DNA of 64,000 bases from Nocardia brasiliensis (lineage in GTDB: Bacteria > Actinomycetota > Actinomycetes > Mycobacteriales > Mycobacteriaceae). Shown in pieces: positions 1-64,000 of this stretch. The position numbers were made by a program, and so were the translations under genes. Position 1 is the first letter of the stretch, and every line of letters starts with the position of its first letter. Location of the stretch: assembly GCF_011801125.1 (NCBI RefSeq), contig NZ_CP046171.1:7750001-7814000 (forward strand), read 5' to 3'. The notes below the pieces were generated by a model, which was not told the origin of the DNA, did not search any database, and saw nothing but the letters and a program-made list of their open reading frames with translations.

Positions 1-70
1 CCCGGAGCGGGTCGCCTGGTGGCAGGACCGCCTCCGCCGCACCTTGCCGCTGGCCACCGCCTCGACCTGA
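1..70 (+). CDS. C-terminal tail of an unidentified protein (partial)
   Basis: Frame 2 is open from the window edge to a TGA at 68-70. It encodes 22 residues ending in LATAST, with an Arg/Trp-rich helix-like stretch (ERVAWWQDRLRR). Codons are mostly G/C at the third position, as expected for a real gene in this genome. Too little is present to assign a family. It converges on the minus-strand gene that ends at 93. Confidence 0.5.
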   Translation, partial: PERVAWWQDRLRRTLPLATAST

Positions 71-92
71 ACGACGCACTCGCGGCGAACAC

Positions 93-605
93 TCAGCCAA
101 GGCGGACCCCGCAGCCCAGCATCGTCGCGCGCAGCACTAGCGCCGCTTCGGGACCGATAACGCCGTCCACCAATTCCAGGTAGCGGGTGCAGAATTCGGG
201 ACCGTGCGGGGCGACCTCGCCGGGCTCGGCCTCCAGGTGATGGGCGAGTTCGTGCAGGACAACGAGTTCACGCAGCGCCCACGCCGTGCCACCGGTGTGC
301 AACGGGACGGCGAGCACCGCGTCGGCGGACTCGTAGTGCGCGGCGGTGGCCCCCGCCCTGGCCCGCACCCGCACCGGCACGCCCGCGCGATCCCATTGCG
401 CCCGAACCCAATTCAGGGCCAGTACCTTGCTCGCATAGACCTGCACCGAATCGACGGAGGCGAAACGCCGCTCGATCGGCAGCGTGATGTGTGAGCCGTA
501 CAGCTCGACGGTGCGGTTGCCGTGTTCGTCGGCTCGGTCGAATACGCCGCGCACCAACTGCTCCGCGTCGTACACCTTGGCGCGCTGCGTATCTCGCACG
601 CTCAC
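93..605 (-). CDS. TIGR04338-type putative metallohydrolase
   Basis: A 170-residue cytosolic protein with a zinc-metallopeptidase-like HELAHH motif near residue 118, followed by a downstream Glu/His region (EPGEVAPHGPEF). This layout fits the small actinobacterial family annotated as TIGR04338 metallohydrolases; the substrate is unknown. The start is GTG at 605. It lies 175 nt downstream of the DUF2786 gene on the same strand, and these two families are often neighbours in actinomycetes (family knowledge), so they may be cotranscribed. Catalytic activity is inferred from the HExxH-like motif only. Confidence 0.75.
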   Translation of the reverse strand: MSVRDTQRAKVYDAEQLVRGVFDRADEHGNRTVELYGSHITLPIERRFASVDSVQVYASKVLALNWVRAQWDRAGVPVRVRARAGATAAHYESADAVLAVPLHTGGTAWALRELVVLHELAHHLEAEPGEVAPHGPEFCTRYLELVDGVIGPEAALVLRATMLGCGVRLG

Positions 606-780
606 GACGCCCCGCCGATCGCGTATCGAGGGTCGTCGCGCCGCCCACCGCCACGCGACGTCGGACTGTGGCTCGAAGCACTCGGCTGACGCACGCCCAC
701 GAGCATCGTCCTACGCACCCGAACGCGCGACCCGAGCCGGAATTCGGCACCTGAGGCACCCGACCGCGCGCGCACCGCAC

Positions 781-1647
781 TCACGCCGACCCGCTGCCCT
801 TGCCTCGCGACTTGCGCGCCGTCAATTGCCCACGCGCGGCGCCGAGTTCGGGCGAGGTACCCAGACGCGCCGCTTTGCCCGCCCGGTCGCCCGCGCGCCG
901 TGCCGCGGCGGAATGCCCGGCCGAGTCCTGCGGTCCGCGCCACGTACCCCGCGCCTCGGAGGTACGCGCGTAGAAGTCGGTGAGTTCGATCTCCTTGTCC
1001 CGCAACGCCAGCGCGGTGCCGGTGGCGGGCGCGTCGGCGGGCGCCACCTCCGCCTCGACCTCGGCCTTGACCGCGGCGAGGCGCTGCCCGATCCGCGCGG
1101 CGAAGGCCATCTGGAAGTTCAGCCGGGCCGTCACGCCCGCGACGGGCGCCTGCACCCGGCGTTGCACCCTGCGACCCCAGCGCTTTTCGGTGACGACCTT
1201 CTCCACCGTGGCCGACCGGTACTGGCCCGACTTGATGTACTGATCCGAGGCGCGGACCATCTGCACGAGCAGACTCGCGTACAACGCCTCGCAAGTATCG
1301 ATGTCGGAGTCGAAACCGTAGGCGTACACCTGGGTCGAGGTGCGAGCGACATCGCAGCGCACATCGTTGGCGGTCGCGATCGCGACGAACAATTGCACGT
1401 ACGTGCGCAATCCACGCTTGCCCGGCTCGCCGATCGGGATGATCCGCTGCACCGGGGTCGGCCTGCGTTCACGCCCCGCGACGTGCGCACGCGCCACCGT
1501 CAGATCGATGGACGAGCGCGTCGCGAGGCGCTGCGCCGCGGCGAGGAACGCCTCGGCCTCGTGTTCGTTGTCGGTGGACTCGGCCTGGCGCAGCAGTCCG
1601 CCGATGCGTGTCAGCATCCGTTCGGGAACCGGGTTCGGCGATGTCAT
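781..1647 (-). CDS. DUF2786 domain-containing protein
   Basis: About 288 residues from the ATG at 1647. The open frame extends 25 codons further upstream, but that extension is low-complexity, and MTSPNPVPERMLTRIGGLLRQ gives the usual DUF2786 beginning (helix with LLRQAES..NEHEAEAFLAAAQRLA). The middle part contains YVQLFVAIATANDVRC and a conserved GFDSDIDTCEALY stretch. The C-terminus is a basic Ala/Arg-rich tail. Function is unknown. The gene is divergent from the ABC transporter lipoprotein gene and upstream of the metallohydrolase on the same strand. Confidence 0.75.
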   Translation of the reverse strand: MTSPNPVPERMLTRIGGLLRQAESTDNEHEAEAFLAAAQRLATRSSIDLTVARAHVAGRERRPTPVQRIIPIGEPGKRGLRTYVQLFVAIATANDVRCDVARTSTQVYAYGFDSDIDTCEALYASLLVQMVRASDQYIKSGQYRSATVEKVVTEKRWGRRVQRRVQAPVAGVTARLNFQMAFAARIGQRLAAVKAEVEAEVAPADAPATGTALALRDKEIELTDFYARTSEARGTWRGPQDSAGHSAAARRAGDRAGKAARLGTSPELGAARGQLTARKSRGKGSGSA

Positions 1648-1790
1648 CACCTGCGAGCTTAGGCGGCTGGACGCGGCGGCGTAGCGAGGACTTCCCGCCA
1701 CATGCCCCCGAGTAACTCCCACACCATGTATCTTGCGTTGTGCAACCGGCAGGGTGTGCTAATGCTCACGATCGATCTGGAGTGTCCGCG

Positions 1791-3092
1791 ATGGCTGTGA
1801 AAAAGGTGTCGTCCCTACGTACGTCGCTCGTACCGAAGGCCGCGATGGCGGCTGTCTCGGTCGCGCTGCTGACGGCGACGTTCACCAGCGCCTGCTCCAG
1901 TGACAGCGGCGGCAGCCCGATCAACCAGAACCTGGACGGGCGCGGCCCGATCACCTACGTCGAGGGCAAGGACACCACCGAGACCGGTGCGGTCAAGCAG
2001 CTCATCGAGCGCTGGAACGCCGCGCACCCGGACGAACAGGTGACGTTCAAGGAACAGTCGAACGACGCCTCGCAGCAGTATGACGACCTGGTCGAGCACA
2101 TGCGCTCCAAGCAGTCCAACTACGACGTGGTCGCGCTCGACGTGCCGTGGACCGCCGAGTTCGCCGCGAAGGGCTGGATCCAGCCGCTCAAGGACTCCTT
2201 CGCCATCGACACCTCCGCGCTGCTCTCCCCGCCGGTCGCCAGCGCCACCTACAACAACACCCTCTACGCGGCGCCGCGAAACACCAACGGCGGCTTGCTG
2301 TTCTACCGCAAGGACCTGGTGCCCAACCCGCCGAAGACCTGGACCGAGCTGCTCGCGCAGTGCCCGGTGGCCAAGGAGCAGAACATCGGCTGCTACGCCG
2401 GGCAGTTCGCACCCTACGAGGGCCTGACGGTGAACACCGCCGAGGTGATCAACGCCTACGGCGGCAGCTTCGTCGGCTCCGACGGCAAGACCCCGACGGT
2501 GAACAGCCCGCAGTCGAGGGCCGGACTCAAGGTGCTGGTCGACGCCTACAAGAACGGCGACATCCCGCCGGAGGCCATCTCCTTCAAGGAGCCGGAGAGC
2601 AGCAACGCCTTCGCGCAGGGCAAGCTGATGTTCCTGCGGTCGTGGCCGTCCACCTACGGTGACGTCGGCGGCGAGTCGTCCGCGGTCAAGGACAAGTTCG
2701 GAGTCGCGCCGCTGCCCGGCGAGAACGGTGTCGGCGCGTCCACCCTCGGCGGCTACAACGCCGCGATCAGCGCCTACTCCAAGAACAAGGCCACCGCGCT
2801 CGACTTCCTGCGCTTCCTGATCAGCGAGGACGCCCAGCACATCGTCGCCTCCGGCGCGCTGCCCTCGGTGCGCGCGTCGATGTACGACGACCCGGCACTG
2901 ATCGCGAAGATGCCGTACCTGCCCGCGCTCAAGGATTCCATCGCCAGCGCGGTGCCGCGCCCGGTCACGCCGTTCTACCCCGCGGTGTCGAAGGCCATCC
3001 AGGAAAACGCCTATGCTGCGCTGAAGCAGACCAAGTCTGTCGACGACGCGATCACCGGCATGCAGAAGGGCATCGAGACCGCGGGATCGTAG
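1791..3092 (+). CDS. Sugar ABC transporter substrate-binding lipoprotein (LpqY/ThuE-like)
   Basis: A 433-residue extracytoplasmic solute-binding protein of the carbohydrate type (SBP_bac_1). The start at 1791 gives a signal peptide (basic MAVKKVSSLRTSLVPK, hydrophobic core) ending in lipobox TSAC, with the lipidated Cys near residue 36. LDVPWTAEFAAKGWIQPL and NTNGGLLFYRKDL resemble the mycobacterial trehalose-binding LpqY. It is followed by two permease genes in the same direction, so the product should deliver a di- or oligosaccharide to them. The ligand (trehalose or another alpha-glucoside) is inference from similarity. Confidence 0.85.
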   Translation: MAVKKVSSLRTSLVPKAAMAAVSVALLTATFTSACSSDSGGSPINQNLDGRGPITYVEGKDTTETGAVKQLIERWNAAHPDEQVTFKEQSNDASQQYDDLVEHMRSKQSNYDVVALDVPWTAEFAAKGWIQPLKDSFAIDTSALLSPPVASATYNNTLYAAPRNTNGGLLFYRKDLVPNPPKTWTELLAQCPVAKEQNIGCYAGQFAPYEGLTVNTAEVINAYGGSFVGSDGKTPTVNSPQSRAGLKVLVDAYKNGDIPPEAISFKEPESSNAFAQGKLMFLRSWPSTYGDVGGESSAVKDKFGVAPLPGENGVGASTLGGYNAAISAYSKNKATALDFLRFLISEDAQHIVASGALPSVRASMYDDPALIAKMPYLPALKDSIASAVPRPVTPFYPAVSKAIQENAYAALKQTKSVDDAITGMQKGIETAGS

Positions 3093-3137
3093 GCGCGAGC
3101 GCAACGGACCCGACGAGACCCGTAGGAGAGAGAAACG

Positions 3138-4160
3138 GTGTCGGATCCTTCGGGAGCGGCCAGCACTGTGTCGAGCGAGGATTTCCTGCCACGTAAGCGT
3201 GGGCTCGGCGAGACCCTGGCCTCGGAAATGCGGCGCTCCGGTAAAGCGTGGCTGTTCGTCTCGCCGGTATTGCTGGCGCTTGCCGTGGTCATCGGGTATC
3301 CGGTGGTGCGGGCGCTGTGGATGTCGTTCCAGAAGGACTCGGGACTGGACCCGGCGACGGGGATGTTCACCGAGGGCGGCAGCGCGGGCTTCTCGAACTA
3401 CACCCACTGGCTGCTGCAACAGTGCCAGGCCGGCGGCGAGACGGTCAGCTGTCCCACCGGCAACCTCGGTTCGCAGTTCTGGATGGCCATCGGCGTCACG
3501 CTGTTCTTCACGGTGGTCACGGTGACGCTGGAGGCCACCCTCGGTCTCGGCTTCGCCATGGTGATGGGCAAGACGTTCCGCGGCCGCGCCCTGCTGCGCG
3601 CCGCGGTGCTCATCCCCTGGGCGATCCCGACCGCGGTCACGGCGCGGCTGTGGGAGTTCATGTTCCAGTACGACGGCGTGGTGAACCGGGTGTTCGGCAC
3701 CCACATCCTGTGGACCTCCGACGCCTGGGCCGCGCGGTTCGCGGTGATCGCCGCCGACGTGTGGAAGACGACGCCGTTCATGGCGCTGCTGTTGCTGGCG
3801 GGTCTGCAGGTGATCCCGGCCGACGTGTACGAGGCGGCCAGGGTCGACGGCGCCACCGCCTGGCAGCGCTTCACCCAGATCACGCTGCCGCTGCTGCGGC
3901 CGGCGCTGCTGGTCGCGGTGCTGTTCCGCACCATGGACGCGCTGCGCATGTACGACCTGCCCGCGATCATGACGCTGAACAACCCGTCCACCCGGGTGCT
4001 GTCGATCCTGGTCGTCGATCAGGTCCGGCAGGGCCCCAACAGCGCGGCCGCACTGTCGACGATCACCTTCCTGTTGATCTTCGCGGTGGCCTTCGTGCTG
4101 GTGAAGGTCTTGGGCGCGAACGCGGTCCGGACCCAAGAGGAACAGCGAGAGGCGCACTGA
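3138..4160 (+). CDS. Sugar ABC transporter permease 1 (SugA/MalF-like)
   Basis: A 340-residue inner-membrane permease with about six hydrophobic segments. It carries the cytoplasmic EAA loop near residues 230-250 (YEAARVDGATAWQRFTQITLPLLRP), which contacts the ATPase. GTG start at 3138 follows GGAGAGAG about 5 nt upstream. The gene sits 45 nt after the binding protein and overlaps the next permease by one base (TGATG), so the three genes form one operon. The MalF/SugA assignment follows from its position and its longer N-terminus. Confidence 0.88.
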   Translation: MSDPSGAASTVSSEDFLPRKRGLGETLASEMRRSGKAWLFVSPVLLALAVVIGYPVVRALWMSFQKDSGLDPATGMFTEGGSAGFSNYTHWLLQQCQAGGETVSCPTGNLGSQFWMAIGVTLFFTVVTVTLEATLGLGFAMVMGKTFRGRALLRAAVLIPWAIPTAVTARLWEFMFQYDGVVNRVFGTHILWTSDAWAARFAVIAADVWKTTPFMALLLLAGLQVIPADVYEAARVDGATAWQRFTQITLPLLRPALLVAVLFRTMDALRMYDLPAIMTLNNPSTRVLSILVVDQVRQGPNSAAALSTITFLLIFAVAFVLVKVLGANAVRTQEEQREAH

Positions 4161-5038
4161 TGTCCGTTCAGACTTCGGCAAAGCCTGCCGCGCAATCGGT
4201 TCCGTGGACCAACCGGCTCAAGTCGGTGCGGCTGTACGCCGGTGTGTTCATCGTGCTGGTGTGGGGTCTCGGACCGTTCTACTGGATGGCCGTCACCGCG
4301 TTCCGCGATCCGGACTACACCTTCGACAGCACGCCCTGGCCCACGCACGTCACGCTGGAGAACTTCCGCAACGCCTTCGACACCAGCCGTGGCAACAACT
4401 TCGGCAGGGCGCTGCTCAACAGCGTGGTCATCGGCTCGATCACCACGGTGATCGCCCTGCTCATCGGGGTCATGGCGGCATACGCGCTGGCGCGGCTGAC
4501 CTTCCGCGGCAAGTATCTGGTGTCGGGGCTGATCCTGAGCGCATCGATGTTTCCGGTCGTCGTCCTGGTGACCCCCCTGTTCCAGCTGTTCACCAACATC
4601 GGCTGGATCGGCCAGTACCAGGCGATGATCATCCCGAACATCTCGTTCGTGCTGCCGATGACGGTCTACATCCTCGCCTCGTTCTTCACCGAGTTGCCCT
4701 GGGAACTCGAAGAAGCCGCGCGCATCGACGGCGCGACGAAGATGCAGGCCTTCCGCCTGGTGATGTTGCCGCTGGCCGCGCCCGCGGTGTTCACCACCGC
4801 GATCCTGGCGTTCATCGCCGCGGTCAACGAGTACCTGCTCGCCCGGCTGCTCTCCTCGGACAAGACCGAGCCGGTGACCGTCGCGGTCGCCCGGTTCTCC
4901 GGCAACAATCCGCTGGTCGAGCCGTACGCGGCGATCATGGCGGCGGGCACCATCGTGTCCATTCCGCTGGTGCTCATGGTGCTGCTGTTCCAGCGCCGGA
5001 TCATCTCCGGTCTCACCGCCGGTGGCGTCAAGAGCTGA
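4160..5038 (+). CDS. Sugar ABC transporter permease 2 (SugB/MalG-like)
   Basis: A 292-residue permease. The ATG at 4160-4162 overlaps the stop of permease 1 by one base, implying translational coupling. It has about six membrane segments and the EAA motif ELEEAARIDGATKMQAFRLVMLPLAAPA. The C-terminal FQRRIISGLTAGGVKS is the typical MalG/SugB ending. No ABC ATPase follows; the next gene is a PBP. The pair must therefore use an ATPase encoded elsewhere, as MsiK-type shared ATPases do in actinomycetes. Confidence 0.88.
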   Translation: MSVQTSAKPAAQSVPWTNRLKSVRLYAGVFIVLVWGLGPFYWMAVTAFRDPDYTFDSTPWPTHVTLENFRNAFDTSRGNNFGRALLNSVVIGSITTVIALLIGVMAAYALARLTFRGKYLVSGLILSASMFPVVVLVTPLFQLFTNIGWIGQYQAMIIPNISFVLPMTVYILASFFTELPWELEEAARIDGATKMQAFRLVMLPLAAPAVFTTAILAFIAAVNEYLLARLLSSDKTEPVTVAVARFSGNNPLVEPYAAIMAAGTIVSIPLVLMVLLFQRRIISGLTAGGVKS

Positions 5039-5186
5039 CCCCTAGGCGCGATCGCGCTGCGTCGCGACGCCCCGGTGATAGCATCGCGGGTCACCCACCG
5101 CACGAGTACAGTCGGGCCGTGGGGGCACATTTCCGATCGTTGTTCGTGCAGGTGAGTTTCGACCGACGCTCCGGGAGGAGATGATC

Positions 5187-7439
5187 GTGGGCTCGATTCG
5201 CAGGCGGAAGTCGCGGCGCGGCGCCGAGTCCGCGCCCTATTCCTCCATCGCGGGTTTCAACGAGCTGACCTCACCCGCCGCCCGCGCGAATCGTCGTGCG
5301 CACGCGGCGAACAACCGCCCGCCCGCCCGGCCGAGACCCACCACAGACCCGAATCACCCGCCGCGCGGCAGGGCCGAACGCCTGCGGCGGCTCGTGCTCG
5401 CGCTGTTCATCATCTTCGGTGTGGTGCCGCTGCTGCTCTCGGTGCTCGTCTACTGGAGCGCCGAGATCCCGGACCCGAGCTCGGTGCAGACCAACCAGAT
5501 CGCCACCATCCTGGCCGCCGACAGCAGCACGGTGATCGCCAAAGTCGTACCGCCGAACGGGAATCGGAGCCCGGTGCCGCTGAGCGAGGTGCCGCAGTCG
5601 ATGCGGGACGCGATACTGTCCGCCGAGGACCGCAACTTCTACAGCAACCCCGGCTATTCCACCTCAGGCTTCCTGCGCGCCGCGCGGGACAACCTGCTGG
5701 GCCGTGACGACGCGGGCGGCGGCTCCACCATCACCCAGCAGTACGTGAAGAACGCCTTCCTCGGCTCCGAGCGCACACTGACCAGGAAGATGCGGGAATT
5801 GATCATCGCGGCCAAGATGGCGCGGCAGTGGAGCAAGGACGACATCCTCGCCGCCTACCTCAACACCATCTACTACGGGCGCGGCTCCTACGGCATCGCC
5901 GCGGCGACCAAGGCCTATTTCAACAAGCCGGTGAACCAGCTGACCCTGGCCGAGAGCGCGGTGCTCGCCGCGCTCGTGCGCACCCCGTCCATCCTGGACC
6001 CGGAGTCGCATCTGCCCGATCTGACGGCACGCTGGCAGTACGTGCTCGACGGCATGGTCGAGATGGGCGTGCTCGCCCCCGGCACCCGCGACGCCACCAC
6101 GTTCCCGGCGATCATCCCGCTCAGCGAGATTCCCGACGAGAACGTGGCCCGCGGGCCGGAGGGGTTGATCCGGGCCCAGGTGGTCCGCGAGCTGCGGTCC
6201 TCCGGGATCAGCGAGCACGAACTGAACACCGGGGCTCTGCAGATCACCACCACGATCGACGCCAAGGCCCAGCAGGCGGTGCTCGGCGCGGTGCAGGATC
6301 GGCTGGCCGGTCAGCCGCCCGAACTGCGCGCCGCGGTGGTGTCGATCGATCCGCGCTCGGGCGCGGTGCGGGCCTACTTCGGCGGATTCGACGGCATCGG
6401 CTACGACTTCGCCCAGGCGCCCTTGCAGACCGGCTCGGCATTCAAGCCGTTCGCCGCGATCGCCGCGCAGCAGCAGAGCATCCCGCTGACCCGCGTGCTG
6501 GACAGTTCCCCGGTCACCGACCGCGGCACCAAGATCACCAACGTGGACGGTGAGTCGTGCGGCAAGTGCAGCATGGCCGAGGCGCTCAAACGCTCGCTGA
6601 ACACCAGCTTCTATCGGCTCACCATGTCGATGTTCAACGGCCCCGAGTCGATCGCCGACGCGGCGCACGCCGCGGGCATCCCGGAGCGGATCCCCGGCGT
6701 CGCCGGTAAGACGCTGACCGAGGACGGTGGCCGGCCGTTGAACGGAATCGTGTTGGGGCAGTATCTCGTTCGCCCCATCGATATGGCATCGGCCTATGGC
6801 ACCATCGGTGCGTCCGGGGTCTACCATCAGCCGTACTTCGTGCAGCGGGTGGTGACCGGCGACGGACGGGTGCTGCTGGACCGCGGCGCTCCGGAACAGC
6901 AGATCGGCAAGCAGATGCCCGCTGGGCAACAACGCATCCCCAAGGCGATCGCCGACAAGACCACGCAGGCGATGACGCCGATCGCCGCGTACTCCAACGG
7001 GCACGCCCTGGCCGGTGGCAGGCCGTCCGCGGCCAAGACCGGCACCACCCAGCTCGGCCAGTCCGACGACAACAAGGACGCGTGGATGATCGGCTTCACC
7101 CCGTCGCTGTCCACGGCCGTCTGGATCGGCACCGAGCAGTCCCAGCCCATCCGCACCGCACGCGGTGCCGACATCTACGGCTCCGGGCTGCCCGCCGACA
7201 TCTGGAAGCAGGTGATGGACAACGCGCTCGACGGCACCGCGGTCGAGCAGTTCCCCGCGGTGGAAGGGAGCAACCCGACCGCGCAACCGAACGCGAACAA
7301 GCCCTCCGGCGGCACCTACGACATCTTGAACCCGCCGACGGGCACCCCGCGCGAACCGGTCGTCATCATCCCGCCCGCCCCGCAGGGGCCCAAGGAAGTG
7401 GAGATCTTCCCTGGCCTGAGCATCCCGGTCCCGGGATAG
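5187..7439 (+). CDS. Class A penicillin-binding protein (transglycosylase/transpeptidase), copy 1
   Basis: A bifunctional peptidoglycan synthase of about 750 residues. A basic cytoplasmic N-terminus is followed by a membrane anchor near residues 67-90. The GT51 domain shows EDRNFYSNPG, GGGSTITQQYVKN and RKMRELIIAAKMARQWSKDD. The transpeptidase domain shows SxxK (GSAFKP), SLNTSF and KTGTTQ. The C-terminus is Pro-rich. GTG at 5187 is preferred over ATG at 5181 because AGGAG at 5176-5180 lies 6 nt before the GTG but abuts the ATG. It is a paralogue of the PBP at 11246, sharing order and most motifs. Confidence 0.9.
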   Translation: MGSIRRRKSRRGAESAPYSSIAGFNELTSPAARANRRAHAANNRPPARPRPTTDPNHPPRGRAERLRRLVLALFIIFGVVPLLLSVLVYWSAEIPDPSSVQTNQIATILAADSSTVIAKVVPPNGNRSPVPLSEVPQSMRDAILSAEDRNFYSNPGYSTSGFLRAARDNLLGRDDAGGGSTITQQYVKNAFLGSERTLTRKMRELIIAAKMARQWSKDDILAAYLNTIYYGRGSYGIAAATKAYFNKPVNQLTLAESAVLAALVRTPSILDPESHLPDLTARWQYVLDGMVEMGVLAPGTRDATTFPAIIPLSEIPDENVARGPEGLIRAQVVRELRSSGISEHELNTGALQITTTIDAKAQQAVLGAVQDRLAGQPPELRAAVVSIDPRSGAVRAYFGGFDGIGYDFAQAPLQTGSAFKPFAAIAAQQQSIPLTRVLDSSPVTDRGTKITNVDGESCGKCSMAEALKRSLNTSFYRLTMSMFNGPESIADAAHAAGIPERIPGVAGKTLTEDGGRPLNGIVLGQYLVRPIDMASAYGTIGASGVYHQPYFVQRVVTGDGRVLLDRGAPEQQIGKQMPAGQQRIPKAIADKTTQAMTPIAAYSNGHALAGGRPSAAKTGTTQLGQSDDNKDAWMIGFTPSLSTAVWIGTEQSQPIRTARGADIYGSGLPADIWKQVMDNALDGTAVEQFPAVEGSNPTAQPNANKPSGGTYDILNPPTGTPREPVVIIPPAPQGPKEVEIFPGLSIPVPG

Positions 7440-7743
7440 CGATGATGCTGTGACCTTCGTGCACCCAGGGGAACGGTTGGCATGGCAGCATCGTTTGCCA
7501 GAGTGAGAGCGAGCAGGGGCTGGGTCGGAACAGGCCGACGCCGGGGCCCCGGGATCGATGCGGAAGGATATGCGCTCGAGCGACGACACAGCGGTGTGAG
7601 CGACAGGCCCGACGGCGACGGCTTGCCTGACCACGATGGGCTACGAGACCGAACACAGCGACCCGTGAGCCGGCCCGGAGGCGCACCACGAAGGGCCGGG
7701 GAGCGCCGCAATTGGAGACAGACGAGACATAGGGGCTACGCCG
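7440..7743. other. Intergenic stretch with no convincing gene
   Basis: A 304-nt gap between PBP copy 1 and the first GyrI-like gene. Open frames here give Arg/Gly/Pro-rich translations without recognisable motifs and are probably non-coding. I see no strong terminator. A short TGGCA...TGCCA inverted repeat near 7478-7500 is too weak to call. The promoter of the GyrI-like pair presumably lies in the last 100 nt. Confidence 0.4.
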
Positions 7744-8202
7744 GTGGATTTCAATGTCGTTGACCAACCCGAGACGCTGGTGGCGGGCACGGTACTGCGC
7801 AGCCCGGCGCTCGCGGTCGAGGGGCCGCGCCGCGCGAAAGTCGAAGAGGCGTGGAAGCACAACCTGGCGCGCCAGCTGCCCGGACCGCCGACGACCGCGT
7901 ACGTCGACCACGCGCCGGAGATCAATTCGTATTTGACCCACATCGTGGGTTATCGCTGCCGCGGCCTCGACGACTTATTGCCCGGTGACGTGCTGGCACG
8001 GGTGCCCGCGGGGCGATTCGCCCGATTCATCGCCAGCGGCGACAACCTCGGCGACACCATCGTGCACATCTGGCGTTCGGTGTGGGATGCCGAGGCGGCG
8101 GGCCGTTTCGTGCGGTCCTACACCGGCGACTGGGAGCACTATCCCGACGCGCGCACGGTCGAAGTTTTCGTAGCGCTGGCAGACGACCAAGTCGACGGGT
8201 AG
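7744..8202 (+). CDS. GyrI-like / AraC-type effector-binding domain protein, copy 1
   Basis: A 152-residue single-domain protein with GTG start. The order of elements (LVAGTVLRSPALAVEGPRRAKVEEAWKHN, then GYRCRGLDDLLPGDVLARVPAGRFARFIASGD, IVHIWRSVWD, and EHYPDARTVEVFVAL) is that of stand-alone GyrI-like effector-binding proteins, whose fold binds small hydrophobic or cationic ligands. There is no DNA-binding domain. Ten bases separate it from a second, related copy, so the two form a small operon. The ligand is unknown. Confidence 0.75.
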   Translation: MDFNVVDQPETLVAGTVLRSPALAVEGPRRAKVEEAWKHNLARQLPGPPTTAYVDHAPEINSYLTHIVGYRCRGLDDLLPGDVLARVPAGRFARFIASGDNLGDTIVHIWRSVWDAEAAGRFVRSYTGDWEHYPDARTVEVFVALADDQVDG

Positions 8203-8211
8203 GAACAGACT

Positions 8212-8637
8212 GTGGACTTCGAGATTGTCACGTTGGACCAGAGCCTGGTCGCCGGACTGACCGTCCCCCTGGCCGGCCGTGAGGTGACCGCACGCGACCT
8301 CGACCTGGTGAACTTCACCTGGGATCGCTACCTCGCGCGGGAGAAGAACGTGCCGCGGGTGGCCGCTTACATCGGCCAGAACGATCACGCCGTCGCGGTG
8401 CTCGGCTACGAGATCACCGGCATGGACGAGATGGACGCCGGCGACGTGCTCACCCGCGTTCCGCAGGGCCGCTACGCCAAGTTCGTCGTCTCCGACAAGC
8501 CCTACGACCTGCTGCGCACCGCGTGGGCCCAGGTACGCAAGGCCGAGAGCGCGGGCACCATCACCCGCTCCCACACCGCCGAGATCGAGCGCTACACCGG
8601 CCCCACCTCGGTAGAGGTCTACGTCTCCCTCGACTGA
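8212..8637 (+). CDS. GyrI-like effector-binding domain protein, copy 2
   Basis: A 141-residue paralogue of the preceding gene. It shares MDF.IV..Q.LVAG, GYEITGMDEMDAGDVLTRVPQGRYAKFVVSD, a W-centred helix (LRTAWAQVRKAE) and YTGPTSVEVYVSLD. GTG start at 8212. It looks like a tandem duplication that has since diverged. It is the last gene of its unit and is followed by two inverted repeats that separate it from the convergent ino1 gene. Confidence 0.75.
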   Translation: MDFEIVTLDQSLVAGLTVPLAGREVTARDLDLVNFTWDRYLAREKNVPRVAAYIGQNDHAVAVLGYEITGMDEMDAGDVLTRVPQGRYAKFVVSDKPYDLLRTAWAQVRKAESAGTITRSHTAEIERYTGPTSVEVYVSLD

Positions 8638-8662
8638 GCACCGACCGGACCCCAACACAGCA

Positions 8663-8696
8663 AAGTCGCCCGAAGGCTGAAACCTCCGGGCGACTT
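8663..8696 (+). terminator. Hairpin after the GyrI-like pair
   Basis: A perfect 10-bp inverted repeat: AAGTCGCCCG at 8663-8672 and CGGGCGACTT at 8687-8696 around a 14-nt loop. It lies 25 nt after the stop at 8637. There is only a short T-rich run behind it (CTATT), as is common for high-GC terminators. Confidence 0.7.
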
Positions 8697-8732
8697 CTAT
8701 TAACAGCCCACAGCGCGAGTCTTACGAGCGCG

Positions 8733-8824
8733 TTCGCGGCCCGTCTCGCATCCGAGTGGCCGAAGCGCACGCGCCGCAGGCGCAAGTCTCGGCCGCTCGG
8801 ATGCGAGACACCAGGGGCCGCGAA
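8733..8824. repeat. Long compound inverted repeat between convergent genes
   Basis: A 92-nt near-continuous stem. Outer arms are TTCGCGGCCC (8733-8742) and GGGCCGCGAA (8815-8824). Middle arms are TCTCGCATCCGAG (8744-8756) and CTCGGATGCGAGA (8796-8808). Inner arms are GGCCGA (8758-8763) and TCGGCC (8789-8794). It ends 28 nt before the ino1 stop. It may act as a bidirectional terminator or be a REP-like mobile palindrome. Confidence 0.8.
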
Positions 8825-8851
8825 CCCGCCGCGCCCGCGCGGCCAACTAAC

Positions 8852-9949
8852 TCAGCCCTCGATGATGAAGGCTTCCAGCTGGGCACGGGCGATGTCGTCG
8901 GCCAGCTGCTGCGGCGGGGACTTCATCAGGTAGGCCGAGGCCGGGATGACCGGTCCGCCGATGCCGCGGTCCTTGGCGATCTTCGCGGCGCGCACCGCGT
9001 CGATGATGATGCCCGCCGAGTTCGGCGAGTCCCACACCTCGAGCTTGTACTCCAGGTTCAGCGGCACATCACCGAAGGCGCGGCCCTCGAGCCGGACGTA
9101 GGCCCACTTGCGATCGTCGAGCCAGCCGACGTGGTCGGACGGACCGATGTGCACGTCGTTGGCGCCGAGCTCCTTCTTCAGGTTGCTCGTGACGGCCTGG
9201 GTCTTGGAGATCTTCTTCGACTCCAGGCGCTCCCGCTCGAGCATGTTCTTGAAGTCCATGTTGCCGCCGACGTTGAGCTGCATGGTGCGGTCGAGCTGCA
9301 CGCCGCGGTCCTCGAACAGCTTGGCCATGACGCGGTGGGTGATGGTCGCGCCGACCTGGCTCTTGATGTCGTCACCGACGATGGGCACACCGGCCTTGGT
9401 GAACTTCTCGGCCCACTCCGGATCGGAGGCGATGAACACCGGCAGCGCGTTGACGAACGCGACACCGGCATCGATGGCGCACTGCGCGTAGAACTTGTCG
9501 GCCTCTTCCGAGCCGACTGGCAGGTAGGACACCAGGACGTCGACCTTGTTGTCCTTCAGCACCTTGACCACGTCGACCGGCTCGGCCTCGGACAGCTCGA
9601 TGGTCTGCGCGTAGTACTTGCCGATGCCGTCCAGGGTCGGACCGCGCTGCACGACAACGTCGCTCGGCGGCACGTCGGAGATCTTGATCGTGTTGTTCTC
9701 GCTGGCGAAGATCGCCTCGGCGAGGTCGAAGCCGACCTTCTTGGCGTCTACGTCGAACGCGGCGACGAACTTCACGTCGCGGACGTGGTACTTGCCGAAC
9801 TTGACGTGCATGAGGCCGGGCACGGTCGCGGTCTCGTCCGCGTCCCTGTAGTACTGCACACCCTGGACCAGCGAGGAGGCGCAGTTGCCCACACCCACGA
9901 TGGCGACGCGAACTTCGGTGGCGTTGTCAGCCTTCTGTGCTTCACTCAT
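8852..9949 (-). CDS. ino1: Inositol-3-phosphate synthase
   Basis: A 365-residue NAD-dependent enzyme converting glucose 6-phosphate to myo-inositol 3-phosphate, the precursor of phosphatidylinositol, mycothiol and PI-mannosides. The start at 9949 gives the Rossmann motif [16 protein letters not shown]. Conserved family stretches include [39 protein letters not shown] and [15 protein letters not shown]. The start codon overlaps the last codons of the PadR gene by 8 nt, implying coupling. The padR-ino1 pair corresponds to Rv0047c-Rv0046c of M. tuberculosis. Confidence 0.95.
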
Positions 9950-10499
9950 GGCCGATATTTCCCTCTTTCTGTGGTGCCGCCTTCGTCGATTGCTCCGCCG
10001 CAATCAACTCGTTGAGCCAGCGCACTTCGCGCTCGCTTGATTCGAGTCCGAGCTGATGGAGCTGCCTGGTGTAGCGATCGAGCGACCCACTGGCCCGCTT
10101 GATCGCCTCCCGCAGCCCTTCTCGGCGCTCTTCGACCTGGCGCCGCCTGCCCTCCAGGATCCGCATCCGCGCTTCGGCGGGGGTGCGGCTGAAGAAGGCG
10201 AGGTGCACGCCGAAGCCGTCGTCTGTGTAGTTCTGCGGTCCGGTATCGGCCAGCAGTTCGCTGAACCGTTCCCGGCCCGCAGGCGTCAGTTGGTAGACCC
10301 GGCGCGCACGACGTGCGACCACGCCCGCCGGGATCTCCTCCGCGATCAACCCGTCGGACTGCATGCGGCGCAGCGTCGGGTAGAGCGACCCGTAGGAGAA
10401 GGCCCGAAACGCGCCGAGCAGGCCGGTCAGCCGCTTGCGCAGCTCGTAGCCGTGCATGGGCGATTCGAGGAGCAGCCCGAGGATTGCCAGCTCGAGCAC
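9942..10499 (-). CDS. PadR family transcriptional regulator
   Basis: A 185-residue regulator. The N-terminal winged helix is typical ([54 protein letters not shown]). The C-terminus is helical and basic/acidic, as in dimerising PadR-s1 proteins ([18 protein letters not shown]). GTG start at 10499 has GGGAGG upstream. It overlaps ino1, so regulator and inositol synthase are cotranscribed. A TATATCG-n3-CGATATA palindrome lies 56-72 nt upstream and is a good candidate for its operator. Confidence 0.88.
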
Positions 10500-10554
10500 C
10501 GGGCTTCACCTCCCTGACTATGTACAGACCTAACTGATGGATGCGACTCCAAAC

Positions 10555-10571
10555 TATATCGGAGCGATATA
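10555..10571. promoter_or_regulatory. Candidate PadR operator (palindrome)
   Basis: TATATCG (10555-10561), GAG, CGATATA (10565-10571): a perfect 7-bp inverted repeat in the divergent region between padR and the DUF5318 gene. It is AT-rich in an otherwise GC-rich neighbourhood. Position and symmetry suit autoregulation of padR-ino1; binding is inference. Confidence 0.5.
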
Positions 10572-10713
10572 ACCGTGCATACCCCCACGCGATACAGCGG
10601 GATCGACGGCCGTCGAATTCGGCGGGCCGCGACGCGCACCGACGGTGCCGGAGCGGCTTTCTCATACCCCTGAGCCGGGGCACCCCCTCGGCAACACCGC
10701 TACTCTGGTTCTC

Positions 10714-11133
10714 GTGCGAATCCAGCGGCAAGTGGTCGACTACGCCCTCCGGCGGCGATCGCTGCTGGCCGACGTGTACGCGGGCCGTGTCGATGTCGCC
10801 GAGGTATGTGATGCGAATCCCTATCTCCTGCGTGCGGCGAAGTTCCATGGCCGGGGGAGCGAGGTCACATGCCCGATCTGCCGGAAAGAACAACTCACGC
10901 TTGTATCTTGGGTCTACGGCGACGGCCTGGGACCGATGGCGGGTTCGGCTCGCACCCCCGAGGAGCTGACGCGCCTGGCTGAGACTCGCGAAGAGTTCTC
11001 GGTCCACGTCGTCGAGGTATGCCGATCCTGCAGCTGGAATCATCTGGTGCAGTCCTATGTGCTCGGTACCACACCGGCGCCGCCGCGCCGCCGCACCGGT
11101 ACCCGAGCCAACCGGCGCACCGCAGCCGAATGA
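10714..11133 (+). CDS. DUF5318 family protein (Rv0049-like)
   Basis: A 139-residue protein. GTG at 10714 gives VRIQRQVVDYALRRRSLLADVY, matching the mycobacterial Rv0049 start, so the upstream ATG in the same frame is rejected. CDANPYLLRAAKFHG, CPICRKEQLTLVSWVYGD and CRSCSWNHLVQSYVLG contain two CxxC pairs, suggesting a zinc ribbon. The C-terminus is a basic tail. It is always found beside ponA-type PBP genes in this order of bacteria (known synteny). Function is unknown. Confidence 0.85.
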   Translation: MRIQRQVVDYALRRRSLLADVYAGRVDVAEVCDANPYLLRAAKFHGRGSEVTCPICRKEQLTLVSWVYGDGLGPMAGSARTPEELTRLAETREEFSVHVVEVCRSCSWNHLVQSYVLGTTPAPPRRRTGTRANRRTAAE

Positions 11134-11245
11134 AGTGCCTGGTCATCTGCCCGTCGGGTGACTCGCGGAACCGAAGCGGGTCCGCCGCGGTCCACCCGAC
11201 CGCACCGAGCCACCAGCAACGTCACGAGTTATGGAGATCTTGTCA

Positions 11246-13975
11246 GTGAATTCGCCCTACGAGACTTCCCCCTACGGCGATGACCCGAACGGCGGCCGTG
11301 CTCCACGGAGTTCACATCCAGGTCCCAACCCCTATCAGAACCCACGCCCCGGGCCGCCGCCCGGACCGCGACCGGGCCCGCCGCCGCAGCGTCCGGCCCC
11401 GTACCCGGGCGAGCTGCGTGGCCCGCAGCCACAGCGCCGCCCCGGCCCACCGCCGCCGCCCCAGCAGCGCCCGCCGCAGGGGCGCCCCGCGCCCGGTGCG
11501 CCGAACGGCCCGCAGGCGACGCAGCGGATCGAACGACCCAGCACGCCCAACAACGCGGTGGCCGAACAGAATCGGCGCGGCGCACCGCCCACCGGTCCGC
11601 GCCCGGCCGAACGCGCGCGCCGGGTCGGCGATCCGGCCAACGGCACCGGCGAACGCCGCAAGACCGCGGGCGGCCCGCCCTCGGGTCCGCCGCCGCGCCG
11701 CAACGGCGGGTCCGGTGACGGCTCCGGCGGTGGCTCGGGCAAGCGTCCTGGGCAGAAGAAGAAGTCGCCGTGGCGCATCGTGCGTCGCGTCATCTATGTG
11801 TTGATCGCGATGATGATCCTGATCCCCAGCGGCGTCTTCCTCATCGCGTACACGACTGTTTCGGTACCCCAGCCGCAGGATCTCAAAACCAATCAGGTGG
11901 CGACCATCCTCGCCGCCGACGGTGAGTCGGTGATCAGCAAAGTCGTTCCGCCGGAGGGCAACAGGACCGACGTGACGATCGACAAGATCCCGCCGCACGT
12001 GCGGTACGCGGTGATGGCCGCCGAGGACCGCGACTTCTACTCCAACCCGGGCTTCTCGATCTCCGGTTTCGCCCGCGCGGCCAGGGACAACATCCTCGGC
12101 AGGGAAAGCGCCGGTGGTGGTTCCACGATCACCCAGCAGTACGTGAAGAACGCGCTGGTCGGTGACGAACGCTCGCTCACCCGCAAGATGCGCGAGCTGG
12201 TCATCTCGGCCAAGATGGCGCGCCAGTGGAGCAAGGACGAAATCCTCGCCGCCTACCTCAACACCATCTACTTCGGTCGCGGCGCGTACGGCATCGATGC
12301 CGCGGCCAAGGCCTACTTCGGCAAGCCGGTGCAGGAGCTGACGCCCGCCGAGGGCGCGGTGCTGGCCGCCACCATCCAGCAGCCGTCCGGCCTGGACCCG
12401 GAGAAGAACCCGGAGGGCGCCAAGACCCGCTGGAACTATGTGCTCGACGGCATGGTCTCCGGCGGCAACCTCTCCGCCGCCGACCGGCAGGCGATGCAGT
12501 ACCCGCAGGTGGTCCCGGTCTCGACGACCAGGGACAAGACCATGGACGACGGACCCGAGGGTCTGATCAAGTTGCAGGTGCTCAAAGAGCTGACCGCGGA
12601 AGGGATCAGCGAGCAGCAGCTCAACACCGCGGGCCTGTCGATCACCACCACGATCGACCCGAAGACGCAGAAGGCCGCCGTCGACGCGGCGCAGCAGAAG
12701 ATGCAGGGCGAGCCCGAACAGCTGCGCACGGCGGTCGTCTCGGTGGATCCGAAGACCGGCGCGGTGCGCGCTTACTACGGCGGCGAGAACGGCCAGGGCT
12801 GGGACTTCGCCAACGCGGGCCTGCAGCCGGGCTCCTCGTTCAAGGTGTTCGGTCTCGCGGCGAATCTCGAGCAGGGCGTGCCGCTTTCGCAGCTGTACGA
12901 CAGCTCGCCGCTGACGGTGAACGGCATCAAGATCACCAACGTGGAAGGCGAGCAGTGCGGCATGTGCACCATCGCCGAGGCGTTGAAGCGCTCGCTGAAC
13001 ACCAGCTTCTACCGGATGCAGATCGACATGGGCAACGGTCCGAGGAAGATCGCGGACATGGCGCACAAGCTCGGCATCCCGGAATCCATTCCCGGCGTGC
13101 CGAAGACGCTGACCGAACCGGACGGCTCCGGCCCGAACAACGGCATCGTGCTCGGCCAGTACCAGGTGCGCGCGCTCGACATGGCTTCGGCCTACGCCAC
13201 TTTGGCCGCCTCGGGCACCTATCACAAGCCGCATTTCGTGCAGAAGGTCGTCACCGCCGACGGGCAGGTGCTGCTCGATCGCGGTGAGGTCGCGGGCGAG
13301 CCGCGCGTCTCGGCCGCGGTGGCCGACAACGTCACCGCCGCGATGAAGCCGATCGCGGCCTGGTCGCGTAACCACAACCTGGCCGGTGGCCGCGAGTCGG
13401 CCAGCAAGACCGGTACCGCCCAGCTCGGTGACACCGGGGAGAACAAGGACGCCTGGATGGTCGGCTATACCCCGTCGCTGTCCACCGCGGTCTGGGTCGG
13501 CAGCGTGGACGATTCGCCGCTGCGCAACTACGGCGGCGGCATGATCTACGGTTCCGGTCTGCCCTCCGATATCTGGAAGGCGACCATGGACGGTGCCCTG
13601 CAGGGCACGCGGAACGAGACCTTCCCCAAGCCCGCCCCGATCAAGGGGCAGGCCGGCGTGCCGGAGTGGTCGGCCCCCTACACCCCGCCCTCGACCACCG
13701 AGGCGCCGTCGATCCTGCCGCCGATCTACATTCCGCCGACGATCGACACCCCGTTCGGCCCGATCCCGCTGCCCGGCGGCCAGCCACGGCCGCAACAGCA
13801 GCAGCAACCGCAACCGCGCAACGAACAACCGGAGAAGCCGGACGCCGGTCCGCTCCCCGGCCAGCCGGTGGCCCCCGCGGACGGCTCGTCGCCGACCGCG
13901 ACGGGCGCGCCGCGGCCGGGCACCAACGGGCAGGGCGATTCGAACGCGACGCCGCCGACCGCGCGCAGCAGGTAG
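11246..13975 (+). CDS. Class A penicillin-binding protein, copy 2 (PonA1-like)
   Basis: A bifunctional peptidoglycan synthase of about 909 residues. GTG at 11246 is chosen because GGAG at 11233-11236 lies 9 nt upstream; an ATG at 11231 has no spaced RBS. A Pro/Gly/Arg-rich disordered N-terminus of about 170 residues precedes the membrane anchor (VIYVLIAMMILIPSGVFLIAY). GT51 motifs: EDRDFYSNPG, GGGSTITQQYVKN, RKMRELVISAKMARQWSKDE. Transpeptidase motifs: GSSFKVF, SLNTSF, KTGTAQ. The C-terminus is long and rich in Pro/Gln. Its neighbours make it the positional equivalent of Rv0050 (PonA1). Confidence 0.92.
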   Translation: MNSPYETSPYGDDPNGGRAPRSSHPGPNPYQNPRPGPPPGPRPGPPPQRPAPYPGELRGPQPQRRPGPPPPPQQRPPQGRPAPGAPNGPQATQRIERPSTPNNAVAEQNRRGAPPTGPRPAERARRVGDPANGTGERRKTAGGPPSGPPPRRNGGSGDGSGGGSGKRPGQKKKSPWRIVRRVIYVLIAMMILIPSGVFLIAYTTVSVPQPQDLKTNQVATILAADGESVISKVVPPEGNRTDVTIDKIPPHVRYAVMAAEDRDFYSNPGFSISGFARAARDNILGRESAGGGSTITQQYVKNALVGDERSLTRKMRELVISAKMARQWSKDEILAAYLNTIYFGRGAYGIDAAAKAYFGKPVQELTPAEGAVLAATIQQPSGLDPEKNPEGAKTRWNYVLDGMVSGGNLSAADRQAMQYPQVVPVSTTRDKTMDDGPEGLIKLQVLKELTAEGISEQQLNTAGLSITTTIDPKTQKAAVDAAQQKMQGEPEQLRTAVVSVDPKTGAVRAYYGGENGQGWDFANAGLQPGSSFKVFGLAANLEQGVPLSQLYDSSPLTVNGIKITNVEGEQCGMCTIAEALKRSLNTSFYRMQIDMGNGPRKIADMAHKLGIPESIPGVPKTLTEPDGSGPNNGIVLGQYQVRALDMASAYATLAASGTYHKPHFVQKVVTADGQVLLDRGEVAGEPRVSAAVADNVTAAMKPIAAWSRNHNLAGGRESASKTGTAQLGDTGENKDAWMVGYTPSLSTAVWVGSVDDSPLRNYGGGMIYGSGLPSDIWKATMDGALQGTRNETFPKPAPIKGQAGVPEWSAPYTPPSTTEAPSILPPIYIPPTIDTPFGPIPLPGGQPRPQQQQQPQPRNEQPEKPDAGPLPGQPVAPADGSSPTATGAPRPGTNGQGDSNATPPTARSR

Positions 13976-14003
13976 GTCTGGTCGAGTGACCAGGGGGGAA
14001 CAG

Positions 14004-15824
14004 GTGCGCGACACACCGGATGGTGATCGCCCGGTAGCCTCGGGTGCCGTGACTGATCAGCAGCTGGTGGATCAGCGGGCGAACGGGAGTGGACCGCACG
14101 CGAGTGAGGTGCCCTCCGGCACGGCGTATTACGTCGCTCCCGGTCCGCTCGCGCCGGATCTGCGCTCGGCCGACGCGCGCGACCGGCCCAGTCGCAACGA
14201 CTCGCTGACCGCGCAGCTGTCCACGGTGATCGGTGGTCCGGTCGGCGAGCACGCGCTGATCGGCCGGGCCCGATTCTGGACGCCGATGCGGGTGCTGTTG
14301 GCCTTCACGGTGGTGTTCCTGGCCTTCGGCTGGTTCGGCAAGGCGGGCTGCATCCAGCAGACCGGCACCGACACCGGCGCGCTCACGCTCGACTGGAACA
14401 ACGGCCGCCAATACGTCGCGATGTGTTACTCGGACACCGTGCCGCTGTACGGGGCCGAGCGGCTGAACGAGGGCGCGTTCCCGTACAAGAAGTACTGGAT
14501 CGAGCAGACGCCCGATGGCAGCCGGGAGACCCGGTACATGGAGTATCCGGTGTTGTCCGGTCTCTACCAGTACGTTTCGATGCGCATCGCCAAAGCCTGG
14601 GACGCGCTGCCGCTGCCGGGCGCGCTGCAGGTGGTGATCTATTTCAACGTTGTCGCGTTCGGTCTCGCGCTGGCCTGGCTGGTCACGGTGTGGGCGAGCG
14701 CGCAGCTGGCCGGGCGCCGGGTGTGGGACGCGGCGCTGGTCGCCTGTTCACCGCTGGTGATCGTGCACATCTTCACCAATTTCGACGCGCTAGCAACGGC
14801 TTTGGCCGCGACCGGCCTGCTGGCCTGGGCCCGCCGCCGCCCCGCGCTGGCCGGCCTGCTGCTCGGGCTCGGCGGCGCCGCCAAGCTGTATCCGCTGCTG
14901 CTGCTCGGCCCGATCGTGCTGCTGTGCCTGCGCACCGACCCGATGCAGCGCACGCCGAGCACCCAGAACGGCGTGCGCCTGCGTGATATCGACAGCCCCG
15001 CCGCCGCGCTGGACTGGATACGCGAGATTCCCTACCGCGTGCACGTACTCGGCTCACGCCCGCTGGGCGCCGCGGCGGTCACCGTGTCGGCCGCGCTGGG
15101 CACCTGGGTCGTGGTGAACCTGCCGATCGCCGCGCTCTACCCCACCGGCTGGCGAGAGTTCTTCCGGCTCAACACCACTCGGCACGCCGACCCGGACTCG
15201 ATCTACAACGTGATCACCTCGTTCACCGGCTGGGTCGGCTTCGACGGGGAACTCACCCACGCCGAACCCCCGGTCATCCTCAACGCGGTCTCACTGCTGG
15301 CGTTCATCGCGGCCTGCGTGGCGATCGGCTATATCGCGCTCACCGCACCGCAACGCCCCCGACTCGCCCAGCTCTGCTTCCTCGTCGTCGCCGCGTTCCT
15401 GCTGACGAACAAGGTGTGGAGCCCGCAGTATTCGCTGTGGCTGGTGCCGCTGGCCGTGCTCGCGCTGCCGCACCGCCGCATCCTGCTGGCCTGGATGACG
15501 ATCGACGCGCTGGTCTGGGCGCCGCGCATGTTCTATTACCTCGGCCTGGACAAGAAGGGCCTGCCCGAGCAGTGGTTCACCGGCACCGTCGTGGTGCGCG
15601 ACCTCGCGGTGATCGCCCTGTGCGCCTTGATCGTTCGTCAAATCTATCGCCCCGGCGAGGACCTGGTGCGCCGCGACTACGTCGACGATCCGATCGGTGG
15701 CATCGTCGACCGCGCGCCCGACCCGCTGCTGCCCTGGCTGCCCGAGGTGCTGCGCCCCCGGGTGGCGCCCACCCGCGAATGGCATCCGCAGGTGGACGCG
15801 TCGGCTCAGTGGGTGCGCAGGTAG
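14004..15824 (+). CDS. GT87-type polyprenol-phosphate mannosyltransferase (Rv0051-like)
   Basis: A membrane protein of about 606 residues with roughly ten hydrophobic segments. An acidic first loop (LDWNNGRQYVAMCYSDTVPLYGAERL) and a conserved MEYPVLSGLYQYVS motif are typical of DUF2029/GT87 alpha-mannosyltransferases, which use polyprenyl-phosphate-mannose on the periplasmic side. GTG at 14004 follows a GGGGGG run at 13993-13998 by 5 nt. GTG at 14049 is an alternative start. The 3' end overlaps the convergent TerD gene by 19 nt. Position after ponA equals Rv0051. The acceptor is unknown. Confidence 0.8.
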   Translation: MRDTPDGDRPVASGAVTDQQLVDQRANGSGPHASEVPSGTAYYVAPGPLAPDLRSADARDRPSRNDSLTAQLSTVIGGPVGEHALIGRARFWTPMRVLLAFTVVFLAFGWFGKAGCIQQTGTDTGALTLDWNNGRQYVAMCYSDTVPLYGAERLNEGAFPYKKYWIEQTPDGSRETRYMEYPVLSGLYQYVSMRIAKAWDALPLPGALQVVIYFNVVAFGLALAWLVTVWASAQLAGRRVWDAALVACSPLVIVHIFTNFDALATALAATGLLAWARRRPALAGLLLGLGGAAKLYPLLLLGPIVLLCLRTDPMQRTPSTQNGVRLRDIDSPAAALDWIREIPYRVHVLGSRPLGAAAVTVSAALGTWVVVNLPIAALYPTGWREFFRLNTTRHADPDSIYNVITSFTGWVGFDGELTHAEPPVILNAVSLLAFIAACVAIGYIALTAPQRPRLAQLCFLVVAAFLLTNKVWSPQYSLWLVPLAVLALPHRRILLAWMTIDALVWAPRMFYYLGLDKKGLPEQWFTGTVVVRDLAVIALCALIVRQIYRPGEDLVRRDYVDDPIGGIVDRAPDPLLPWLPEVLRPRVAPTREWHPQVDASAQWVRR

Positions 15825-17434
15825 CGCGCCAGCCGCTCCGGATCCTGGGTGAGCAGATCGAGGTCGAGCTGCCACGGGCTGCCGGTCCACGGATCGAACA
15901 GCGGCGTCCCGTCCACGGTCGGCAGATGCCTGCACGACTGCGAGAGCATCGCGACCGTGGTGTCGGCGGAGTCGGATTCATCGCTGCCCACGATCACCGT
16001 GGACAACCCGATCAGATCGCCGCGCATGACCAGCGAGCCAATCCGTTGCGCGTCCGAACTCTGGTAGCCGTGCGGGAAATCGGCCGCGATCAGGATGCGA
16101 TGTTCGCTCGGCGGGCTGCCCATGCCGCTGGTGAAGGCGAGCTCGGCCAGCTCGGCGGCCTGCACCAATTCCTGTAGCCGCGGGGAGATCTCGGCGTGGT
16201 CGGTGATCGGCGCACCGTTGAGCACCGGCGCGAGCGGCGTGGTGAAACTGGTGAAAGCGCCGGTCAGATCGATGATGTCGACCACAGTGCGCCGACCGGG
16301 CGCCGCGGTGAGCAAGCGCGCGAGCAGCGCGCCGACCACCGGAGCGACCGCATGGGACGACTCGGTGTCGATCCACAGCGGCCGATTCAACGGCACCGGA
16401 ACGCAATACGGCACCCGCAGCGCACCACGCTCCTGCGCATAGAGCTCCCCGAGCCGGATGCCGTCGCTGGGCGCCACCGGCTTGTCCCACGCGGGCGAGT
16501 CCCAGGACGCCAGCGCGGGCGGCAACATCAGGTCGGCGTTCGCGAGTTCGCGCAGGAGCTGTTCGCTGTCGCGCTGATGGTTGCGCTCGGCGGTGGCGAT
16601 CAACTCGTCGCTGCGTTGCTGAGCGGCGCGCCGGGCCGCGTCGGCGGCCGGGGTGTTCCTGGTCGCGGGATCCGAGACGGCAGCCGACAATTCGTGATCG
16701 AGCCGCTTGGCCGCGTAGTCCCGCGCGGAGACCAGCGCCGCGGCCGAACGCGCGGCGTCCTCGAAAATCATCCACAGCCGTTCCAGGCCGTGCCCGACCT
16801 CCACCGGGGCGGCGGTGACCGAGCGGACCTCACTCGCCATCGGCCCGGCCATGGTGTGCGCGCCGGGGCCGGTGTGCGCCGTCGCGGTCGGCTGCGGCAC
16901 AGCACCGGTCTGCGCGGCCGAACCGGTCGCGGCGGCCGGGTCGGCGGGCTGGTCCTCGACGTCGACCCCGTGCGCGGTCAGCAGCACCGCGAGCCCACCC
17001 GCATAGCCCTGACCGACCGCACGCAACCGCCATTCGGCCCCGCGCCGGTACACCTCGAGGCAGATCAGCGCCGCCTCACCGGCGACCGGGGTCACCACGA
17101 ATTCCGCTGCCACCGCACCGTTCTCGGACAGTGTCGCGGTCACCGTGCCGAGCCCGCCCGCCGCGGCAGGCACCGCGGGGTCGGCGCTGACCACCAGCAA
17201 CACCGCCTTGGCGTCCGCGCGGACCTCGGCGAGGGCGATGCTCACCTCGGCGCCGGCCAGCCGCACCCCCGCGGTGGCGGGCTGGTTGTAGAAGACGAAA
17301 TCGTCCGAGGAGAACACCTTCAGGTTCTCCGCCACCACCAGCGCCGAAACATCCAGTGCCGCTTCGGCTTGCGCGCCGAACCGGACGATATCGCCGGTCA
17401 GGGGCACATTCTGACCGGCCTTGAGTTGAATCAC
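15806..17434 (-). CDS. TerD-domain protein with large C-terminal FtsK/EccC-like region
   Basis: 542 residues. Residues 1-165 are a TerD domain (MIQLKAGQNVPLTG, DDFVFYNQP, ALICLEVYRRGAEWRLRAVGQGYAGGL). An Ala/Thr/Pro-rich linker and a charged helical region (about 215-300) follow. The C-terminal 240 residues (PLNRPLWIDTESSHAVAPVVGALLARLL, VVDIIDLTG, RILIAADFPHGY, GDLIGLSTVIVGSDES) have the strand/helix rhythm of FtsK/EccC-type ATPases but lack a Walker A lysine. It is encoded 31 nt after the double-TerD gene on the same strand. Confidence 0.75.
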   Translation of the reverse strand: MIQLKAGQNVPLTGDIVRFGAQAEAALDVSALVVAENLKVFSSDDFVFYNQPATAGVRLAGAEVSIALAEVRADAKAVLLVVSADPAVPAAAGGLGTVTATLSENGAVAAEFVVTPVAGEAALICLEVYRRGAEWRLRAVGQGYAGGLAVLLTAHGVDVEDQPADPAAATGSAAQTGAVPQPTATAHTGPGAHTMAGPMASEVRSVTAAPVEVGHGLERLWMIFEDAARSAAALVSARDYAAKRLDHELSAAVSDPATRNTPAADAARRAAQQRSDELIATAERNHQRDSEQLLRELANADLMLPPALASWDSPAWDKPVAPSDGIRLGELYAQERGALRVPYCVPVPLNRPLWIDTESSHAVAPVVGALLARLLTAAPGRRTVVDIIDLTGAFTSFTTPLAPVLNGAPITDHAEISPRLQELVQAAELAELAFTSGMGSPPSEHRILIAADFPHGYQSSDAQRIGSLVMRGDLIGLSTVIVGSDESDSADTTVAMLSQSCRHLPTVDGTPLFDPWTGSPWQLDLDLLTQDPERLARYLRTH

Positions 17435-17465
17435 GTTGTCTGCCCTGCCGTCCGCGCTGCCCTGC

Positions 17466-18884
17466 TCAACCGTTCTGCAGGAACCGGCCGAGCTGCGGCA
17501 CCGCCTCGCCCGGATGCTTGGCCGCGAAGCCCTCGCCGAGCGCCTGCAGCTTCCAGTCGTTGCCCACCCGGAAGACCTTGGCCATCGCCATCGCGGTGAA
17601 CGGCATCCCGCCCGCGAGGGTGTACCTGGCCAACTCCGCGTTGTTGGACCCGTCGACCAAGCGGCAGAACGCGTTCTGGATCTGCTCGAAGGTGTGGCCC
17701 TTGTAGGAGGTCACGATGAACACCAGCGTGCTCACGTGCGCCGGGATGCGGGTGAGGTCGACCAGGATCACCTCGTCGTCGCCCTCGCCCTCACCGGTGA
17801 GGTTGTCGCCCTGATGCCGGATCGAGCCGTCCTTGGAGGTCAGCTGCCCGTAGTAGGCGACGTCCACCGGGTTCATGTCGGCGAACATCACCACCGACGC
17901 GTCGAGGTCGACATCGACGGTGCGGTTGCCGAACATGCCGCGGCTCTTCACCGGATCCCAGCCCAGACCCATCTTGACGAAGGTCAGGGCGGTGCCGCCC
18001 TCCTTGCGCAGGGTCACCCGCTGACCCTTGGTCAGGCTGACCGGACGATCCTTGCTGAGGCTGACCTCGGCCGGCGGCTGCTGCGGCGGCGCGGCCGGCG
18101 GCCCCGGCTGCTGATATCCCTGCGGCTGGCCGGGCGGCGGGTAGCCACCCGGTCCGGGCGGCGGCGGGTAACCGGGGCCCGGCGGCGGGTAGCCCGGTCC
18201 GGGCGGCGGGTAACCCGGCCCCTGTGGCGGGTAGCCACCCTGCGCGAACTGCGGATCCTGTTGCGTCGGGTACGGCGGCGGGTAGTTCGGCGGCTGGGCC
18301 GGGGGCGGCGGCTGCGTCGGGTACGCGGGCGGCGGTGGCGGGGGCGGCGGCGCGGCCTGGGTCGCGGGCTGCGACGGCGAGTCGTCGACCGTCACGCCGT
18401 GGTCGGTGACCAGGGCGGCGAAACCGCCCGCGTAACCCTGCCCGACAGCACGCACCTTCCAGCTGCCCTGCCTGCGGTAGAGCTCGAGCGCGATCACGAT
18501 CGACTCGGTGCTCAACCCCTCGATCTGGTACTCGTACAACCGATTACCCGCCGTGTCCGACACGATCGCGGTCGGCGCCGGGAACCGGCCGAAGTTGCTT
18601 GTCGCGTCGTCGAGCGTGATCACGGCGCGGATCTGGTCGATGTCCGGCGGCACCGAGTTCAACGACACCGCGAGCGAGGCGGGCTGGCCCGCCGGGGCGG
18701 GCTGCAGGTTCACCCCGGGTCCGCTCGGCTGGTTGAAGAAGACGAAGTCCGCGTCGGAGCGGACCTTGCCCGTTTCGGTGACCAGTAGCGCGGACAGATC
18801 CGCCGGCGCCGTGAGCTGGATGGACACCACCACGTCGTTGGTGGCCAACGGACCGTTTTGGCCCTTGGCGAGTGTTGCGGACAA
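17466..18884 (-). CDS. Double TerD-domain protein with Pro/Gly-rich linker
   Basis: 472 residues. The first TerD domain (about 1-170) shows ADFVFFNQPSGPGV and ALELYRRQGSWKVRAVGQGYAGGF. A linker of about 95 residues is built of Pro, Gly and Tyr (repeated GPGYPPP). The second TerD domain (about 265-472) has KGQRVTLRKEGG, VDVDLDASVVMF and the acidic Ca-binding stretch GDNLTGEGEGDDE. TerD domains bind calcium and are thought to act at the membrane in Ter stress systems. It is divergent from the AIM24 operon and probably coexpressed with the following TerD fusion gene. Confidence 0.88.
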   Translation of the reverse strand: MSATLAKGQNGPLATNDVVVSIQLTAPADLSALLVTETGKVRSDADFVFFNQPSGPGVNLQPAPAGQPASLAVSLNSVPPDIDQIRAVITLDDATSNFGRFPAPTAIVSDTAGNRLYEYQIEGLSTESIVIALELYRRQGSWKVRAVGQGYAGGFAALVTDHGVTVDDSPSQPATQAAPPPPPPPPAYPTQPPPPAQPPNYPPPYPTQQDPQFAQGGYPPQGPGYPPPGPGYPPPGPGYPPPPGPGGYPPPGQPQGYQQPGPPAAPPQQPPAEVSLSKDRPVSLTKGQRVTLRKEGGTALTFVKMGLGWDPVKSRGMFGNRTVDVDLDASVVMFADMNPVDVAYYGQLTSKDGSIRHQGDNLTGEGEGDDEVILVDLTRIPAHVSTLVFIVTSYKGHTFEQIQNAFCRLVDGSNNAELARYTLAGGMPFTAMAMAKVFRVGNDWKLQALGEGFAAKHPGEAVPQLGRFLQNG

Positions 18885-19118
18885 GTTCGACCCTTCGCTT
18901 GTCGGTGCGTTCGAATGCCACTCTACGAGAAACGCGCGGGCCGCGGTTCCGGTAAACGCCGTGCTGGCCCCGCCGGTTCCCTCGGCATTCGCCCCGGCCG
19001 GACCGGCGCTGTGGATAGAATCCGTCGCGCTGCGCCTTATCCAGGTGACGAAACGCGGGCCGAATGTGGCGCGATTACCCCATATTCACTGATCGAGAAC
19101 AGCAGGGCAGACACCTCT

Positions 19119-19742
19119 ATGGCGCAACTCTTCGAACAATCCAAGAAGGTGATCGAGGCGCATCTCGCCGGAACCACACTCCGCGCGATTTCCGGCTCGA
19201 TGATCGCCTACGAGGGCAACGTCCAGTTCAAGTCGGCCGGTTTCGGCGGCGGCGACGGCGTGCTCGCCGGACTCAAGCGCCGGGCCACCGGCGAGAAGCT
19301 GTCGCTGATGGAGTGCTCGGGCAACGGCCGAGTGTTCTTCGCGGTGAACGGCCAGCATGTCACCGTGGTGAATCTGAACAACGAGACCCTGCAGGTGGAA
19401 TCGCAGCAGCTGCTCGCCTTCGCCGGCAACCTGCGCACCGACGTGCGCTTCGCCGGACTCCAGGGCGCGTCGACCGGCGCGGGCCTGTTCACCACCACGG
19501 TGACCGGTCAGGGCCAGGTCGCGCTGCTCTCGGCGGGCGGGCCGCTGATCCACCTCGAGGTGTCGCCGCAGTATCCGCTGGTGGTCGACCCGGACGCGTT
19601 CGTCGCGGCGCGCGGCAACCTCAATCAGTCGTTCATCACCGATATTTCGTGGCGTACCGCGGTCGGCCAGGGCGCGGGTGAGACGTTCTCACTGCGCTGG
19701 GACGGCCATGGCGTGGTGTTGATCCAGCCGGCGGAACGGTAA
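19119..19742 (+). CDS. AIM24 family protein, copy 1
   Basis: 207 residues from the ATG at 19119 (upstream codons in the same frame cover the intergenic region). AIM24/TIGR00266 beta-helical fold features: MIAYEGNVQFKSAG, GEKLSLMECSGNGRVFFAVNG, LLAFAGNLRTDV, GLFTTTVTGQGQVALLSAGG, PLVVDPDAFVAARGNL. It is the first of three consecutive paralogues. AIM24 proteins commonly accompany Ter loci. Their biochemical role is unknown, though a membrane or scaffold role is suspected. Confidence 0.85.
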   Translation: MAQLFEQSKKVIEAHLAGTTLRAISGSMIAYEGNVQFKSAGFGGGDGVLAGLKRRATGEKLSLMECSGNGRVFFAVNGQHVTVVNLNNETLQVESQQLLAFAGNLRTDVRFAGLQGASTGAGLFTTTVTGQGQVALLSAGGPLIHLEVSPQYPLVVDPDAFVAARGNLNQSFITDISWRTAVGQGAGETFSLRWDGHGVVLIQPAER

Positions 19743-19752
19743 GGGCGAGTAG

Positions 19753-20448
19753 ATGTTCGAGAAAGTCAACGGCAAGGTCGTCAAGATCAACGTCGGGATG
19801 TCGGGCGGGGTGGTCGCCCGCACCGGCGCGATGCTCTTCTACACCGGCGACGTTTCCTTTGCGCCGCACCAGATTCCGGGCGGCCAGGGCATGGGCGGCG
19901 GCGGGCTGATGCGCATGGCAGGCCGCATGATGGCCGGTGAACACGAGCGCACCATGCTGGCCCAGGGCACCGGCGAGGTGCATTACGGTTACGCCGGGCT
20001 GGAAGTCCATGTGGTGCACCTGCAGCCGGGCGCGACCCTGCGGGTCGAGGCCTCACGCCTGCTCGCCAACACCGCCGGATTGCAGAGTTCGATTGTCTCG
20101 GTGATGAGTTCGGGCGGCGGTGGCGGTGGCGGCGGCCTGATGGGCGCGCTGCGCGGCGCCGCCTCCGGCGCGCTCACCGGACAGGGCATGTTCACCACCC
20201 AGCTTTCCGGTCAGGGCTCGGCGGTGCTGCTCGGCCACGGCGGCTTCCTGGAATTGCCAGTGGGCGGGCCCAATCCGATCGTGGTCGACCCGCAGGCCTT
20301 CGTCGCCGCGTACGGCAATGTGCAAACCGAGCTGAAGACCGCACTCAGCTGGCGGGACGCGGTCGGTCGCGGCGCGGGCGAGGCGATGCAATTGCATTGT
20401 GTCGGACAGGGAGTGGTGTACGTGCAGGCCTCCGAAGAGAAGTTGTGA
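19753..20448 (+). CDS. AIM24 family protein, copy 2
   Basis: 231 residues. ATG at 19753 lies 10 nt after the first copy. It shares LFYTGDVSF, GEVHYGYAGLEVHVVHL, LLANTAGLQSSIV, GMFTTQLSGQGSAVLLGHGG, NPIVVDPQAFVAAYGNV and WRDAVGRGAGEAMQL. A glycine-rich insertion (MSSGGGGGGGGLMGALRG) occurs before the last repeat, and an upstream Gly/Met-rich stretch (QGMGGGGLMRMAGRMM) interrupts the first. These suggest a membrane-interacting or flexible segment. Confidence 0.85.
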   Translation: MFEKVNGKVVKINVGMSGGVVARTGAMLFYTGDVSFAPHQIPGGQGMGGGGLMRMAGRMMAGEHERTMLAQGTGEVHYGYAGLEVHVVHLQPGATLRVEASRLLANTAGLQSSIVSVMSSGGGGGGGGLMGALRGAASGALTGQGMFTTQLSGQGSAVLLGHGGFLELPVGGPNPIVVDPQAFVAAYGNVQTELKTALSWRDAVGRGAGEAMQLHCVGQGVVYVQASEEKL

Positions 20449-20450
20449 CC

Positions 20451-21215
20451 ATGGCTGACATCTTGAACCCGATGAATCTCGGGGAGAGCGACAACATTCC
20501 GGGCAACAACTACGCGTACTGCATCGACCTGAACAAGCCATGGTTCATGCGCAAGGGCGCGATGATCGCCTATTACGGCGACATGCGCTTCCAGACGCTC
20601 ACCCACGGTCTGCAGGGCGGGCTGTTGCAGATGGTGGCGCAGCAATTCTCCGCGCCGCTGTTCACCGGCGACTACGTCGTCGCGCAGGGCCACGGCAAGC
20701 TGATCATCGGCGACCGCGGCTACGACATCAATTCCTATGATCTCGAGGACAACGGCAACCTCACCATCCGCGCCGCCAACCTGCTCGCGTTCGAGCCGGG
20801 GCTGTCGCTGAACCAGTCCATCGTGCCCGGGTTCCTGACGCTGATCGGCACCGGCAAGTTCCTCGCCTCCTCCAACGGACCGGTCATGTTCGCCGAACCG
20901 CCGCTGCGGGTCGACCCGGAATCACTGGTCGGCTGGGCCGACTGCCCGTCGCCGAGCCATCACTACGACGAGCGCTGGATCGGCAGCTTTCTCGCCGCCG
21001 GCGCGGCCCGGTTCGGCGTGAACTCCGGTGAGGAACGGCAGTTCGATTTCACCGGCGCGGGCACGGTGCTCATCCAGTCCAGCGAGAAGGTGCTCAGCGA
21101 CGAGATGCTGGTCCGCACCATCGAGGGACAGATCCAGAGCGGTATCACCCCGCCCGGTCTGCAACGACTACAGGCCACCATCATGCAGCAGCTCGGCGGC
21201 CAGCAGCACTACTGA
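20451..21215 (+). CDS. AIM24 family protein, copy 3
   Basis: 254 residues. ATG at 20451 lies 2 nt after the stop of copy 2, so the three genes form one coupled operon. MIAYYGDMRFQT, LFTGDYVVAQGHGKLIIGDRGYDINSYDLEDN, NLLAFEPGLSLNQSIVPGFLTLIGTGKFLASSNG and PLRVDPESLVGW are AIM24 features. The C-terminus is longer (SEKVLSDEMLVRTIEGQIQSGITPPGLQRLQATIMQQL). It is the most diverged copy of the three. Confidence 0.85.
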   Translation: MADILNPMNLGESDNIPGNNYAYCIDLNKPWFMRKGAMIAYYGDMRFQTLTHGLQGGLLQMVAQQFSAPLFTGDYVVAQGHGKLIIGDRGYDINSYDLEDNGNLTIRAANLLAFEPGLSLNQSIVPGFLTLIGTGKFLASSNGPVMFAEPPLRVDPESLVGWADCPSPSHHYDERWIGSFLAAGAARFGVNSGEERQFDFTGAGTVLIQSSEKVLSDEMLVRTIEGQIQSGITPPGLQRLQATIMQQLGGQQHY

Positions 21216-21325
21216 CCGGCCCCAGGAGTAGGCCGAGATCCTCCCCGAGGTCGTCCGTTCGGAGGACTCGCCGCGCTTCGGCGCGCGGTTAGCGTTCCGG
21301 CAGGACTTCTTGCCGGGAGGGCATC

Positions 21326-22243
21326 ATGAGCGTCGGATTGCTGATCGCCGTGTGCGTCGGCGCGGTCGTGCTGATCGTGAAACGGTTCGCCGGGGAGCCG
21401 GTGGACGCGCGCGATACGTTCGTCACGCCGCTGATCCTGGTGGGCATCGGCGTGTACAGCGTCATCCACGTCCAGGGACTCAGCGGCGCCGATATCGGCT
21501 GGCTGGTGCTCGGGGCGGTGGTCGGCATCGCGTTCGGCGCGGTACGCGGCACCACCACGATCCTGTTCGAGCGCGACGGCTACCTCTGCCAGCGGTACAC
21601 GGTGAAAACCCTCGCCGTATGGGGTGTCTCAGCCGTCGCGGGCTTCGGTGTCAGCGCACTCGGCAGCGTCATGGGGCTGCACCCGGAGGCCAGGCCGATC
21701 ACCCTCTCGATCGGCGTCGGCATGCTCGGCGAAATGCTCACCCTCGGCCTGCGCGCACTGTCCACCGGCATCCCGTTCGCCCCGGCCAAACGCGCCGGCG
21801 GGACCACGAACCGCCAAGGCGCGCAGGACATCTCGTCGACGCTCGATCGATTCCTGCGCAACCTCGGCCACCCGGGCTCCGCCGACCCGCACCGCGACAC
21901 CACATCTGCGGACTCCGCGCCGCGGAACCCGGGCTCGGCCGACCGACTCCCGGGCTCCGCCGACCGGCAGGCAGGATGGGGCTCCGGGCACCCGGGCGCG
22001 GGCGACGGACGCCGCGACTCCACCGCGTATCCAGGCTCCGCGCCGCGGTACTCGGGTTACCCGCCGCGGGAGCACCCTCGTGAGCACGGCTCCGGTCCCC
22101 TTTCGCGGGACCGCTACCCCGGCGATCCAGCCGACGGCCGCCGCGGCGAGCCGGGTGGACCAGTCGGCGACTACCCGCCCCGCCTCGACCGCTCCCCCAG
22201 CTTTCGCGACGGCCTCGATTGGCTACGCGACCGCCGCCTCTGA
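21326..22243 (+). CDS. Membrane protein with disordered Pro/Ser/Gly C-terminus
   Basis: 305 residues. The N-terminal 150 residues contain four to five hydrophobic helices (LLIAVCVGAVVLIV, FVTPLILVGIGVYSVIHV, IGWLVLGAVVGIAFGAVRGTTTILF, VWGVSAVAGFGVSALG, ITLSIGVGMLGEMLTLGL), resembling DUF1453/CcdC-like proteins. The C-terminal half is low-complexity with imperfect repeats of PGSADR/PGSAPR, probably disordered. ATG at 21326 has GGGAGGG at 21315-21321. Function unknown. It follows the AIM24 operon by 110 nt and may extend it. Confidence 0.7.
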   Translation: MSVGLLIAVCVGAVVLIVKRFAGEPVDARDTFVTPLILVGIGVYSVIHVQGLSGADIGWLVLGAVVGIAFGAVRGTTTILFERDGYLCQRYTVKTLAVWGVSAVAGFGVSALGSVMGLHPEARPITLSIGVGMLGEMLTLGLRALSTGIPFAPAKRAGGTTNRQGAQDISSTLDRFLRNLGHPGSADPHRDTTSADSAPRNPGSADRLPGSADRQAGWGSGHPGAGDGRRDSTAYPGSAPRYSGYPPREHPREHGSGPLSRDRYPGDPADGRRGEPGGPVGDYPPRLDRSPSFRDGLDWLRDRRL

Positions 22244-22283
22244 GGTACTGCCCGCTCCGCTCGAGGGTTCCGCACCCTGCTAG

Positions 22284-22433
22284 GGCTGTCTCATAGGCCC
22301 GGCCGGATGTCGCTGCGGTCAGCTCCTAGCCCGGCAAGGCGGAGGAAGAGCCGATTGCGGGGTCGTATCGGGACGACAACGCGGCCAGGTGGCGAGCTGA
22401 ACCGCGGCGCCGGATGGGTTTATGGGACAAGCC
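22284..22433. repeat. MITE-like element A (150 nt)
   Basis: Non-coding sequence whose ends form an imperfect inverted repeat: GGCTGTCTCATA at 22284-22295 against TATGGGACAAGCC at 22421-22433. Its interior resembles a second stretch at 23402-23530 in the same orientation. Shared blocks include CAGCTC, CCCGGCA, GAGCCGAT and an exact GACGACAACGCGG (22372-22384). It ends 9 nt before the epimerase stop codon. Confidence 0.5.
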
Positions 22434-22441
22434 GAGCAGTG

Positions 22442-23347
22442 TCAGGGAGCGCGGGTGGACCATGCGTCGCGCAGGATCGCGGAGATCGACGAGTGGACGG
22501 GGGTCCAGTGCAGTTCTCGGTGCGCGCGGGTGCTGTCGCTGACCAATCGAGGCGGTTCGGGTTGGGACGGTTGGTGTTTCACGGGGATAGGGCGACCGGT
22601 GACCTCGCGTGCCGCGGCGATCAGCTCGCGCACGCTGGTGCCCGTGCCGCTGCCGATGTTGTACGTGCGGCAGTTCGGTAGGTCCGGCTGATCGATGGCT
22701 GCCGCGAAAGCCTCTGCGGCGTCACGGATATGGAGGTAGTCGCGCACGGCGGTGCCGTCGCCGTTGACGGTGAGCACCCGGCTCTCCCCCGCCGCGGCGG
22801 CGAGGATGCGCGGGATGATCCGGGTCGGGTCGCGATCGTCACCGCCCGCGATGTTGAACAGGCGCAGGACGACCGCGTCGAGGGCGCCGGTGGCGGCCTG
22901 CGCGGCGAGTACCGCCTCGGCGGCGTGTTTGCTCACCGCGTAGGGATGCGGCGGGCGCTGCGGCAGGTCCTCGGACATCGGCTGCGTGGCGGGCGTCCCG
23001 TAGATCGCGGCGGTCGAGGCGAAGACCAGCCTTCGCGTCCCGCTCGCGGCCAGCGCCCGCAGCAGCGCGACGGTGCCGCCCACGTTGACCTCGAAATAGC
23101 CCAGCGGATCGGCGAACGATTCGCGAACCCGGGTGCACCCGGCCAGATGACAGACCGCGTCCACGTCCCGCACCGCCACGGCAAGCGCGGCGGGATCGCG
23201 CAGGTCGGCGGAGCGCACCGGTACGCCCGCGGGGACACGCGAGCGGTCGTGCCGCACCAACCCGACCACCTCGTGCCCACCGGCACGCAACGCCGCGACC
23301 ACCGCGGCACCCAGGTAACCGTTCGCTCCCGTCACCAGTACCCGCAC
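22442..23347 (-). CDS. NAD-dependent epimerase/dehydratase (GalE-like)
   Basis: 301-residue extended-SDR enzyme. GTG at 23347 starts VRVLVTGANGYLGAAVV (TGxxGxxG NAD site) and has GAAAGGA upstream; the longer open frame covers repeat B and is rejected. DAVCHLAG, VNVGGTVALL, the catalytic YAVSK (Tyr and Lys of YxxxK) and RLFNIAGGDDRDP are UDP-sugar 4-epimerase features. TYNIGSGTGTSVRELI is the usual C-terminal motif. The substrate is probably a nucleotide sugar. Repeats A and B flank the gene. Confidence 0.85.
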   Translation of the reverse strand: MRVLVTGANGYLGAAVVAALRAGGHEVVGLVRHDRSRVPAGVPVRSADLRDPAALAVAVRDVDAVCHLAGCTRVRESFADPLGYFEVNVGGTVALLRALAASGTRRLVFASTAAIYGTPATQPMSEDLPQRPPHPYAVSKHAAEAVLAAQAATGALDAVVLRLFNIAGGDDRDPTRIIPRILAAAAGESRVLTVNGDGTAVRDYLHIRDAAEAFAAAIDQPDLPNCRTYNIGSGTGTSVRELIAAAREVTGRPIPVKHQPSQPEPPRLVSDSTRAHRELHWTPVHSSISAILRDAWSTRAP

Positions 23348-23401
23348 ACGCGTCCTTTCGTCCCCTGGATCGTGCCAGGTCGCGGGCCTCGGTCTCGTGC
23401 C

Positions 23402-23530
23402 GAAGTCCGGACGGATGCCGCCACGGTTCAGCTCGTCGCCCGGCAGGGCAGCCGAGGAGCCGATACCGGGTTGTCTCGTTGACGACAACGCGGCGAGCCG
23501 GACTGCGGAGGCACCGGACTTATCAGGGCC
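23402..23530. repeat. MITE-like element B (diverged copy of element A)
   Basis: A direct-orientation relative of 22296-22427. It shares CGGATG.CG, CAGCTC, CCCGGCA, GAGCCGAT and GACGACAACGCGG (23481-23493), and ends in CCGGACTTATCAGGG where copy A ends in CCGGATGGGTTTATGGG. By eye the two are roughly 70% alike. It lies between the epimerase start and the end of the MBL gene. Confidence 0.5.
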
Positions 23531-24327
23531 TAGTTGTAGCGGCTGAACTCCCACGGGTCGTGCGCGCTGAACACCGAGACCTCGTCGGCGTGCTCGCGCA
23601 CGAGTTCACGCAGCCGCGCCTGGGTGCCGACGCGCAGGTCGTGATGCACCTCCGAGCTGGTCTGCACGACGTCCATGATCGGGTGCGGGTGATGGGGCCG
23701 CGTCAGCTCGCGGTGGTAGTAGTAGGCGTCGCCGCAGTGCAGCAGCCATCGGTCGTCGTCGCGCACCGCGACTCCGGTGTGGCCCGCGGTGTGCCCTCCG
23801 AGCGGGATCAGCTTGAAGTCCGCCGACAGCCCGGCCACCGGTGTCGCCTGGAAACCGAACCAGTCCTCCTCCCCGTCCGGGTGATAGGTGACCCAGTCCG
23901 GACCGTGGGCCCAATGTGCTTCGCGGTAGCGGTAATTCGAGCCTTCGTCCCGCACCGCCGCCAGTTCGGCGGCGAGCACGTGCACCTTCGCGTGCGGAAA
24001 GTCGGGCAGGCCACCGCAGTGGTCGACGTCGAGGTGGGTGAGGATGATGTGGCGCACGTCGGCGGGCGCGTAGCCGAGCCGGGAGACCTGCCGGATCGCG
24101 GTCTCGTCCTCGTCGAGCACCGGTGCCGCCATGGTCACCCAGTCCGCGCCGAGCGTGCCCGCCGGGTCGCGGATATCGCCGAGGCCAAGCCCCGTCTCGA
24201 CGAGAACCAGTCCTTCCGAAGCGGTTTCGACCAGCAGGCAGTGATTGACCGCGGCCGCCGGGGCCGGACCCGCGTAGGTCGCCTCGATCTGTCGCAGCGA
24301 CCCGCAATTGAGGTGGTGAATCTTCAT
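23530..24327 (-). CDS. MBL-fold metallohydrolase (lactonase-like)
   Basis: A 265-residue metallo-beta-lactamase-fold hydrolase. The metal-binding motif HLDVDHCGG is HxDxDH as in N-acyl homoserine lactonases. GHTAGHTGV supplies another His, HCGDAYYYH the bridging Asp, and SAHDPWEF the last His. NHCLLVET, LVETGLGLGDI and LPDFPHAKVHVLAAELAAV are also lactonase-like. It is divergent from a MerR regulator, and its promoter has the 19-bp spacer typical of MerR activation. The ATG at 24327 lies only a few bases past the -10 hexamer, suggesting a leaderless mRNA. The substrate is unknown. Confidence 0.85.
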   Translation of the reverse strand: MKIHHLNCGSLRQIEATYAGPAPAAAVNHCLLVETASEGLVLVETGLGLGDIRDPAGTLGADWVTMAAPVLDEDETAIRQVSRLGYAPADVRHIILTHLDVDHCGGLPDFPHAKVHVLAAELAAVRDEGSNYRYREAHWAHGPDWVTYHPDGEEDWFGFQATPVAGLSADFKLIPLGGHTAGHTGVAVRDDDRWLLHCGDAYYYHRELTRPHHPHPIMDVVQTSSEVHHDLRVGTQARLRELVREHADEVSVFSAHDPWEFSRYN

Positions 24328-24334
24328 GGCGAGT

Positions 24335-24365
24335 AGTGTTCAACTTGAAGCGCGCTTGAAGTCAA
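24335..24365 (-). promoter_or_regulatory. MerR-type promoter with 19-bp spacer for the MBL gene
   Basis: On the minus strand, -35 TTGACT (24365-24360) and -10 AACACT (24340-24335) are separated by exactly 19 nt. The spacer carries the dyad ACTT-n2-AGCGCGCT-n2-AAGT. Overlong 19-bp spacers with a central dyad are the hallmark of promoters untwisted by MerR-family activators. The ATG at 24327 would fall at about +1. Confidence 0.6.
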
Positions 24366-24373
24366 GGAGAACC

Positions 24374-24808
24374 ATGGCCGCCACCCTGCTCGACATCGCC
24401 GAGGTCGCCGCGCACTCCGGACTCGCCCCCTCGGCCCTGCGGTTCTACGAACAGCGCGGCCTCATCGCTTCGGCGGGCCGCAACGGATTACGCCGGACCT
24501 ATCACCCCGAGGTGCTCAGCCGCCTGGAGATGATCACCTGCGCGCGCGAGGCCGGATTCAGCATTGCCGAGATCGCCCGATTCACCCGCGCCACACCCCG
24601 CGACGCAGGCATCCGGGCGAGTATGGCGCGGAAGGCCGACGAGCTGGAGGACGAGATCGCGCGACTGATCCGCATGCGCGAGGCCCTGCGCCACGCCACC
24701 ACCTGCACGCACGAGGTGCTGGTTGACTGCCCGGATTTCAAAAGCACGCTGACGAACCCGACGCCGCGTGCGGACCGCGCGCCACGCCGTCGCACCGGCG
24801 CACGCTGA
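24374..24808 (+). CDS. MerR family transcriptional regulator (SoxR-like)
   Basis: 144 residues from the ATG at 24374, with AAGGAG at 24364-24369. The MerR winged helix is clear: LLDIAEVAAHSGLAPSALRFYEQRGLIASAGRNGLRRTYHPEVLSRLEMI, followed by a dimerisation helix (ASMARKADELEDEIARLIRMREAL). The C-terminus contains two Cys (TTCTHEVLVDCPDF), at positions where metal- or redox-sensing MerR proteins carry ligands. It probably controls the divergent MBL gene through the promoter between them. Confidence 0.85.
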   Translation: MAATLLDIAEVAAHSGLAPSALRFYEQRGLIASAGRNGLRRTYHPEVLSRLEMITCAREAGFSIAEIARFTRATPRDAGIRASMARKADELEDEIARLIRMREALRHATTCTHEVLVDCPDFKSTLTNPTPRADRAPRRRTGAR

Positions 24809-24809
24809 C

Positions 24810-25679
24810 TCAATCCTCTTGCGGCGGCGATCCTTTGATGAACCAGTTGATGATCTCCTCGCCCGCGAGGATGCCGGTGGCCCTGGTGACGGTGAGGTTC
24901 GGATGGGTCCAGTTGAGATGTTCGAGTTCACCGTGCCTCGGCCGGATGGCGTAGTCGGCGGCGCGCAGCATGTCGGCGTCCAGCGCTCCGTCTCCTGCGG
25001 CGAAAGTCCTTGCCTCGGTGGCGAGTTCGCCGGACTCGAATAGCCTGCGGCGCACCTCGGCGACCGCGTGGCTCTTGCAGACCACGTGCGGCATCGTGTA
25101 GATCTTGCGGCCCTGCTGGGAGGCGGACCAGCCACGAGGACGGCACCATGCGTCCCATTCGGCGAGGAATCCCGCTGGCACTTCTTTCGGACGCACCACC
25201 AGGTAGCAGAACAGATCGTCGGCGACGCGGAACTTGGTGACCCACCCGTCGCCGATGCGGGCGCGTAGTTCGGTGGTGATCTCGGACAGTGTGGCGCCGC
25301 CCGCGCGCACCTTGGCGTCGATATCGATGCGCCAGCGCAGATCGGGGACGCCGTCGACGAGAATATTGCCGCCGTTACTGGTGATGGCGTAACGCCATGG
25401 CGCACCGGGCAATCGGATCCGATTGAACTGTTTGATGGTGCGGGTGGTGGTCGGCACGACCGCGGCGGGCTGGGTGAGGGTCTGCATCCGGAGCGCGGCG
25501 GCGGTCGTCATGAACGACAGCGGGGCACCCTCGAGGTGTTCCACGCAGACCGTCGGCACCTCGGGATGGGCGTTGAAGGCATTGCGCGAGTAGATCATCG
25601 TTCGGTCCAGGTCGGTGGCGACCAGTGTGTGTCTTCGTAGTCGACCGTGACCCATCATCCGCTCTGCCCCATCATCCAC
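24810..25679 (-). CDS. HAD family hydrolase of the Ter locus
   Basis: 289 residues. HAD motifs: LVATDLDRTMIY (motif I, DxDxT), ITSNGG (motif II), KSHAVAEVR (motif III Lys) and FAAGDGALDADML (motif IV, GDGxxD). In Ter loci such HAD enzymes accompany PRTase, TRSP and HpcH-type lyase genes in a predicted nucleoside-like metabolite pathway (published comparative genomics of the Ter system). GTG at 25679 is given; ATG at 25658 or 25655 is equally possible and would remove a poorly conserved start. It lies 60 nt after the PRTase fusion gene and is probably cotranscribed. Confidence 0.8.
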   Translation of the reverse strand: MDDGAERMMGHGRLRRHTLVATDLDRTMIYSRNAFNAHPEVPTVCVEHLEGAPLSFMTTAAALRMQTLTQPAAVVPTTTRTIKQFNRIRLPGAPWRYAITSNGGNILVDGVPDLRWRIDIDAKVRAGGATLSEITTELRARIGDGWVTKFRVADDLFCYLVVRPKEVPAGFLAEWDAWCRPRGWSASQQGRKIYTMPHVVCKSHAVAEVRRRLFESGELATEARTFAAGDGALDADMLRAADYAIRPRHGELEHLNWTHPNLTVTRATGILAGEEIINWFIKGSPPQED

Positions 25680-25739
25680 TCAGCTCTATCATCAACCCGG
25701 CTCCGTCATCTGCTCGGTTCCATCCTCTGATCGGTTCCG

Positions 25740-28229
25740 TCACGACTGCACGTCCTTGATCAGGCCCATGCACGAGTAGGCCAGGCCGGGCACGACCTCC
25801 ACCGGCACGCCGCGGGCCGCGGCGAGCAACCGGATGTGCGCGTGTTCGGGCGCGTCGGCCTCGCGCACCAGCACCCGCCACGGCAGCCTGCGCAACAGCA
25901 CCCTGGTGGTCTCCCCCACCCCTGGTTTCACGAAATTGACACTGGCGATGCCGTATTCGGCCCGCACCTGCTCGACCGACGCCCATCCGGTCCACGTCGG
26001 CGTGCGCGCCGCGGCACGAACGGCGGCGACCGCGGCGGGCACCCGGTCCCGGATCGCGGCGAACGCACCGGACACGGTGTCCAGCAACCGGTTCGAGACG
26101 TCGTCGCCCGCCAGCTCGCGATAGAACTTGGCGCCGTGGAACTCGCCGGGCCCGATCAGTTCGTCGTTCAGCACCGTGCGCGAGATCAGTCCGGACACCG
26201 TCGAATTGAGGCAGGCCGAGGCGATGAGGAAATCGTCGCGGGTGCCGTAGGTGCGCACGCAGTGTCCCGGATCGGCGAGCACGGCGAGTTCGTCGTTGAA
26301 TCGCGCGCCGCCCGCCGCGTGGTAGGCGGCGAGCGCCTCGGTCAGCTCGCGCGTGATCGCGCCCTTGCCGGTCCACCCGTCCACGAACACGACGGAGGAC
26401 GGATCATGGTGTGCGGCAAGGTAGTCCAACGCGACGGCATCGATGCCGCGGCCGCGCACGATGGACACGGCATAGTGCGGCACGTCCAGGCGCGGCAGTC
26501 CGGCGGCCCGGCCGGACCGCAGCCAGCGCCGCATCAGGATGCCGATCGGCGTTCCCGCCCGCGCGAGCGAGACCAGGACGATATCGTCGCCGCGTTCGGC
26601 CACCACGAGTTCGGCGACCGTCGCGACCGCGAGCGCCAGCCGCTCTGCGCTCTCGGCGAGCACGTCGTCGAACAGCGCGCGATAGGCGGCATCAGGCTGG
26701 TACTCGATCGGCAGCGATTCCGCGTAGTGCGCCACACCGGCCTGGATGCGCCGTTCCCGCGCCTCGACATCGGCTTCCAGCTCGGCCGCGGACAGATCCT
26801 GCAGCAGCCAGCCCACCTCGTCGGCCGCGTACGAGCCGAATTCCGGGCCGTACAGCGGCTCCGGCAGCGCGGGTCGCACCGCGGTCGCCGGAGCGGGCTG
26901 GACGCCGGTGCGCAGCTCGGCGCGCGCGGCATCGAGCGCCCGGGGATCGGCGCCGGGCAGCACCGCCACCACCACATCCGCGCCGGAGGCGGTCAGCACA
27001 TCCACCAGACCGCCGTCGGCGATCAGCTCGTCACTGTCGGCGGGCGGGTCGATGACGACCAGCAGCACCGGATCGGCGGCGTCCTCGTCCCACTGCGCGT
27101 TGTACAGGTAGCGCGGCGCTTCGCGGTCGAATTCCGGTGCGGTGAATCGGAACCCGCGGCGCAGCGGATAACCGGGCTCGTCCAGCACGTAGGCGGGCGA
27201 GCGCGTGGTGGTCTGATACCGCACCGGCGTGCCTGCCTCGGCGAGCCCGACCGCAAGGCGCAGCGGCAGGTACATCAGCTCCTCGTGCCCGAGCACGATG
27301 ATCGGCCGCGCCGGGAAATCCGCGGCGAACCGCGCACGCAGCAGGTCGGTGGCCGTCGCGACGGCCGCGTCGAACGGCGCGAGGTCGGCGCGCAGTACGC
27401 CGTGCCTGCCACCTTCGGGCACCGAAGCGGGCCAAGGCAATTCGATCCGGGTGAACGAGCCGCGCCGCGCGGCAACCGGATTGAGCGTGCACTCGGGCAG
27501 TTCGGCGACCGCCTGCACCAGCCCTTCCGGCAGCACGGTCTGCCCCGACGCCAGGCATACCGTGTCGATGCGGACGCCGAGATCGGCCGCCGCTTTGTCG
27601 AATGCGGTGCGATCGGCCTCGCCGCGCATATCCACCAATGACGCGAGCACATAGTGCGAACGCGGCGAAAACGCGTGCAGCGCTCGTATCGCGTCGAGTG
27701 CCGTAGCGCCCGTGGATATTTCGTCGTCGACCAGAACCAATGGCAAGTCGTTGAGAAAGATATCGGCGGGCACCGGCTGCAGCTGATGCGAGGTGGCATG
27801 CGAATGCCCCTCTTCGAAACCGGTGAGCGTGTCTGCTTCGGCGACATCACGCCTGGTCGAATGCAAATAGCCGACGGCATCGATCCGTGCCGCCACGCAA
27901 TGGCCGAGTCCCGTCGCGGTTTCGGCGAATCCGAGCACAAGCACGTCACGGCTGCCGAGCAGGGCGCGCACCAGATCGCCGAGGCGGTTGCCGCCCTCGA
28001 GCACCACGCGGGGATCGGTCGGCAGGTGCTTGCCGAGCACGGTGGACACGAGCAGGTGCGCGCGGCGCGGATTGCGCCGCAGGCCCGGCTGGATCAGCGA
28101 CGCGATATCCAGCTGCGCGGGCAGCACCCCGACCTGGGCGGTCCCGAACGATTCCGCGTGCTCCAGTCGAATGCCCAGATTCTTGGTGGCCCAAGGGGTT
28201 CCGACCGCGTCCAGCGTCGCGCCGCTCAT
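25740..28229 (-). CDS. Two-PRTase/TRSP/PELOTA fusion protein of the Ter system
   Basis: 829 residues in one frame. Residues about 20-250: phosphoribosyltransferase with PRPP loop LVLVDDEISTGATALDAI. About 285-430: TRSP domain (PIIVLGHEELMYLPLRLAVGLAEAGTPVRYQTTTRSP). About 490-720: second PRTase-like (StiP) domain (LPIEYQPDAAYRALFDDVLAESAERLALAVA, VLVSLARAGTPIGIL, VVFVDGWTGKGAITREL). About 740-829: PELOTA RNA-binding domain (LPWRVLVREADAPEHAHIRLLAAARGVPVEV, YSCMGLIKDV). These usually occur as two adjacent genes. The ATG overlaps the upstream lyase stop by 4 nt. Confidence 0.85.
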   Translation of the reverse strand: MSGATLDAVGTPWATKNLGIRLEHAESFGTAQVGVLPAQLDIASLIQPGLRRNPRRAHLLVSTVLGKHLPTDPRVVLEGGNRLGDLVRALLGSRDVLVLGFAETATGLGHCVAARIDAVGYLHSTRRDVAEADTLTGFEEGHSHATSHQLQPVPADIFLNDLPLVLVDDEISTGATALDAIRALHAFSPRSHYVLASLVDMRGEADRTAFDKAAADLGVRIDTVCLASGQTVLPEGLVQAVAELPECTLNPVAARRGSFTRIELPWPASVPEGGRHGVLRADLAPFDAAVATATDLLRARFAADFPARPIIVLGHEELMYLPLRLAVGLAEAGTPVRYQTTTRSPAYVLDEPGYPLRRGFRFTAPEFDREAPRYLYNAQWDEDAADPVLLVVIDPPADSDELIADGGLVDVLTASGADVVVAVLPGADPRALDAARAELRTGVQPAPATAVRPALPEPLYGPEFGSYAADEVGWLLQDLSAAELEADVEARERRIQAGVAHYAESLPIEYQPDAAYRALFDDVLAESAERLALAVATVAELVVAERGDDIVLVSLARAGTPIGILMRRWLRSGRAAGLPRLDVPHYAVSIVRGRGIDAVALDYLAAHHDPSSVVFVDGWTGKGAITRELTEALAAYHAAGGARFNDELAVLADPGHCVRTYGTRDDFLIASACLNSTVSGLISRTVLNDELIGPGEFHGAKFYRELAGDDVSNRLLDTVSGAFAAIRDRVPAAVAAVRAAARTPTWTGWASVEQVRAEYGIASVNFVKPGVGETTRVLLRRLPWRVLVREADAPEHAHIRLLAAARGVPVEVVPGLAYSCMGLIKDVQS

Positions 28230-29440
28230 ACTTTCACCATCGCGGTCAGCAGATCCACGAACGACACTCCCTTGTTGGCCACGCCGAACACCCTGGCGCG
28301 CAGCAAGGTCTGGCGGGCCCAGCTGCGGTGCGGCCGCATCTCGTTCATCTTGTTCCGATAGCCCGAGGCCGCCACCCCGCCGACGTCTACCTGCAGGATG
28401 TCCAGCGCGTCGGAGTACTCCTCGTGCGTCACCACCGACAGCGCGTGCACCGCCGCCACGTGGGACGGATGGATCACCGTCTTGCCCTGGATGCCATTGG
28501 CCCGGTCCAGCGTGATCTCGCGTAGCAGGCCGTCCAGATCCCGGCTGACCAGGTACTGCCGGAACGGCACCGCGTCGGATTCCTCGAATGGCGCGGTGCG
28601 CAGCAGCGGCCGGAACATGCGCTCGTGATCGGCGAAGTATTCCCAGACCGGGCCCGTGATGACGAACCCGGTTCCGTCCGCGCGGCCGAGGTAGTTCACG
28701 ATGTCGCCGATCACGTCGGCGACCACTCGCACGTCATAGATGGTCAGGTCGCGATCGCGCCGGATGCCGAAGGTCGAGCACATGTCGGTGGCGCCGATCC
28801 GCACGGCGAGCACCCGATCGCGATGCGCGGCAAGCAGTTCCGCGATCCGGCTCAGCTCCTGGTCCCGGGTCTGGCGGTGCACGAGGCCCGCCGACTCGAG
28901 CACCGGCATGCCGTAGATCGGCCGGTCGAGCCGGTGCATCGCCGCGCTCAACGCCTCCAGATAGCGCGGCCCCGACGTGCTGTCGAATTTCGGGAAGACG
29001 AACCCGGTCAGCACCGAGGCGCCCGCGTCGAGCTGATCGACGATCTCGGTGATCGTCTCCGCGTCGCGCACCCGGACGAACAGCAGCGGATTCGCATCCC
29101 CGTTGTGCGCCAGCGCATCCAGCGTTCGTACCGTCTGCGACTTGGCCAGTTCGACCTCGTGATCGGCGACCGCGTCCTCCAGATCGATCACCATCGAGCA
29201 CACGCCGCGGGCGGCGCGTCTGCTGATGGTGAGTGCCAGATCCGGGCGGGTCGCCGGTGCGTAGAGGGTCGCGCCGAGCGCGACCGCCAGTAATTCGCGA
29301 TCGGTATGGTCGTCGCCGAACGGCTCGGGCTCGCGGTGGAAAAGACTCCGCACATCCGGACCGTGCAGCTGCCGAAAGTGGCGCAGCGGCATTCGCTTCC
29401 GCAGGGAAACTTCCCGCTGGACGGCGATGCCTGCGGTCAT
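28226..29440 (-). CDS. HpcH/HpaI-type C-C bond lyase of the Ter locus
   Basis: 404-residue TIM-barrel enzyme of the citrate lyase beta/HpcH superfamily. LYAPATRP, MVIDLEDAVADHEVELAK (metal-binding Glu/Asp), PLLFVRVRD, GFVFPKFDS, YGMPVLESA, RIGATDMCSTFGIRRD and GIQGKTVIHPSHVAAVHALS are characteristic. It belongs to the Ter biosynthetic module with the PRTase fusion and HAD phosphatase; its substrate there is unknown. ATG at 29440, with AGGATGGA about 10 nt upstream. The stop overlaps the next start (ATGA). Confidence 0.88.
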   Translation of the reverse strand: MTAGIAVQREVSLRKRMPLRHFRQLHGPDVRSLFHREPEPFGDDHTDRELLAVALGATLYAPATRPDLALTISRRAARGVCSMVIDLEDAVADHEVELAKSQTVRTLDALAHNGDANPLLFVRVRDAETITEIVDQLDAGASVLTGFVFPKFDSTSGPRYLEALSAAMHRLDRPIYGMPVLESAGLVHRQTRDQELSRIAELLAAHRDRVLAVRIGATDMCSTFGIRRDRDLTIYDVRVVADVIGDIVNYLGRADGTGFVITGPVWEYFADHERMFRPLLRTAPFEESDAVPFRQYLVSRDLDGLLREITLDRANGIQGKTVIHPSHVAAVHALSVVTHEEYSDALDILQVDVGGVAASGYRNKMNEMRPHRSWARQTLLRARVFGVANKGVSFVDLLTAMVKV

Positions 29441-29453
29441 CGTTGATCCATCC

Positions 29454-30671
29454 TCATTCTCGTCGTGGTCCTGCTTGTTTTCTCATTCGATCTACCACCC
29501 CGGCGATGAAATCCATGACGGTATCCAGCTCCGTCACATAGGCCCAGTAGTCGGGGTGCCGCCCCGACAGGTTTTCGCTGATTCGATCGATCCGTACGGC
29601 TTGTGCGTCGAGCACAGAACCCCATTCCGGGACCAACTCGCGACTCACCGCGAGCATTTGCGCGTCCCGCAGCCGAAATCGTACGGCCTTTGCCTTCTCT
29701 TGCGGGTCGGACCGGACCTCCCGCAGCAGCGTCAGCCGCTTGGTGACGGCATCGACCTGCTGCTCGGCCTCCGTGAGATACCCGCGGGCGGATGTGGTCA
29801 GATCAAGTGCAATCTCCGGGTTGTTCTCCGCCGCTGCCGCACGCGCCCGGGCCAGGGCATCGTCCGCGGCCTCGATGGCTCGCTGGCTTTCCCGCTCATT
29901 GTCAGCTAAGTCCGCGGAACTCGCAGCATTGAATTCCCGCAGCAGGGCCGAATAGGCGGGCGCGAGCCCCTCGGCTCTGGTCCGGGCCGCGGCCAGCCGG
30001 GTGGTCACCGAGGAGATCGCGGTTTTCGCGGCGGCGGCCCGAGATGGGGCCTGCGCCAACGCTTCTGCCAACGCCTTGGTGGTCGCCTCCAGCCGATTCG
30101 CCGCCTCCCGGACGGTGCTCGCCGGGGCACCCGGACCTGCGGCTTCGAGTGTGATCAGCGCCTCATCCACCGCTTGGGCGCGTTGGCGGACCGAGGGATA
30201 GTTCGCGAACTCGGACTCGGCCGCCCGCCTGCGCACGTCCGCGGCGCCGATCTTCACCTGCTGCGCCAGCTGCGGCACCGTGGCGAGCACCCCGACCGCC
30301 TGCTCGAGCTGGGCCTGGTTTCCGCGATAGAACTCGTCGACCGCGTGCGCCGCCTCGGTCAGCTGCCTGGTCACGGTGGCGGCCTTGGCCTGCCCCTGTG
30401 GCATCGGCGTGCCATCGCGTTCGACCTGCTCGAGCTGCTCGGTCAGGCTCAGATAGGCTCCCGACGCTGCGTAGCAACGACCGCGCACCGGTTCCCAGCG
30501 CGCGGCCATCCGGCGCTCGGGGAACACCTGCTCGCACGCGTGCACCGCCGCCTCGGCCGCGCTCTGCCGTCGGTCCATGTCGAGGAACGCCGAAGCCAGC
30601 GCCCCTCGCGCCTGCTCGATCCATTCGTTGTTCCCGGATGACCGGAACCATCCGCGCCTACGGCCCACCAC
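29454..30671 (-). CDS. Coiled-coil protein at the head of the Ter metabolic operon
   Basis: 405 residues, almost entirely alpha-helical with long Ala/Glu/Arg heptads (residues about 90-330) and no membrane segment or enzymatic motif. The N-terminus is Trp-containing (WFRSSGNNEWIEQARGALASAFLDMDRRQ). The C-terminus has EWGSVLDAQAVRIDRISENLSGRHPDYWAYVTELDTVMDFIAGVVDRMRKQ. I cannot name its family; similar helical proteins of unknown role sit in actinobacterial Ter clusters. GTG start. It is 13 nt upstream of the lyase gene and divergent from terD. Confidence 0.6.
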   Translation of the reverse strand: MVGRRRGWFRSSGNNEWIEQARGALASAFLDMDRRQSAAEAAVHACEQVFPERRMAARWEPVRGRCYAASGAYLSLTEQLEQVERDGTPMPQGQAKAATVTRQLTEAAHAVDEFYRGNQAQLEQAVGVLATVPQLAQQVKIGAADVRRRAAESEFANYPSVRQRAQAVDEALITLEAAGPGAPASTVREAANRLEATTKALAEALAQAPSRAAAAKTAISSVTTRLAAARTRAEGLAPAYSALLREFNAASSADLADNERESQRAIEAADDALARARAAAAENNPEIALDLTTSARGYLTEAEQQVDAVTKRLTLLREVRSDPQEKAKAVRFRLRDAQMLAVSRELVPEWGSVLDAQAVRIDRISENLSGRHPDYWAYVTELDTVMDFIAGVVDRMRKQAGPRRE

Positions 30672-30816
30672 GCCCCGATCTTAGAGATCTCCTCTGTTCA
30701 CCGAGGGTTCTACGGGTTCCTACGCAAGTTCGCCGAAACCTACTACTGTCGTAAGGCGTACCCGGCGATTCGGACATGCTGGGAACCAATGACGGACTAT
30801 TGAAAGGGAATCCCGC

Positions 30817-31392
30817 ATGGGTGTCAGTTTGTCCAAGGGCGGCAATGTCTCGCTGACCAAGGCGGCGCCTAACCTCACCAACGTCGCTGTCGGCCTAGGG
30901 TGGGATGTGCGGACCACCACCGGTACCGACTTCGACCTCGACGCCAGCGCGATCGCGACCGGCGCGGACAAGAAGGTGCTTTCCGACCAGCACTTCGTGT
31001 TCTTCAACAACCTGAAGTCGCCCGACGGCGCCATCGAGCACGCCGGCGACAACACCACCGGTGAGGGTGAAGGCGACGACGAGGTCATCAACGTCGACCT
31101 GGCAAACACTCCGCCGACCATCGAGAGCATCTTCTTCCCGGTCTCGATCTACGACGCCGAGACCCGGCAGCAGTCGTTCGGCCAGGTCCGCAATGCCTAC
31201 ATCCGCGTTGTCGACCGCAGCAACAACAACGAGCTCGCCCGCTACGACCTCACCGAGGACGCCTCGACCGAGACCGCCATGGTGTTCGGCGAGCTGTACC
31301 GCAACGGGGCGGAGTGGAAGTTCCGCGCCATCGGCCAGGGCTACGCCTCCGGCCTCGCGGGCATCGCTCGCGACTACGGCGTGAACGTCTAG
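30817..31392 (+). CDS. terD: TerD family stress protein
   Basis: 191 residues, canonical TerD/TerE: MGVSLSKGGNVSLTK, AVGLGWDVR, FDLDASAIATGADKKVLSDQHFVFFNN, the calcium-binding GDNTTGEGEGDDEVINVDL, ARYDLTEDASTETAMVFGELYRNGAEWKFRAIGQGY. TerD proteins bind Ca and protect against tellurite, phage or oxidative stress in various bacteria; the exact role here is unknown. It starts the plus-strand arm of the island, divergent from the coiled-coil gene, and is followed by a strong terminator. Confidence 0.93.
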   Translation: MGVSLSKGGNVSLTKAAPNLTNVAVGLGWDVRTTTGTDFDLDASAIATGADKKVLSDQHFVFFNNLKSPDGAIEHAGDNTTGEGEGDDEVINVDLANTPPTIESIFFPVSIYDAETRQQSFGQVRNAYIRVVDRSNNNELARYDLTEDASTETAMVFGELYRNGAEWKFRAIGQGYASGLAGIARDYGVNV

Positions 31393-31410
31393 GAGCAATC
31401 CGCGGTTGCA

Positions 31411-31432
31411 GGGGGCCCGGCGACGGGCCCCC
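31411..31432 (+). terminator. Terminator hairpin after terD
   Basis: GGGGGCCCG (31411-31419), loop GCGA, CGGGCCCCC (31424-31432): a perfect 9-bp GC stem 19 nt after the terD stop, followed by TCGTCGT. Confidence 0.85.
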
Positions 31433-31600
31433 TCGTCGTGCGCTCGAGCTTGTCCGATTTGTCGGGAACGCTGACGGGCGCGACATCGTTGGACAAGCGA
31501 GGGTTCTCCGGCCACGCTGGTACCGGCGGTGCCATCTCGGCTACATCAGATAAGCGATCGGACGGCAGACGTCCGGCCGACGCAAACGAAAGGTCCCCGC

Positions 31601-32701
31601 GTGGTCCTGCGAATTTTCGGCATGTCCATCATCGTGACGGTGGTGTCGCTCGTCGTGGCGTTCCTGTACGGCGGACCCACGGCCCTGGCGCTCGCCGCGA
31701 TCCTCGGCATCCTCGAAGTGTCGCTCTCCTTCGACAACGCCGTCATCAACGCGACGGTGCTGGAGCGGATGAGCGCGTTCTGGCAACGGATCTTCCTTAC
31801 CGTCGGTGTGCTGATCGCCGTGTTCGGCATGCGCCTGGTCTTCCCGCTGGCGATCGTGTGGATCACCGCGGGTCTGGACCCGGTCAAGGCCCTCGACCTG
31901 GCACTGAACCCGCCCGCGGGTGACGCGCCATACTTCCCCAACGGCGATCCCAGCTACGAAACCCTGCTCACCGACGCGCATCCGCAGATCGCCGCGTTCG
32001 GTGGCATGTTCCTGCTGCTGCTGTTCCTGAACTTCATCTTCGAAGACCGCGACATCACCTGGCTGTCTTGGCTGGAGCGCCCGCTCGCCAAGCTCGGCAA
32101 GCTCGACATGCTCTCGGTGGTCGTCGCCAGTATCGGCCTCATCCTCACCGCGGAACTGATCACCCCCGACGACGACCGCTCCACCGTGCTGCTCGCCGGC
32201 CTGCTCGGCATGGTCACCTACATCGTGGTGGACGGGCTCGGCTCGATGTTCCACACCGAGGAGCACACCGGCGACGGCCCGTCCGAGCTGGCCAAGGCCA
32301 CCGGTAAGGCCGGGTTCTTCCTGTTCCTCTACCTCGAGGTGCTCGACGCGTCGTTCTCCTTCGACGGCGTGATCGGCGCGTTCGCCATCACCTCCGACCC
32401 GATCATCATCGCGCTCGGCCTCGGCCTGATCGGCGCCATGTTCGTCCGCTCGATCACCGTCTACCTGGTGCGCAAGGGCACGCTGGCGGAGTACGTCTAC
32501 CTGGAGCACGGTGCGCACTGGGCGATCGGCGCGCTGGCGATCATCCTGTTCATCTCGATCGGCGTGCACGTCAACGAGCTGATCACCGGCATGGTCGGTA
32601 TCGCGTTCATCGGCGCCGCTTTCATCAGCAGCGTGCTGCGCAACCGGCGCGAGAACGACGAAGAACTCGACAGCGAACGCGAGCCGACCCCGGTAGGCTG
32701 A
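31601..32701 (+). CDS. DUF475/TerC-like integral membrane protein
   Basis: 366 residues from the GTG at 31601 (GAAAGG about 8 nt upstream; the longer open frame covers a leader with no conservation). It has seven to nine membrane helices. Acidic intramembrane motifs ILEVSLSFDNAVINA and LEVLDASFSFDGVIGAF are the duplicated TerC signature, and FEDRDITWLSWLERPL is the DUF475 loop. TerC-type proteins are linked to metal (Mn) export or to handling of secreted metalloproteins, and they anchor Ter complexes at the membrane. It lies between terD and the TerA-like gene. Confidence 0.9.
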   Translation: MVLRIFGMSIIVTVVSLVVAFLYGGPTALALAAILGILEVSLSFDNAVINATVLERMSAFWQRIFLTVGVLIAVFGMRLVFPLAIVWITAGLDPVKALDLALNPPAGDAPYFPNGDPSYETLLTDAHPQIAAFGGMFLLLLFLNFIFEDRDITWLSWLERPLAKLGKLDMLSVVVASIGLILTAELITPDDDRSTVLLAGLLGMVTYIVVDGLGSMFHTEEHTGDGPSELAKATGKAGFFLFLYLEVLDASFSFDGVIGAFAITSDPIIIALGLGLIGAMFVRSITVYLVRKGTLAEYVYLEHGAHWAIGALAIILFISIGVHVNELITGMVGIAFIGAAFISSVLRNRRENDEELDSEREPTPVG

Positions 32702-32747
32702 TTTTCGGCAGCCAGCCGAAGACTCGTGCGGCAGAGGGGATCGCGCC

Positions 32748-33368
32748 ATGGCGACCGACAGCAACGGCGGAGTGAACCTGTCCAAGGTGACCCTGTCCAA
32801 GGCCACGCCCAGCATCAACCTCACCAAACCCGGTGAGCAGCAAGGCGCCATGCGGGTGAACCTGAACTGGTCCGCGGGCGCCAAGGGCTTCTTCCGCCGG
32901 TCCAAGCCGGTCGACCTCGACCTCGGCTGCCTCTACGAGCTGGCCAACGGCACCAAGGGCGTCGTGCAGGCGATCGGCAACAACTTCGGCTCGCTCGACG
33001 CCGAGCCCTACATCCGCCTCGACGGTGACGACCGCAGCGGCACCGTGTCGGGCGGTGAGAACATGCACATCAATCTCGCTCGGCCCGAACTGTTCCGGCG
33101 CATCCTGATCTTCGCGTTCATCTACGAGGGCGTGCCGAACTGGGCGGCCGCCGACGGCGTGGTCACCCTGTACCCCACCGCGGGCCCGCAGATCGAGGTC
33201 CGGCTCGACTCTCCCGTCGACGGCGCCCGCTCATGCGCGATCGCGCTGCTGCAGAACCAGGGCAACGGAATCACCGTGCATCGCGAGGTGCACTACATCA
33301 ACGGCGCCCAGCAGCAGATCGACGAGGCCTACCGCTGGGGCATGAACTGGCACCGAGCCCGCAAGTAG
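32748..33368 (+). CDS. TerA-like protein (TerD superfamily)
   Basis: 206 residues. VNLSKVTLSKATPSINLTKPGEQQGAMRVNLNWSAG and VDLDLGCLYELANGTKGVVQAIGNNFGSLDAEPYIRLDGDDRSG place it in the TerA branch of the TerD superfamily, with NWAAADGVVTLYPTAGPQIEVRL, IALLQNQGNGITVHREVHYINGAQQQIDEAY further on. ATG at 32748 with GAGGGGAT upstream. It lies 46 nt after the DUF475 gene, so the two are likely cotranscribed. Its end is 8 nt from that of the convergent DMT gene. Confidence 0.85.
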   Translation: MATDSNGGVNLSKVTLSKATPSINLTKPGEQQGAMRVNLNWSAGAKGFFRRSKPVDLDLGCLYELANGTKGVVQAIGNNFGSLDAEPYIRLDGDDRSGTVSGGENMHINLARPELFRRILIFAFIYEGVPNWAAADGVVTLYPTAGPQIEVRLDSPVDGARSCAIALLQNQGNGITVHREVHYINGAQQQIDEAYRWGMNWHRARK

Positions 33369-33375
33369 CGTCGGC

Positions 33376-34275
33376 TCAACGCACCGCGGGCACGAGGCGC
33401 GGCGGACGCGCCCGCGCCGCGGCCGGATTGCGCGAGGCAAGCAGCAGGCCGAGCAACCCGACGCCGAGACCGGCAAAGGTCAACGGCCGCACCGGTTGAT
33501 CGATCAGGACCCAGGCCACGCCCGCGGTCACCGCGGGCGTGGCGAAGAACAGCCGGCCGACCCTGGTGGCGTCCCAGTACCGCAGCATCGCGTTCAACAG
33601 CAGAAACGCGGCCATCGAATTGACGAGCACCATCCAGGTCAGTGCCCCCGCGAACCGGGGTACGTCCCACACCTCGAGCTGTCCGCTCAGCAAGGCGAGC
33701 ACGCCGGCGACCGGGGCGCTCACGAGCACGTGTACCGCCGTCGACGCCCGCGGGTCGACATCAGGGACGAACCGCTTCTGATACACCGTGCCCATGCTCA
33801 GGCCGAGCAGGCCGAGCACACACAGCAGCAGGCCGAGCAGGGAGAAGCTCGTCTGGTCGAACACCGCCAGCCCGACCCCGATCCCGCCGATGCCGAAGCC
33901 CAACCACTGTCGCGCCGAGACACTTTCGCCGAGCACGCCCGCGAACAGGGCGATGACCACCGGATTCAATCCCTGCACCAGCGCGATCACCGCGGCGGGC
34001 ACGTGCTCGTGCATCGCGATGTAGAACGAGCCGAACTGCACCACCTGCATGAGCAATCCGGCCACCGCGACATGGCGCAGGCGACGACCGCGCGGCCAAG
34101 TGGCATGGACCGCAACGGCATAGGCGGCGAGCAGCAGGCCCGCGACGGCGAAGCGGGCGAACAACACCGTCATCGGCGGTGCCGCGCCGACCCCCACGAT
34201 CCCGGCGATGAAGGCGCTGCTCCACAGCACGACGAACACCGGTTGCACGGCCACCGACATGAACCGACCCTGCAT
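33376..34275 (-). CDS. EamA/DMT-family transporter
   Basis: About 299 residues with ten hydrophobic helices and an internal duplication typical of drug/metabolite exporters (PVFVVLWSSAFIAGIVGVGAAPPMTVLFARF, ALVQGLNPVVIALFAGVLGESVSARQWLGFGIGGIGV, VLVNSMAAFLLLNAMLRYWDATRVGRLFFATPAVTAGVAWVLIDQPVRPLTFAGLGVGLLGL). ATG at 34275 has GGGAGGG 3 nt upstream; ATG at 34260 is an alternative. It is divergent from a CGNR regulator that probably controls it. The substrate is unknown. Confidence 0.85.
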   Translation of the reverse strand: MQGRFMSVAVQPVFVVLWSSAFIAGIVGVGAAPPMTVLFARFAVAGLLLAAYAVAVHATWPRGRRLRHVAVAGLLMQVVQFGSFYIAMHEHVPAAVIALVQGLNPVVIALFAGVLGESVSARQWLGFGIGGIGVGLAVFDQTSFSLLGLLLCVLGLLGLSMGTVYQKRFVPDVDPRASTAVHVLVSAPVAGVLALLSGQLEVWDVPRFAGALTWMVLVNSMAAFLLLNAMLRYWDATRVGRLFFATPAVTAGVAWVLIDQPVRPLTFAGLGVGLLGLLLASRNPAAARARPPRLVPAVR

Positions 34276-34292
34276 GCGCCCTCCCGAGCTAA

Positions 34293-34309
34293 CCACCTTA
34301 AGTGGTTAC
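34293..34309. promoter_or_regulatory. Palindrome between the DMT and CGNR genes
   Basis: AACCAC (34293-34298), CTTAA, GTGGTT (34304-34309). A direct repeat of GGTTACTA (34306-34313 and 34344-34351) adjoins it. It is well placed to be an operator shared by the divergent promoters. Function is inferred from symmetry and position. Confidence 0.45.
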
Positions 34310-34358
34310 TACGGTGACAGTCCGTCAACTAACCTGTCAAGCCGGTTACTATGAGAGG

Positions 34359-34889
34359 ATGTTCACCTTCGTCAGCGGCAACCTCGCCCTGGACCTCGCT
34401 GGCACTGTCAAGGCCCGCGACACCACCTGCGACGACCTCCTGCGGACACCGGGCGACCTCGCCGACTGGCTCCGCGCCGCGGCCCTGCTCGACCGCGTCG
34501 CCGAGTGCGACGCGGCCACCTTCGAGCGCGCAATACGGTTGCGCGAAGCCGCCTACCGGTTGGCCGTCGCCACAGCGCGCGGCGAGGCACTACCCGACAC
34601 GGACCGCAGGCTCGTCAACGAGATCGCCAAAGGTGAACTCCCCCTGCTCACCCTGCGTCCCGACGGCACGCTGCGCCGCTCCGGTCCGCCCGCCACCGCG
34701 CTCACCGCGGTCGCCCGCGCCGCGATCGAACTACTCGGCGGCCCGGCCACGGTCAAGGAGTGCGGCCGCGACGCGTGCACCCGCCTGTATGTGGACACCT
34801 CACGCGGCGGCACCCGACGCTGGTGCGATATGACCATCTGCGGCAACCGCGTCAAGAGCGCGTCCTTCCGCGCCCGGCACACCCCGTGA
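34359..34889 (+). CDS. ABATE/CGNR zinc-finger regulator
   Basis: 176 residues from the ATG at 34359. The N-terminal ABATE domain (FVSGNLALDLAGTVKARDTTCDDLLRTPGDLADWLRAA) precedes a CGNR zinc finger at about residues 130-170: CGRDACTRLYVDTSRGGTRRWCDMTICGNR, with the four Cys ligands and the naming CGNR. These are predicted ligand-responsive transcription regulators common in actinobacteria. Being divergent from an exporter suggests it senses the exported compound. Confidence 0.88.
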   Translation: MFTFVSGNLALDLAGTVKARDTTCDDLLRTPGDLADWLRAAALLDRVAECDAATFERAIRLREAAYRLAVATARGEALPDTDRRLVNEIAKGELPLLTLRPDGTLRRSGPPATALTAVARAAIELLGGPATVKECGRDACTRLYVDTSRGGTRRWCDMTICGNRVKSASFRARHTP

Positions 34890-34950
34890 CCACGCGCCCG
34901 AAACGGATCACGGTTCGGTAGCGAGAACTGGCCGCCGGTGAGCAGCAGAC

Positions 34951-37900
34951 TTACGCTGCCAGGGCCGCTATCGCCGCGAGATACCTTGTCGCGCCCATTC
35001 TTTCGGACAGCTCACGCGCTTCGGCGCGCAGCTCGGCGGCGGCCTCCGGTCGCACCGCGGCGAGTTCCAGCAGGGCCGGAACCAATTCGACCGGCGACGC
35101 GTAACGACGCAGCTGCTCGACCGCCTGGCGCAGCAGGTCCACGTCGACACCGCCCGGCGCCGCCGCGGCGCGCGCACGCAGCGCCCGCCCGAGCGTCCCC
35201 GGGGTGTCCCACCGTTGCGCCAGTTCGAATTCCGCGGCCGCCAGCTCGGCGGCCCGTGCCCGTTCACCGAGTCGCACCAGTTCGAATGCCGCGGAACTGC
35301 GCCACGGAATATGCGCCGGGTTGCTGATGCCGACCGCGCCGACCCGACGCCCGCAATCCAGATAGTGCGCCACCGCCTGCCGCGAATCCCCTTGCGCCGC
35401 ACACAGCATGCCCATGACATGGACGACGACCGTCCACTCCCAGGTTTCCGGATCGGCCTGCTGCGCCACGCTGTCGAGCCGACGCCGCGCCTCGGCGAGC
35501 CGGCCGAGCCCCAGCAGGGCATGCGCGTACTGGGCGACCAAAGCCACCGGCGGCCGGATGGTCTCGTCGTCCAGCACCCCGACCGTCGGCGCGAGCAGGC
35601 GCAACGTCTGGCGGTACTCGCCGCCGCGCAACAAGACCTCCGAGTGCAGGATCAGGCGATAGACGTCGATGGTGCCGAAGTGGTGGTCCCGCGCCTGCAC
35701 GCTGAGCTGCTTCGCCAGCGCCAGATCGCCCGACCACATCGACAGGTGCGCGAGCAACCCGACCAGCTGCCGCGGCAACGCCGCCCAGCCGCGGGCCGCA
35801 TCGGCCGCGGCGGGAAACCGGGCGAGCGTCTCGCGCGCGGAGCACCGGACGCTGAAGGCATCGTCCCAGGTGAGCACGGCGGTGCCGATCTGGTCGGCCT
35901 GCGCCGCGCGCAGTCCCGCGACGTATCCGCGCCAGCTCGCGGCGGTCAACCCCGCCACCGCCCAGGCGGCGGCACGAATATCGCTTGCCGCCACAGGGTT
36001 TCGCTGCTCAGTTTCGGCGAGCACGGTATCGAGCAAGGTCATCGCGGCCGCCGCCTGCCACCGGGTCGACATGGTCCAGGTGAGCGGGATGAGCGCGGTC
36101 GGCGCGACACCGCGGGCGCGCTGGCTGTCCAGCGCCTGCTCCAGATGCGCACGTGCCGCCGCCGGATTGGTCCACAATTCCACCTGACCCAGGCGCACCA
36201 GGACGTCGTCGCGTTCGGCGGGCGCGGTGATGCGCAACGCGGACGTCAACTGCCGGATCGCCTCCGAGATCAGGCCCTGCCGCAGGCATTCCGCCGCCGC
36301 ATCGAGCAGCACCACCGTCCAGCGCGCGTACTGCGTGCCGACCAGATCGTGCAGGATGGCGGCCACCTGCCTGGCCGAATACCCGGCGCTGCGCGCCTGC
36401 TCGGCCGCGGCGATCCGGAACCGGTCGGCGTCCTCGCGGCGACACAGCCAGCGAATCGTATTGCCGGTCAAAGGATGCCGGAACGCCGGCGGCGTCACCG
36501 ACGCCAGTATTCCTGTGGTGGCCAGCAATTCACAACGAAGCCGTACCTCACTCTCCGGTTCGGCGCACGCGGCGGCGAGGATCTCGATGGTCGGCCCGAC
36601 CTCCTGCAACACGGCGAGCGCGCGCAGCATGACCACCCCGCGCGGCGCGTACCGGCCGAGCAGTCGACCGATCGAGCGCGAATAGCAGCCGTCGGGCAGA
36701 AAGGGCGGGACTCGTTCCAGATCGCGCAGGGCGAGCAGGTCCGCGATCAGCGCGCCCGCCAGCAGCGGTATGCCCGCCGTGGCCCGCTGGATCTCGGCGG
36801 CCAGTCCAGGCGGACATGGCCGCCCGGCACGCTGCTCATACAGTCCCTCGAGCGCGGTGTCGCTCAACCCGCTCAACCGCAGCACCGCGACCGCGTGCGG
36901 TTCCAGCTGCTCGTGCAGCGCGAAGACCGCGGGCTCCCAGGCCCGTTCGTCCAGCGCGAGGATCAGCAGCACCGGCAGGCGACGCAGGCGGGGCGCCGCC
37001 GCGGCCAGCACCCGCGCGGAACGCTCGTCCATCAGGTCCGCACCGTCCACCGTGCGCACCTGCGGTCCGGACAGGCTCGCGCACAACAGTTCTGCCGCGT
37101 GCTCGTCGGTCACGGTGGGCTCGACCACGGTCCCGGCCAGTTCGGCGATCAGCCCGAGGGGCGGGGCGACATCCCACGGCCGCGTCAGCTCGATCCGCCG
37201 CACCCCGTCGTGACGCCGCGCCACCTCGTCGAGCAACCGCGACTTGCCGAACCCGGGCAGTCCCGAAATCACCAGCAGCCCACCGCTACCCGCCGCGGCC
37301 CGCTCGATCCAGGCGGCGATCTGCGTCAATTCGCGTGCGCGTTCGAACACCTCGGGCACCGCCGGATCGATCACGGGGCGCGTGCGCGCCACACCGATCG
37401 CCTCGACGGTCGGCGTGACGGCCGTACTCTCCGCCACCACCGGCGATTCCGGCGCCGCGCCTGGTCGCGCCCGATCCTCGGTCGGCTGAGCCGACGCCTC
37501 GGGCGGCCGCCCGACAGCCGTCGATGGTCGGGCTTCGACATCGTTCACGTCTGTTTCGAATGCCCCTGCGCCGGAAAGGATCTGCTCGTGCAGTCGCCGT
37601 AGTTCCGGTCCGGGTTCGACGCCGAGCTGGTCTACCAGCATGGCGCGGGTCTCCCGGTAGAGCTCCAGCGCTTGGGATTGACTGCCGCGGCCGTACAGCG
37701 CCCGCATCAATACCGCACGGGGTCGCTCGCGCAACGGATGTTCGGCGGTGAGCACCCGCAAACGGTCGATCACCTCGTCGGAACGGCCAAGAGCCACAAC
37801 GACATCCAGACTGTCCTCGACCACCGTGAGCCGTCGCTCGGCGAGCGCCAGGCGCTGACGCTGCGCGAAGGGGCCGGGCAGGCCGGCCAGTGCCTCGCCG

Positions 37901-38349
37901 GAATAGAGCGCGAGCGCGCGCGTGTAGCGGTCCTCGGCGCGCGCCAGGTCGCCCGCGTCGCGGGCCCGGGTGGCCTCGCCGACCAGTCTGTCGAAGACAC
38001 CGAGATCGAGCTGTTCGTCCTCGATCCGCAGCTGATATCCGCCGTGGCCGGACAGCAGCACGGTCGGCGGGGTGCGCGGCGGGCGATCGGGCTCGAGCAC
38101 TCGCCGTAGCGCCGACACATAGGTCTGGATCACTCCGACACCGCTGGCCGGCGGCGCACCGTCGTACAGCGCCGCGAGCAGACTCTCCGCCGAAACCCAC
38201 TGCCCGCGCCGCAGCGCGAGCACGCTCAGCACCGCGCGCCGCTGGGGCGGGCCGAGCGGCAGGACCTCGTCACCTCGGCGTGCTTCGACGCCGTTGAGCA
38301 GCGTCAACACGACGGGTGGCGGGTATGCGCCCGTGTCCGCCTGGTCCAT
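34951..38349 (-). CDS. AfsR/SARP-family regulator with AAA ATPase domain
   Basis: 1132 residues. About 10-105: OmpR-type winged helix (LPLGPPQRRAVLSVLALRRGQWVSAESLLAALYDG, GVIQTYVSALRRVLEP). About 110-255: BTAD (FDRLVGEATRARDAGDLARAEDRYTRALALYSGEALAGLPGPFAQRQRLALAERRL). A Pro/Ala-rich linker follows, then a P-loop near residue 368 (ISGLPGFGKSRLLDEVA) in an NB-ARC/AAA module. The last 500 residues are TPR-like helical repeats. Large SARPs of this type switch on secondary-metabolite or stress genes. No LuxR HTH is visible at the C-terminus. Its targets are not evident from the neighbourhood. Confidence 0.85.
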   Translation of the reverse strand: MDQADTGAYPPPVVLTLLNGVEARRGDEVLPLGPPQRRAVLSVLALRRGQWVSAESLLAALYDGAPPASGVGVIQTYVSALRRVLEPDRPPRTPPTVLLSGHGGYQLRIEDEQLDLGVFDRLVGEATRARDAGDLARAEDRYTRALALYSGEALAGLPGPFAQRQRLALAERRLTVVEDSLDVVVALGRSDEVIDRLRVLTAEHPLRERPRAVLMRALYGRGSQSQALELYRETRAMLVDQLGVEPGPELRRLHEQILSGAGAFETDVNDVEARPSTAVGRPPEASAQPTEDRARPGAAPESPVVAESTAVTPTVEAIGVARTRPVIDPAVPEVFERARELTQIAAWIERAAAGSGGLLVISGLPGFGKSRLLDEVARRHDGVRRIELTRPWDVAPPLGLIAELAGTVVEPTVTDEHAAELLCASLSGPQVRTVDGADLMDERSARVLAAAAPRLRRLPVLLILALDERAWEPAVFALHEQLEPHAVAVLRLSGLSDTALEGLYEQRAGRPCPPGLAAEIQRATAGIPLLAGALIADLLALRDLERVPPFLPDGCYSRSIGRLLGRYAPRGVVMLRALAVLQEVGPTIEILAAACAEPESEVRLRCELLATTGILASVTPPAFRHPLTGNTIRWLCRREDADRFRIAAAEQARSAGYSARQVAAILHDLVGTQYARWTVVLLDAAAECLRQGLISEAIRQLTSALRITAPAERDDVLVRLGQVELWTNPAAARAHLEQALDSQRARGVAPTALIPLTWTMSTRWQAAAAMTLLDTVLAETEQRNPVAASDIRAAAWAVAGLTAASWRGYVAGLRAAQADQIGTAVLTWDDAFSVRCSARETLARFPAAADAARGWAALPRQLVGLLAHLSMWSGDLALAKQLSVQARDHHFGTIDVYRLILHSEVLLRGGEYRQTLRLLAPTVGVLDDETIRPPVALVAQYAHALLGLGRLAEARRRLDSVAQQADPETWEWTVVVHVMGMLCAAQGDSRQAVAHYLDCGRRVGAVGISNPAHIPWRSSAAFELVRLGERARAAELAAAEFELAQRWDTPGTLGRALRARAAAAPGGVDVDLLRQAVEQLRRYASPVELVPALLELAAVRPEAAAELRAEARELSERMGATRYLAAIAALAA

Positions 38350-38560
38350 CCGTTCACCACCGTCTCACGCCGCGACCAACCCGGACAGAGTATGCGGACC
38401 GGAGCCTTTTCACTCGGTGCCCGTCCACCGGTGCGCGACGCCGCGGTATCGGCCGGAGATCAGGCAGGCACCGCCTCGAGCTGGACATTCGGCAAGGAGC
38501 ATGCGGTCAGCGGGGCTGCCACGCACCGGGACAGCCGGTGACGCAGATCGCCGCGAAATC

Positions 38561-39958
38561 TCAGGCCGGGATCAACTCACCGGGCGCGAACCGTGGCACC
38601 GGCGGTTGGGCAGGACGGAAGCCACGCGGCACCGTGCGCAGGAAAAGGAAGAACAACGCGATCAGCAGCACGGCCCGACCCCAGACGCCGAACTGGACGA
38701 CCTTCTCCATCGTCTCGTAGGGACGACCGGAACCCAGCGCGTAGAAGTAACGGAAGACACCGACACCGATGGCCGCGTCGGCCACCAGGTACGCCCCGAT
38801 CAACGACCACGGCACCTCCAGCAGCACCAGGAACGGCACCAGCCACAGCGTGTACTGCGGCGAATGCACCTTGTGCAGCAACAGGAACGCGCACAGCATC
38901 GCCCCGCTCACCTCGACCCACGGGAACACGCCCCGCCCGAGATAGCGCTTCCAGCCGAGCCACATCGCCAGCGCGAACGCGGCGAGCACCAGCGTCGGCG
39001 AGGCGAACGAGACGATCTCCTGGAACAGCGCCTCGCTCGTGGCGTCGTGCTCGAACAACGGCCGAACACCCCAGTACCAAATGGAATTCGTGGTGATGTC
39101 GGCCTGACGCAACTGCTGGAAGGTGATCGAGGCCCGCCAGCCCTCGTACCCGGCAACCGCGAACGGCAGATTCACCACCACCACCGTGCCGATGGCCGCT
39201 GCGGCCGTCGCCAGCGCGCCGGTGACATCGAGGCCGCGCGTCCGCGCTCCCGGCTCGGCCTGGGCACGTTCGACCCCGCCGGTCAGGACATAGGCCATCA
39301 GCGGCAGCACGAAGATGCCCGGGTACAGCTTGAGGCAGAAGCCGAGCCCGAGCAGGATCGCGGCCAGAATTCCCCTGGTACGCAACGAATATCGGGTCAG
39401 CGTCGCCATCACGTAGACGGCGGCGACCGCGGTGCAGACCACCGGGAGCTCCCAGTTGTGGAAGCCGTAGAGCACCAGCGGCGGCCCCACGGCCCACAGC
39501 AGCGCCGCCCGCCCGGCGAGGCGGGCCAGCATCCACGCGGTCAGCAACGCGAACGGGGCGAGCAGCAGCGCCGTATGCCGCAGGAACTCGGCGTCGTTGT
39601 GCGCGTCGAGCGCGCCGAGCCAGATCAGCGTGCCGCTGAGCACCGGGTATTCCACCGCACCGCCCACCAGCGCGCCGTCGTCGGTGATACCGCCGTTGAT
39701 ATAAGGAAAGACGTGCTCGTTGATGTCACGACCGAGCCAGAGGAACTGGATGTCGGAATAGCAGACCGCGGAGTCCTTGCTGGTCTCGAAGACCGCGCTG
39801 CGGCCGTCCGCCTCGAACGGCGCCCCGGCGCAGCGCGCCTTGTTCGCGTACGCGAGCGCGAGGGTGAGTCCGCACAGCACGAGCACGACCGCCGCCAACA
39901 CCGCGCGCCTGCTCCCGCGGCGCGCGATCAGATCGCTGACGGCGAGTCCGGTCGGCAT
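38561..39958 (-). CDS. GT87-type mannosyltransferase, second copy
   Basis: 465 residues with about ten membrane helices. The first loop has DSAVCYSDIQFLWLGRDINEHVFPYI and the family motif GAVEYPVLSGTLIWLG, parallel to MEYPVLSGLYQ in the enzyme at 14004. CLKLYPGIFVLPL and KVHSPQYTLWLVPFLVLL also match that enzyme (KLYPLLLLG, KVWSPQYSLWLVPL). ATG at 39958 has AGGG upstream; GTG at 39967 is an alternative. It is divergent from rpsF, and probably adds mannose or arabinose to envelope glycans. Confidence 0.8.
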   Translation of the reverse strand: MPTGLAVSDLIARRGSRRAVLAAVVLVLCGLTLALAYANKARCAGAPFEADGRSAVFETSKDSAVCYSDIQFLWLGRDINEHVFPYINGGITDDGALVGGAVEYPVLSGTLIWLGALDAHNDAEFLRHTALLLAPFALLTAWMLARLAGRAALLWAVGPPLVLYGFHNWELPVVCTAVAAVYVMATLTRYSLRTRGILAAILLGLGFCLKLYPGIFVLPLMAYVLTGGVERAQAEPGARTRGLDVTGALATAAAAIGTVVVVNLPFAVAGYEGWRASITFQQLRQADITTNSIWYWGVRPLFEHDATSEALFQEIVSFASPTLVLAAFALAMWLGWKRYLGRGVFPWVEVSGAMLCAFLLLHKVHSPQYTLWLVPFLVLLEVPWSLIGAYLVADAAIGVGVFRYFYALGSGRPYETMEKVVQFGVWGRAVLLIALFFLFLRTVPRGFRPAQPPVPRFAPGELIPA

Positions 39959-40128
39959 GAGCACCACCCTAAGTGGAGAGGTACCGCTGTGCCCGCGTTC
40001 CCTCGTCGACGAGATCGATTTCAGTGGTCAGGGGCGGTTCATGTAGCCTTGTCGGGTTGCTGACGCAACGACCCTCCTGCCACGGAGAGCCCGTGGCCGT
40101 TTCCTAGTCCACAGGAGGTGATTGGTCC

Positions 40129-40416
40129 GTGCGTCATTACGAAGTGATGGTTATCCTCGATCCCAGTCTGGACGAGCGCACCGTTGGTCCGTCTCTCGAG
40201 ACGATGCTCAACGTGGTTCGTACCGAGGGCGGCAAGGTCGACAAGGTCGACATCTGGGGCCGCCGCAGGCTGGCCTACGAGATCGCCAAGCAGGCCGAAG
40301 GCATCTACGCGGTGGTCGATCTGACCGCAGAGCCGGCGACCGTGAGCGAACTCGACCGCCAGCTCGGCCTGAACGAGTCGGTGCTGCGCACCAAGGTCCT
40401 GCGCCACGACAAGTAG
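40129..40416 (+). CDS. rpsF: 30S ribosomal protein S6
   Basis: 95 residues. [86 protein letters not shown] is a full S6 sequence. The GTG start at 40129 follows a near-perfect anti-SD match AGGAGGTGAT at 40113-40122. First gene of the conserved rpsF-ssb-rpsR-rplI operon. Confidence 0.97.
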
Positions 40417-40505
40417 GCCCGCAACCCTCGATCGCGTCGGAGCCTGTCTCTAGGCTCTAGCGCAACAGCGAGACGCGGACTGCGTACCCGAGCAGGAGGA
40501 ACCAC

Positions 40506-41051
40506 ATGGCAGGCGACACGGTCATCACCGTCATCGGCAACTTGACGGCCGACCCAGAGCTTCGATTCACGCCCGCGGGAGCGGCGGTGGCCAACTTCAC
40601 CGTCGCGTCGACACCCCGCGTGTTCGACCGTAATTCGAACGAATGGAAAGACGGCGAAGCGCTCTTCCTGCGCTGCAACATCTGGCGCGAAGCTGCCGAG
40701 AATGTCGCCGAAAGCCTGACCCGCGGTTCCCGAGTGATCGTCAGCGGACGACTCAAGCAGCGCTCCTACGAAACCCGCGAGGGTGAGAAGCGCACGGTCG
40801 TCGAGCTCGAGGTCGACGAGGTCGGTCCCTCGCTGCGCTACGCCACCGCGAAGGTCAACAAGACCAGTCGCGGCGGCGGTGGCGGCGGCTTCGGCGGCGG
40901 CAGTGGCTCCGGCGGCGGAGGCAACTTCGCGCCGGCCAACTCGGGTGGTGGCGGTGGTCGTTCCGGCGGTGCCGAGGACGATCCCTGGGGCAGTGCGCCC
41001 GCGGCAGGCTCCTTCGGGGGCGGCCGCATGGATGACGAACCGCCGTTCTGA
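40506..41051 (+). CDS. ssb: Single-stranded DNA-binding protein
   Basis: 181 residues. The OB fold ([100 protein letters not shown]) is followed by a glycine-rich linker of about 50 residues. The acidic tip DDEPPF binds partner proteins of the replisome. RBS AGGAGG lies 7 nt upstream. It lies 89 nt downstream of rpsF. Confidence 0.97.
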
Positions 41052-41108
41052 CAACGGCTTTCATAGGTCCACCCCGCGTGGACCATCACTGATAACGGAG
41101 TAAAGACC

Positions 41109-41360
41109 ATGCCTAAAGCGCCCGCGCGCGAAAAGGTGCTCAAGAAGAAGGCTTGCGCGTTCTGCAAGGAAGCCAAGTCCGGAATCGTCAACATCGACTA
41201 CAAGGACACGGCGCTGCTGCGTAAGTACGTCAGCGATCGCGGCAAGATCCGCGCCCGTCGCGTCACCGGCAACTGCGTGCAGCACCAGCGTGATATCGCG
41301 GTTGCCGTCAAGAACTCGCGTGAGGTCGCCCTGCTGCCTTACGTGTCGACGGCTCGCTGA
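41109..41360 (+). CDS. rpsR: 30S ribosomal protein S18 (Cys-containing form)
   Basis: 83 residues: [66 protein letters not shown]. The CxxC and the later Cys mark the zinc-binding (C+) paralogue, the form replaced by a Cys-free copy under zinc limitation in relatives. Encoded between ssb and rplI. Confidence 0.96.
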
Positions 41361-41377
41361 GTAAGGGAGGCACGCAA

Positions 41378-41830
41378 ATGAAGTTGATTCTGACTGCAGA
41401 CGTGGACAACCTCGGTGCGCCCGGCGACACCGTTGAGGTCAAGGACGGCTACGGCCGCAATTTCCTGCTGCCGCGCGGCCTGGCCATCGTGGCCAGCCGG
41501 GGTGCCGAGAAGCAGGTCGCGGGCATCCGCCGGGCACAGGACGCCCGCCGCGTGCGCGACCTCGATCACGCCAACGAGCTGAAGCAGGCCATCGAGGGCC
41601 TGGAGTCGGTCTCGCTGTCGGTGAAGACGGCGGGCACCGGCAAGCTGTTCGGCTCGGTGACCCAGGCCGACGTCGCCGCGGCCATCAAGGCGGCCGGCGG
41701 CCCCGTGGTCGACAAGCGCAGCATCGAGCTGCCGAAGTCGCACATCAAGACGGTCGGCAAGCACGGCGTCGTGGTGCACCTGCACCCCGACGTGGTGGCC
41801 AAGTTCGACCTGCAGGTCGCTGCCAGCTGA
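41378..41830 (+). CDS. rplI: 50S ribosomal protein L9
   Basis: 150 residues. [46 protein letters not shown] is the N-terminal rRNA-binding domain. The long connecting helix ([17 protein letters not shown]) and C-terminal domain ([32 protein letters not shown]) follow. It starts 17 nt after rpsR and is the last gene of the operon, followed by a strong hairpin. Confidence 0.97.
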
Positions 41831-41843
41831 TCGCATCACGCCT

Positions 41844-41882
41844 CGAAGACCACTCCCGTGTTCGGCACGGGGGTGGTCTTCG
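41844..41882 (+). terminator. Terminator hairpin after rplI
   Basis: CGAAGACCACTCCCGTG (41844-41860) pairs with CACGGGGGTGGTCTTCG (41866-41882) through a 17-bp stem with one G-T pair and a TTCGG loop. It ends the ribosomal protein operon and separates it from dnaB. Confidence 0.9.
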
Positions 41883-42115
41883 GTCGTGCGATGTCGACCA
41901 CTTCTTCGCGGTAGCTGATCAATAGCTCCGCGCGCAGCCCTGCCATGCGGAACATTCTCGGCAAATCATCGCTGGTCATCGCGGTGCCGAACGCCGCCCT
42001 GTGGATGGATTCGGAAACCGACCGGTGGCAATGTGACTCAGCTCATATCCGCCTATCGGGCCGTTACCTCAACACGCCCGGCCGTTCAACTTCGCCGACA
42101 CGCCGCGACTTTGTT

Positions 42116-42255
42116 CATCCACACGTGGATAGCGCGGCAAATCCCTATCTATCTGCGGATTTCTCTGCGTTGACCTGGGTTTTCCCCAAGTTGTCCACAG
42201 GGGGTGCACAACGTTGGGTGAACAGTCCCCAACTTATCCACAACTGTGTGCACAA
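42116..42255. promoter_or_regulatory. Cluster of DnaA-box-like sequences upstream of dnaB
   Basis: Within the 645-nt gap between rplI and dnaB lie six DnaA-box-like 9-mers in 140 nt: TCATCCACA (42116-42124), minus-strand TATCCACGT (42124-42132), TTGTCCACA (42191-42199), minus-strand TTGTGCACC (42203-42211), TTATCCACA (42234-42242) and minus-strand TTGTGCACA (42247-42255). TTGTCCACA and TTATCCACA are exact actinobacterial/E. coli boxes. The rest of the gap shows no convincing gene. Confidence 0.65.
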
Positions 42256-42475
42256 TGGCGTTTGGTGAGACTCCCCAGGTCGCTTAGGTTCGTCGCTACG
42301 ACGTGCACGAACACCCCGAACATCCGGTATCGCGACGGTAGCTGGATCTCCGGTCAGCCACGACCGACCGGTGCCCGCGAGCGGCTGCCAGTGCGGACAG
42401 CGTGTCGGAGTCGGAAAGTTGGAACCACACCAATAGCGTGAAGCCCGCTGGGTAGAGAGAGGACAGTCGAGTCTC

Positions 42476-45400
42476 ATGGCAGTCGTCGATGACCGTGGAC
42501 ACGCGGACTTCCCGCCCGAGCCGCCCGGCGAGGACTTCGGCAGGCAGCCACCGCACGACATGGCGGCCGAGCAGTCCGTGCTCGGCGGCATGCTGCTGAG
42601 CAAGGACGCCATCGCCGACGTCATCGAGGTCATGCGGCCCGGCGACTTCTACCGTCCCGCGCATCAAGCCATCTACGACACCATCCTCGACCTGTACGGT
42701 CGCGGCGAACCCGCCGACCCGGTCACCGTCGCGGCCGGCCTGGACCGCCGCGGCGAACTCAAGCGCATCGGCGGCCCGCCCTACCTGGTCACGCTCACCC
42801 AGACCGTGCCGACCGCCGCCAACGCCAGCTACTACGCCGAGATCGTCGCCGAGAAGGCCATCCTGCGCCGCCTCGTCGAAGCGGGCACCCGCATCGTCCA
42901 ATACGGCTACGCCGGCGCCGACGGTCAAGACATCGCCGAGGTCGTCGACCGCGCCCAGGCCGAGGTCTACGAGGTCACCGAACGCCGCACCACCGAGGAC
43001 TTCCTCCCGCTCGAGGAACTGCTGCAACCCACGATGGACGAAATCGACTCCATCGCCAGCCGCGGCGGCATCTCGCTCGGCGTCCCCACCGGCTTCACCG
43101 AACTCGACGAGATCACCAACGGCCTGCACCCCGGCCAAATGATCATCGTCGCCGCCCGCCCCGGTGTAGGTAAGGCCCTCGCGCTCGACACCCCACTCCC
43201 GACCCCCACCGGCTGGACCACCATGGGCGCGGTCCGAGTCGGCGACGAACTGCTCGACGCCGCCGGACGCCCCACCCGCGTACTCGCCGCCACCGACGTC
43301 CTCACCGACCGCCCGTGCTACGAGGTCGAATTCTGCGACGGCACCGTCATCGTCGCCGACGAGGAGCACCAGTGGCTCACCGTGGCCCGCTCGCACGGCC
43401 CGCGGCCCGCGGTACGAACGACCGGCGACATCGTCCACAGCGTGCGCACCGCCGACGACGACGTGAACCACGCCGTGCCGGACACCGCGCGTGCCGAGGC
43501 CCGCTACATCGTGGACGTCCGCAAGATCGACACCGTCCCGGTTCGGTGCGTCGAGGTCGACAACAAAGACCATCTCTACCTCGCCGGGCAGACCATGGTG
43601 CCGACGCACAACTCGACCCTCGGTATGGACTTCATGCGGAGTTGCTCGATCAAGCATGGGTTGCCGAGCGTCATTTTCTCGCTGGAGATGAGTCGCACCG
43701 AGATCGTGATGCGTCTGCTGTCGGCGGAGGCGAAGATCAAGCTCGGTGATATGCGCGCGGGGCGGATGAGCGACGACGACTGGACCAAGCTCGCGCGGCG
43801 GATGAGCGAGATCAGTGAGGCGCCGCTGTTCGTCGACGACTCACCGAACCTCACCATGATGGAGATCCGGGCCAAGGCGCGTCGGCTCAAACAGCGCCAC
43901 GACCTGAAACTCGTTGTGGTGGACTACCTGCAGCTGATGACCTCCGGTAAAAAGGTCGAATCCCGCCAGCAGGAAGTCTCGGACTTCTCGCGAAACCTGA
44001 AGCTGCTCGCCAAAGAACTCGAAGTCCCCGTGGTCGCGATCAGTCAGCTGAACCGCGGCCCCGAACAGCGCACCGACAAACGCCCCATGGTGTCCGACCT
44101 TCGCGAGTCGGGTTGCTTGCCCGCGTCCACCCGTATTCTGCGCGCGGACAACGGCAGTGAGAGCACGCTCGGGGAGCTGCTGGCCAGCGGTGAGCAGCCA
44201 CTGGTGTGGTCACTGGACGAGCGGATGCGCATGGTGGCGCGTCCGATGGTGAAGGTCTTCCCGAGCGGACGCAAGGAAGTGTTCCGGTTGCGGCTCGCCT
44301 CCGGACGCGTTGTCGAGGCCACCGGCAACCATCCCTTCCTGACCGTCGACGGCTGGATCGCCCTGGAGAAGCTCGCCGTCGGCGACCGTCTCGCCTCGCC
44401 ACGCCAGGTACCGGAGCCGGTGCACACCACGCGGTTGCCGGACGCCGAGGTCGTCCTGCTGGCGCACATGATCGGTGACGGTTCCTGCGTCAAGCGCCAA
44501 CCCCTGCGCTACGCGAGCATCGACGAAGCGAACCTCGAAGCAGTCACCGAGGCCGCCACGCACTTCGGTGTCACCGCCGCACGCGACGACCACCCGGCCG
44601 CACGAGCGACCACCCTGCGTCTGCGCGCGCCGTACCGACTCACCCACGGCAAGCGCAACCCCATCGCGGCATGGCTCGACGAGCTCGGCCTCTTCGGGCT
44701 GCGCAGCTACGAGAAGTTCATCCCCAAGCCGATTTTCGAGCTGCCCAACGATCAGGTGGCATTGTTCCTGCGCCACCTGTGGGCCACCGACGGCTCGGTG
44801 CGCTGGGACGAAACCGACAGGCAAGCACGGGTCTACTACGCGTCGACCAGCCGGCGCCTGATCGACGACCTCGCACAGCTGCTGCTTCGCGTCGGCGTGC
44901 ACGGCCGGATCAAGCTGGTCCGCAAGACCGGCTATCGGGACTGCTGGCAGCTGAGCATCGACGGCTCCGAGAACCAGACCGTCTTCCTGCGCGATGTCGG
45001 CGTGCACGGCATGCGCGGGCAGGCCGCGGACGCGGCGCTGGCCGAACTGGCTCCGCTGACGCGCAATACCAATGTCGACACCGTCCCCAAGGAAGTCTGG
45101 AACCAAGTCCGTAGCCTGCTGGCCACCGAACAGATGACCCATCGAGACTTCTCGGCCGCGATGGGTTCGCGGTTCTGCGGATCCACGATGTGGAAGCGCT
45201 CCCCGAGCCGCTCGCGCCTGGCCCGGGTCGCCGCCGTCCTCGACGACGCCGATATCGACATGCTGGCCACCAATGACGTCTTCTGGGACCAGATCGTCGA
45301 AATCACCGCCCTCGGCGAGCAGGACGTCTACGACGGCACCGTACCCGGCACACATAACTTTGTGGCCCAAGGCATTTCGGTCCACAACAGCCTCGAACAG

Positions 45401-45571
45401 GACGCCGACATGGTCATCCTGCTGCACCGCCCCGACGCCTTCGAACGCGACGACCCGCGTGGCGGCGAAGCCGACCTCATTCTCGGCAAACACCGAAACG
45501 GCCCCACCGCCACCATCACCGTCGCCCACCAACTGCACCTCAGCCGCTTCGTAGACATGGCCCGCGGCTGA
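42476..45571 (+). CDS. dnaB: Replicative DNA helicase DnaB with two inteins
   Basis: 1031-residue precursor; removing two inteins leaves a normal 460-residue DnaB. The N-terminal primase-interacting domain (PPHDMAAEQSVLGGMLLSKDAIADVIE) is followed by the RecA-like domain with Walker A PGVGK-STLG, which intein 1 interrupts after the Lys. Walker B is LKLVVVDYLQLM. Then come LNRGPEQR and DLRESG-SLEQDADMVILLHR, which intein 2 interrupts before SLEQ. Replication thus depends on two splicing events. The stop codon at 45571 is 7 nt from the end of a Tn7-like transposon. Confidence 0.97.
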   Translation: MAVVDDRGHADFPPEPPGEDFGRQPPHDMAAEQSVLGGMLLSKDAIADVIEVMRPGDFYRPAHQAIYDTILDLYGRGEPADPVTVAAGLDRRGELKRIGGPPYLVTLTQTVPTAANASYYAEIVAEKAILRRLVEAGTRIVQYGYAGADGQDIAEVVDRAQAEVYEVTERRTTEDFLPLEELLQPTMDEIDSIASRGGISLGVPTGFTELDEITNGLHPGQMIIVAARPGVGKALALDTPLPTPTGWTTMGAVRVGDELLDAAGRPTRVLAATDVLTDRPCYEVEFCDGTVIVADEEHQWLTVARSHGPRPAVRTTGDIVHSVRTADDDVNHAVPDTARAEARYIVDVRKIDTVPVRCVEVDNKDHLYLAGQTMVPTHNSTLGMDFMRSCSIKHGLPSVIFSLEMSRTEIVMRLLSAEAKIKLGDMRAGRMSDDDWTKLARRMSEISEAPLFVDDSPNLTMMEIRAKARRLKQRHDLKLVVVDYLQLMTSGKKVESRQQEVSDFSRNLKLLAKELEVPVVAISQLNRGPEQRTDKRPMVSDLRESGCLPASTRILRADNGSESTLGELLASGEQPLVWSLDERMRMVARPMVKVFPSGRKEVFRLRLASGRVVEATGNHPFLTVDGWIALEKLAVGDRLASPRQVPEPVHTTRLPDAEVVLLAHMIGDGSCVKRQPLRYASIDEANLEAVTEAATHFGVTAARDDHPAARATTLRLRAPYRLTHGKRNPIAAWLDELGLFGLRSYEKFIPKPIFELPNDQVALFLRHLWATDGSVRWDETDRQARVYYASTSRRLIDDLAQLLLRVGVHGRIKLVRKTGYRDCWQLSIDGSENQTVFLRDVGVHGMRGQAADAALAELAPLTRNTNVDTVPKEVWNQVRSLLATEQMTHRDFSAAMGSRFCGSTMWKRSPSRSRLARVAAVLDDADIDMLATNDVFWDQIVEITALGEQDVYDGTVPGTHNFVAQGISVHNSLEQDADMVILLHRPDAFERDDPRGGEADLILGKHRNGPTATITVAHQLHLSRFVDMARG
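43175..43612 (+). other. DnaB intein 1: class 3 mini-intein in the Walker A loop
   Basis: Residues 234-379 (146 aa), from A-LALDTPLPTPTGW to MVPTHN, with Ser +1 (STLG). The first residue is Ala, not Cys/Ser/Thr. The class 3 WCT triplet is present: Trp in EEHQWLTV (block B), Cys in PVRCVEVDNKDHLY (block F) and Thr in VPTHN (block G). Class 3 inteins start splicing from the block F Cys (known mechanism). No homing endonuclease. It lies in the same Walker A site as the short M. leprae DnaB intein. Confidence 0.9.
44114..45388 (+). other. DnaB intein 2: LAGLIDADG-containing intein
   Basis: Residues 547-971 (425 aa), from CLPASTRIL to GISVHN, with Ser +1 (SLEQD). Class 1: Cys1, block B VVEATGNHPFLTVDGW with the TxxH-type His, C-terminal HN. 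Two LAGLIDADG-like motifs (LLAHMIGDGSC and LFLRHLWATDGSV), each retaining the GD/TD acidic residue, frame a homing endonuclease domain that may still be active. Insertion is in the conserved DnaB motif ESG/SLEQ, as in the M. tuberculosis DnaB intein. Confidence 0.92.
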
Positions 45572-45578
45572 TGTCATT

Positions 45579-45655
45579 TGTAGGGTCTCAAAAATCGTGG
45601 CGGAATCTCAAAAGGTTTGGCGGTGCCGTGGCGGATCCGCCACTTTTTTGAGATT
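45579..45655 (+). repeat. Left transposon end with three transposase-binding-type repeats
   Basis: The TIR occupies 45579-45601. Repeats of the type (A/G)TCTCAAAA-n4-TGGCGG occur at 45585-45603 and 45604-45623 (direct) and 45637-45655 (inverted). A perfect 16-bp palindrome centred on GGATCC spans 45628-45643. Multiple 20-bp sites at the ends are typical of TnsB-type transposases. Confidence 0.8.
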
Positions 45656-45720
45656 CCGCCCTCTGCTGACCGGCTCGTGCATGATCGTCGCCAGTTGCCG
45701 TCCACAGCAGGAGGATTCGG

Positions 45721-46482
45721 TTGGCGAGTCCGGCGATACCGAGAGGAAGCAGGGCTCGACGATCGGTCACTGCCGATGCCGTCGAGGTCGCGTTCCGCTG
45801 CGCTGCCGATCAATCCGAGAAGATCGTGCAACTTCCGGCGGCCAGCGCCGAGGTTTTGAGTGCGGCATCGCCGTGGCGGACTTTCCGTTGGCACCATGGT
45901 CAAAAGCATTATTCGGGGACGTACTGGTCAGCTACTCAACGTGGGCATGTCATCTACGAGTCTCGGTTGGAACTGGCGCGGCTGCTGTTCGCGGACTTTG
46001 ACCGATCCGTGCGCAGAGTCGTGGCTCAGCCCTTCCTGCTGAGGGTAGAGATCGGCGGCAAGCTGCGGCGCCACATCCCAGACTTCCTGTTGCTCACCGA
46101 CTCCGGACCTCTCGTGGTCGACGTGAAGCCAGCTGACCGACTGCAGAATCCGAAGGTCGCCTTCACCTTCGAATGGACTGAGGAGGTCCTTACTGCGCGA
46201 GGTTGGCGCTACGAGGTGTTCTCCGAGCCGGATGCTGTTGAGCTGGAGAATGTTCGTTTCTTGGCAGGCTACCGCCGTGATTGGTTGTTCGATCCCGATA
46301 TCTTGCGAGGGCTGCGGAGCTTGGTGACGACTCCGGTGACCATCGGCGATGTTCTCAGCTCGACCACGGAGGTCCCAGTATCAACGGCTCGTGCGGCGCT
46401 GATGCATTTGTTATGGAGGCAGGAGTTCGTCGTGAATATGTCCTCTCGATTGAGGTCGACCAGTCTCCTGTGGGTTGCGTAA
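45721..46482 (+). CDS. tnsA: TnsA-like endonuclease subunit
   Basis: 253 residues. TTG start at 45721 with a clean AGGAGG at 45709-45714. The restriction-endonuclease core is visible: YESRLELARLLFADFD (catalytic Glu), RHIPDFLLLTDSGPLVVDVKPADRL (PD...DxK catalytic signature). A C-terminal helical part (PVTIGDVLSS..VPVSTARAALMHLLWRQEFVV) resembles a winged helix. In Tn7, TnsA cuts the 5' ends of the transposon so that it is excised cleanly and inserted by cut-and-paste. The stop overlaps the tnsB ATG (TAATG). Confidence 0.82.
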   Translation: MASPAIPRGSRARRSVTADAVEVAFRCAADQSEKIVQLPAASAEVLSAASPWRTFRWHHGQKHYSGTYWSATQRGHVIYESRLELARLLFADFDRSVRRVVAQPFLLRVEIGGKLRRHIPDFLLLTDSGPLVVDVKPADRLQNPKVAFTFEWTEEVLTARGWRYEVFSEPDAVELENVRFLAGYRRDWLFDPDILRGLRSLVTTPVTIGDVLSSTTEVPVSTARAALMHLLWRQEFVVNMSSRLRSTSLLWVA

Positions 46483-48653
46483 TGGCCAGAGCCGCAACAC
46501 GTTTCGGGGTTGGAACGCGTCTGATCTACGACGGCGAGGCCGTTGAGATCATCGAAATCATCGCCACATCGGCCGGTAACGAGGTCGTCCTCCGATCTGA
46601 ATCGGCTGATCGGGCGGTGCGCCGGGTCGCGGTCCGAGAGCTGCTCACATCCGATGCTGTCCGAGTTATCCCAGCTGAGGTCGGCCCAGCAGCCACGGAC
46701 CAAGATGCCTCTGCAAGCGTCATTTTGGCCACCCTGAGCGAGGCGGAACGTCGTCGGTTGCTCGACCGTGCCGATCATGTTCGCGAGGTTCTCACCGGTT
46801 TCAAGTCCGGTTCCGCCGAGCTCGGCACCGCAAATGAGCCGCGGCCAGAGTATGACCCGGCATTGCCCCTGGCTTCCCGTTATGCGGCGAAAGCCGCCGA
46901 GATGAAGGTCGGCGTCCGGACATTGGAGCGATGGGCCGGTGATTACCGGAAGATCGGGGAAGCCGGGCTGTTGGAGAACAAGCCGAAAGGGCGAAACGCC
47001 TTCAGCAGCAACGACTCCCGCTGGGTCGAGATCGCCAGGGAAGTAATGGCTGAGCACACTGACCAGTCGAGGCCGTCACGGACGATGGTGATCGAACGAA
47101 CCAACGCCCGGGTTATCGCTCGGTTCGGTCCAGATGTGGTGAAGCCACCGTCGCGCGCGACGGCGTTCCGGGTGTTGGAAGAGTTGGAGCGGCAGAATCC
47201 GCTGTTCCGGTTGAGCACGAAGCGGAACCGGGATATAGCGGATCGTCCGGGTGGGGTTTACGGGAAGCTGCGGCCGACGCGTCCAGGTGAGTATCTGCTG
47301 ATGGACACCACGCGTTTGGATGTGTTCGCGTTGGACCCGGTGACGCTGCGCTGGATGCAGGCCGAGTTGACGGTCGCGATGGATTGGTACACCCGCTGCA
47401 TCTGCGGGGTCCGGATCACCCCGGTGTCGACGAAGTCGGTGGATGCAGCGGCGACGCTCTATCAGTCCTTCAGGCCACGCGCAGCAGGCAAAGACTGGCC
47501 CCGCTACGCGGTTTGGCCTGAGCACGGCATTCCGCGGTCGGTGCTCGTTGACGTCGATGCCGTTGACGGTCCGCTTACCGGCGCTGCTAATCCGGCGGTG
47601 GTGCCGGAGACGATCGTGATCGATCACGGCAAGATCTACATCTCGGAGCATTTGACGAGTGTGTGTCAGCGGATGGGGATTTCGATCCAGCCCGCCAGGC
47701 TGCGCACGGGCCGGGACAAAGGCCCGGTCGAGCGGTTCTTCCGCACCTTGAGGGAGGATCTGCTGCAGGCTCTGCCCGGTTACAAGGGACCCGATGTTCA
47801 TTCGCGCGGACTCGATCCGGAGTCCGAGGCCTTCTTCTACCTGGATGAGTTGGAAGCGATCATCCGCGAGTGGATCGCGGTGGTCTATCACCATCGCCCG
47901 CATGACAGCCTGGTCGACCCGCACGCCCTCACCTTGCGGATGTCGCCGGCGACGATGTTCGAGCACGGCATGGCCCGCGCCGGCTACATCGAAGTGCCCA
48001 GAGATCCAGACCTCGCCTACGAATTCCTGAAGGTCGAATGGCGCTCCATCCAGCACTACGGCATCGAGCTCGGCGGGCGCCGCTACAACGGGCCGGTCTT
48101 GGACGGCTTGCGCGGTGAAACCAGCCACTACACCGGGAAAGCCAAGGGCCGTTGGCCGATTCACTACGACCCCGACGACATCACTCGCACCTACTTCCGC
48201 CATTCGGAGAGCAACGAGTGGCACCCGTTGCGCTGGGAACACGCCCCGGCGGCGGACATGCCGTTCAGTGAGGAAGCGCTGACCTTCGCGCGCCGGCTAG
48301 CCGCATCGAAATACACCTACCCCGATGATCGGCTCGCTGTCGCGGATCTGCTCGAGCGCTGGAACCTGGGCCTGGGATCGTCGGTGGTCGAACGACGGAT
48401 GGCGCTGAGATTGTCCCGCGAGGCGACCTTCATCGACAACGCCGCCGAGGACTCGGTCAACACTCTGCCTTCGGTGGCGAAGGTCTTGGAGATCACCGCC
48501 GACAGCGTCGAGCCCGGCCCGACGACGTCCGAGCCGGAGCCGCAACAAGACGACCGCGAGGTCGGTGACGACGATCTGGACGACGAGTTCGGCGACGAGA
48601 CAGAGGATTTCGATGAGGACGACTTCTACGCCGACGCTTTGGAGGACGTGTGA
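46482..48653 (+). CDS. tnsB: TnsB-like DDE transposase
   Basis: 723 residues from the ATG at 46482, which overlaps the tnsA stop; a longer frame inside tnsA is rejected. Helical DNA-binding domains occupy about 120-230 (KAAEMKVGVRTLERWAGDYRKIGEAGL). The Mu/TnsB-type integrase core has Asp275 (LLMDTTRLDVF), Asp381 (IVIDHGKIY) and Glu417 (GPVERFFRTLRED), giving DD35E spacing. A beta-barrel domain (GGRRYNGPVLDG) and a very acidic C-terminal tail (DDLDDEFGDETEDFDEDDFYADAL) follow; that tail is where TnsB contacts TnsC. Stop overlaps the tnsC GTG by 4 nt. Confidence 0.92.
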   Translation: MARAATRFGVGTRLIYDGEAVEIIEIIATSAGNEVVLRSESADRAVRRVAVRELLTSDAVRVIPAEVGPAATDQDASASVILATLSEAERRRLLDRADHVREVLTGFKSGSAELGTANEPRPEYDPALPLASRYAAKAAEMKVGVRTLERWAGDYRKIGEAGLLENKPKGRNAFSSNDSRWVEIAREVMAEHTDQSRPSRTMVIERTNARVIARFGPDVVKPPSRATAFRVLEELERQNPLFRLSTKRNRDIADRPGGVYGKLRPTRPGEYLLMDTTRLDVFALDPVTLRWMQAELTVAMDWYTRCICGVRITPVSTKSVDAAATLYQSFRPRAAGKDWPRYAVWPEHGIPRSVLVDVDAVDGPLTGAANPAVVPETIVIDHGKIYISEHLTSVCQRMGISIQPARLRTGRDKGPVERFFRTLREDLLQALPGYKGPDVHSRGLDPESEAFFYLDELEAIIREWIAVVYHHRPHDSLVDPHALTLRMSPATMFEHGMARAGYIEVPRDPDLAYEFLKVEWRSIQHYGIELGGRRYNGPVLDGLRGETSHYTGKAKGRWPIHYDPDDITRTYFRHSESNEWHPLRWEHAPAADMPFSEEALTFARRLAASKYTYPDDRLAVADLLERWNLGLGSSVVERRMALRLSREATFIDNAAEDSVNTLPSVAKVLEITADSVEPGPTTSEPEPQQDDREVGDDDLDDEFGDETEDFDEDDFYADALEDV

Positions 48654-49774
48654 CCGCACCAGCTGATACTCCTGCTGAGGCTCGGCTGGACAACCTCACA
48701 TTGGCACGCAAGGAAGGCTGGAGCCGGTTCGTCAACATCCCGGCCCGGGTTCCACCGGAACCGTTGAGCCGCAAGGACCTCGCTGGGTTGGGCGATGAGG
48801 CGTTCGAGGCTTACAACCGGCGGCGCCGGGAGTGGCATGCCAACCTCGGGCCGATCAAGACGCCGCAGCTGACCGAGCTGCATGAAGACCTCTGGGATAT
48901 CGTCGACAGCAACCTTCACGACGGAGACAAAGCCAAGGGCGCTGTCGCTATCGATGCCTTCCCGGGTCTGGGCAAAACCACGTCGGTGCTGGCGTTCGCC
49001 AAGGAGTTCCACCGGCGCGAAATCCGGGCCGACGGACCGAAAACCCTTGACGGGCACGAGCGTTGGCCAGTCTGCCGAGTTGGATTGACCGGCAACACCG
49101 GGATGCTCGACTTTAACCGGGCGATGCTGTCGTTCTTCGCGCATCCTGGAGTGTCACGCGGGAACGCCGCACAGTTCGCGCATCGGGCCTTGGATTGTGT
49201 TCTGGCCTGCGAGACCCGCGTCCTTATAGTCGATGACCTGCATTTTCTTCGCTGGCGCAACACCTCCGGGATCGAGATCAGCAACCACTTCAAATACGTC
49301 GCCAACGAGTTCCCCGTCACGCTCATCTTCGTCGGTGTCGGTTTGGCCGCCCGCGGCCTGTTCTCCGAGGGGTCTTCCTACGAGGACGCGGTAATCGCCC
49401 AAACCGGCCGCCGCACGACCCGCCTGGACACACGCCCGTTCACCATCGACACCGCTGCTGGCCGCCGGGAATGGCGGCAGTTGCTGCTTGCCCTGGAACA
49501 GCGAATTGTGTTGGCAGATAAGCACCCTGGCATGGTCGCCGATGAGCTGTCCGACTATTTGTTCGCCCGCTCCACCGGACACATCGGATCGCTGATGACC
49601 CTGATCAACCGCGGCTGCCAGCGCGCGGTCCGCACCGGCGTCGAACGTCTCGATCGGGACCTGCTGGATCAAGTGAAGAACGACGCCGCCTCGGAAAAGG
49701 CCCGCCTGGAATTGGAGGCCGCGTTCGAGTCCGGCAGGCTCACCACCCGGCCTCACGCGCGCAAGGCCGGATGA
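48650..49774 (+). CDS. tnsC: TnsC/TniB-like AAA+ ATPase
   Basis: 374 residues. GTG at 48650 with GGAGG 5 nt upstream. Walker A is FPGLGKTTS (Lys109). Walker B is RVLIVDDLHFLRW. A sensor-like LIFVGVGLAARGLF and the TniB-type RRTTRLDTRPFTID and ARSTGHIGSLMTLINRGCQRAV follow. TnsC links the target selector TniQ to the transposase and enforces target immunity. It overlaps both neighbours by 4 nt, so the stoichiometry of the complex is set by coupling. Confidence 0.9.
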   Translation: MTAPADTPAEARLDNLTLARKEGWSRFVNIPARVPPEPLSRKDLAGLGDEAFEAYNRRRREWHANLGPIKTPQLTELHEDLWDIVDSNLHDGDKAKGAVAIDAFPGLGKTTSVLAFAKEFHRREIRADGPKTLDGHERWPVCRVGLTGNTGMLDFNRAMLSFFAHPGVSRGNAAQFAHRALDCVLACETRVLIVDDLHFLRWRNTSGIEISNHFKYVANEFPVTLIFVGVGLAARGLFSEGSSYEDAVIAQTGRRTTRLDTRPFTIDTAAGRREWRQLLLALEQRIVLADKHPGMVADELSDYLFARSTGHIGSLMTLINRGCQRAVRTGVERLDRDLLDQVKNDAASEKARLELEAAFESGRLTTRPHARKAG

Positions 49775-52389
49775 GCCAGATCCGGACGCTGCCCATCCGG
49801 GTTGCACCGATACCCGGTGAAGCGCTCGATTCGTGGTTGGAGGCGCTGGCGGCACGCAGCTACACCACCTGGGCCGACCTGCTTACCTCGATCGGACTGA
49901 TCCCAGCCGAAGGCCCACGCACCAACGGCTGGATTGCCCAATTGCGCCCTGATGAAGCCGCAGCCGTCTCCCACGCCACCGGCATAGAAGTCTCCGACCT
50001 GCACGCCATGACCCTAGCCCGCTTCGACCGCGCCGCCCTGCGGATCAGGGCCGCCACCCGGACGGTCGACCGAACGTTTCCTTGGGGCCGCGGTCGCGGC
50101 TCCCGATATTGCCCGGACTGCTTGGCCGACAGCGGAGGAAGCTGGCAGCTGACATGGCGGCTGGGCTGGTCTTTCGCCTGCCTGCATCACGCCTGTCTAC
50201 TCGCTGATGAGTGCCCTGGCTGCGGCAAAAGGCAACGGCTGCGCCCGTTCTCCGGCGAGGTGGTCCCTCGACCCGGATCCTGCGCCAATCCAGGCGACGG
50301 CGTCTCGGGTCTGTCACCAACCCGATGCGGAGCCGACCTGACCACCGCCGAGGTCGCCAGATTTCCCGCCGATCACCCAGTCCTCACAGCGCAGCAGAAC
50401 ATCTACGACATCATCGACTCCAGCACAACAGAATTCGGTATCTACACCACCAATCCGCAACCAGCGATCACGGCGCTCGCCGATATCAGAGCCGTCGCCG
50501 GCCGCATCCTGGCCTACGCCACCGCCGAAGACCTTTCCCGCATCCTTTCCTCGGATCTGCTTGCCGCACACCGCAACATCCCGGTCTCCCAACTCGGCCA
50601 GGCGACCGCACGCCGGCCCACTCCGAAACCAGGACTGGCAGCACCCGCTCATGCCGCCACCGCTGCGGTCGGTGTTACCGCCGCGCTGACCGTGATCGCC
50701 GCGCCGGATATCGCCACAGGCGGAGAAGCGCTGCGCTGGTTGGTTACCAAGACTCGCGACGGTGGCAGAGCTGTCCGAGCAAGCAATATCGGCTGGGGCC
50801 AACAGATCAGCCCGACACTTTCCGCGGTCCAACTCGCGGCCCTGGCCCCCCTGTTCAAACCCGTCGATCAACTGCGCCACCGAACCCCGATGACGATTCC
50901 CCGACACCCGAGGCCAAGAGCGACACGCATCGACCATCTCGTCCGCCGAGTTCCGACGATGCTCTGGCCCACATGGTCACTACGGCTGGCAGTGCCGGGC
51001 ACTCACCAACGCATCCTTCGCCCCGTCGCTTCGGCCACACTACTGCTCGTCGGAACCCGCCTTCACCGAGCCGACGCGGTGACCCTGCTCAACAGCCCGA
51101 TCGCCGCGAGCACGGTCTCACGGGTGTTGCAGCTGATGACAAACCATGGAGCGCAGAGCATCCTGCTGGCGCTGATCCGGATGGCAGACCACCTCGCCGA
51201 CAACGACATCACCATCGACTATCAGCGGCGCCGACTCCTCGACTACACCGCCCTGCTCCCCGATAAGACCTGGCGGCAGATATGCCGAGCCACAGGCACC
51301 GCTGGCCCCTTCTCGAGCCGCGCACGAGTCGCGCGAAGCTTCCTATTCGAACGAATCAGCGGCCTACCTTCCGGTGACGCACCAGAGGCATTGGATGACA
51401 ACGAGTTCCGCACGAAGACCGCGGACTTCCCGAAACACCTCACCCCCGAACTGGCTGCGGCGTTGCATCACCATGCCGCTGAATTCCTTGCCGACCATCA
51501 CATCTACGACGAGCCCGTCACTTGGCAGCCGCCGACAGACCTACTCGATGACCTCCCGTTGCCCAGTCTCGACCCCGCCGCCGTCGATATCGGAGAACTG
51601 CATCGGCTGATTCGCCGAGAGGATCACTCACCCGGCGCGGCAGCCAATGCCCTGGGCACCACACTCGACATCATCCGGCACCTGCTGGAAGAGCGGCCTG
51701 CCCCGACGCGGCCGCCCACCACCGCGGACCAAGCCAGAGCTCACGGCCACGCCTACATGACGGCCAGAAATCAGCTTCCGCGCGATGTGCTCATCGATCT
51801 CTATCAACGTCAGCGGATCAGTTTGCGCGACATAGCCGAGCGTGTCGGAGTCAGCCGGCCGACCCTCGCGAGCCTGGCCCGTGACTACGAGATCCCACTG
51901 CGCGAACCACATCCGCACGCCAAGATCCACATCGACCGCGACTGGCTCTACGACCGATACGTCAACCAGCGCAGAACACTGTCCGAACTCGCCCGCGAAA
52001 CCGGCATGAGCACCGCCAACATGGCCCGCTGGGCCAAACGCTACGACATCCTGATGCGGCCAAGAGGCGGGCCCAGCCACTCCGCGAACCTCGACGCGAA
52101 CACCATGGCAGCGACAGCACCGCTCAACCTGCAGCCAGCACTCACCACGATCGGAGGCTGGGAACGGTTGCGCCGCTTCGCCGCCGCAACTCGCTACCCC
52201 ACACTCACTGCCGCCGCGAAAGGCCTCGGCATCAACCAAATCACCCTCACCAGCCAGGTCAACCGGCTCGAACGAGAACTCGGTGGCCCATTGCTCAACC
52301 GCGCCGAACGCAACCACCCCATGACCCTCACACCACTCGGCGAGGAAATCCTGGCAGCGATCAACGTTGCTGCTGACCAACGACCTTGA
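49771..52389 (+). CDS. tniQ: TniQ/TnsD-like target selector with C-terminal HTH units
   Basis: 872 residues, far longer than a minimal TniQ. The N-terminal TniQ domain (LPIRVAPIPGEALDSWLEALAARSYTTWADLL) leads to zinc-finger clusters (YCPDCLADSGGSWQLTWRLGWSFACLHHACLLADECPGCGKR). About 670-760 hold two resolvase/IS-type HTH units (ISLRDIAERVGVSRPTLASLARDYEI and RTLSELARETGMSTANMARWAKRYDI). The last 70 residues form a LysR-type winged helix (TLTAAAKGLGINQITLTSQVNRLERELGGPLL). Such length and DNA-binding modules indicate sequence-specific choice of a chromosomal site, as in TnsD. Confidence 0.88.
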   Translation: MSQIRTLPIRVAPIPGEALDSWLEALAARSYTTWADLLTSIGLIPAEGPRTNGWIAQLRPDEAAAVSHATGIEVSDLHAMTLARFDRAALRIRAATRTVDRTFPWGRGRGSRYCPDCLADSGGSWQLTWRLGWSFACLHHACLLADECPGCGKRQRLRPFSGEVVPRPGSCANPGDGVSGLSPTRCGADLTTAEVARFPADHPVLTAQQNIYDIIDSSTTEFGIYTTNPQPAITALADIRAVAGRILAYATAEDLSRILSSDLLAAHRNIPVSQLGQATARRPTPKPGLAAPAHAATAAVGVTAALTVIAAPDIATGGEALRWLVTKTRDGGRAVRASNIGWGQQISPTLSAVQLAALAPLFKPVDQLRHRTPMTIPRHPRPRATRIDHLVRRVPTMLWPTWSLRLAVPGTHQRILRPVASATLLLVGTRLHRADAVTLLNSPIAASTVSRVLQLMTNHGAQSILLALIRMADHLADNDITIDYQRRRLLDYTALLPDKTWRQICRATGTAGPFSSRARVARSFLFERISGLPSGDAPEALDDNEFRTKTADFPKHLTPELAAALHHHAAEFLADHHIYDEPVTWQPPTDLLDDLPLPSLDPAAVDIGELHRLIRREDHSPGAAANALGTTLDIIRHLLEERPAPTRPPTTADQARAHGHAYMTARNQLPRDVLIDLYQRQRISLRDIAERVGVSRPTLASLARDYEIPLREPHPHAKIHIDRDWLYDRYVNQRRTLSELARETGMSTANMARWAKRYDILMRPRGGPSHSANLDANTMAATAPLNLQPALTTIGGWERLRRFAAATRYPTLTAAAKGLGINQITLTSQVNRLERELGGPLLNRAERNHPMTLTPLGEEILAAINVAADQRP

Positions 52390-52546
52390 ATCAGAACGGG
52401 ACACGTCGGTGGTTGATGTTCGCCAGTCATGTTGCGGTACAGCATGATTCGGGCGACTACCGCAACAAGTGCTCTGCGATCGGCACCTGTTGACGGCGTG
52501 GAGATACGTTCCGCTGCGGACGACCGGGAAGGTTACGATTGTCTGC

Positions 52547-53425
52547 ATGGCTGCTGTGATCGACTACACCGTCGCCGGACCGATGACCAGCCTGCACAGC
52601 GTCGATCCGACGGCGTTAGAGCAGATTCCAACCGACATCGTCGACATCTGCCGTCTTGCACCCAGTCTGGTCGTTCAGCCTCACGACGCCCAAACCCTCG
52701 GCTTGTCGGCAGAGCGGTTCTCGGAGAATCAGATTCGTCCAGCCGCTGAACTGGTCGATGCCCTTCTGGCGCTGAATCCGGCCCCGTTGACCATCCGGAG
52801 AGAGCCGGGCCAACGCGTGATCGGCACCTGCCGTCACTTCGCGGTGATCAGCTGCGCATTGCTGCGTTACCGGGGGATCGAGTCCCGCGTCCGCTGCGGG
52901 TTCGCCACCTACTTCCAGCAGGGACAGGGCCTCGACCACTGGATCACCGAGTATTGGCATGACGCTGAACGCCGATGGGTGCGCATCGATGCCGAGATCC
53001 TCGACCAGTCGATCCTGGCACACCCGGAAAACCTTCGGAACGGTGAGTTCCTCAGCGGCGCTGAAGCATGGATAGCCTTCCGAGAGGGGAGCATCGACGC
53101 TGCTACGTTCGGCGTTCACGGGACCGCTAACTGGGGACCGGCCGAGATCCGCGGCAACGCGATCAAGGATCTCGCCGCGCTGAACAAGGTCGAGATGCTT
53201 CCGTGGGACGAGTGGGGGCGAATGACCGCGTCATATAACGGCGAGACCGGCCCGGACTACGACGAGCTCCTCGACACCATCGCCGCGACCTGCACCGGCG
53301 ACGATCTTGCCGCGATCGCCGAACTCTACGCCCACGACGAACTTCGAGTGCCTCCCGAACTCATCAGCTCAAGACACGTACCCGGACAAGAACCCGCACC
53401 CGCCGAAGAAATGCCATCGAACTGA
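52547..53425 (+). CDS. Transglutaminase-like protein (transposon cargo)
   Basis: 292 residues from the ATG at 52547. The cysteine-protease-like triad is visible: Cys in VIGTCRHFAVISCALLRYRGIESRVRCGFATYF, His in GLDHWITEYWHD, Asp in RWVRIDAEILDQ. There is no signal peptide or membrane segment. It is the only non-transposition gene of the element, 157 nt after tniQ, and its stop codon lies inside the first right-end repeat. The role is unknown; a host-beneficial or defence function is only a guess. Confidence 0.75.
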   Translation: MAAVIDYTVAGPMTSLHSVDPTALEQIPTDIVDICRLAPSLVVQPHDAQTLGLSAERFSENQIRPAAELVDALLALNPAPLTIRREPGQRVIGTCRHFAVISCALLRYRGIESRVRCGFATYFQQGQGLDHWITEYWHDAERRWVRIDAEILDQSILAHPENLRNGEFLSGAEAWIAFREGSIDAATFGVHGTANWGPAEIRGNAIKDLAALNKVEMLPWDEWGRMTASYNGETGPDYDELLDTIAATCTGDDLAAIAELYAHDELRVPPELISSRHVPGQEPAPAEEMPSN

Positions 53426-53512
53426 GACAACAGACTCTCGCCACAACGTGAGACAAACCGGAAACGACCAGGTCAATCGAGTGGCAAATGCCACGGATTT
53501 TGAGACCCTACA
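53413..53512 (+). repeat. Right transposon end with three transposase-binding-type repeats
   Basis: Read towards the interior, repeats GTCTCA...TGGC occur at 53490-53507 (within the TIR, 53490-53512), 53439-53456 and 53413-53430. They are all in one orientation and more widely spaced than at the left end, the asymmetry expected for Tn7-like ends. The innermost repeat overlaps the cargo gene stop codon. Confidence 0.78.
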
Positions 53513-53640
53513 CATAAAGTTTTGGCCACTCGATGGTCACTCGGCCAGAGTTTTGTGCCCTTTCTTGCTGATGTATGAGCGTCGCCGGTTGCCGCTGGCG
53601 ACAGGAGGCACCGGGCGACGAGGGCGTTCAGTGCCGTGGG
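53513..53640 (+). mobile_element. Probable remnant of a second, related Tn7-like element
   Basis: Just outside the right end, 53567-53610 (GCTGATGTATGAGCGTCGCC, GTTGCCG, ACAGGAGG) closely follows the leader of tnsA at 45672-45714 (GCTCGTGCATGATCGTCGCC, GTTGCCG, AGCAGGAGG). After the AGGAGG, a short frame could be a decayed tnsA start. GCCACTCGAT at 53525-53534 mirrors ATCGAGTGGC at 53476-53485. It may be the left end of an older element at the same site. Confidence 0.5.
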
Positions 53641-53734
53641 ATCAGTGATCGAAGCTCATCGACGCATCGAATCGGGTCGCACCACAGGCAAACTCGTGCT
53701 CCGCGTCGGCGATCGCTGACTATTCCCGCCGAGG

Positions 53735-54976
53735 TCAGTTCGGGGTGAGGCGACGCATCCTGGCGTTGAGGTAGCGCTGCTCGGGCAGGCTCGCGGTGAG
53801 TTGGGCGGCCTGACGGTAGCTGTCGAGCGCGCCCGGCCGGTCGCCGGCCATCTCCAGTAGATGGGCGCGAACGGCGTGGGTTCGGTGGTGTCGGCGCATC
53901 ACCGGATCGTCGAGCAGCGGCTCGACCAGGGCCAACCCGTCCTCTGGCCGCAGCGCCATCCCGACCGCGACCGCGCGGTTGAGCGTCACGATCGGGCTCG
54001 GTGCCACCCTGGCAAGCATGGCGTAGAGCAGGCTGATCTGCCGCCAATCGGTGCTTTCCCAGGTGGTGGCCTCCGCGTGCACGGCGGCGATCGCCGCGTG
54101 CAGCTGGAATCTGCCGACATGTCCGTGCGGCAATACCCGCTCGAGGATGCGTACCCCTTCGGCGATCAGCTGGTGGTCCCACCGTGCCCGGTCCTGTTCG
54201 GCCAGCGGCACCAGATCGCCGTTGTCGGTTCGCGCGGTGGCGCGGGCGTAAGTGAGCAGCATCAGCGCCAGGACGCCTGCGGCTTCGTCGTGGTCCGGTA
54301 TCACCGCGTGCAGCAGGCGGGTGAGCCGAATGGCTTCCTCGGCTGGACTCGCATCCACCAAAGTTCCACCGGCAGAACGGGTATGGCCCTCGGTGAACAT
54401 CAGATGGCAGACGTCGAGCACCGCTGCGATGCGCGCGGGCAGCTCCGCCTCGGTCGGGAGGCCGAACACCGCGCCCGCCGCCCGCAGCGTGGACCGTGCC
54501 CTGGTCAGGCGTTGCGTCATCGTGCGCTCGGGCACCAGGTACGCGGCGGCGATCTGGGCGGTGCTCAGCCCGGCGACCGCGTGCAGAGTCAACGCGACCT
54601 GCGAGGAACGGCTCAGGCTCGGGTGGCAGCACAGCAGAAGCAGCCGCAACGTGTCGTCGTCTTCAGCAGCGGGTGCGTCATCGGCCGCCGGCGCGAGGTG
54701 CGCGTCGCCGGGCTGCGCGCCTGCCACCGCCTCCTCGCGTTCCGCTCGGGCGCGGTCGGCCCGCGTCCGATCGATCAGGCGTCGCGAGGCGACCCGGATC
54801 AGCCAGCCGCGCGGATTGTCGGGCACGCCGTCGCGATCCCATTGCCGCGCTGCCGCTTCGGCCGCCTCCTGCGCCGCGTCCTCGCAGTCACCGAGGTCAC
54901 CGTGCCTGCGCAGCAGGGCGGCGAGCACATGCGGGGACTCGCGCCGCCACACGTGCTCCACCACCCCCGCACTCAC
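53735..54976 (-). CDS. ECF42-type RNA polymerase sigma factor
   Basis: 413 residues. Region sigma2 (VEHVWRRESPHVLAALLRRHGDLGDCEDAAQEAAEAAARQW, NPRGWLIRVASRRLIDRTRADR) and region sigma4 (ALTLHAVAGLSTAQIAAAYLVPERTMTQRLTRARSTLRAAG) are followed by a C-terminal extension of about 220 residues with TPR-like helices (MLLTYARATARTDNGDLVPLAEQDRARWD, SPIVTLNRAVAVG). This is the ECF42 arrangement, whose partners are DGPF/YciI proteins; such a gene precedes it with a 4-nt overlap. Targets are unknown. Confidence 0.9.
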   Translation of the reverse strand: MSAGVVEHVWRRESPHVLAALLRRHGDLGDCEDAAQEAAEAAARQWDRDGVPDNPRGWLIRVASRRLIDRTRADRARAEREEAVAGAQPGDAHLAPAADDAPAAEDDDTLRLLLLCCHPSLSRSSQVALTLHAVAGLSTAQIAAAYLVPERTMTQRLTRARSTLRAAGAVFGLPTEAELPARIAAVLDVCHLMFTEGHTRSAGGTLVDASPAEEAIRLTRLLHAVIPDHDEAAGVLALMLLTYARATARTDNGDLVPLAEQDRARWDHQLIAEGVRILERVLPHGHVGRFQLHAAIAAVHAEATTWESTDWRQISLLYAMLARVAPSPIVTLNRAVAVGMALRPEDGLALVEPLLDDPVMRRHHRTHAVRAHLLEMAGDRPGALDSYRQAAQLTASLPEQRYLNARMRRLTPN

Positions 54977-55365
54977 TGGTCGTCGCCGCCCGGCCCCATG
55001 GTGGGCCGCAGTTCGACCGTCTCGCCCGGCCCGGCGAACCGAGCGGCGATCTCCTCGGCGCGAGCCCGGCTCTCCACATCGATCAGGAAGAACCCGGCCA
55101 GATGCTCCTTGGCCTCCGCATACGGACCGTCGGTGACCAGCGGCTTCGCATCATCCCACCGGTACAGCCGAGACGACTCGGGCGCCCCGAGCGCCTCGCC
55201 CGATATCAGTTCCCCCTTCTCGTGCAGCTCGCCGAGCAGCTTCTCGAACTCGGCGTTCACCCGGTCCCGTTCCTCCTGTGACATGTCCTGGTATTCCGGC
55301 AGGTAGTCGGAGGTCGGATGCCCCCACGGCCGCGGGTTGGAGTGAATCATGATCACGTACTTCAT
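54973..55365 (-). CDS. YciI-related (DGPF-domain) protein
   Basis: 130 residues. MKYVIMIHSNPRPW, a long helix with KLLGELHEKGELISGEAL, and VTDGPYAEAKEHLAGFFLIDVESRARAEEIAARFAG contain the DGPF-type motif. These small ferredoxin-like proteins accompany ECF42 sigma factors and may be their conserved target or modulator. The stop codon overlaps the sigma factor start, so the pair is cotranslated. Confidence 0.9.
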   Translation of the reverse strand: MKYVIMIHSNPRPWGHPTSDYLPEYQDMSQEERDRVNAEFEKLLGELHEKGELISGEALGAPESSRLYRWDDAKPLVTDGPYAEAKEHLAGFFLIDVESRARAEEIAARFAGPGETVELRPTMGPGGDDQ

Positions 55366-55559
55366 TCTCGGCTCCTTGCCTCATGGTGCGGACACGCTCC
55401 GGACGCATCCTCACCTGAGACGTCGGTGCTCGGCGCGGCATGTCGACATTCTCTGCCGCTGGATCTTCTGGCGACAGGAACTCCACCTCTGCTATACGTC
55501 GCCGAAGGCCAAGCGGGGCGACGAATCGAAGGCCGCCAATCCGTGGCTCCGCGCGACGG

Positions 55560-55970
55560 TCAGTCGAGGACGGCGAAGGCTTCTACTTCGACGAGGACGT
55601 CGGGCTCGAAAAGGTAGTCGACACCGATCGCGGAGAGCGGCGGCAGCGGCTGCGGGATGCCGAGTTCCGTTGCGACACTCTCGATTCCGGCGACGAAGTC
55701 GGCGTATTTGTCGGGGGTCCAATTCGTGACGAAGAACCGCAGGCGCACCACGTCGGCGAAGGTGGCCCCGGCTCCGGCGAGGCCGCGGGCGGTATTGCGC
55801 AGAGCGTGTGCGACCTGGCCGGTGAGATCGCCTGTCGCGACCGGTTTGCCGTCGGCGTCGCGCGCGATCTGGCCGGCGACATGCACCTGACGGGTGCCCG
55901 TGCTGATCGAAACATGGTGGTACGGAACAGGAGTGAACATGCCTTCGGGAGTAAGGAGCTGGACTGTCAT
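55560..55970 (-). CDS. RidA/YjgF family protein
   Basis: 136 residues. YHHVSISTGTRQVHVAGQIARDADGKPVATGDLTGQVAHALRNTARGLAGAGATFADVVRLRFFVTNW is the RidA fold. The usual substrate Arg is not obvious at its standard place, but VEVEAFAVLD at the C-terminus is typical. RidA proteins deaminate reactive enamines/imines or are related enzymes. Divergent from an HxlR regulator 78 nt away, which probably controls it. Confidence 0.88.
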   Translation of the reverse strand: MTVQLLTPEGMFTPVPYHHVSISTGTRQVHVAGQIARDADGKPVATGDLTGQVAHALRNTARGLAGAGATFADVVRLRFFVTNWTPDKYADFVAGIESVATELGIPQPLPPLSAIGVDYLFEPDVLVEVEAFAVLD

Positions 55971-56048
55971 CGGGTTCCTTCGCAGTGTCGGGGTAGGTAT
56001 CCGATGTCTACCTGGTGTTCGAAGGAAACTTCAACGAGACTAAGTTTC

Positions 56049-56435
56049 ATGCCGGATACCGCGCCGCCGAACTCGGGTAGCCCGCAGCTCACCGAGCAGC
56101 ACCGTGAGCTGCTCGATCAGGTGCTCGACAAGTGGTCGCTGCAGATCCTCGACGCACTCTGCGAACGGGGATCGCTGCGCTTCAACGAGTTGCGCCGAGC
56201 CATCCCCGTCGTCACGCAGAAGTCGCTCACCGCCGCCCTGCGCCGCCTCGAACGCAACGGAATGATCGAACGCGTCATCACGAGCACCCGGCCGATCGCC
56301 GTCGAATACCGCCTCACCCCTCTCGGCAGGTCACTCCAAGACCTGATCGACGCCCTCCTGCACTGGGCCACAACCACATTGCCCGACGTCGAAAACGCCC
56401 GCGCCCGCTTCGACAACCACACCGAAGCCGAATAA
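56049..56435 (+). CDS. HxlR family transcriptional regulator
   Basis: 128 residues from the ATG at 56049. HxlR winged helix: LLDQVLDKWSLQILDALCERGSLRFNELRRAIPVVTQKSLTAALRRLERNGMIERVITSTRPIAVEYRLTPLGRSL. It lacks the N-terminal redox Cys found in some members, so it probably senses a ligand other than aldehyde or oxidant. Divergent from the RidA gene. Confidence 0.9.
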   Translation: MPDTAPPNSGSPQLTEQHRELLDQVLDKWSLQILDALCERGSLRFNELRRAIPVVTQKSLTAALRRLERNGMIERVITSTRPIAVEYRLTPLGRSLQDLIDALLHWATTTLPDVENARARFDNHTEAE

Positions 56436-56642
56436 TCCCTCCGCACGGTGCAACCCGGCCTTGCGGTGGCCCAACCGAGATGCCACTCCAGAAGTTTGCG
56501 AGTAGCGGTTTTAAACCTCGAAATCTGTAGTTGGCAGTTGGGTGGCAGTGGGGGAGCGGGGTGGCAGGCGGGTTTGACCGAGGTGGGGCGGCATCGTAGG
56601 GTCGGTGATCGCCGAGGGGTTGCTGACCCGGGGAGGGCTTCG

Positions 56643-57257
56643 ATGATGAGGAAGAGCTTCGCTGCCGGTTTTCTGGTGGTGGGTGTTGCCGCGCTGTCGG
56701 CATGCGGGGGCAATTCGGATGAACACGCGGGGCACACCGTGACGTCCACGGCGGCGCCGGTGTCCGTGCAGGTGAGTCTGCCGCCCGCGCCGACCCAGAC
56801 CGGGACGAAGCAGGTGCGGTTCGATCCATGCGCGCGGGTGGGCGACGAACTGGTGGCACGGACCGGGTTCGACCCGGCGACTCGGGAACGGGCGGTGAGC
56901 GAGGGCGTGTCCTCGTTGTTCACCGAAATCGGCTGCCAATTCTGGCGCGAGGCGCTCGTAGACGGCGAGAAGTTCCCCACCGGAGCGCTGACCGTGACGT
57001 CGACCGACTTGACGCTCGACGACATCCGACAGAACCCGAGCTACAGCATCTTCAGCTCCGACCCGATCGCAGGCCGCGAGGCCGTGCTGTATCGGACTCC
57101 GCAGAGCGCTGGTTCCTGCACAGCGGCGATCAAGTCGGCCGACGGGATGTTCCGGGTCGGCCTGCTCGTGCATCCCGGCCCGGTGGACGTACCGCCACCG
57201 TGCGATCAGATTCGTCAGTTCGCGGAAATCTTCAGCGAATCGCTCGGTACGAGCTAG
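56643..57257 (+). CDS. DUF3558 domain lipoprotein
   Basis: 204 residues. ATG at 56643 with GGAGGG about 7 nt upstream. Signal peptide with lipobox LSAC (lipidated Cys at residue 21), then a Thr/Ser/Pro-rich spacer and a DUF3558 domain (VRFDPCARVGDELVARTGFDPATRERA, CQFWRE.., IAGREAVLYRTPQSAGSCTAAIKSADGMFRVGLLVHPG, CDQIRQFAEIF), with conserved Cys pairs. Such lipoproteins are often encoded upstream of WXG100/ESX-type genes in Nocardia and mycobacteria, as here. Confidence 0.88.
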   Translation: MMRKSFAAGFLVVGVAALSACGGNSDEHAGHTVTSTAAPVSVQVSLPPAPTQTGTKQVRFDPCARVGDELVARTGFDPATRERAVSEGVSSLFTEIGCQFWREALVDGEKFPTGALTVTSTDLTLDDIRQNPSYSIFSSDPIAGREAVLYRTPQSAGSCTAAIKSADGMFRVGLLVHPGPVDVPPPCDQIRQFAEIFSESLGTS

Positions 57258-57345
57258 GCGGGTTCCCGTCCCGAAGCGGCCGGTCGGCGGGGAGTCACCG
57301 GATTCGTCCACCCCTCGGGGAGAACAGAGTTAGGGCATTACAGGT

Positions 57346-58608
57346 ATGGCCGAGACATTCGCGGCAAATCCCAGCGAGATTGCCGGTCTGAGCAATCTTG
57401 TCACCTCGATCGCCGGGGACGCGCTGCTGGCGTCCAGCTTCGTGGCCAAGGAGGGCAGGGCGGCCGATTGGCTGCACGGGCCGATCATCGACACGCTCAC
57501 GACCTATATCGACGACGTAGCCGAATGGATGTCGCGGCGCCACGCGGTACTCGGGAACACCACACTGGGCACCGGCACCGAACTCAACAAGGCCGCCTGG
57601 ATGTACCACAACCAGGATCAGAAGACCTATGCCGAGCTCAACGCGCACACGGAATCCAATATCCCCTCCGATGACAGCATCGAAAAAGCCGGTGTGACCG
57701 CGCAATACGTCGGCGCTGCGACCTACTCGAAGCCGGAATCCGTCAAATACGAGGCACCGGTGGCGAACAAGGAAGAGCTCGCCGGTCTCATCGCCGATGT
57801 CTTCCCCGTGCTCGGCAGCGTGAACGAGTCCATCAAGAGCATCACTCGCGCGGCGGGCACCGAATACGATCCGCTGGTGACCTGCTTGCAGCCCATCCCG
57901 GGCAACTGGTCCGAAATCCGTAGGCTTGGCGAGGTTTACAAGGCCGCAGGAAACGGGCTGGAGGCATGCGGCAAGAACCTCGAAGCCGGCGTGAAACGGA
58001 TCGATGGCAGCACTGACGGCAAGCCCAATTGGGACGGTAAGGCCTCGGTGGCCTTCAGTGACTGGGCGTCCAAGCAGATCGCGGCAATGAAATGGGAGGG
58101 CCCGGTCGGGCGGATCGTCAGCGATTGCGCGGGCAGGGTTTCCGATGAGATCAAGAACGGCATCCGGCGGATCCTGAACGGGCTGTGGGGAATGCTCAAC
58201 AAGTATGTCGACTTCGACGACATCAAGGGCGCACTCAAGTCGGTTGCCAACATCTTGTCTGCGGCCGTGCCAGGCCTCGGCGCTGCTCGAATCGCCAAGC
58301 TGGCCTATGACATCGGCGTGATCGTCAGCACCGCATTCGATGTGGTGAAGCAGATCAGCGAACTCGTCGATACCTTCAAGCGGCTCCTCGAGATCATCAA
58401 GGACCCGATAGGCCAGCTGAAGGAGAACGCGAAACAGAAGCTGGACGAGGCCATCGCGCCGGTCAGCAAGAAGATCGATGACGCGACCCGTGCGGCGACT
58501 CTGGCCAAGGACATCGAGCAGATCTCGCACTACGGCGATTTCACCAACCGCCCCACCGAGGCATATGACTCCGGGTCCGGTGCCGCACCATGGGAGAACG
58601 CATCATGA
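57346..58608 (+). CDS. WXG100-like / type VII secretion-associated helical protein
   Basis: 420 residues, almost all helical. The N-terminal part (FAANPSEIAGLSNLVTSIAGDALLASSFV) resembles excreted ESX-type substrates. Around residues 190-245, GNWSEIRRLGEVYKAAGNGLEACGKNLEAGV and NWDGKASVAFSDWASKQIAAM form a WXG-type helix-turn-helix (W near DG.AS.AF). A hydrophobic helix pair (VANILSAAVPGLGAARIAKLAYDIGVIVSTAFDVV) suggests membrane contact. It overlaps the next gene by 4 nt. A toxin/carrier role is plausible but not shown. Confidence 0.65.
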   Translation: MAETFAANPSEIAGLSNLVTSIAGDALLASSFVAKEGRAADWLHGPIIDTLTTYIDDVAEWMSRRHAVLGNTTLGTGTELNKAAWMYHNQDQKTYAELNAHTESNIPSDDSIEKAGVTAQYVGAATYSKPESVKYEAPVANKEELAGLIADVFPVLGSVNESIKSITRAAGTEYDPLVTCLQPIPGNWSEIRRLGEVYKAAGNGLEACGKNLEAGVKRIDGSTDGKPNWDGKASVAFSDWASKQIAAMKWEGPVGRIVSDCAGRVSDEIKNGIRRILNGLWGMLNKYVDFDDIKGALKSVANILSAAVPGLGAARIAKLAYDIGVIVSTAFDVVKQISELVDTFKRLLEIIKDPIGQLKENAKQKLDEAIAPVSKKIDDATRAATLAKDIEQISHYGDFTNRPTEAYDSGSGAAPWENAS

Positions 58609-59090
58609 CGCGACCGCAGTGGGACAGCATGCGCGAACCCGATCTCGATCCCGAGGTGGAGGCGATGGCGCGGAAAGTCATGGCAGCGGTGGACAACCTG
58701 CGCACCGCGACCATCCGCCTGTCCGATATCGACATCGATCAGCTCTTCGACGGTGCGACGGAGGTGACCGAGGAGTTCATCTCGATGGTCGCCGGCATGG
58801 ATACCGCATCACCAGCGCTCAAGGCCTATGCCGAACGCGTGGCCAGCGGCGAATGCCGTTGGAGCGAGATCGAGACCCGCGCGCATCCCATGCCACCTGA
58901 AGTCGCCGAGATGAAGGACTCGCCACAGTTCACCTGGAAGTGGACACCGGAAGCGTCGCAAGTTCCCGCCGCGCCAACGGAGCTCCCGTGGTCGCCTACC
59001 CGCCGCCCGCGTCCGAGCGACAATGTGGTCGGTCCCAGCGACTGGCCGGACGACTTCGAGGAGTACCCCGAGGAAAGGCCTTGGCGCTGA
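58605..59090 (+). CDS. Small acidic partner of the WXG100-like protein
   Basis: 161 residues from the ATG at 58605, which overlaps the upstream stop (ATGA) and has GGAGAA upstream. A helical N-terminal half (VEAMARKVMAAVDNLRTATIRLSDIDIDQL) is followed by a Pro/Trp-rich, probably disordered C-terminus (LPWSPTRRPRPSDNVVGPSDWPDDFEEYPEERPWR). No family is recognised. The overlap suggests it is a partner or chaperone of the product of the upstream gene. Confidence 0.6.
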   Translation: MTRPQWDSMREPDLDPEVEAMARKVMAAVDNLRTATIRLSDIDIDQLFDGATEVTEEFISMVAGMDTASPALKAYAERVASGECRWSEIETRAHPMPPEVAEMKDSPQFTWKWTPEASQVPAAPTELPWSPTRRPRPSDNVVGPSDWPDDFEEYPEERPWR

Positions 59091-59170
59091 ACGGCAGCGG
59101 ACTGTGCTGGAACGTTCGATGGTGCCGTTAGAGTCGGCGGCGCACTGCCCGCACGGTCGAGGAGTTTGAA

Positions 59171-59701
59171 GTGGGTCGGTCCGACAGGCTGCTAGGCCCG
59201 ATGTCGCTGGTGTGGACGCTGGGTGTCGCCGTCGCGACCGTAGCGTTCATCGGGGGTGCGCTGAACCTGGGTGCCGCGATAGTCCGGTGGACCGATTCGC
59301 AGCTCGCCATGGCGTTGTATCTTCCGGTGAGCACGTTCGCGGGCATCGGTGCCTGGATGCTCGTCCTGTCCGCGGCATGGCGGTTGCGCCGCAGCTACCT
59401 GCGGCGGGCGGGAACCGAGGTCCCGGCGGTAGTCGTCAAGTCCGAATTTCGGCGCAAATACCGTTCGGGCACGCTCAATTACGATCTGTGGCGGCTGAAG
59501 GTCGAAGCGCGGTTCGCCCACCCGGAGTTCGGCCGGGATCTCGTCGTCCGGAAAGAGTTCCTCTATCCACAGTTTCGCGAGACCAAGGCACGTGCGTTGG
59601 CCGAGCGGCTCAGCGTCGACTCCTCGGTACCGCTGCTGGTCCGAAAGAACGCCGCGCTGTTCGACATACCCAAACGTCCCACCTGGACCGACATCTGGTG
59701 A
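59171..59701 (+). CDS. Small membrane protein (DUF3592-like)
   Basis: 176 residues. GTG start. Two transmembrane helices (SLVWTLGVAVATVAFIGGALNLGAAIV and ALYLPVSTFAGIGAWMLVLSAAW) precede a basic turn and a soluble beta-rich domain (GTEVPAVVVKSEFRRKYRSGTLNYDLWRLKVEARFAHPEFGRDLVV, VPLLVRKNAALFDIPKRPTW), the layout of DUF3592 proteins. Function unknown. Confidence 0.6.
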   Translation: MGRSDRLLGPMSLVWTLGVAVATVAFIGGALNLGAAIVRWTDSQLAMALYLPVSTFAGIGAWMLVLSAAWRLRRSYLRRAGTEVPAVVVKSEFRRKYRSGTLNYDLWRLKVEARFAHPEFGRDLVVRKEFLYPQFRETKARALAERLSVDSSVPLLVRKNAALFDIPKRPTWTDIW

Positions 59702-59793
59702 GCGAAGAATCCGCCACGCCCGAACAACCCGCATCTGCCGGGGGATTCACGTGATCCGGCTGAGCTCGGTGCACATCCAGTTACCCTGAGGTG

Positions 59794-61137
59794 ATGCGAT
59801 TCCCGGTTCGTAGGTATGTCCTGGCCGTACTCGCTGCCGCCGCGTCGACGACGCTGGCATGGTCGAATGTCGCGGCGGCACCGCCGATCCAGCCGGTCGC
59901 GGCTCCGTTGGGCGGTGATTTCCTCTGGGGCGTGGCCAGTTCGGGGTTCCAGTCCGAAGGGCATGCGCCCGACAGCAATTGGACCCGCTACCTCCCGAAT
60001 CACCCGGACTACGACGCACTGCACGACTCGGTGGACTTCTATGACCGCTACGCGTCCGACATCGATGCGGCGGCTGCCCTCGGTGTGCGGGTGTTCCGGA
60101 TCGGGATCGAATGGGCTCGACTGCAGCCCGCGCCCGGCGTGTGGGACGAGGGCGCGTTCCGGTTCTACGACGGTGTGCTCGCGAAGATCACGCAGGCGGG
60201 GATGCGGCCGATGATCACCCTCGATCACTGGGTGTACCCGGGGTGGGCGGTGGACCGCGGCGGGTGGCGCAATCCGGGCATGGTGGGTGACTGGCTGGCC
60301 AACATGCGCACGGTGGTGGATCGCTATGCCGGCCGTGATCCGCTGTGGGTCACGGTGAACGAGCCGGCGGCCTACATCTCGCACGAGGTGCGCAGAGGCA
60401 AGGCCGATCCCGGCGAGATGCTGGACCGGCTCGCCCAGGCGCACAACGCCATCTACGACCACATCCACCAGGTGCAACCCGGCGCTCGAGTCACCAGCAA
60501 TGTCGGCTATGTCGCTGGGGCGGAGACGGAGGTCAACGGCGCGTTCATCGATCGCGTCGCGGCCCGGCTCGACTATGTCGGCGTCGACTACTACTTCGGC
60601 TTCGATCCGGTGCAGTCGGTGCTGGGCTCGGCGACCAGGGCGCTCGGCTCGGCCGTGCCGAACCCGCCGGGCATGAACATCTGGGATCTGCCGCTGCGCA
60701 CCGAGGGCATCTACTATGCGCTGCGCCACTATTCGCAACGCTTCCCCGGCAAGCCGCTCTACATCGTGGAGAACGGCATGCCGACCGAGAACGGCCGTCC
60801 CCGAGCCGACGGGTATTCGCGCAGCGATCACCTGCGCGACACGGTCTATTGGATTCAGCGCGCCAAGGCCGACGGCATGAACGTCATGGGCTACAACTAC
60901 TGGAGCATCACCGACAATTACGAATGGGGCAGTTACACACCGCGATTCGGGCTCTACACGGTCGATGTGCGCACCGACCCCTTGCTCACCCGTCGACCCA
61001 CCGACGCGGTCGGCGTCTACACCCAGCTCGTCGCCGCGGGTGGCGTGCCCGGCGACTACCGGCCGACGCGCGCACCGGCGCTCTGCATTCTGGTCGATCC
61101 GCCCGCCAGCTGCCTGACTCCCGTCGCGGCTCCGTAA
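59794..61137 (+). CDS. Secreted glycoside hydrolase family 1 enzyme
   Basis: 447 residues. Signal peptide MRFPVRRYVLAVLAAAASTTLAW..ANVAAAPP-like, ending near residue 30. GH1 TIM barrel: GDFLWGVASSGFQSEG, DFYDRYASDIDAAAALGVRVFRIGIEWARLQP, acid/base Glu in VTVNEPAAYI, nucleophile Glu in LYIVENGMP, and NYWSITDNYEWGSYTPRFGLYTVD. Family GH1 cleaves beta-glucosides and beta-galactosides; a secreted member in this group could act on envelope or plant-derived glycosides. An alternative GTG start lies 3 nt earlier. Confidence 0.9.
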   Translation: MRFPVRRYVLAVLAAAASTTLAWSNVAAAPPIQPVAAPLGGDFLWGVASSGFQSEGHAPDSNWTRYLPNHPDYDALHDSVDFYDRYASDIDAAAALGVRVFRIGIEWARLQPAPGVWDEGAFRFYDGVLAKITQAGMRPMITLDHWVYPGWAVDRGGWRNPGMVGDWLANMRTVVDRYAGRDPLWVTVNEPAAYISHEVRRGKADPGEMLDRLAQAHNAIYDHIHQVQPGARVTSNVGYVAGAETEVNGAFIDRVAARLDYVGVDYYFGFDPVQSVLGSATRALGSAVPNPPGMNIWDLPLRTEGIYYALRHYSQRFPGKPLYIVENGMPTENGRPRADGYSRSDHLRDTVYWIQRAKADGMNVMGYNYWSITDNYEWGSYTPRFGLYTVDVRTDPLLTRRPTDAVGVYTQLVAAGGVPGDYRPTRAPALCILVDPPASCLTPVAAP

Positions 61138-61233
61138 CCGTTTGGGCCGCACGATGATTACCCCGGAGGTAATCGACCCGCATCCCTCCCGATGCCACGG
61201 TAGGTACCGTACCGATCGAAAACGGAGGATGCC

Positions 61234-61581
61234 ATGCCCGCCTACGCCATCGCACATCTGCGTAATCCCGCGCCGCACACGGATATCGCGGAGTACATCG
61301 AGCGGCTGCCCGAGACCCTCGCACCGCATGGCGGACGCTATCTCGTGCACATGAAGGAGCACGAGGTGAAGGAGGGGAGCTGGCCGGGCGCGGTGGTGAT
61401 ACTCGGATTTCCCGGCCTCGCCGAGGCGCGGGCCTGGTGGGATTCGCCCGCGTACCAGGAGATCGCACCGCTGCGTTCGCGGCATATCGACGGCGACATC
61501 ATCATCGTGGAGGGCGTCGCCGACGACTACACCTCGACCGCGGCCGCGCAGGCGATGCGGGCGAGTCTGGCCGACGCCTGA
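61234..61581 (+). CDS. DUF1330 family protein
   Basis: 115 residues. PAYAIAHLRNPAPHTDIAEYIERLPETLAPHGGRYLVHMKEHEVKEGSWPGAVVILGFPGLAEARAWWDSPAYQEIAPLRSRHIDGDIIIVEGV is a complete DUF1330 ferredoxin-like fold, including the WxxSxxYxxIxxLR segment. ATG at 61234 with GGAGG 6 nt upstream. Function unknown. Confidence 0.9.
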   Translation: MPAYAIAHLRNPAPHTDIAEYIERLPETLAPHGGRYLVHMKEHEVKEGSWPGAVVILGFPGLAEARAWWDSPAYQEIAPLRSRHIDGDIIIVEGVADDYTSTAAAQAMRASLADA

Positions 61582-61652
61582 GCCCGTCACCGCGGTGGCG
61601 GCAGGTTGGCGATCTGAATCGGCTCGGGCGCCCTGGTTCTCCCCGTGAGCCG

Positions 61653-62639
61653 TCACCCGTCGTGGCCGATGATCTTCGAATGGCGCAGGGCTCGCAGCGT
61701 CGCGGAGGTCATGCGGTCGCGCAATTGCCCGACCCGCGCGCTCCACTGTCTGGTGAAACCGGGATCGTCCTCCAGACCCGCCCACAGCGGCCGCAGCCGC
61801 GCGGCGGTGTGCGCGCCCGGCATCCACAGCGGCACCAGCTGATCCAGCAACAGCGCGAGTTGCTCAAGCGCGGGCTCGGTCTCGTGGCCGGTCGGTCCAC
61901 CGCGATCGGCCACCTGACCGATGGTGGTGAGCAACCAGTCGTGCATCGCGAGATCCTCGCAGAACCGCTGTGCGACAGCGACATCCCGGGCGCTCACGGT
62001 CAGCCGTACCGAGCGCGATGTCGCTCCCGCCAGATGAAAGGCGAAGTGAGGCTGCTGATCCGGCGCCGTGGACACCTCGACCGACCACCGCAATCGGGTG
62101 GCGCCCGCGCGAAAGGGCGGCTTCTGGTCCAGGCGCGGATCGACGCCGGTGAAGGCGGACATGCGCTGGCTGATCGAGGTCAGGTCGAGTTGGTCGGCAC
62201 CGCGCGAGTGCAGGTGGCCGTCCGCGATTCGCGCCGCCGGCTCGGCGCCGAGCGCGCTCACCGCGTCGACGGTGCCCGGCCTGCTCAGGTAGTACGACCA
62301 CGGTTGGCGGTCCCGCGCCCGCGTCACCATGGTGTGCGACGAGCCCTGCAGCACCCGCCCTCCGGTTACCACCGTGCGCGAGGCGACGGTGCCTATGACG
62401 TGAATGTGCCTGCCCGACACTGGAATCAGGTCGCAGTCGACCCCTTCGAACCGATTCGGGGAGACTACAAGCGGCATCGGCCTCGCGCGTGCGGTCACCG
62501 CGATACCCCGGCGCACGGCACTCAGCAGTTCGATGCCCGCCGTCGTGTCCAGCACGGTGCGCGACGGCAGCAGACAGGTGTGGATCTCACCCAGCACGAC
62601 CAGCGGAGGGCCGTCGGAGCACGCCGGGCCCTCGCTCAC
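61653..62639 (-). CDS. SCO2521 family protein
   Basis: 328 residues from the GTG at 62639 (AGGAG 6 nt upstream); the longer frame lies inside the upstream gene. LVVLGEIHTCLLPSRTVLDTTAGIELLSAVRRGIAVTARARPMPLVVSPNRFEGVDCDLIPVSGRHIHVIGTVASRTVVTGGRVLQGSSHTMVTRARDRQPWSYYLSRPGTVDAV is the conserved half of the family named after Streptomyces SCO2521. It begins 1 nt after the stop of the SCO2522-type gene, so the two are coupled. Function unknown. Confidence 0.8.
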   Translation of the reverse strand: MSEGPACSDGPPLVVLGEIHTCLLPSRTVLDTTAGIELLSAVRRGIAVTARARPMPLVVSPNRFEGVDCDLIPVSGRHIHVIGTVASRTVVTGGRVLQGSSHTMVTRARDRQPWSYYLSRPGTVDAVSALGAEPAARIADGHLHSRGADQLDLTSISQRMSAFTGVDPRLDQKPPFRAGATRLRWSVEVSTAPDQQPHFAFHLAGATSRSVRLTVSARDVAVAQRFCEDLAMHDWLLTTIGQVADRGGPTGHETEPALEQLALLLDQLVPLWMPGAHTAARLRPLWAGLEDDPGFTRQWSARVGQLRDRMTSATLRALRHSKIIGHDG

Positions 62640-62640
62640 C

Positions 62641-63669
62641 TCACGCTCCTGTCGCGCGGGCGCGCGTGCCGACCTCGTCGACGAACAGGTGCGACAACCG
62701 GCCGGTGACCTCGCGCGGAATCGTGATCCGCTCGCCTGCGGCACGTTCGACGGCCTGCGCCAGCACCTCCTGGTCGATAACGATGTGGTCCAGGATGGTC
62801 TGCGCCGCGTGCTCGATCTTGACGTACTCGCGCGGCAGGATGGACAGCGCGCAGTATGCCTCGAACGGTGCCGCCTGCGGATTCAATTCGACCACCGAGG
62901 GTAGCTCCGACCAGCGCCGCGGCCACGGCCCGCCGTGCGACTGCGGCTCGACCACGACCTTGCCCTCGTAACGCACCATGCCCAGGCGCAGCAGTTGCCA
63001 GATCGCGGCCAGGAACGGGCACGACCACCGGGTGTGCTCCTCGCCGTCCTTGTCGATCTGGCTGTTCCACAGCTCGATGTCCAGGAAGATGGTGTGCTCG
63101 CGGGAGACGAACTCCTCGGGCCTGCGGTATTGCGCCACCTGCGTGGCCTGCCCCGAATCGTGTTCGCAGGAGCGGCGTCCGTTGCACAGCCAGCCGGATT
63201 CGACATCCGGTGGCCGCCGCCCCGTCGTCTGTTTCAACGGTTCGGCGACGACCCAGGACGCGACCATCTCGGCCAGCTCGATCTGCTGTCCGGTCATGCG
63301 GCCGTTGACATACAGCGGCGTTTCCCAGCAACCCGCTTCGCGCGCAAGGTAGTCGATGCGCAACTCGCATTCCTCGGCGATGCCGAGCACCCTGGGCAGG
63401 ATCTCGTCGGGTTTCGTGTGCGCGCCGAAATAGTCGTCGATCAGGAAACACGTACTCACGCGGGCGGATTCGCCGTATTCGGCTCTGGCGTCGGCGGTGT
63501 ACAGGTCGACCAGCCTGGCCACCTTGCGGAATTGGCTGCGAATCTTGTCCTCGCCGTTCACCAGGCTCTTCATGGCGAAGTGCCCGGTCTCGATGGACAG
63601 ATGCGCGAAGTTGACCCCGGCCACCTGGGCCTGCTCGATAGCCTCGCTGTAGACGGTGACACCGTTCAT
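62641..63669 (-). CDS. SCO2522 family protein
   Basis: 342 residues from the ATG at 63669 (GGGAGAGG about 11 nt upstream); the open frame continues upstream through a basic stretch that is unlikely to be translated. VYSEAIEQAQVAGVNFAHLSIETGHFAMKSLVNGEDKIRSQFRKVARLVDLYTADARAEYGESARVSTCFLIDDYFG and FLDIELWNSQIDKDGEEHTRWSCPFLAAIWQLLRLGM are typical of the SCO2522 family. Members sit in a conserved SCO2521-SCO2524-type cluster in actinomycetes; function unknown. Confidence 0.8.
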   Translation of the reverse strand: MNGVTVYSEAIEQAQVAGVNFAHLSIETGHFAMKSLVNGEDKIRSQFRKVARLVDLYTADARAEYGESARVSTCFLIDDYFGAHTKPDEILPRVLGIAEECELRIDYLAREAGCWETPLYVNGRMTGQQIELAEMVASWVVAEPLKQTTGRRPPDVESGWLCNGRRSCEHDSGQATQVAQYRRPEEFVSREHTIFLDIELWNSQIDKDGEEHTRWSCPFLAAIWQLLRLGMVRYEGKVVVEPQSHGGPWPRRWSELPSVVELNPQAAPFEAYCALSILPREYVKIEHAAQTILDHIVIDQEVLAQAVERAAGERITIPREVTGRLSHLFVDEVGTRARATGA

Positions 63670-63907
63670 CGTCAGTAGAACCTCTCCCAGGCCGCGTCGT
63701 CGACCTCGACCACGCCCGAGCTCAACCCGCACTCGAACATCAGCGCGGGACTTCACTGATCGAGTTCGAGCCATCCCGCCCACTCCACCGCCGAGTATCG
63801 TCTCGGTAGCAGGCCGCCGACCGCGAGCGCCATGGGTTCAGAATCTGCCGCCGTGGCTGGATTCTCATGGATCGCAGCCTTTCCCACTCGGACAACGGTG
63901 TTCGAGG

Positions 63908-64000
63908 TCAGCTGATGATCTGACCATTCTCATTGTCGAGGACTGCGCTGAAGCCGTAAACCCGGAAATCGCATCCGGCATGCGAGCGTCCGACCATGCC
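63908..64000 (-). CDS. C-terminal end of a gene upstream of the SCO2522-type gene (partial)
   Basis: A minus-strand frame open from the window edge to TGA at 63908-63910. It encodes 30 residues ending in FRVYGFSAVLDNENGQIIS, with normal codon use. It lies in the position where other members of the SCO2521-SCO2524 cluster occur, but the fragment is too short to identify. The 238 nt between it and the next gene show no other convincing frame. Confidence 0.4.
   Translation of the reverse strand, partial: GMVGRSHAGCDFRVYGFSAVLDNENGQIIS

Follow-up and report, generated by a model that had tools for sequence, protein, structure and literature searches.

Tn7 lies beside glmS with its tnsA end inward, and Tn7-like elements that use protein selectors to insert at conserved sites are already known. 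In a review, the Tn7 selector TnsD is described as reading the 3' coding end of glmS, and glmS, tRNA genes and parE are given as known sites of Tn7-like elements with protein selectors; comM is a further attachment site in the literature. Benler et al. (2021; PMC8649781) describe a clade 2 of Tn7-like transposons that is dominated by Actinobacteria and of which no member has been experimentally characterized. One CRISPR-associated system also has its att site at a replication-related gene, and the selectors of att sites treated in the main text of Faure et al. (2023; PMC10293859) consist of a modular TniQ core with a variable C-terminal part.

The window analyzed here, a stretch of 64,000 nucleotides from Nocardia brasiliensis (NZ_CP046171.1, positions 7,750,001 to 7,814,000), contains an intact Tn7-like element, very probably a cut-and-paste transposon belonging to an actinobacterial family that, judging by the sequence, uses the 3' coding end of dnaB as its attachment site in the chromosome. 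Like Tn7, the element combines TnsA, TnsB and TnsC with a TniQ-domain selector, is inserted just 3' of a conserved gene and has TGT...ACA ends, and a 5-bp duplication is seen in its relatives. It differs from Tn7 in its address gene, which is dnaB and not glmS, and in its selector, the C-terminal part of which matches HTH and LysR-type HTH families without the PF15978 domain. The selector follows the modular layout described by Faure et al., and both core and address gene differ from those of the CRISPR-associated system. The element perhaps belongs to clade 2 of Benler et al., with defence cargo as a point of likeness in the accessible text of that study. In the same text the string 'dnab' has 0 occurrences, neither dnaB nor actinobacter- occurs in the main text of Faure et al. 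(2023), and a search of the full-text literature (without supplements, preprints and most subscription papers) returned no description of a dnaB attachment site. What appears to be new is the address gene dnaB and one case of a swapped selector. An actinobacterial Tn7-like family thereby gains a defined chromosomal address at an essential replication gene. The site beside dnaB in Streptomyces, Nocardia and mycobacteria can explain a recurrent island position, which in some relatives is occupied by defence-like genes, and a tool for site-specific insertion in GC-rich hosts could be built on it.

The transposon in the window

The dnaB gene (42476..45571, plus strand; Pfam DnaB, DnaB_C, Intein_splicing and LAGLIDADG_3) encodes the replicative helicase and contains two inteins. 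One is small and gives no homing-endonuclease match (about aa 234-379), and the other bears LAGLIDADG (about aa 547-971); the borders of both were read from the sequence. The inteins were ruled out as the target or cause of the insertion: some occupied dnaB genes (L040, L057) are a single uninterrupted match and have no intein. The stop codon (45569-45571) is followed by 7 nt and then by the element end at 45579, with the tnsA end facing dnaB.

The intact element covers positions 45579-53512 (7,934 bp), and its core genes are arranged in the order tnsA-tnsB-tnsC-tniQ. A repeat search located the terminal inverted repeats at 45579-45601 (tnsA side, plus strand) and 53490-53512 (distal side, minus strand), which start with TGTAGGGTCTCAAAA and are complementary at 21 of 23 bases; it also pairs the element ends as an inverted repeat of 26 nt at 88%. 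Internal repeats consisting of GGCGGAATCTCAAAA and an inverted copy (45599..45660, strand unassigned; 15 nt at 100%, TCTCA positions) are putative TnsB binding sites. Three of the features by which Tn7-like elements are recognized are found together here: tnsA, tnsB, tnsC and tniQ/tnsD in a single element (by Pfam, NCBIfam and gene order), TGT-ended inverted repeats with several TnsB-site-like repeats of the TCTCA type at both ends (three per end), and site-specific insertion 3' of a conserved gene with the tnsA end inward.

All core genes are on the plus strand. The endonuclease gene tnsA (45721..46482; Pfam PF08722) matches NCBIfam NF033179 (TnsA_like_Actin) at 248 bits, the cut-off being 110; the match opens at residue 42, and the start may lie later than 45721. 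The DDE transposase gene tnsB (46482..48653) matches Mu-transpos_C, with rve below the cut-off, and has a possible ATG start at 46482 that overlaps the tnsA stop; its D-35-E spacing was counted by hand on the translation (IDHGK...VERFF). The AAA+ ATPase gene tnsC (48650..49774; AAA_22, TniB) shows the motifs GLGKT and VDDLH when read by eye, and tniQ/tnsD (49771..52389; PF06527, HTH_1) encodes a target selector of 872 aa. The junctions between the four genes all overlap (TAATG, GTGA, ATGA). The preliminary description had claimed the 23-bp repeat pair, the four core genes with coupled starts and a DD35E transposase, and the insertion 7 nt beyond the dnaB stop with the tnsA end inward; all of this is borne out by the repeats, the profile matches, the junctions and spacing, and the coordinates 45571 and 45579.

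TniQ consists of a core with invariant Cys/His, two HTH-like segments at about aa 655-785, and a C-terminal LysR-type winged HTH at aa 797-858 that was recognized by profile. An hmmscan of the protein returned PF06527 and HTH-type families and no PF15978 (TnsD C-terminal domain), which glmS-type selectors have; TniQ is TnsD-like in role only. We know of no earlier description of such a selector architecture. The Pfam matches of the five genes that fill the element include neither TnsE nor cas families. A transglutaminase-like gene (52469..53425, plus strand; 318 aa, PF01841) is the sole cargo gene, and a PADLOC search of its product gave no match. Frames 3' of tniQ in relatives gave matches to Wadjet JetC/JetD, to a type I methyltransferase and to a type IIG restriction enzyme (L045:15780-20400, L037:17284-18795, L067:12280-15999); such defence matches were obtained for four of six proteins tested, and their membership in the elements is putative, the far ends not having been located in these three loci. 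The closest TnsC relative of the window, 82% identical, is from Nocardia brasiliensis, and the 7.95-Mb single-contig genome contains one full copy of TniQ, the other match being weak and confined to the C-terminal HTH.

No 5-bp target duplication surrounds the element, the flanks of which read TCATT and CATAA. Among 16 hand-matched end pairs, the window included, a perfect duplication was found in nine, two at dnaB (L040, L146) and seven elsewhere (L055, L056, L069, L072, L075, L076, L077). It is missing in the window, in both elements of L044, in L048 and L054, in the second element of L039 and in L174, where 4 of 5 bases match. Counting first elements with both ends found, the duplication is perfect in 2 of 7 at dnaB and in 7 of 7 elsewhere. 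Directly outside the distal end, positions 53515-53657 (plus strand) align locally to the element's own tnsA end from about base 32, with a score of 56 against 40 for the best of 300 single-base shuffles. This stretch is probably what is left of an earlier, decayed relative of the element, right beside which the present copy inserted, and the window's duplication is probably missing because of it; more generally, repeated use and decay of one site may have led to the lost duplications. The absent duplication and the abutting remnant are also what would be seen if the window copy were itself a dead remnant and the word 'complete' misleading. We regard this as rather unlikely, since the four core frames are open with coupled starts, the catalytic motifs are recognizable and both ends are intact.

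Related elements and the role of TniQ

A search of a contig collection with TniQ found 23 related loci. In 13 of them, from Streptomyces, Nocardia, Mycobacterium/Mycolicibacterium, Pseudonocardiaceae and a MAG, tblastn places dnaB just upstream; tnsA is situated between dnaB and tniQ in 11 of these, and L051 and L054 have no visible tnsABC. At the remaining 10 loci the contig stops within the tns genes, before dnaB could appear. TniQ matches (E<=1e-10) were present in 32 of 301 family genomes, and 36 stretches around them were mapped, one being a locus already in the contig set. Where TniQ is roughly 40% identical or more, dnaB adjoins the tnsA end in L057, L059-L064, L066, L067, L071 and the window, and does not in L055, L056, L065, L068 and L069; around L080, a TniQ fragment with 43-45% identity, there is no dnaB within the 15 kb examined. 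L058 and L074 are parts of a single contig with tandem elements, which stops short of the dnaB position, and tandem elements 5 bp apart occur in L044 and L039. The more distant matches in the family include L070 and L078 at dnaB and L082 near dnaB in reversed orientation, and no dnaB was found in the stretches around L072, L075-L077, L081, L083, L085, L086, L088 and L089.

At the level of the class, 26 of 394 genomes had a TniQ match. After four already covered were left out, flanks were examined for 15 of the remaining 22: five are at dnaB (L165, L172, L173, L174, L176), two are cut short (L169, L178), and eight have no dnaB in the stretch (L167, L168, L170, L171, L175, L177, L179, L180). The contig of L169 carries an element end at dnaB about 16 kb beyond the tns genes. 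A motif scan of the same 394 genomes, which used the element tip and the dnaB end only, gave 18 matches in 17 genomes and 0 with the reversed pattern as control. Sixteen matches in 15 genomes, including that of the window, sit at dnaB 3' ends, among them L181, L189 and L195 with less typical tips; L187 and L197 were discarded as chance matches that are not dnaB sites. The main clade of a 56-row TnsC tree has a support of 100/98 and 31 members, namely 21 dnaB rows, 5 from elsewhere and 5 unresolved ones; L082 is labelled dnaB in this tree, yet falls outside the clade.

The search for related tnsABC-tniQ genes and their flanks that the preliminary description had proposed thus showed elements inserted again and again close to the dnaB stop, well inside the tens of bases anticipated: at the 40 sites listed, the element begins 1-14 nt downstream of the stop codon. 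The opposite outcome, related elements at scattered sites, is not what the main clade shows as a whole, although five of its rows, in two sub-lineages (L055/L056 and L065/L068/L069), are located elsewhere. In L055/L056 the stop of a long secreted-protein-like frame, named from its translation, precedes the element by 17 nt, and L065/L068/L069 share no consistent gene end at the insertion. In a sister TniQ subfamily (about 30% identical; perfect 5-bp duplications), translations read by eye suggest a peptidase/transglycosylase-like frame as the neighbour of L072/L075/L077, which are inserted 20-23 nt beyond its stop, and an NlpC-like frame as that of L076, inserted 26 nt beyond; these cell-wall-hydrolase-like target genes look like plasmid conjugation genes. 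Two further arrangements were observed. The dnaB-side element of L165 has two TniQ genes, one adjoining dnaB and one after tnsC, perhaps a sign of two target pathways. In L082 (9196-12032), a distant Tn7-like element has its tniQ end, not its tnsA end, toward the 3' end of dnaB, at a distance of about 245 nt.

The dnaB address appears to travel with TniQ, because the element L078, which has a foreign core and a main-clade TniQ, is at dnaB, and its core relative L085 is not. TnsA, TnsB and TnsC of L078 are 46%, 57% and 42% identical to those of L085, versus 28, 27 and 26% to those of the window, and a tree that unites its TnsC with the main clade is rejected by the AU test (p 2e-11; 13 rows vs 9). 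L078 has two TniQs, one 43% like that of L085 and another that adjoins dnaB. The latter groups with the TniQ of L051 (SH-aLRT 100), and both nest in a main TniQ clade (16 rows; SH-aLRT 99 in a quick tree, no bootstrap) with 11 dnaB rows including these two, four other rows (L055, L056, L065, L068) and one second TniQ. L078 and L051 have the end type TGTCGAGATGCA in common and each lie 8 nt past the dnaB stop. The same end type in L085 is located beside an integrase-like frame, with no dnaB in the 546 nt outside the end, and only the L085-type TniQ was found there. The swap case is mainly that of L078, L051 being known from its TniQ only, and it makes the target-reading part of TniQ directly testable. 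The main TniQ clade also holds rows that are not at dnaB, and TniQ ancestry alone therefore does not fix the site.

We consider it improbable that another element gene, or the core, sets the dnaB address. In favour of such a reading, the TniQs of L066/L067 lack the LysR-type HTH and are still at dnaB, and main-clade TniQs occur elsewhere in L055/L056 and L065/L068. It is countered by L078, which is at dnaB with a core distant in TnsA, TnsB and TnsC and, of the four proteins compared, closely shares only TniQ with the window.

An alignment of 24 TniQ sequences points to the part of the protein that may read dnaB. Over the tandem HTHs (aa 655-785), five dnaB TniQs that match the window protein at 46-49% overall share 48-56% identity with it, as opposed to 41-42% for L055/L056 (overall 48%) and 33-36% for L065/L068 (overall 44%). 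Among the dnaB rows, L067 (44% in this region, 44% overall), L048 (38%, 41%) and L070 (29%, 35%) fit less clearly. The segment GMSTANMARWAK is exact or has 1-3 changes in most dnaB TniQs of the alignment, is more altered in L048 and L070, and is replaced in L055/L056 and L065/L068. The second HTH is by this correlation the likely reader of dnaB. The LysR-type HTH was rejected as the sole reader, being absent from L066/L067 at dnaB and present in L055/L056 elsewhere. A wider reading, for and against which we place equal weight, is that the dnaB 3' end serves as a common actinobacterial dock for at least two Tn7 cores by way of a portable TniQ, with the second (STANMARWAK-type) HTH as main reader and with changes in the HTH re-addressing the element, for example to genes of conjugative plasmids.

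Distance to the dnaB coding end

The insertion distance was compared over 41 hand-picked occupied sites, one per genome or record (two in G485), from which L149 dropped out for want of a match; this set contains few scars and no site with the different end type found in L051/L078. From the conserved Met codon near the DnaB end to the element, the 40 sites average 23.9 nt (SD 2.0, range 18-30), and from the dnaB stop 9.1 nt (SD 2.6, range 1-14), in a set that is partly composed of near-identical elements and thus not of fully independent rows, and in which 8 of 40 rows come from the motif scan alone, whose pattern confines the distance from the Met codon to 13-31. In seven DnaBs that are one codon shorter, the distance from the stop is 12.4 nt versus 8.5 in 31 others, and that from the Met codon 24.4 versus 23.5. 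L181, with a DnaB three codons longer, has distances of 1 and 25 nt, respectively. L165 runs contrary to this pattern (one codon longer; 12 nt from the stop, 30 from the Met codon). The insertion distance thus seems mostly to follow the dnaB coding end and not the stop codon.

This bears on a further alternative, in which the element would recognize intergenic DNA or a terminator 3' of dnaB as its attachment sequence. The insertion point itself is intergenic and L165 departs from the coding-end distance, but no common motif is discernible by eye downstream of dnaB across hosts, and the distance from the Met codon is mostly held where the stop codon shifts; we judge the intergenic site to be highly improbable. 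The dnaB 3' coding end, as claimed in the preliminary description, is supported by the 40 sites, by independent insertions and by the distance mostly following the coding end. The proposed attachment region in the window comprises the last 60 nt of dnaB and the 7-nt spacer (45512..45578, plus strand), its putative borders being based on the coding-end distance over these sites.

We posit that TniQ, as a TnsD-type selector, would bind the last dnaB codons through its C-terminal HTH segments, and that dnaB-bound TniQ would recruit TnsC, which would call TnsA and TnsB sitting at the element ends. Insertion would take place with the tnsA end toward dnaB, some 24 bp downstream of the conserved Met codon close to the DnaB end; this point is past the reading frame, so dnaB would remain intact. 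We infer, rather than observe, the direct binding of TniQ to DNA, the identity of the HTH that reads dnaB and the present activity of the window copy.

Independent insertions and unoccupied sites

In genus g30, the elements of L059-L063 are 99.9-100% identical over their first 4,000 nt (2,266 nt in L063, where tnsB is interrupted). For the dnaB genes next to them, identity across 1,200 nt is 90.1-94.8%, and the bases between stop and element differ in every case (8, 10, 9, 8 and 14 nt). Because near-identical elements thus adjoin divergent dnaB genes with differing flanking bases, we read them as recent independent insertions, a spread between species with a fresh insertion at the same spot each time. 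In G485, the same element end occurs twice, on separate contigs and next to different dnaB genes. All 59 same-genus genomes contain the dnaB end, and of the 30 loci that were read, five clearly carry an element end (L113, which is that of the window, and L115-L118), four have scars resembling broken ends (L098, L100, L112, L119) and 19 have no element end recognizable by eye, with L094 and L101 set aside. It is scarcely credible that the position beside dnaB was merely inherited from one ancestral insertion passed on vertically, without targeting; some relatives do share element and position, for example L066/L067 with identical TnsC, but the divergent dnaB genes and flanks, the two dnaB genes of G485 and the 19 dnaB ends without an element all stand against it.

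Empty sites in relatives, which the preliminary description had anticipated, are represented by these 19 dnaB ends, but the exact empty junction of the window, dnaB joined to the distal sigma-factor gene, was not found among the 148 same-genus genomes searched, its own included. In G713, no dnaB is present within the 9 kb examined around the sigma-factor gene. About 3.9 kb separates dnaB from this gene in G727 and G773, and the stretch in G727 ends in a Tn7-like distal end with no recognizable end at dnaB. In G316, a gene with an 84% match to the window's distal neighbour follows dnaB with a mini-element in between (L146:18226-19446; 1,221 bp). The mini-element adjoins dnaB, has both Tn7-like ends, a perfect ACACG duplication and no tns matches, and is probably a non-autonomous passenger of the same family.

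A different rearrangement was observed in G194 (L153:1597-9949), where a dnaB frame lacks the second intein and a fragment of that intein with the DnaB C-terminus is found 8 kb further on. Translations read by eye identify ArsR-like, oxidoreductase and transporter frames between the two pieces, and it looks as if a different kind of element has replaced the 3' end of this dnaB gene.
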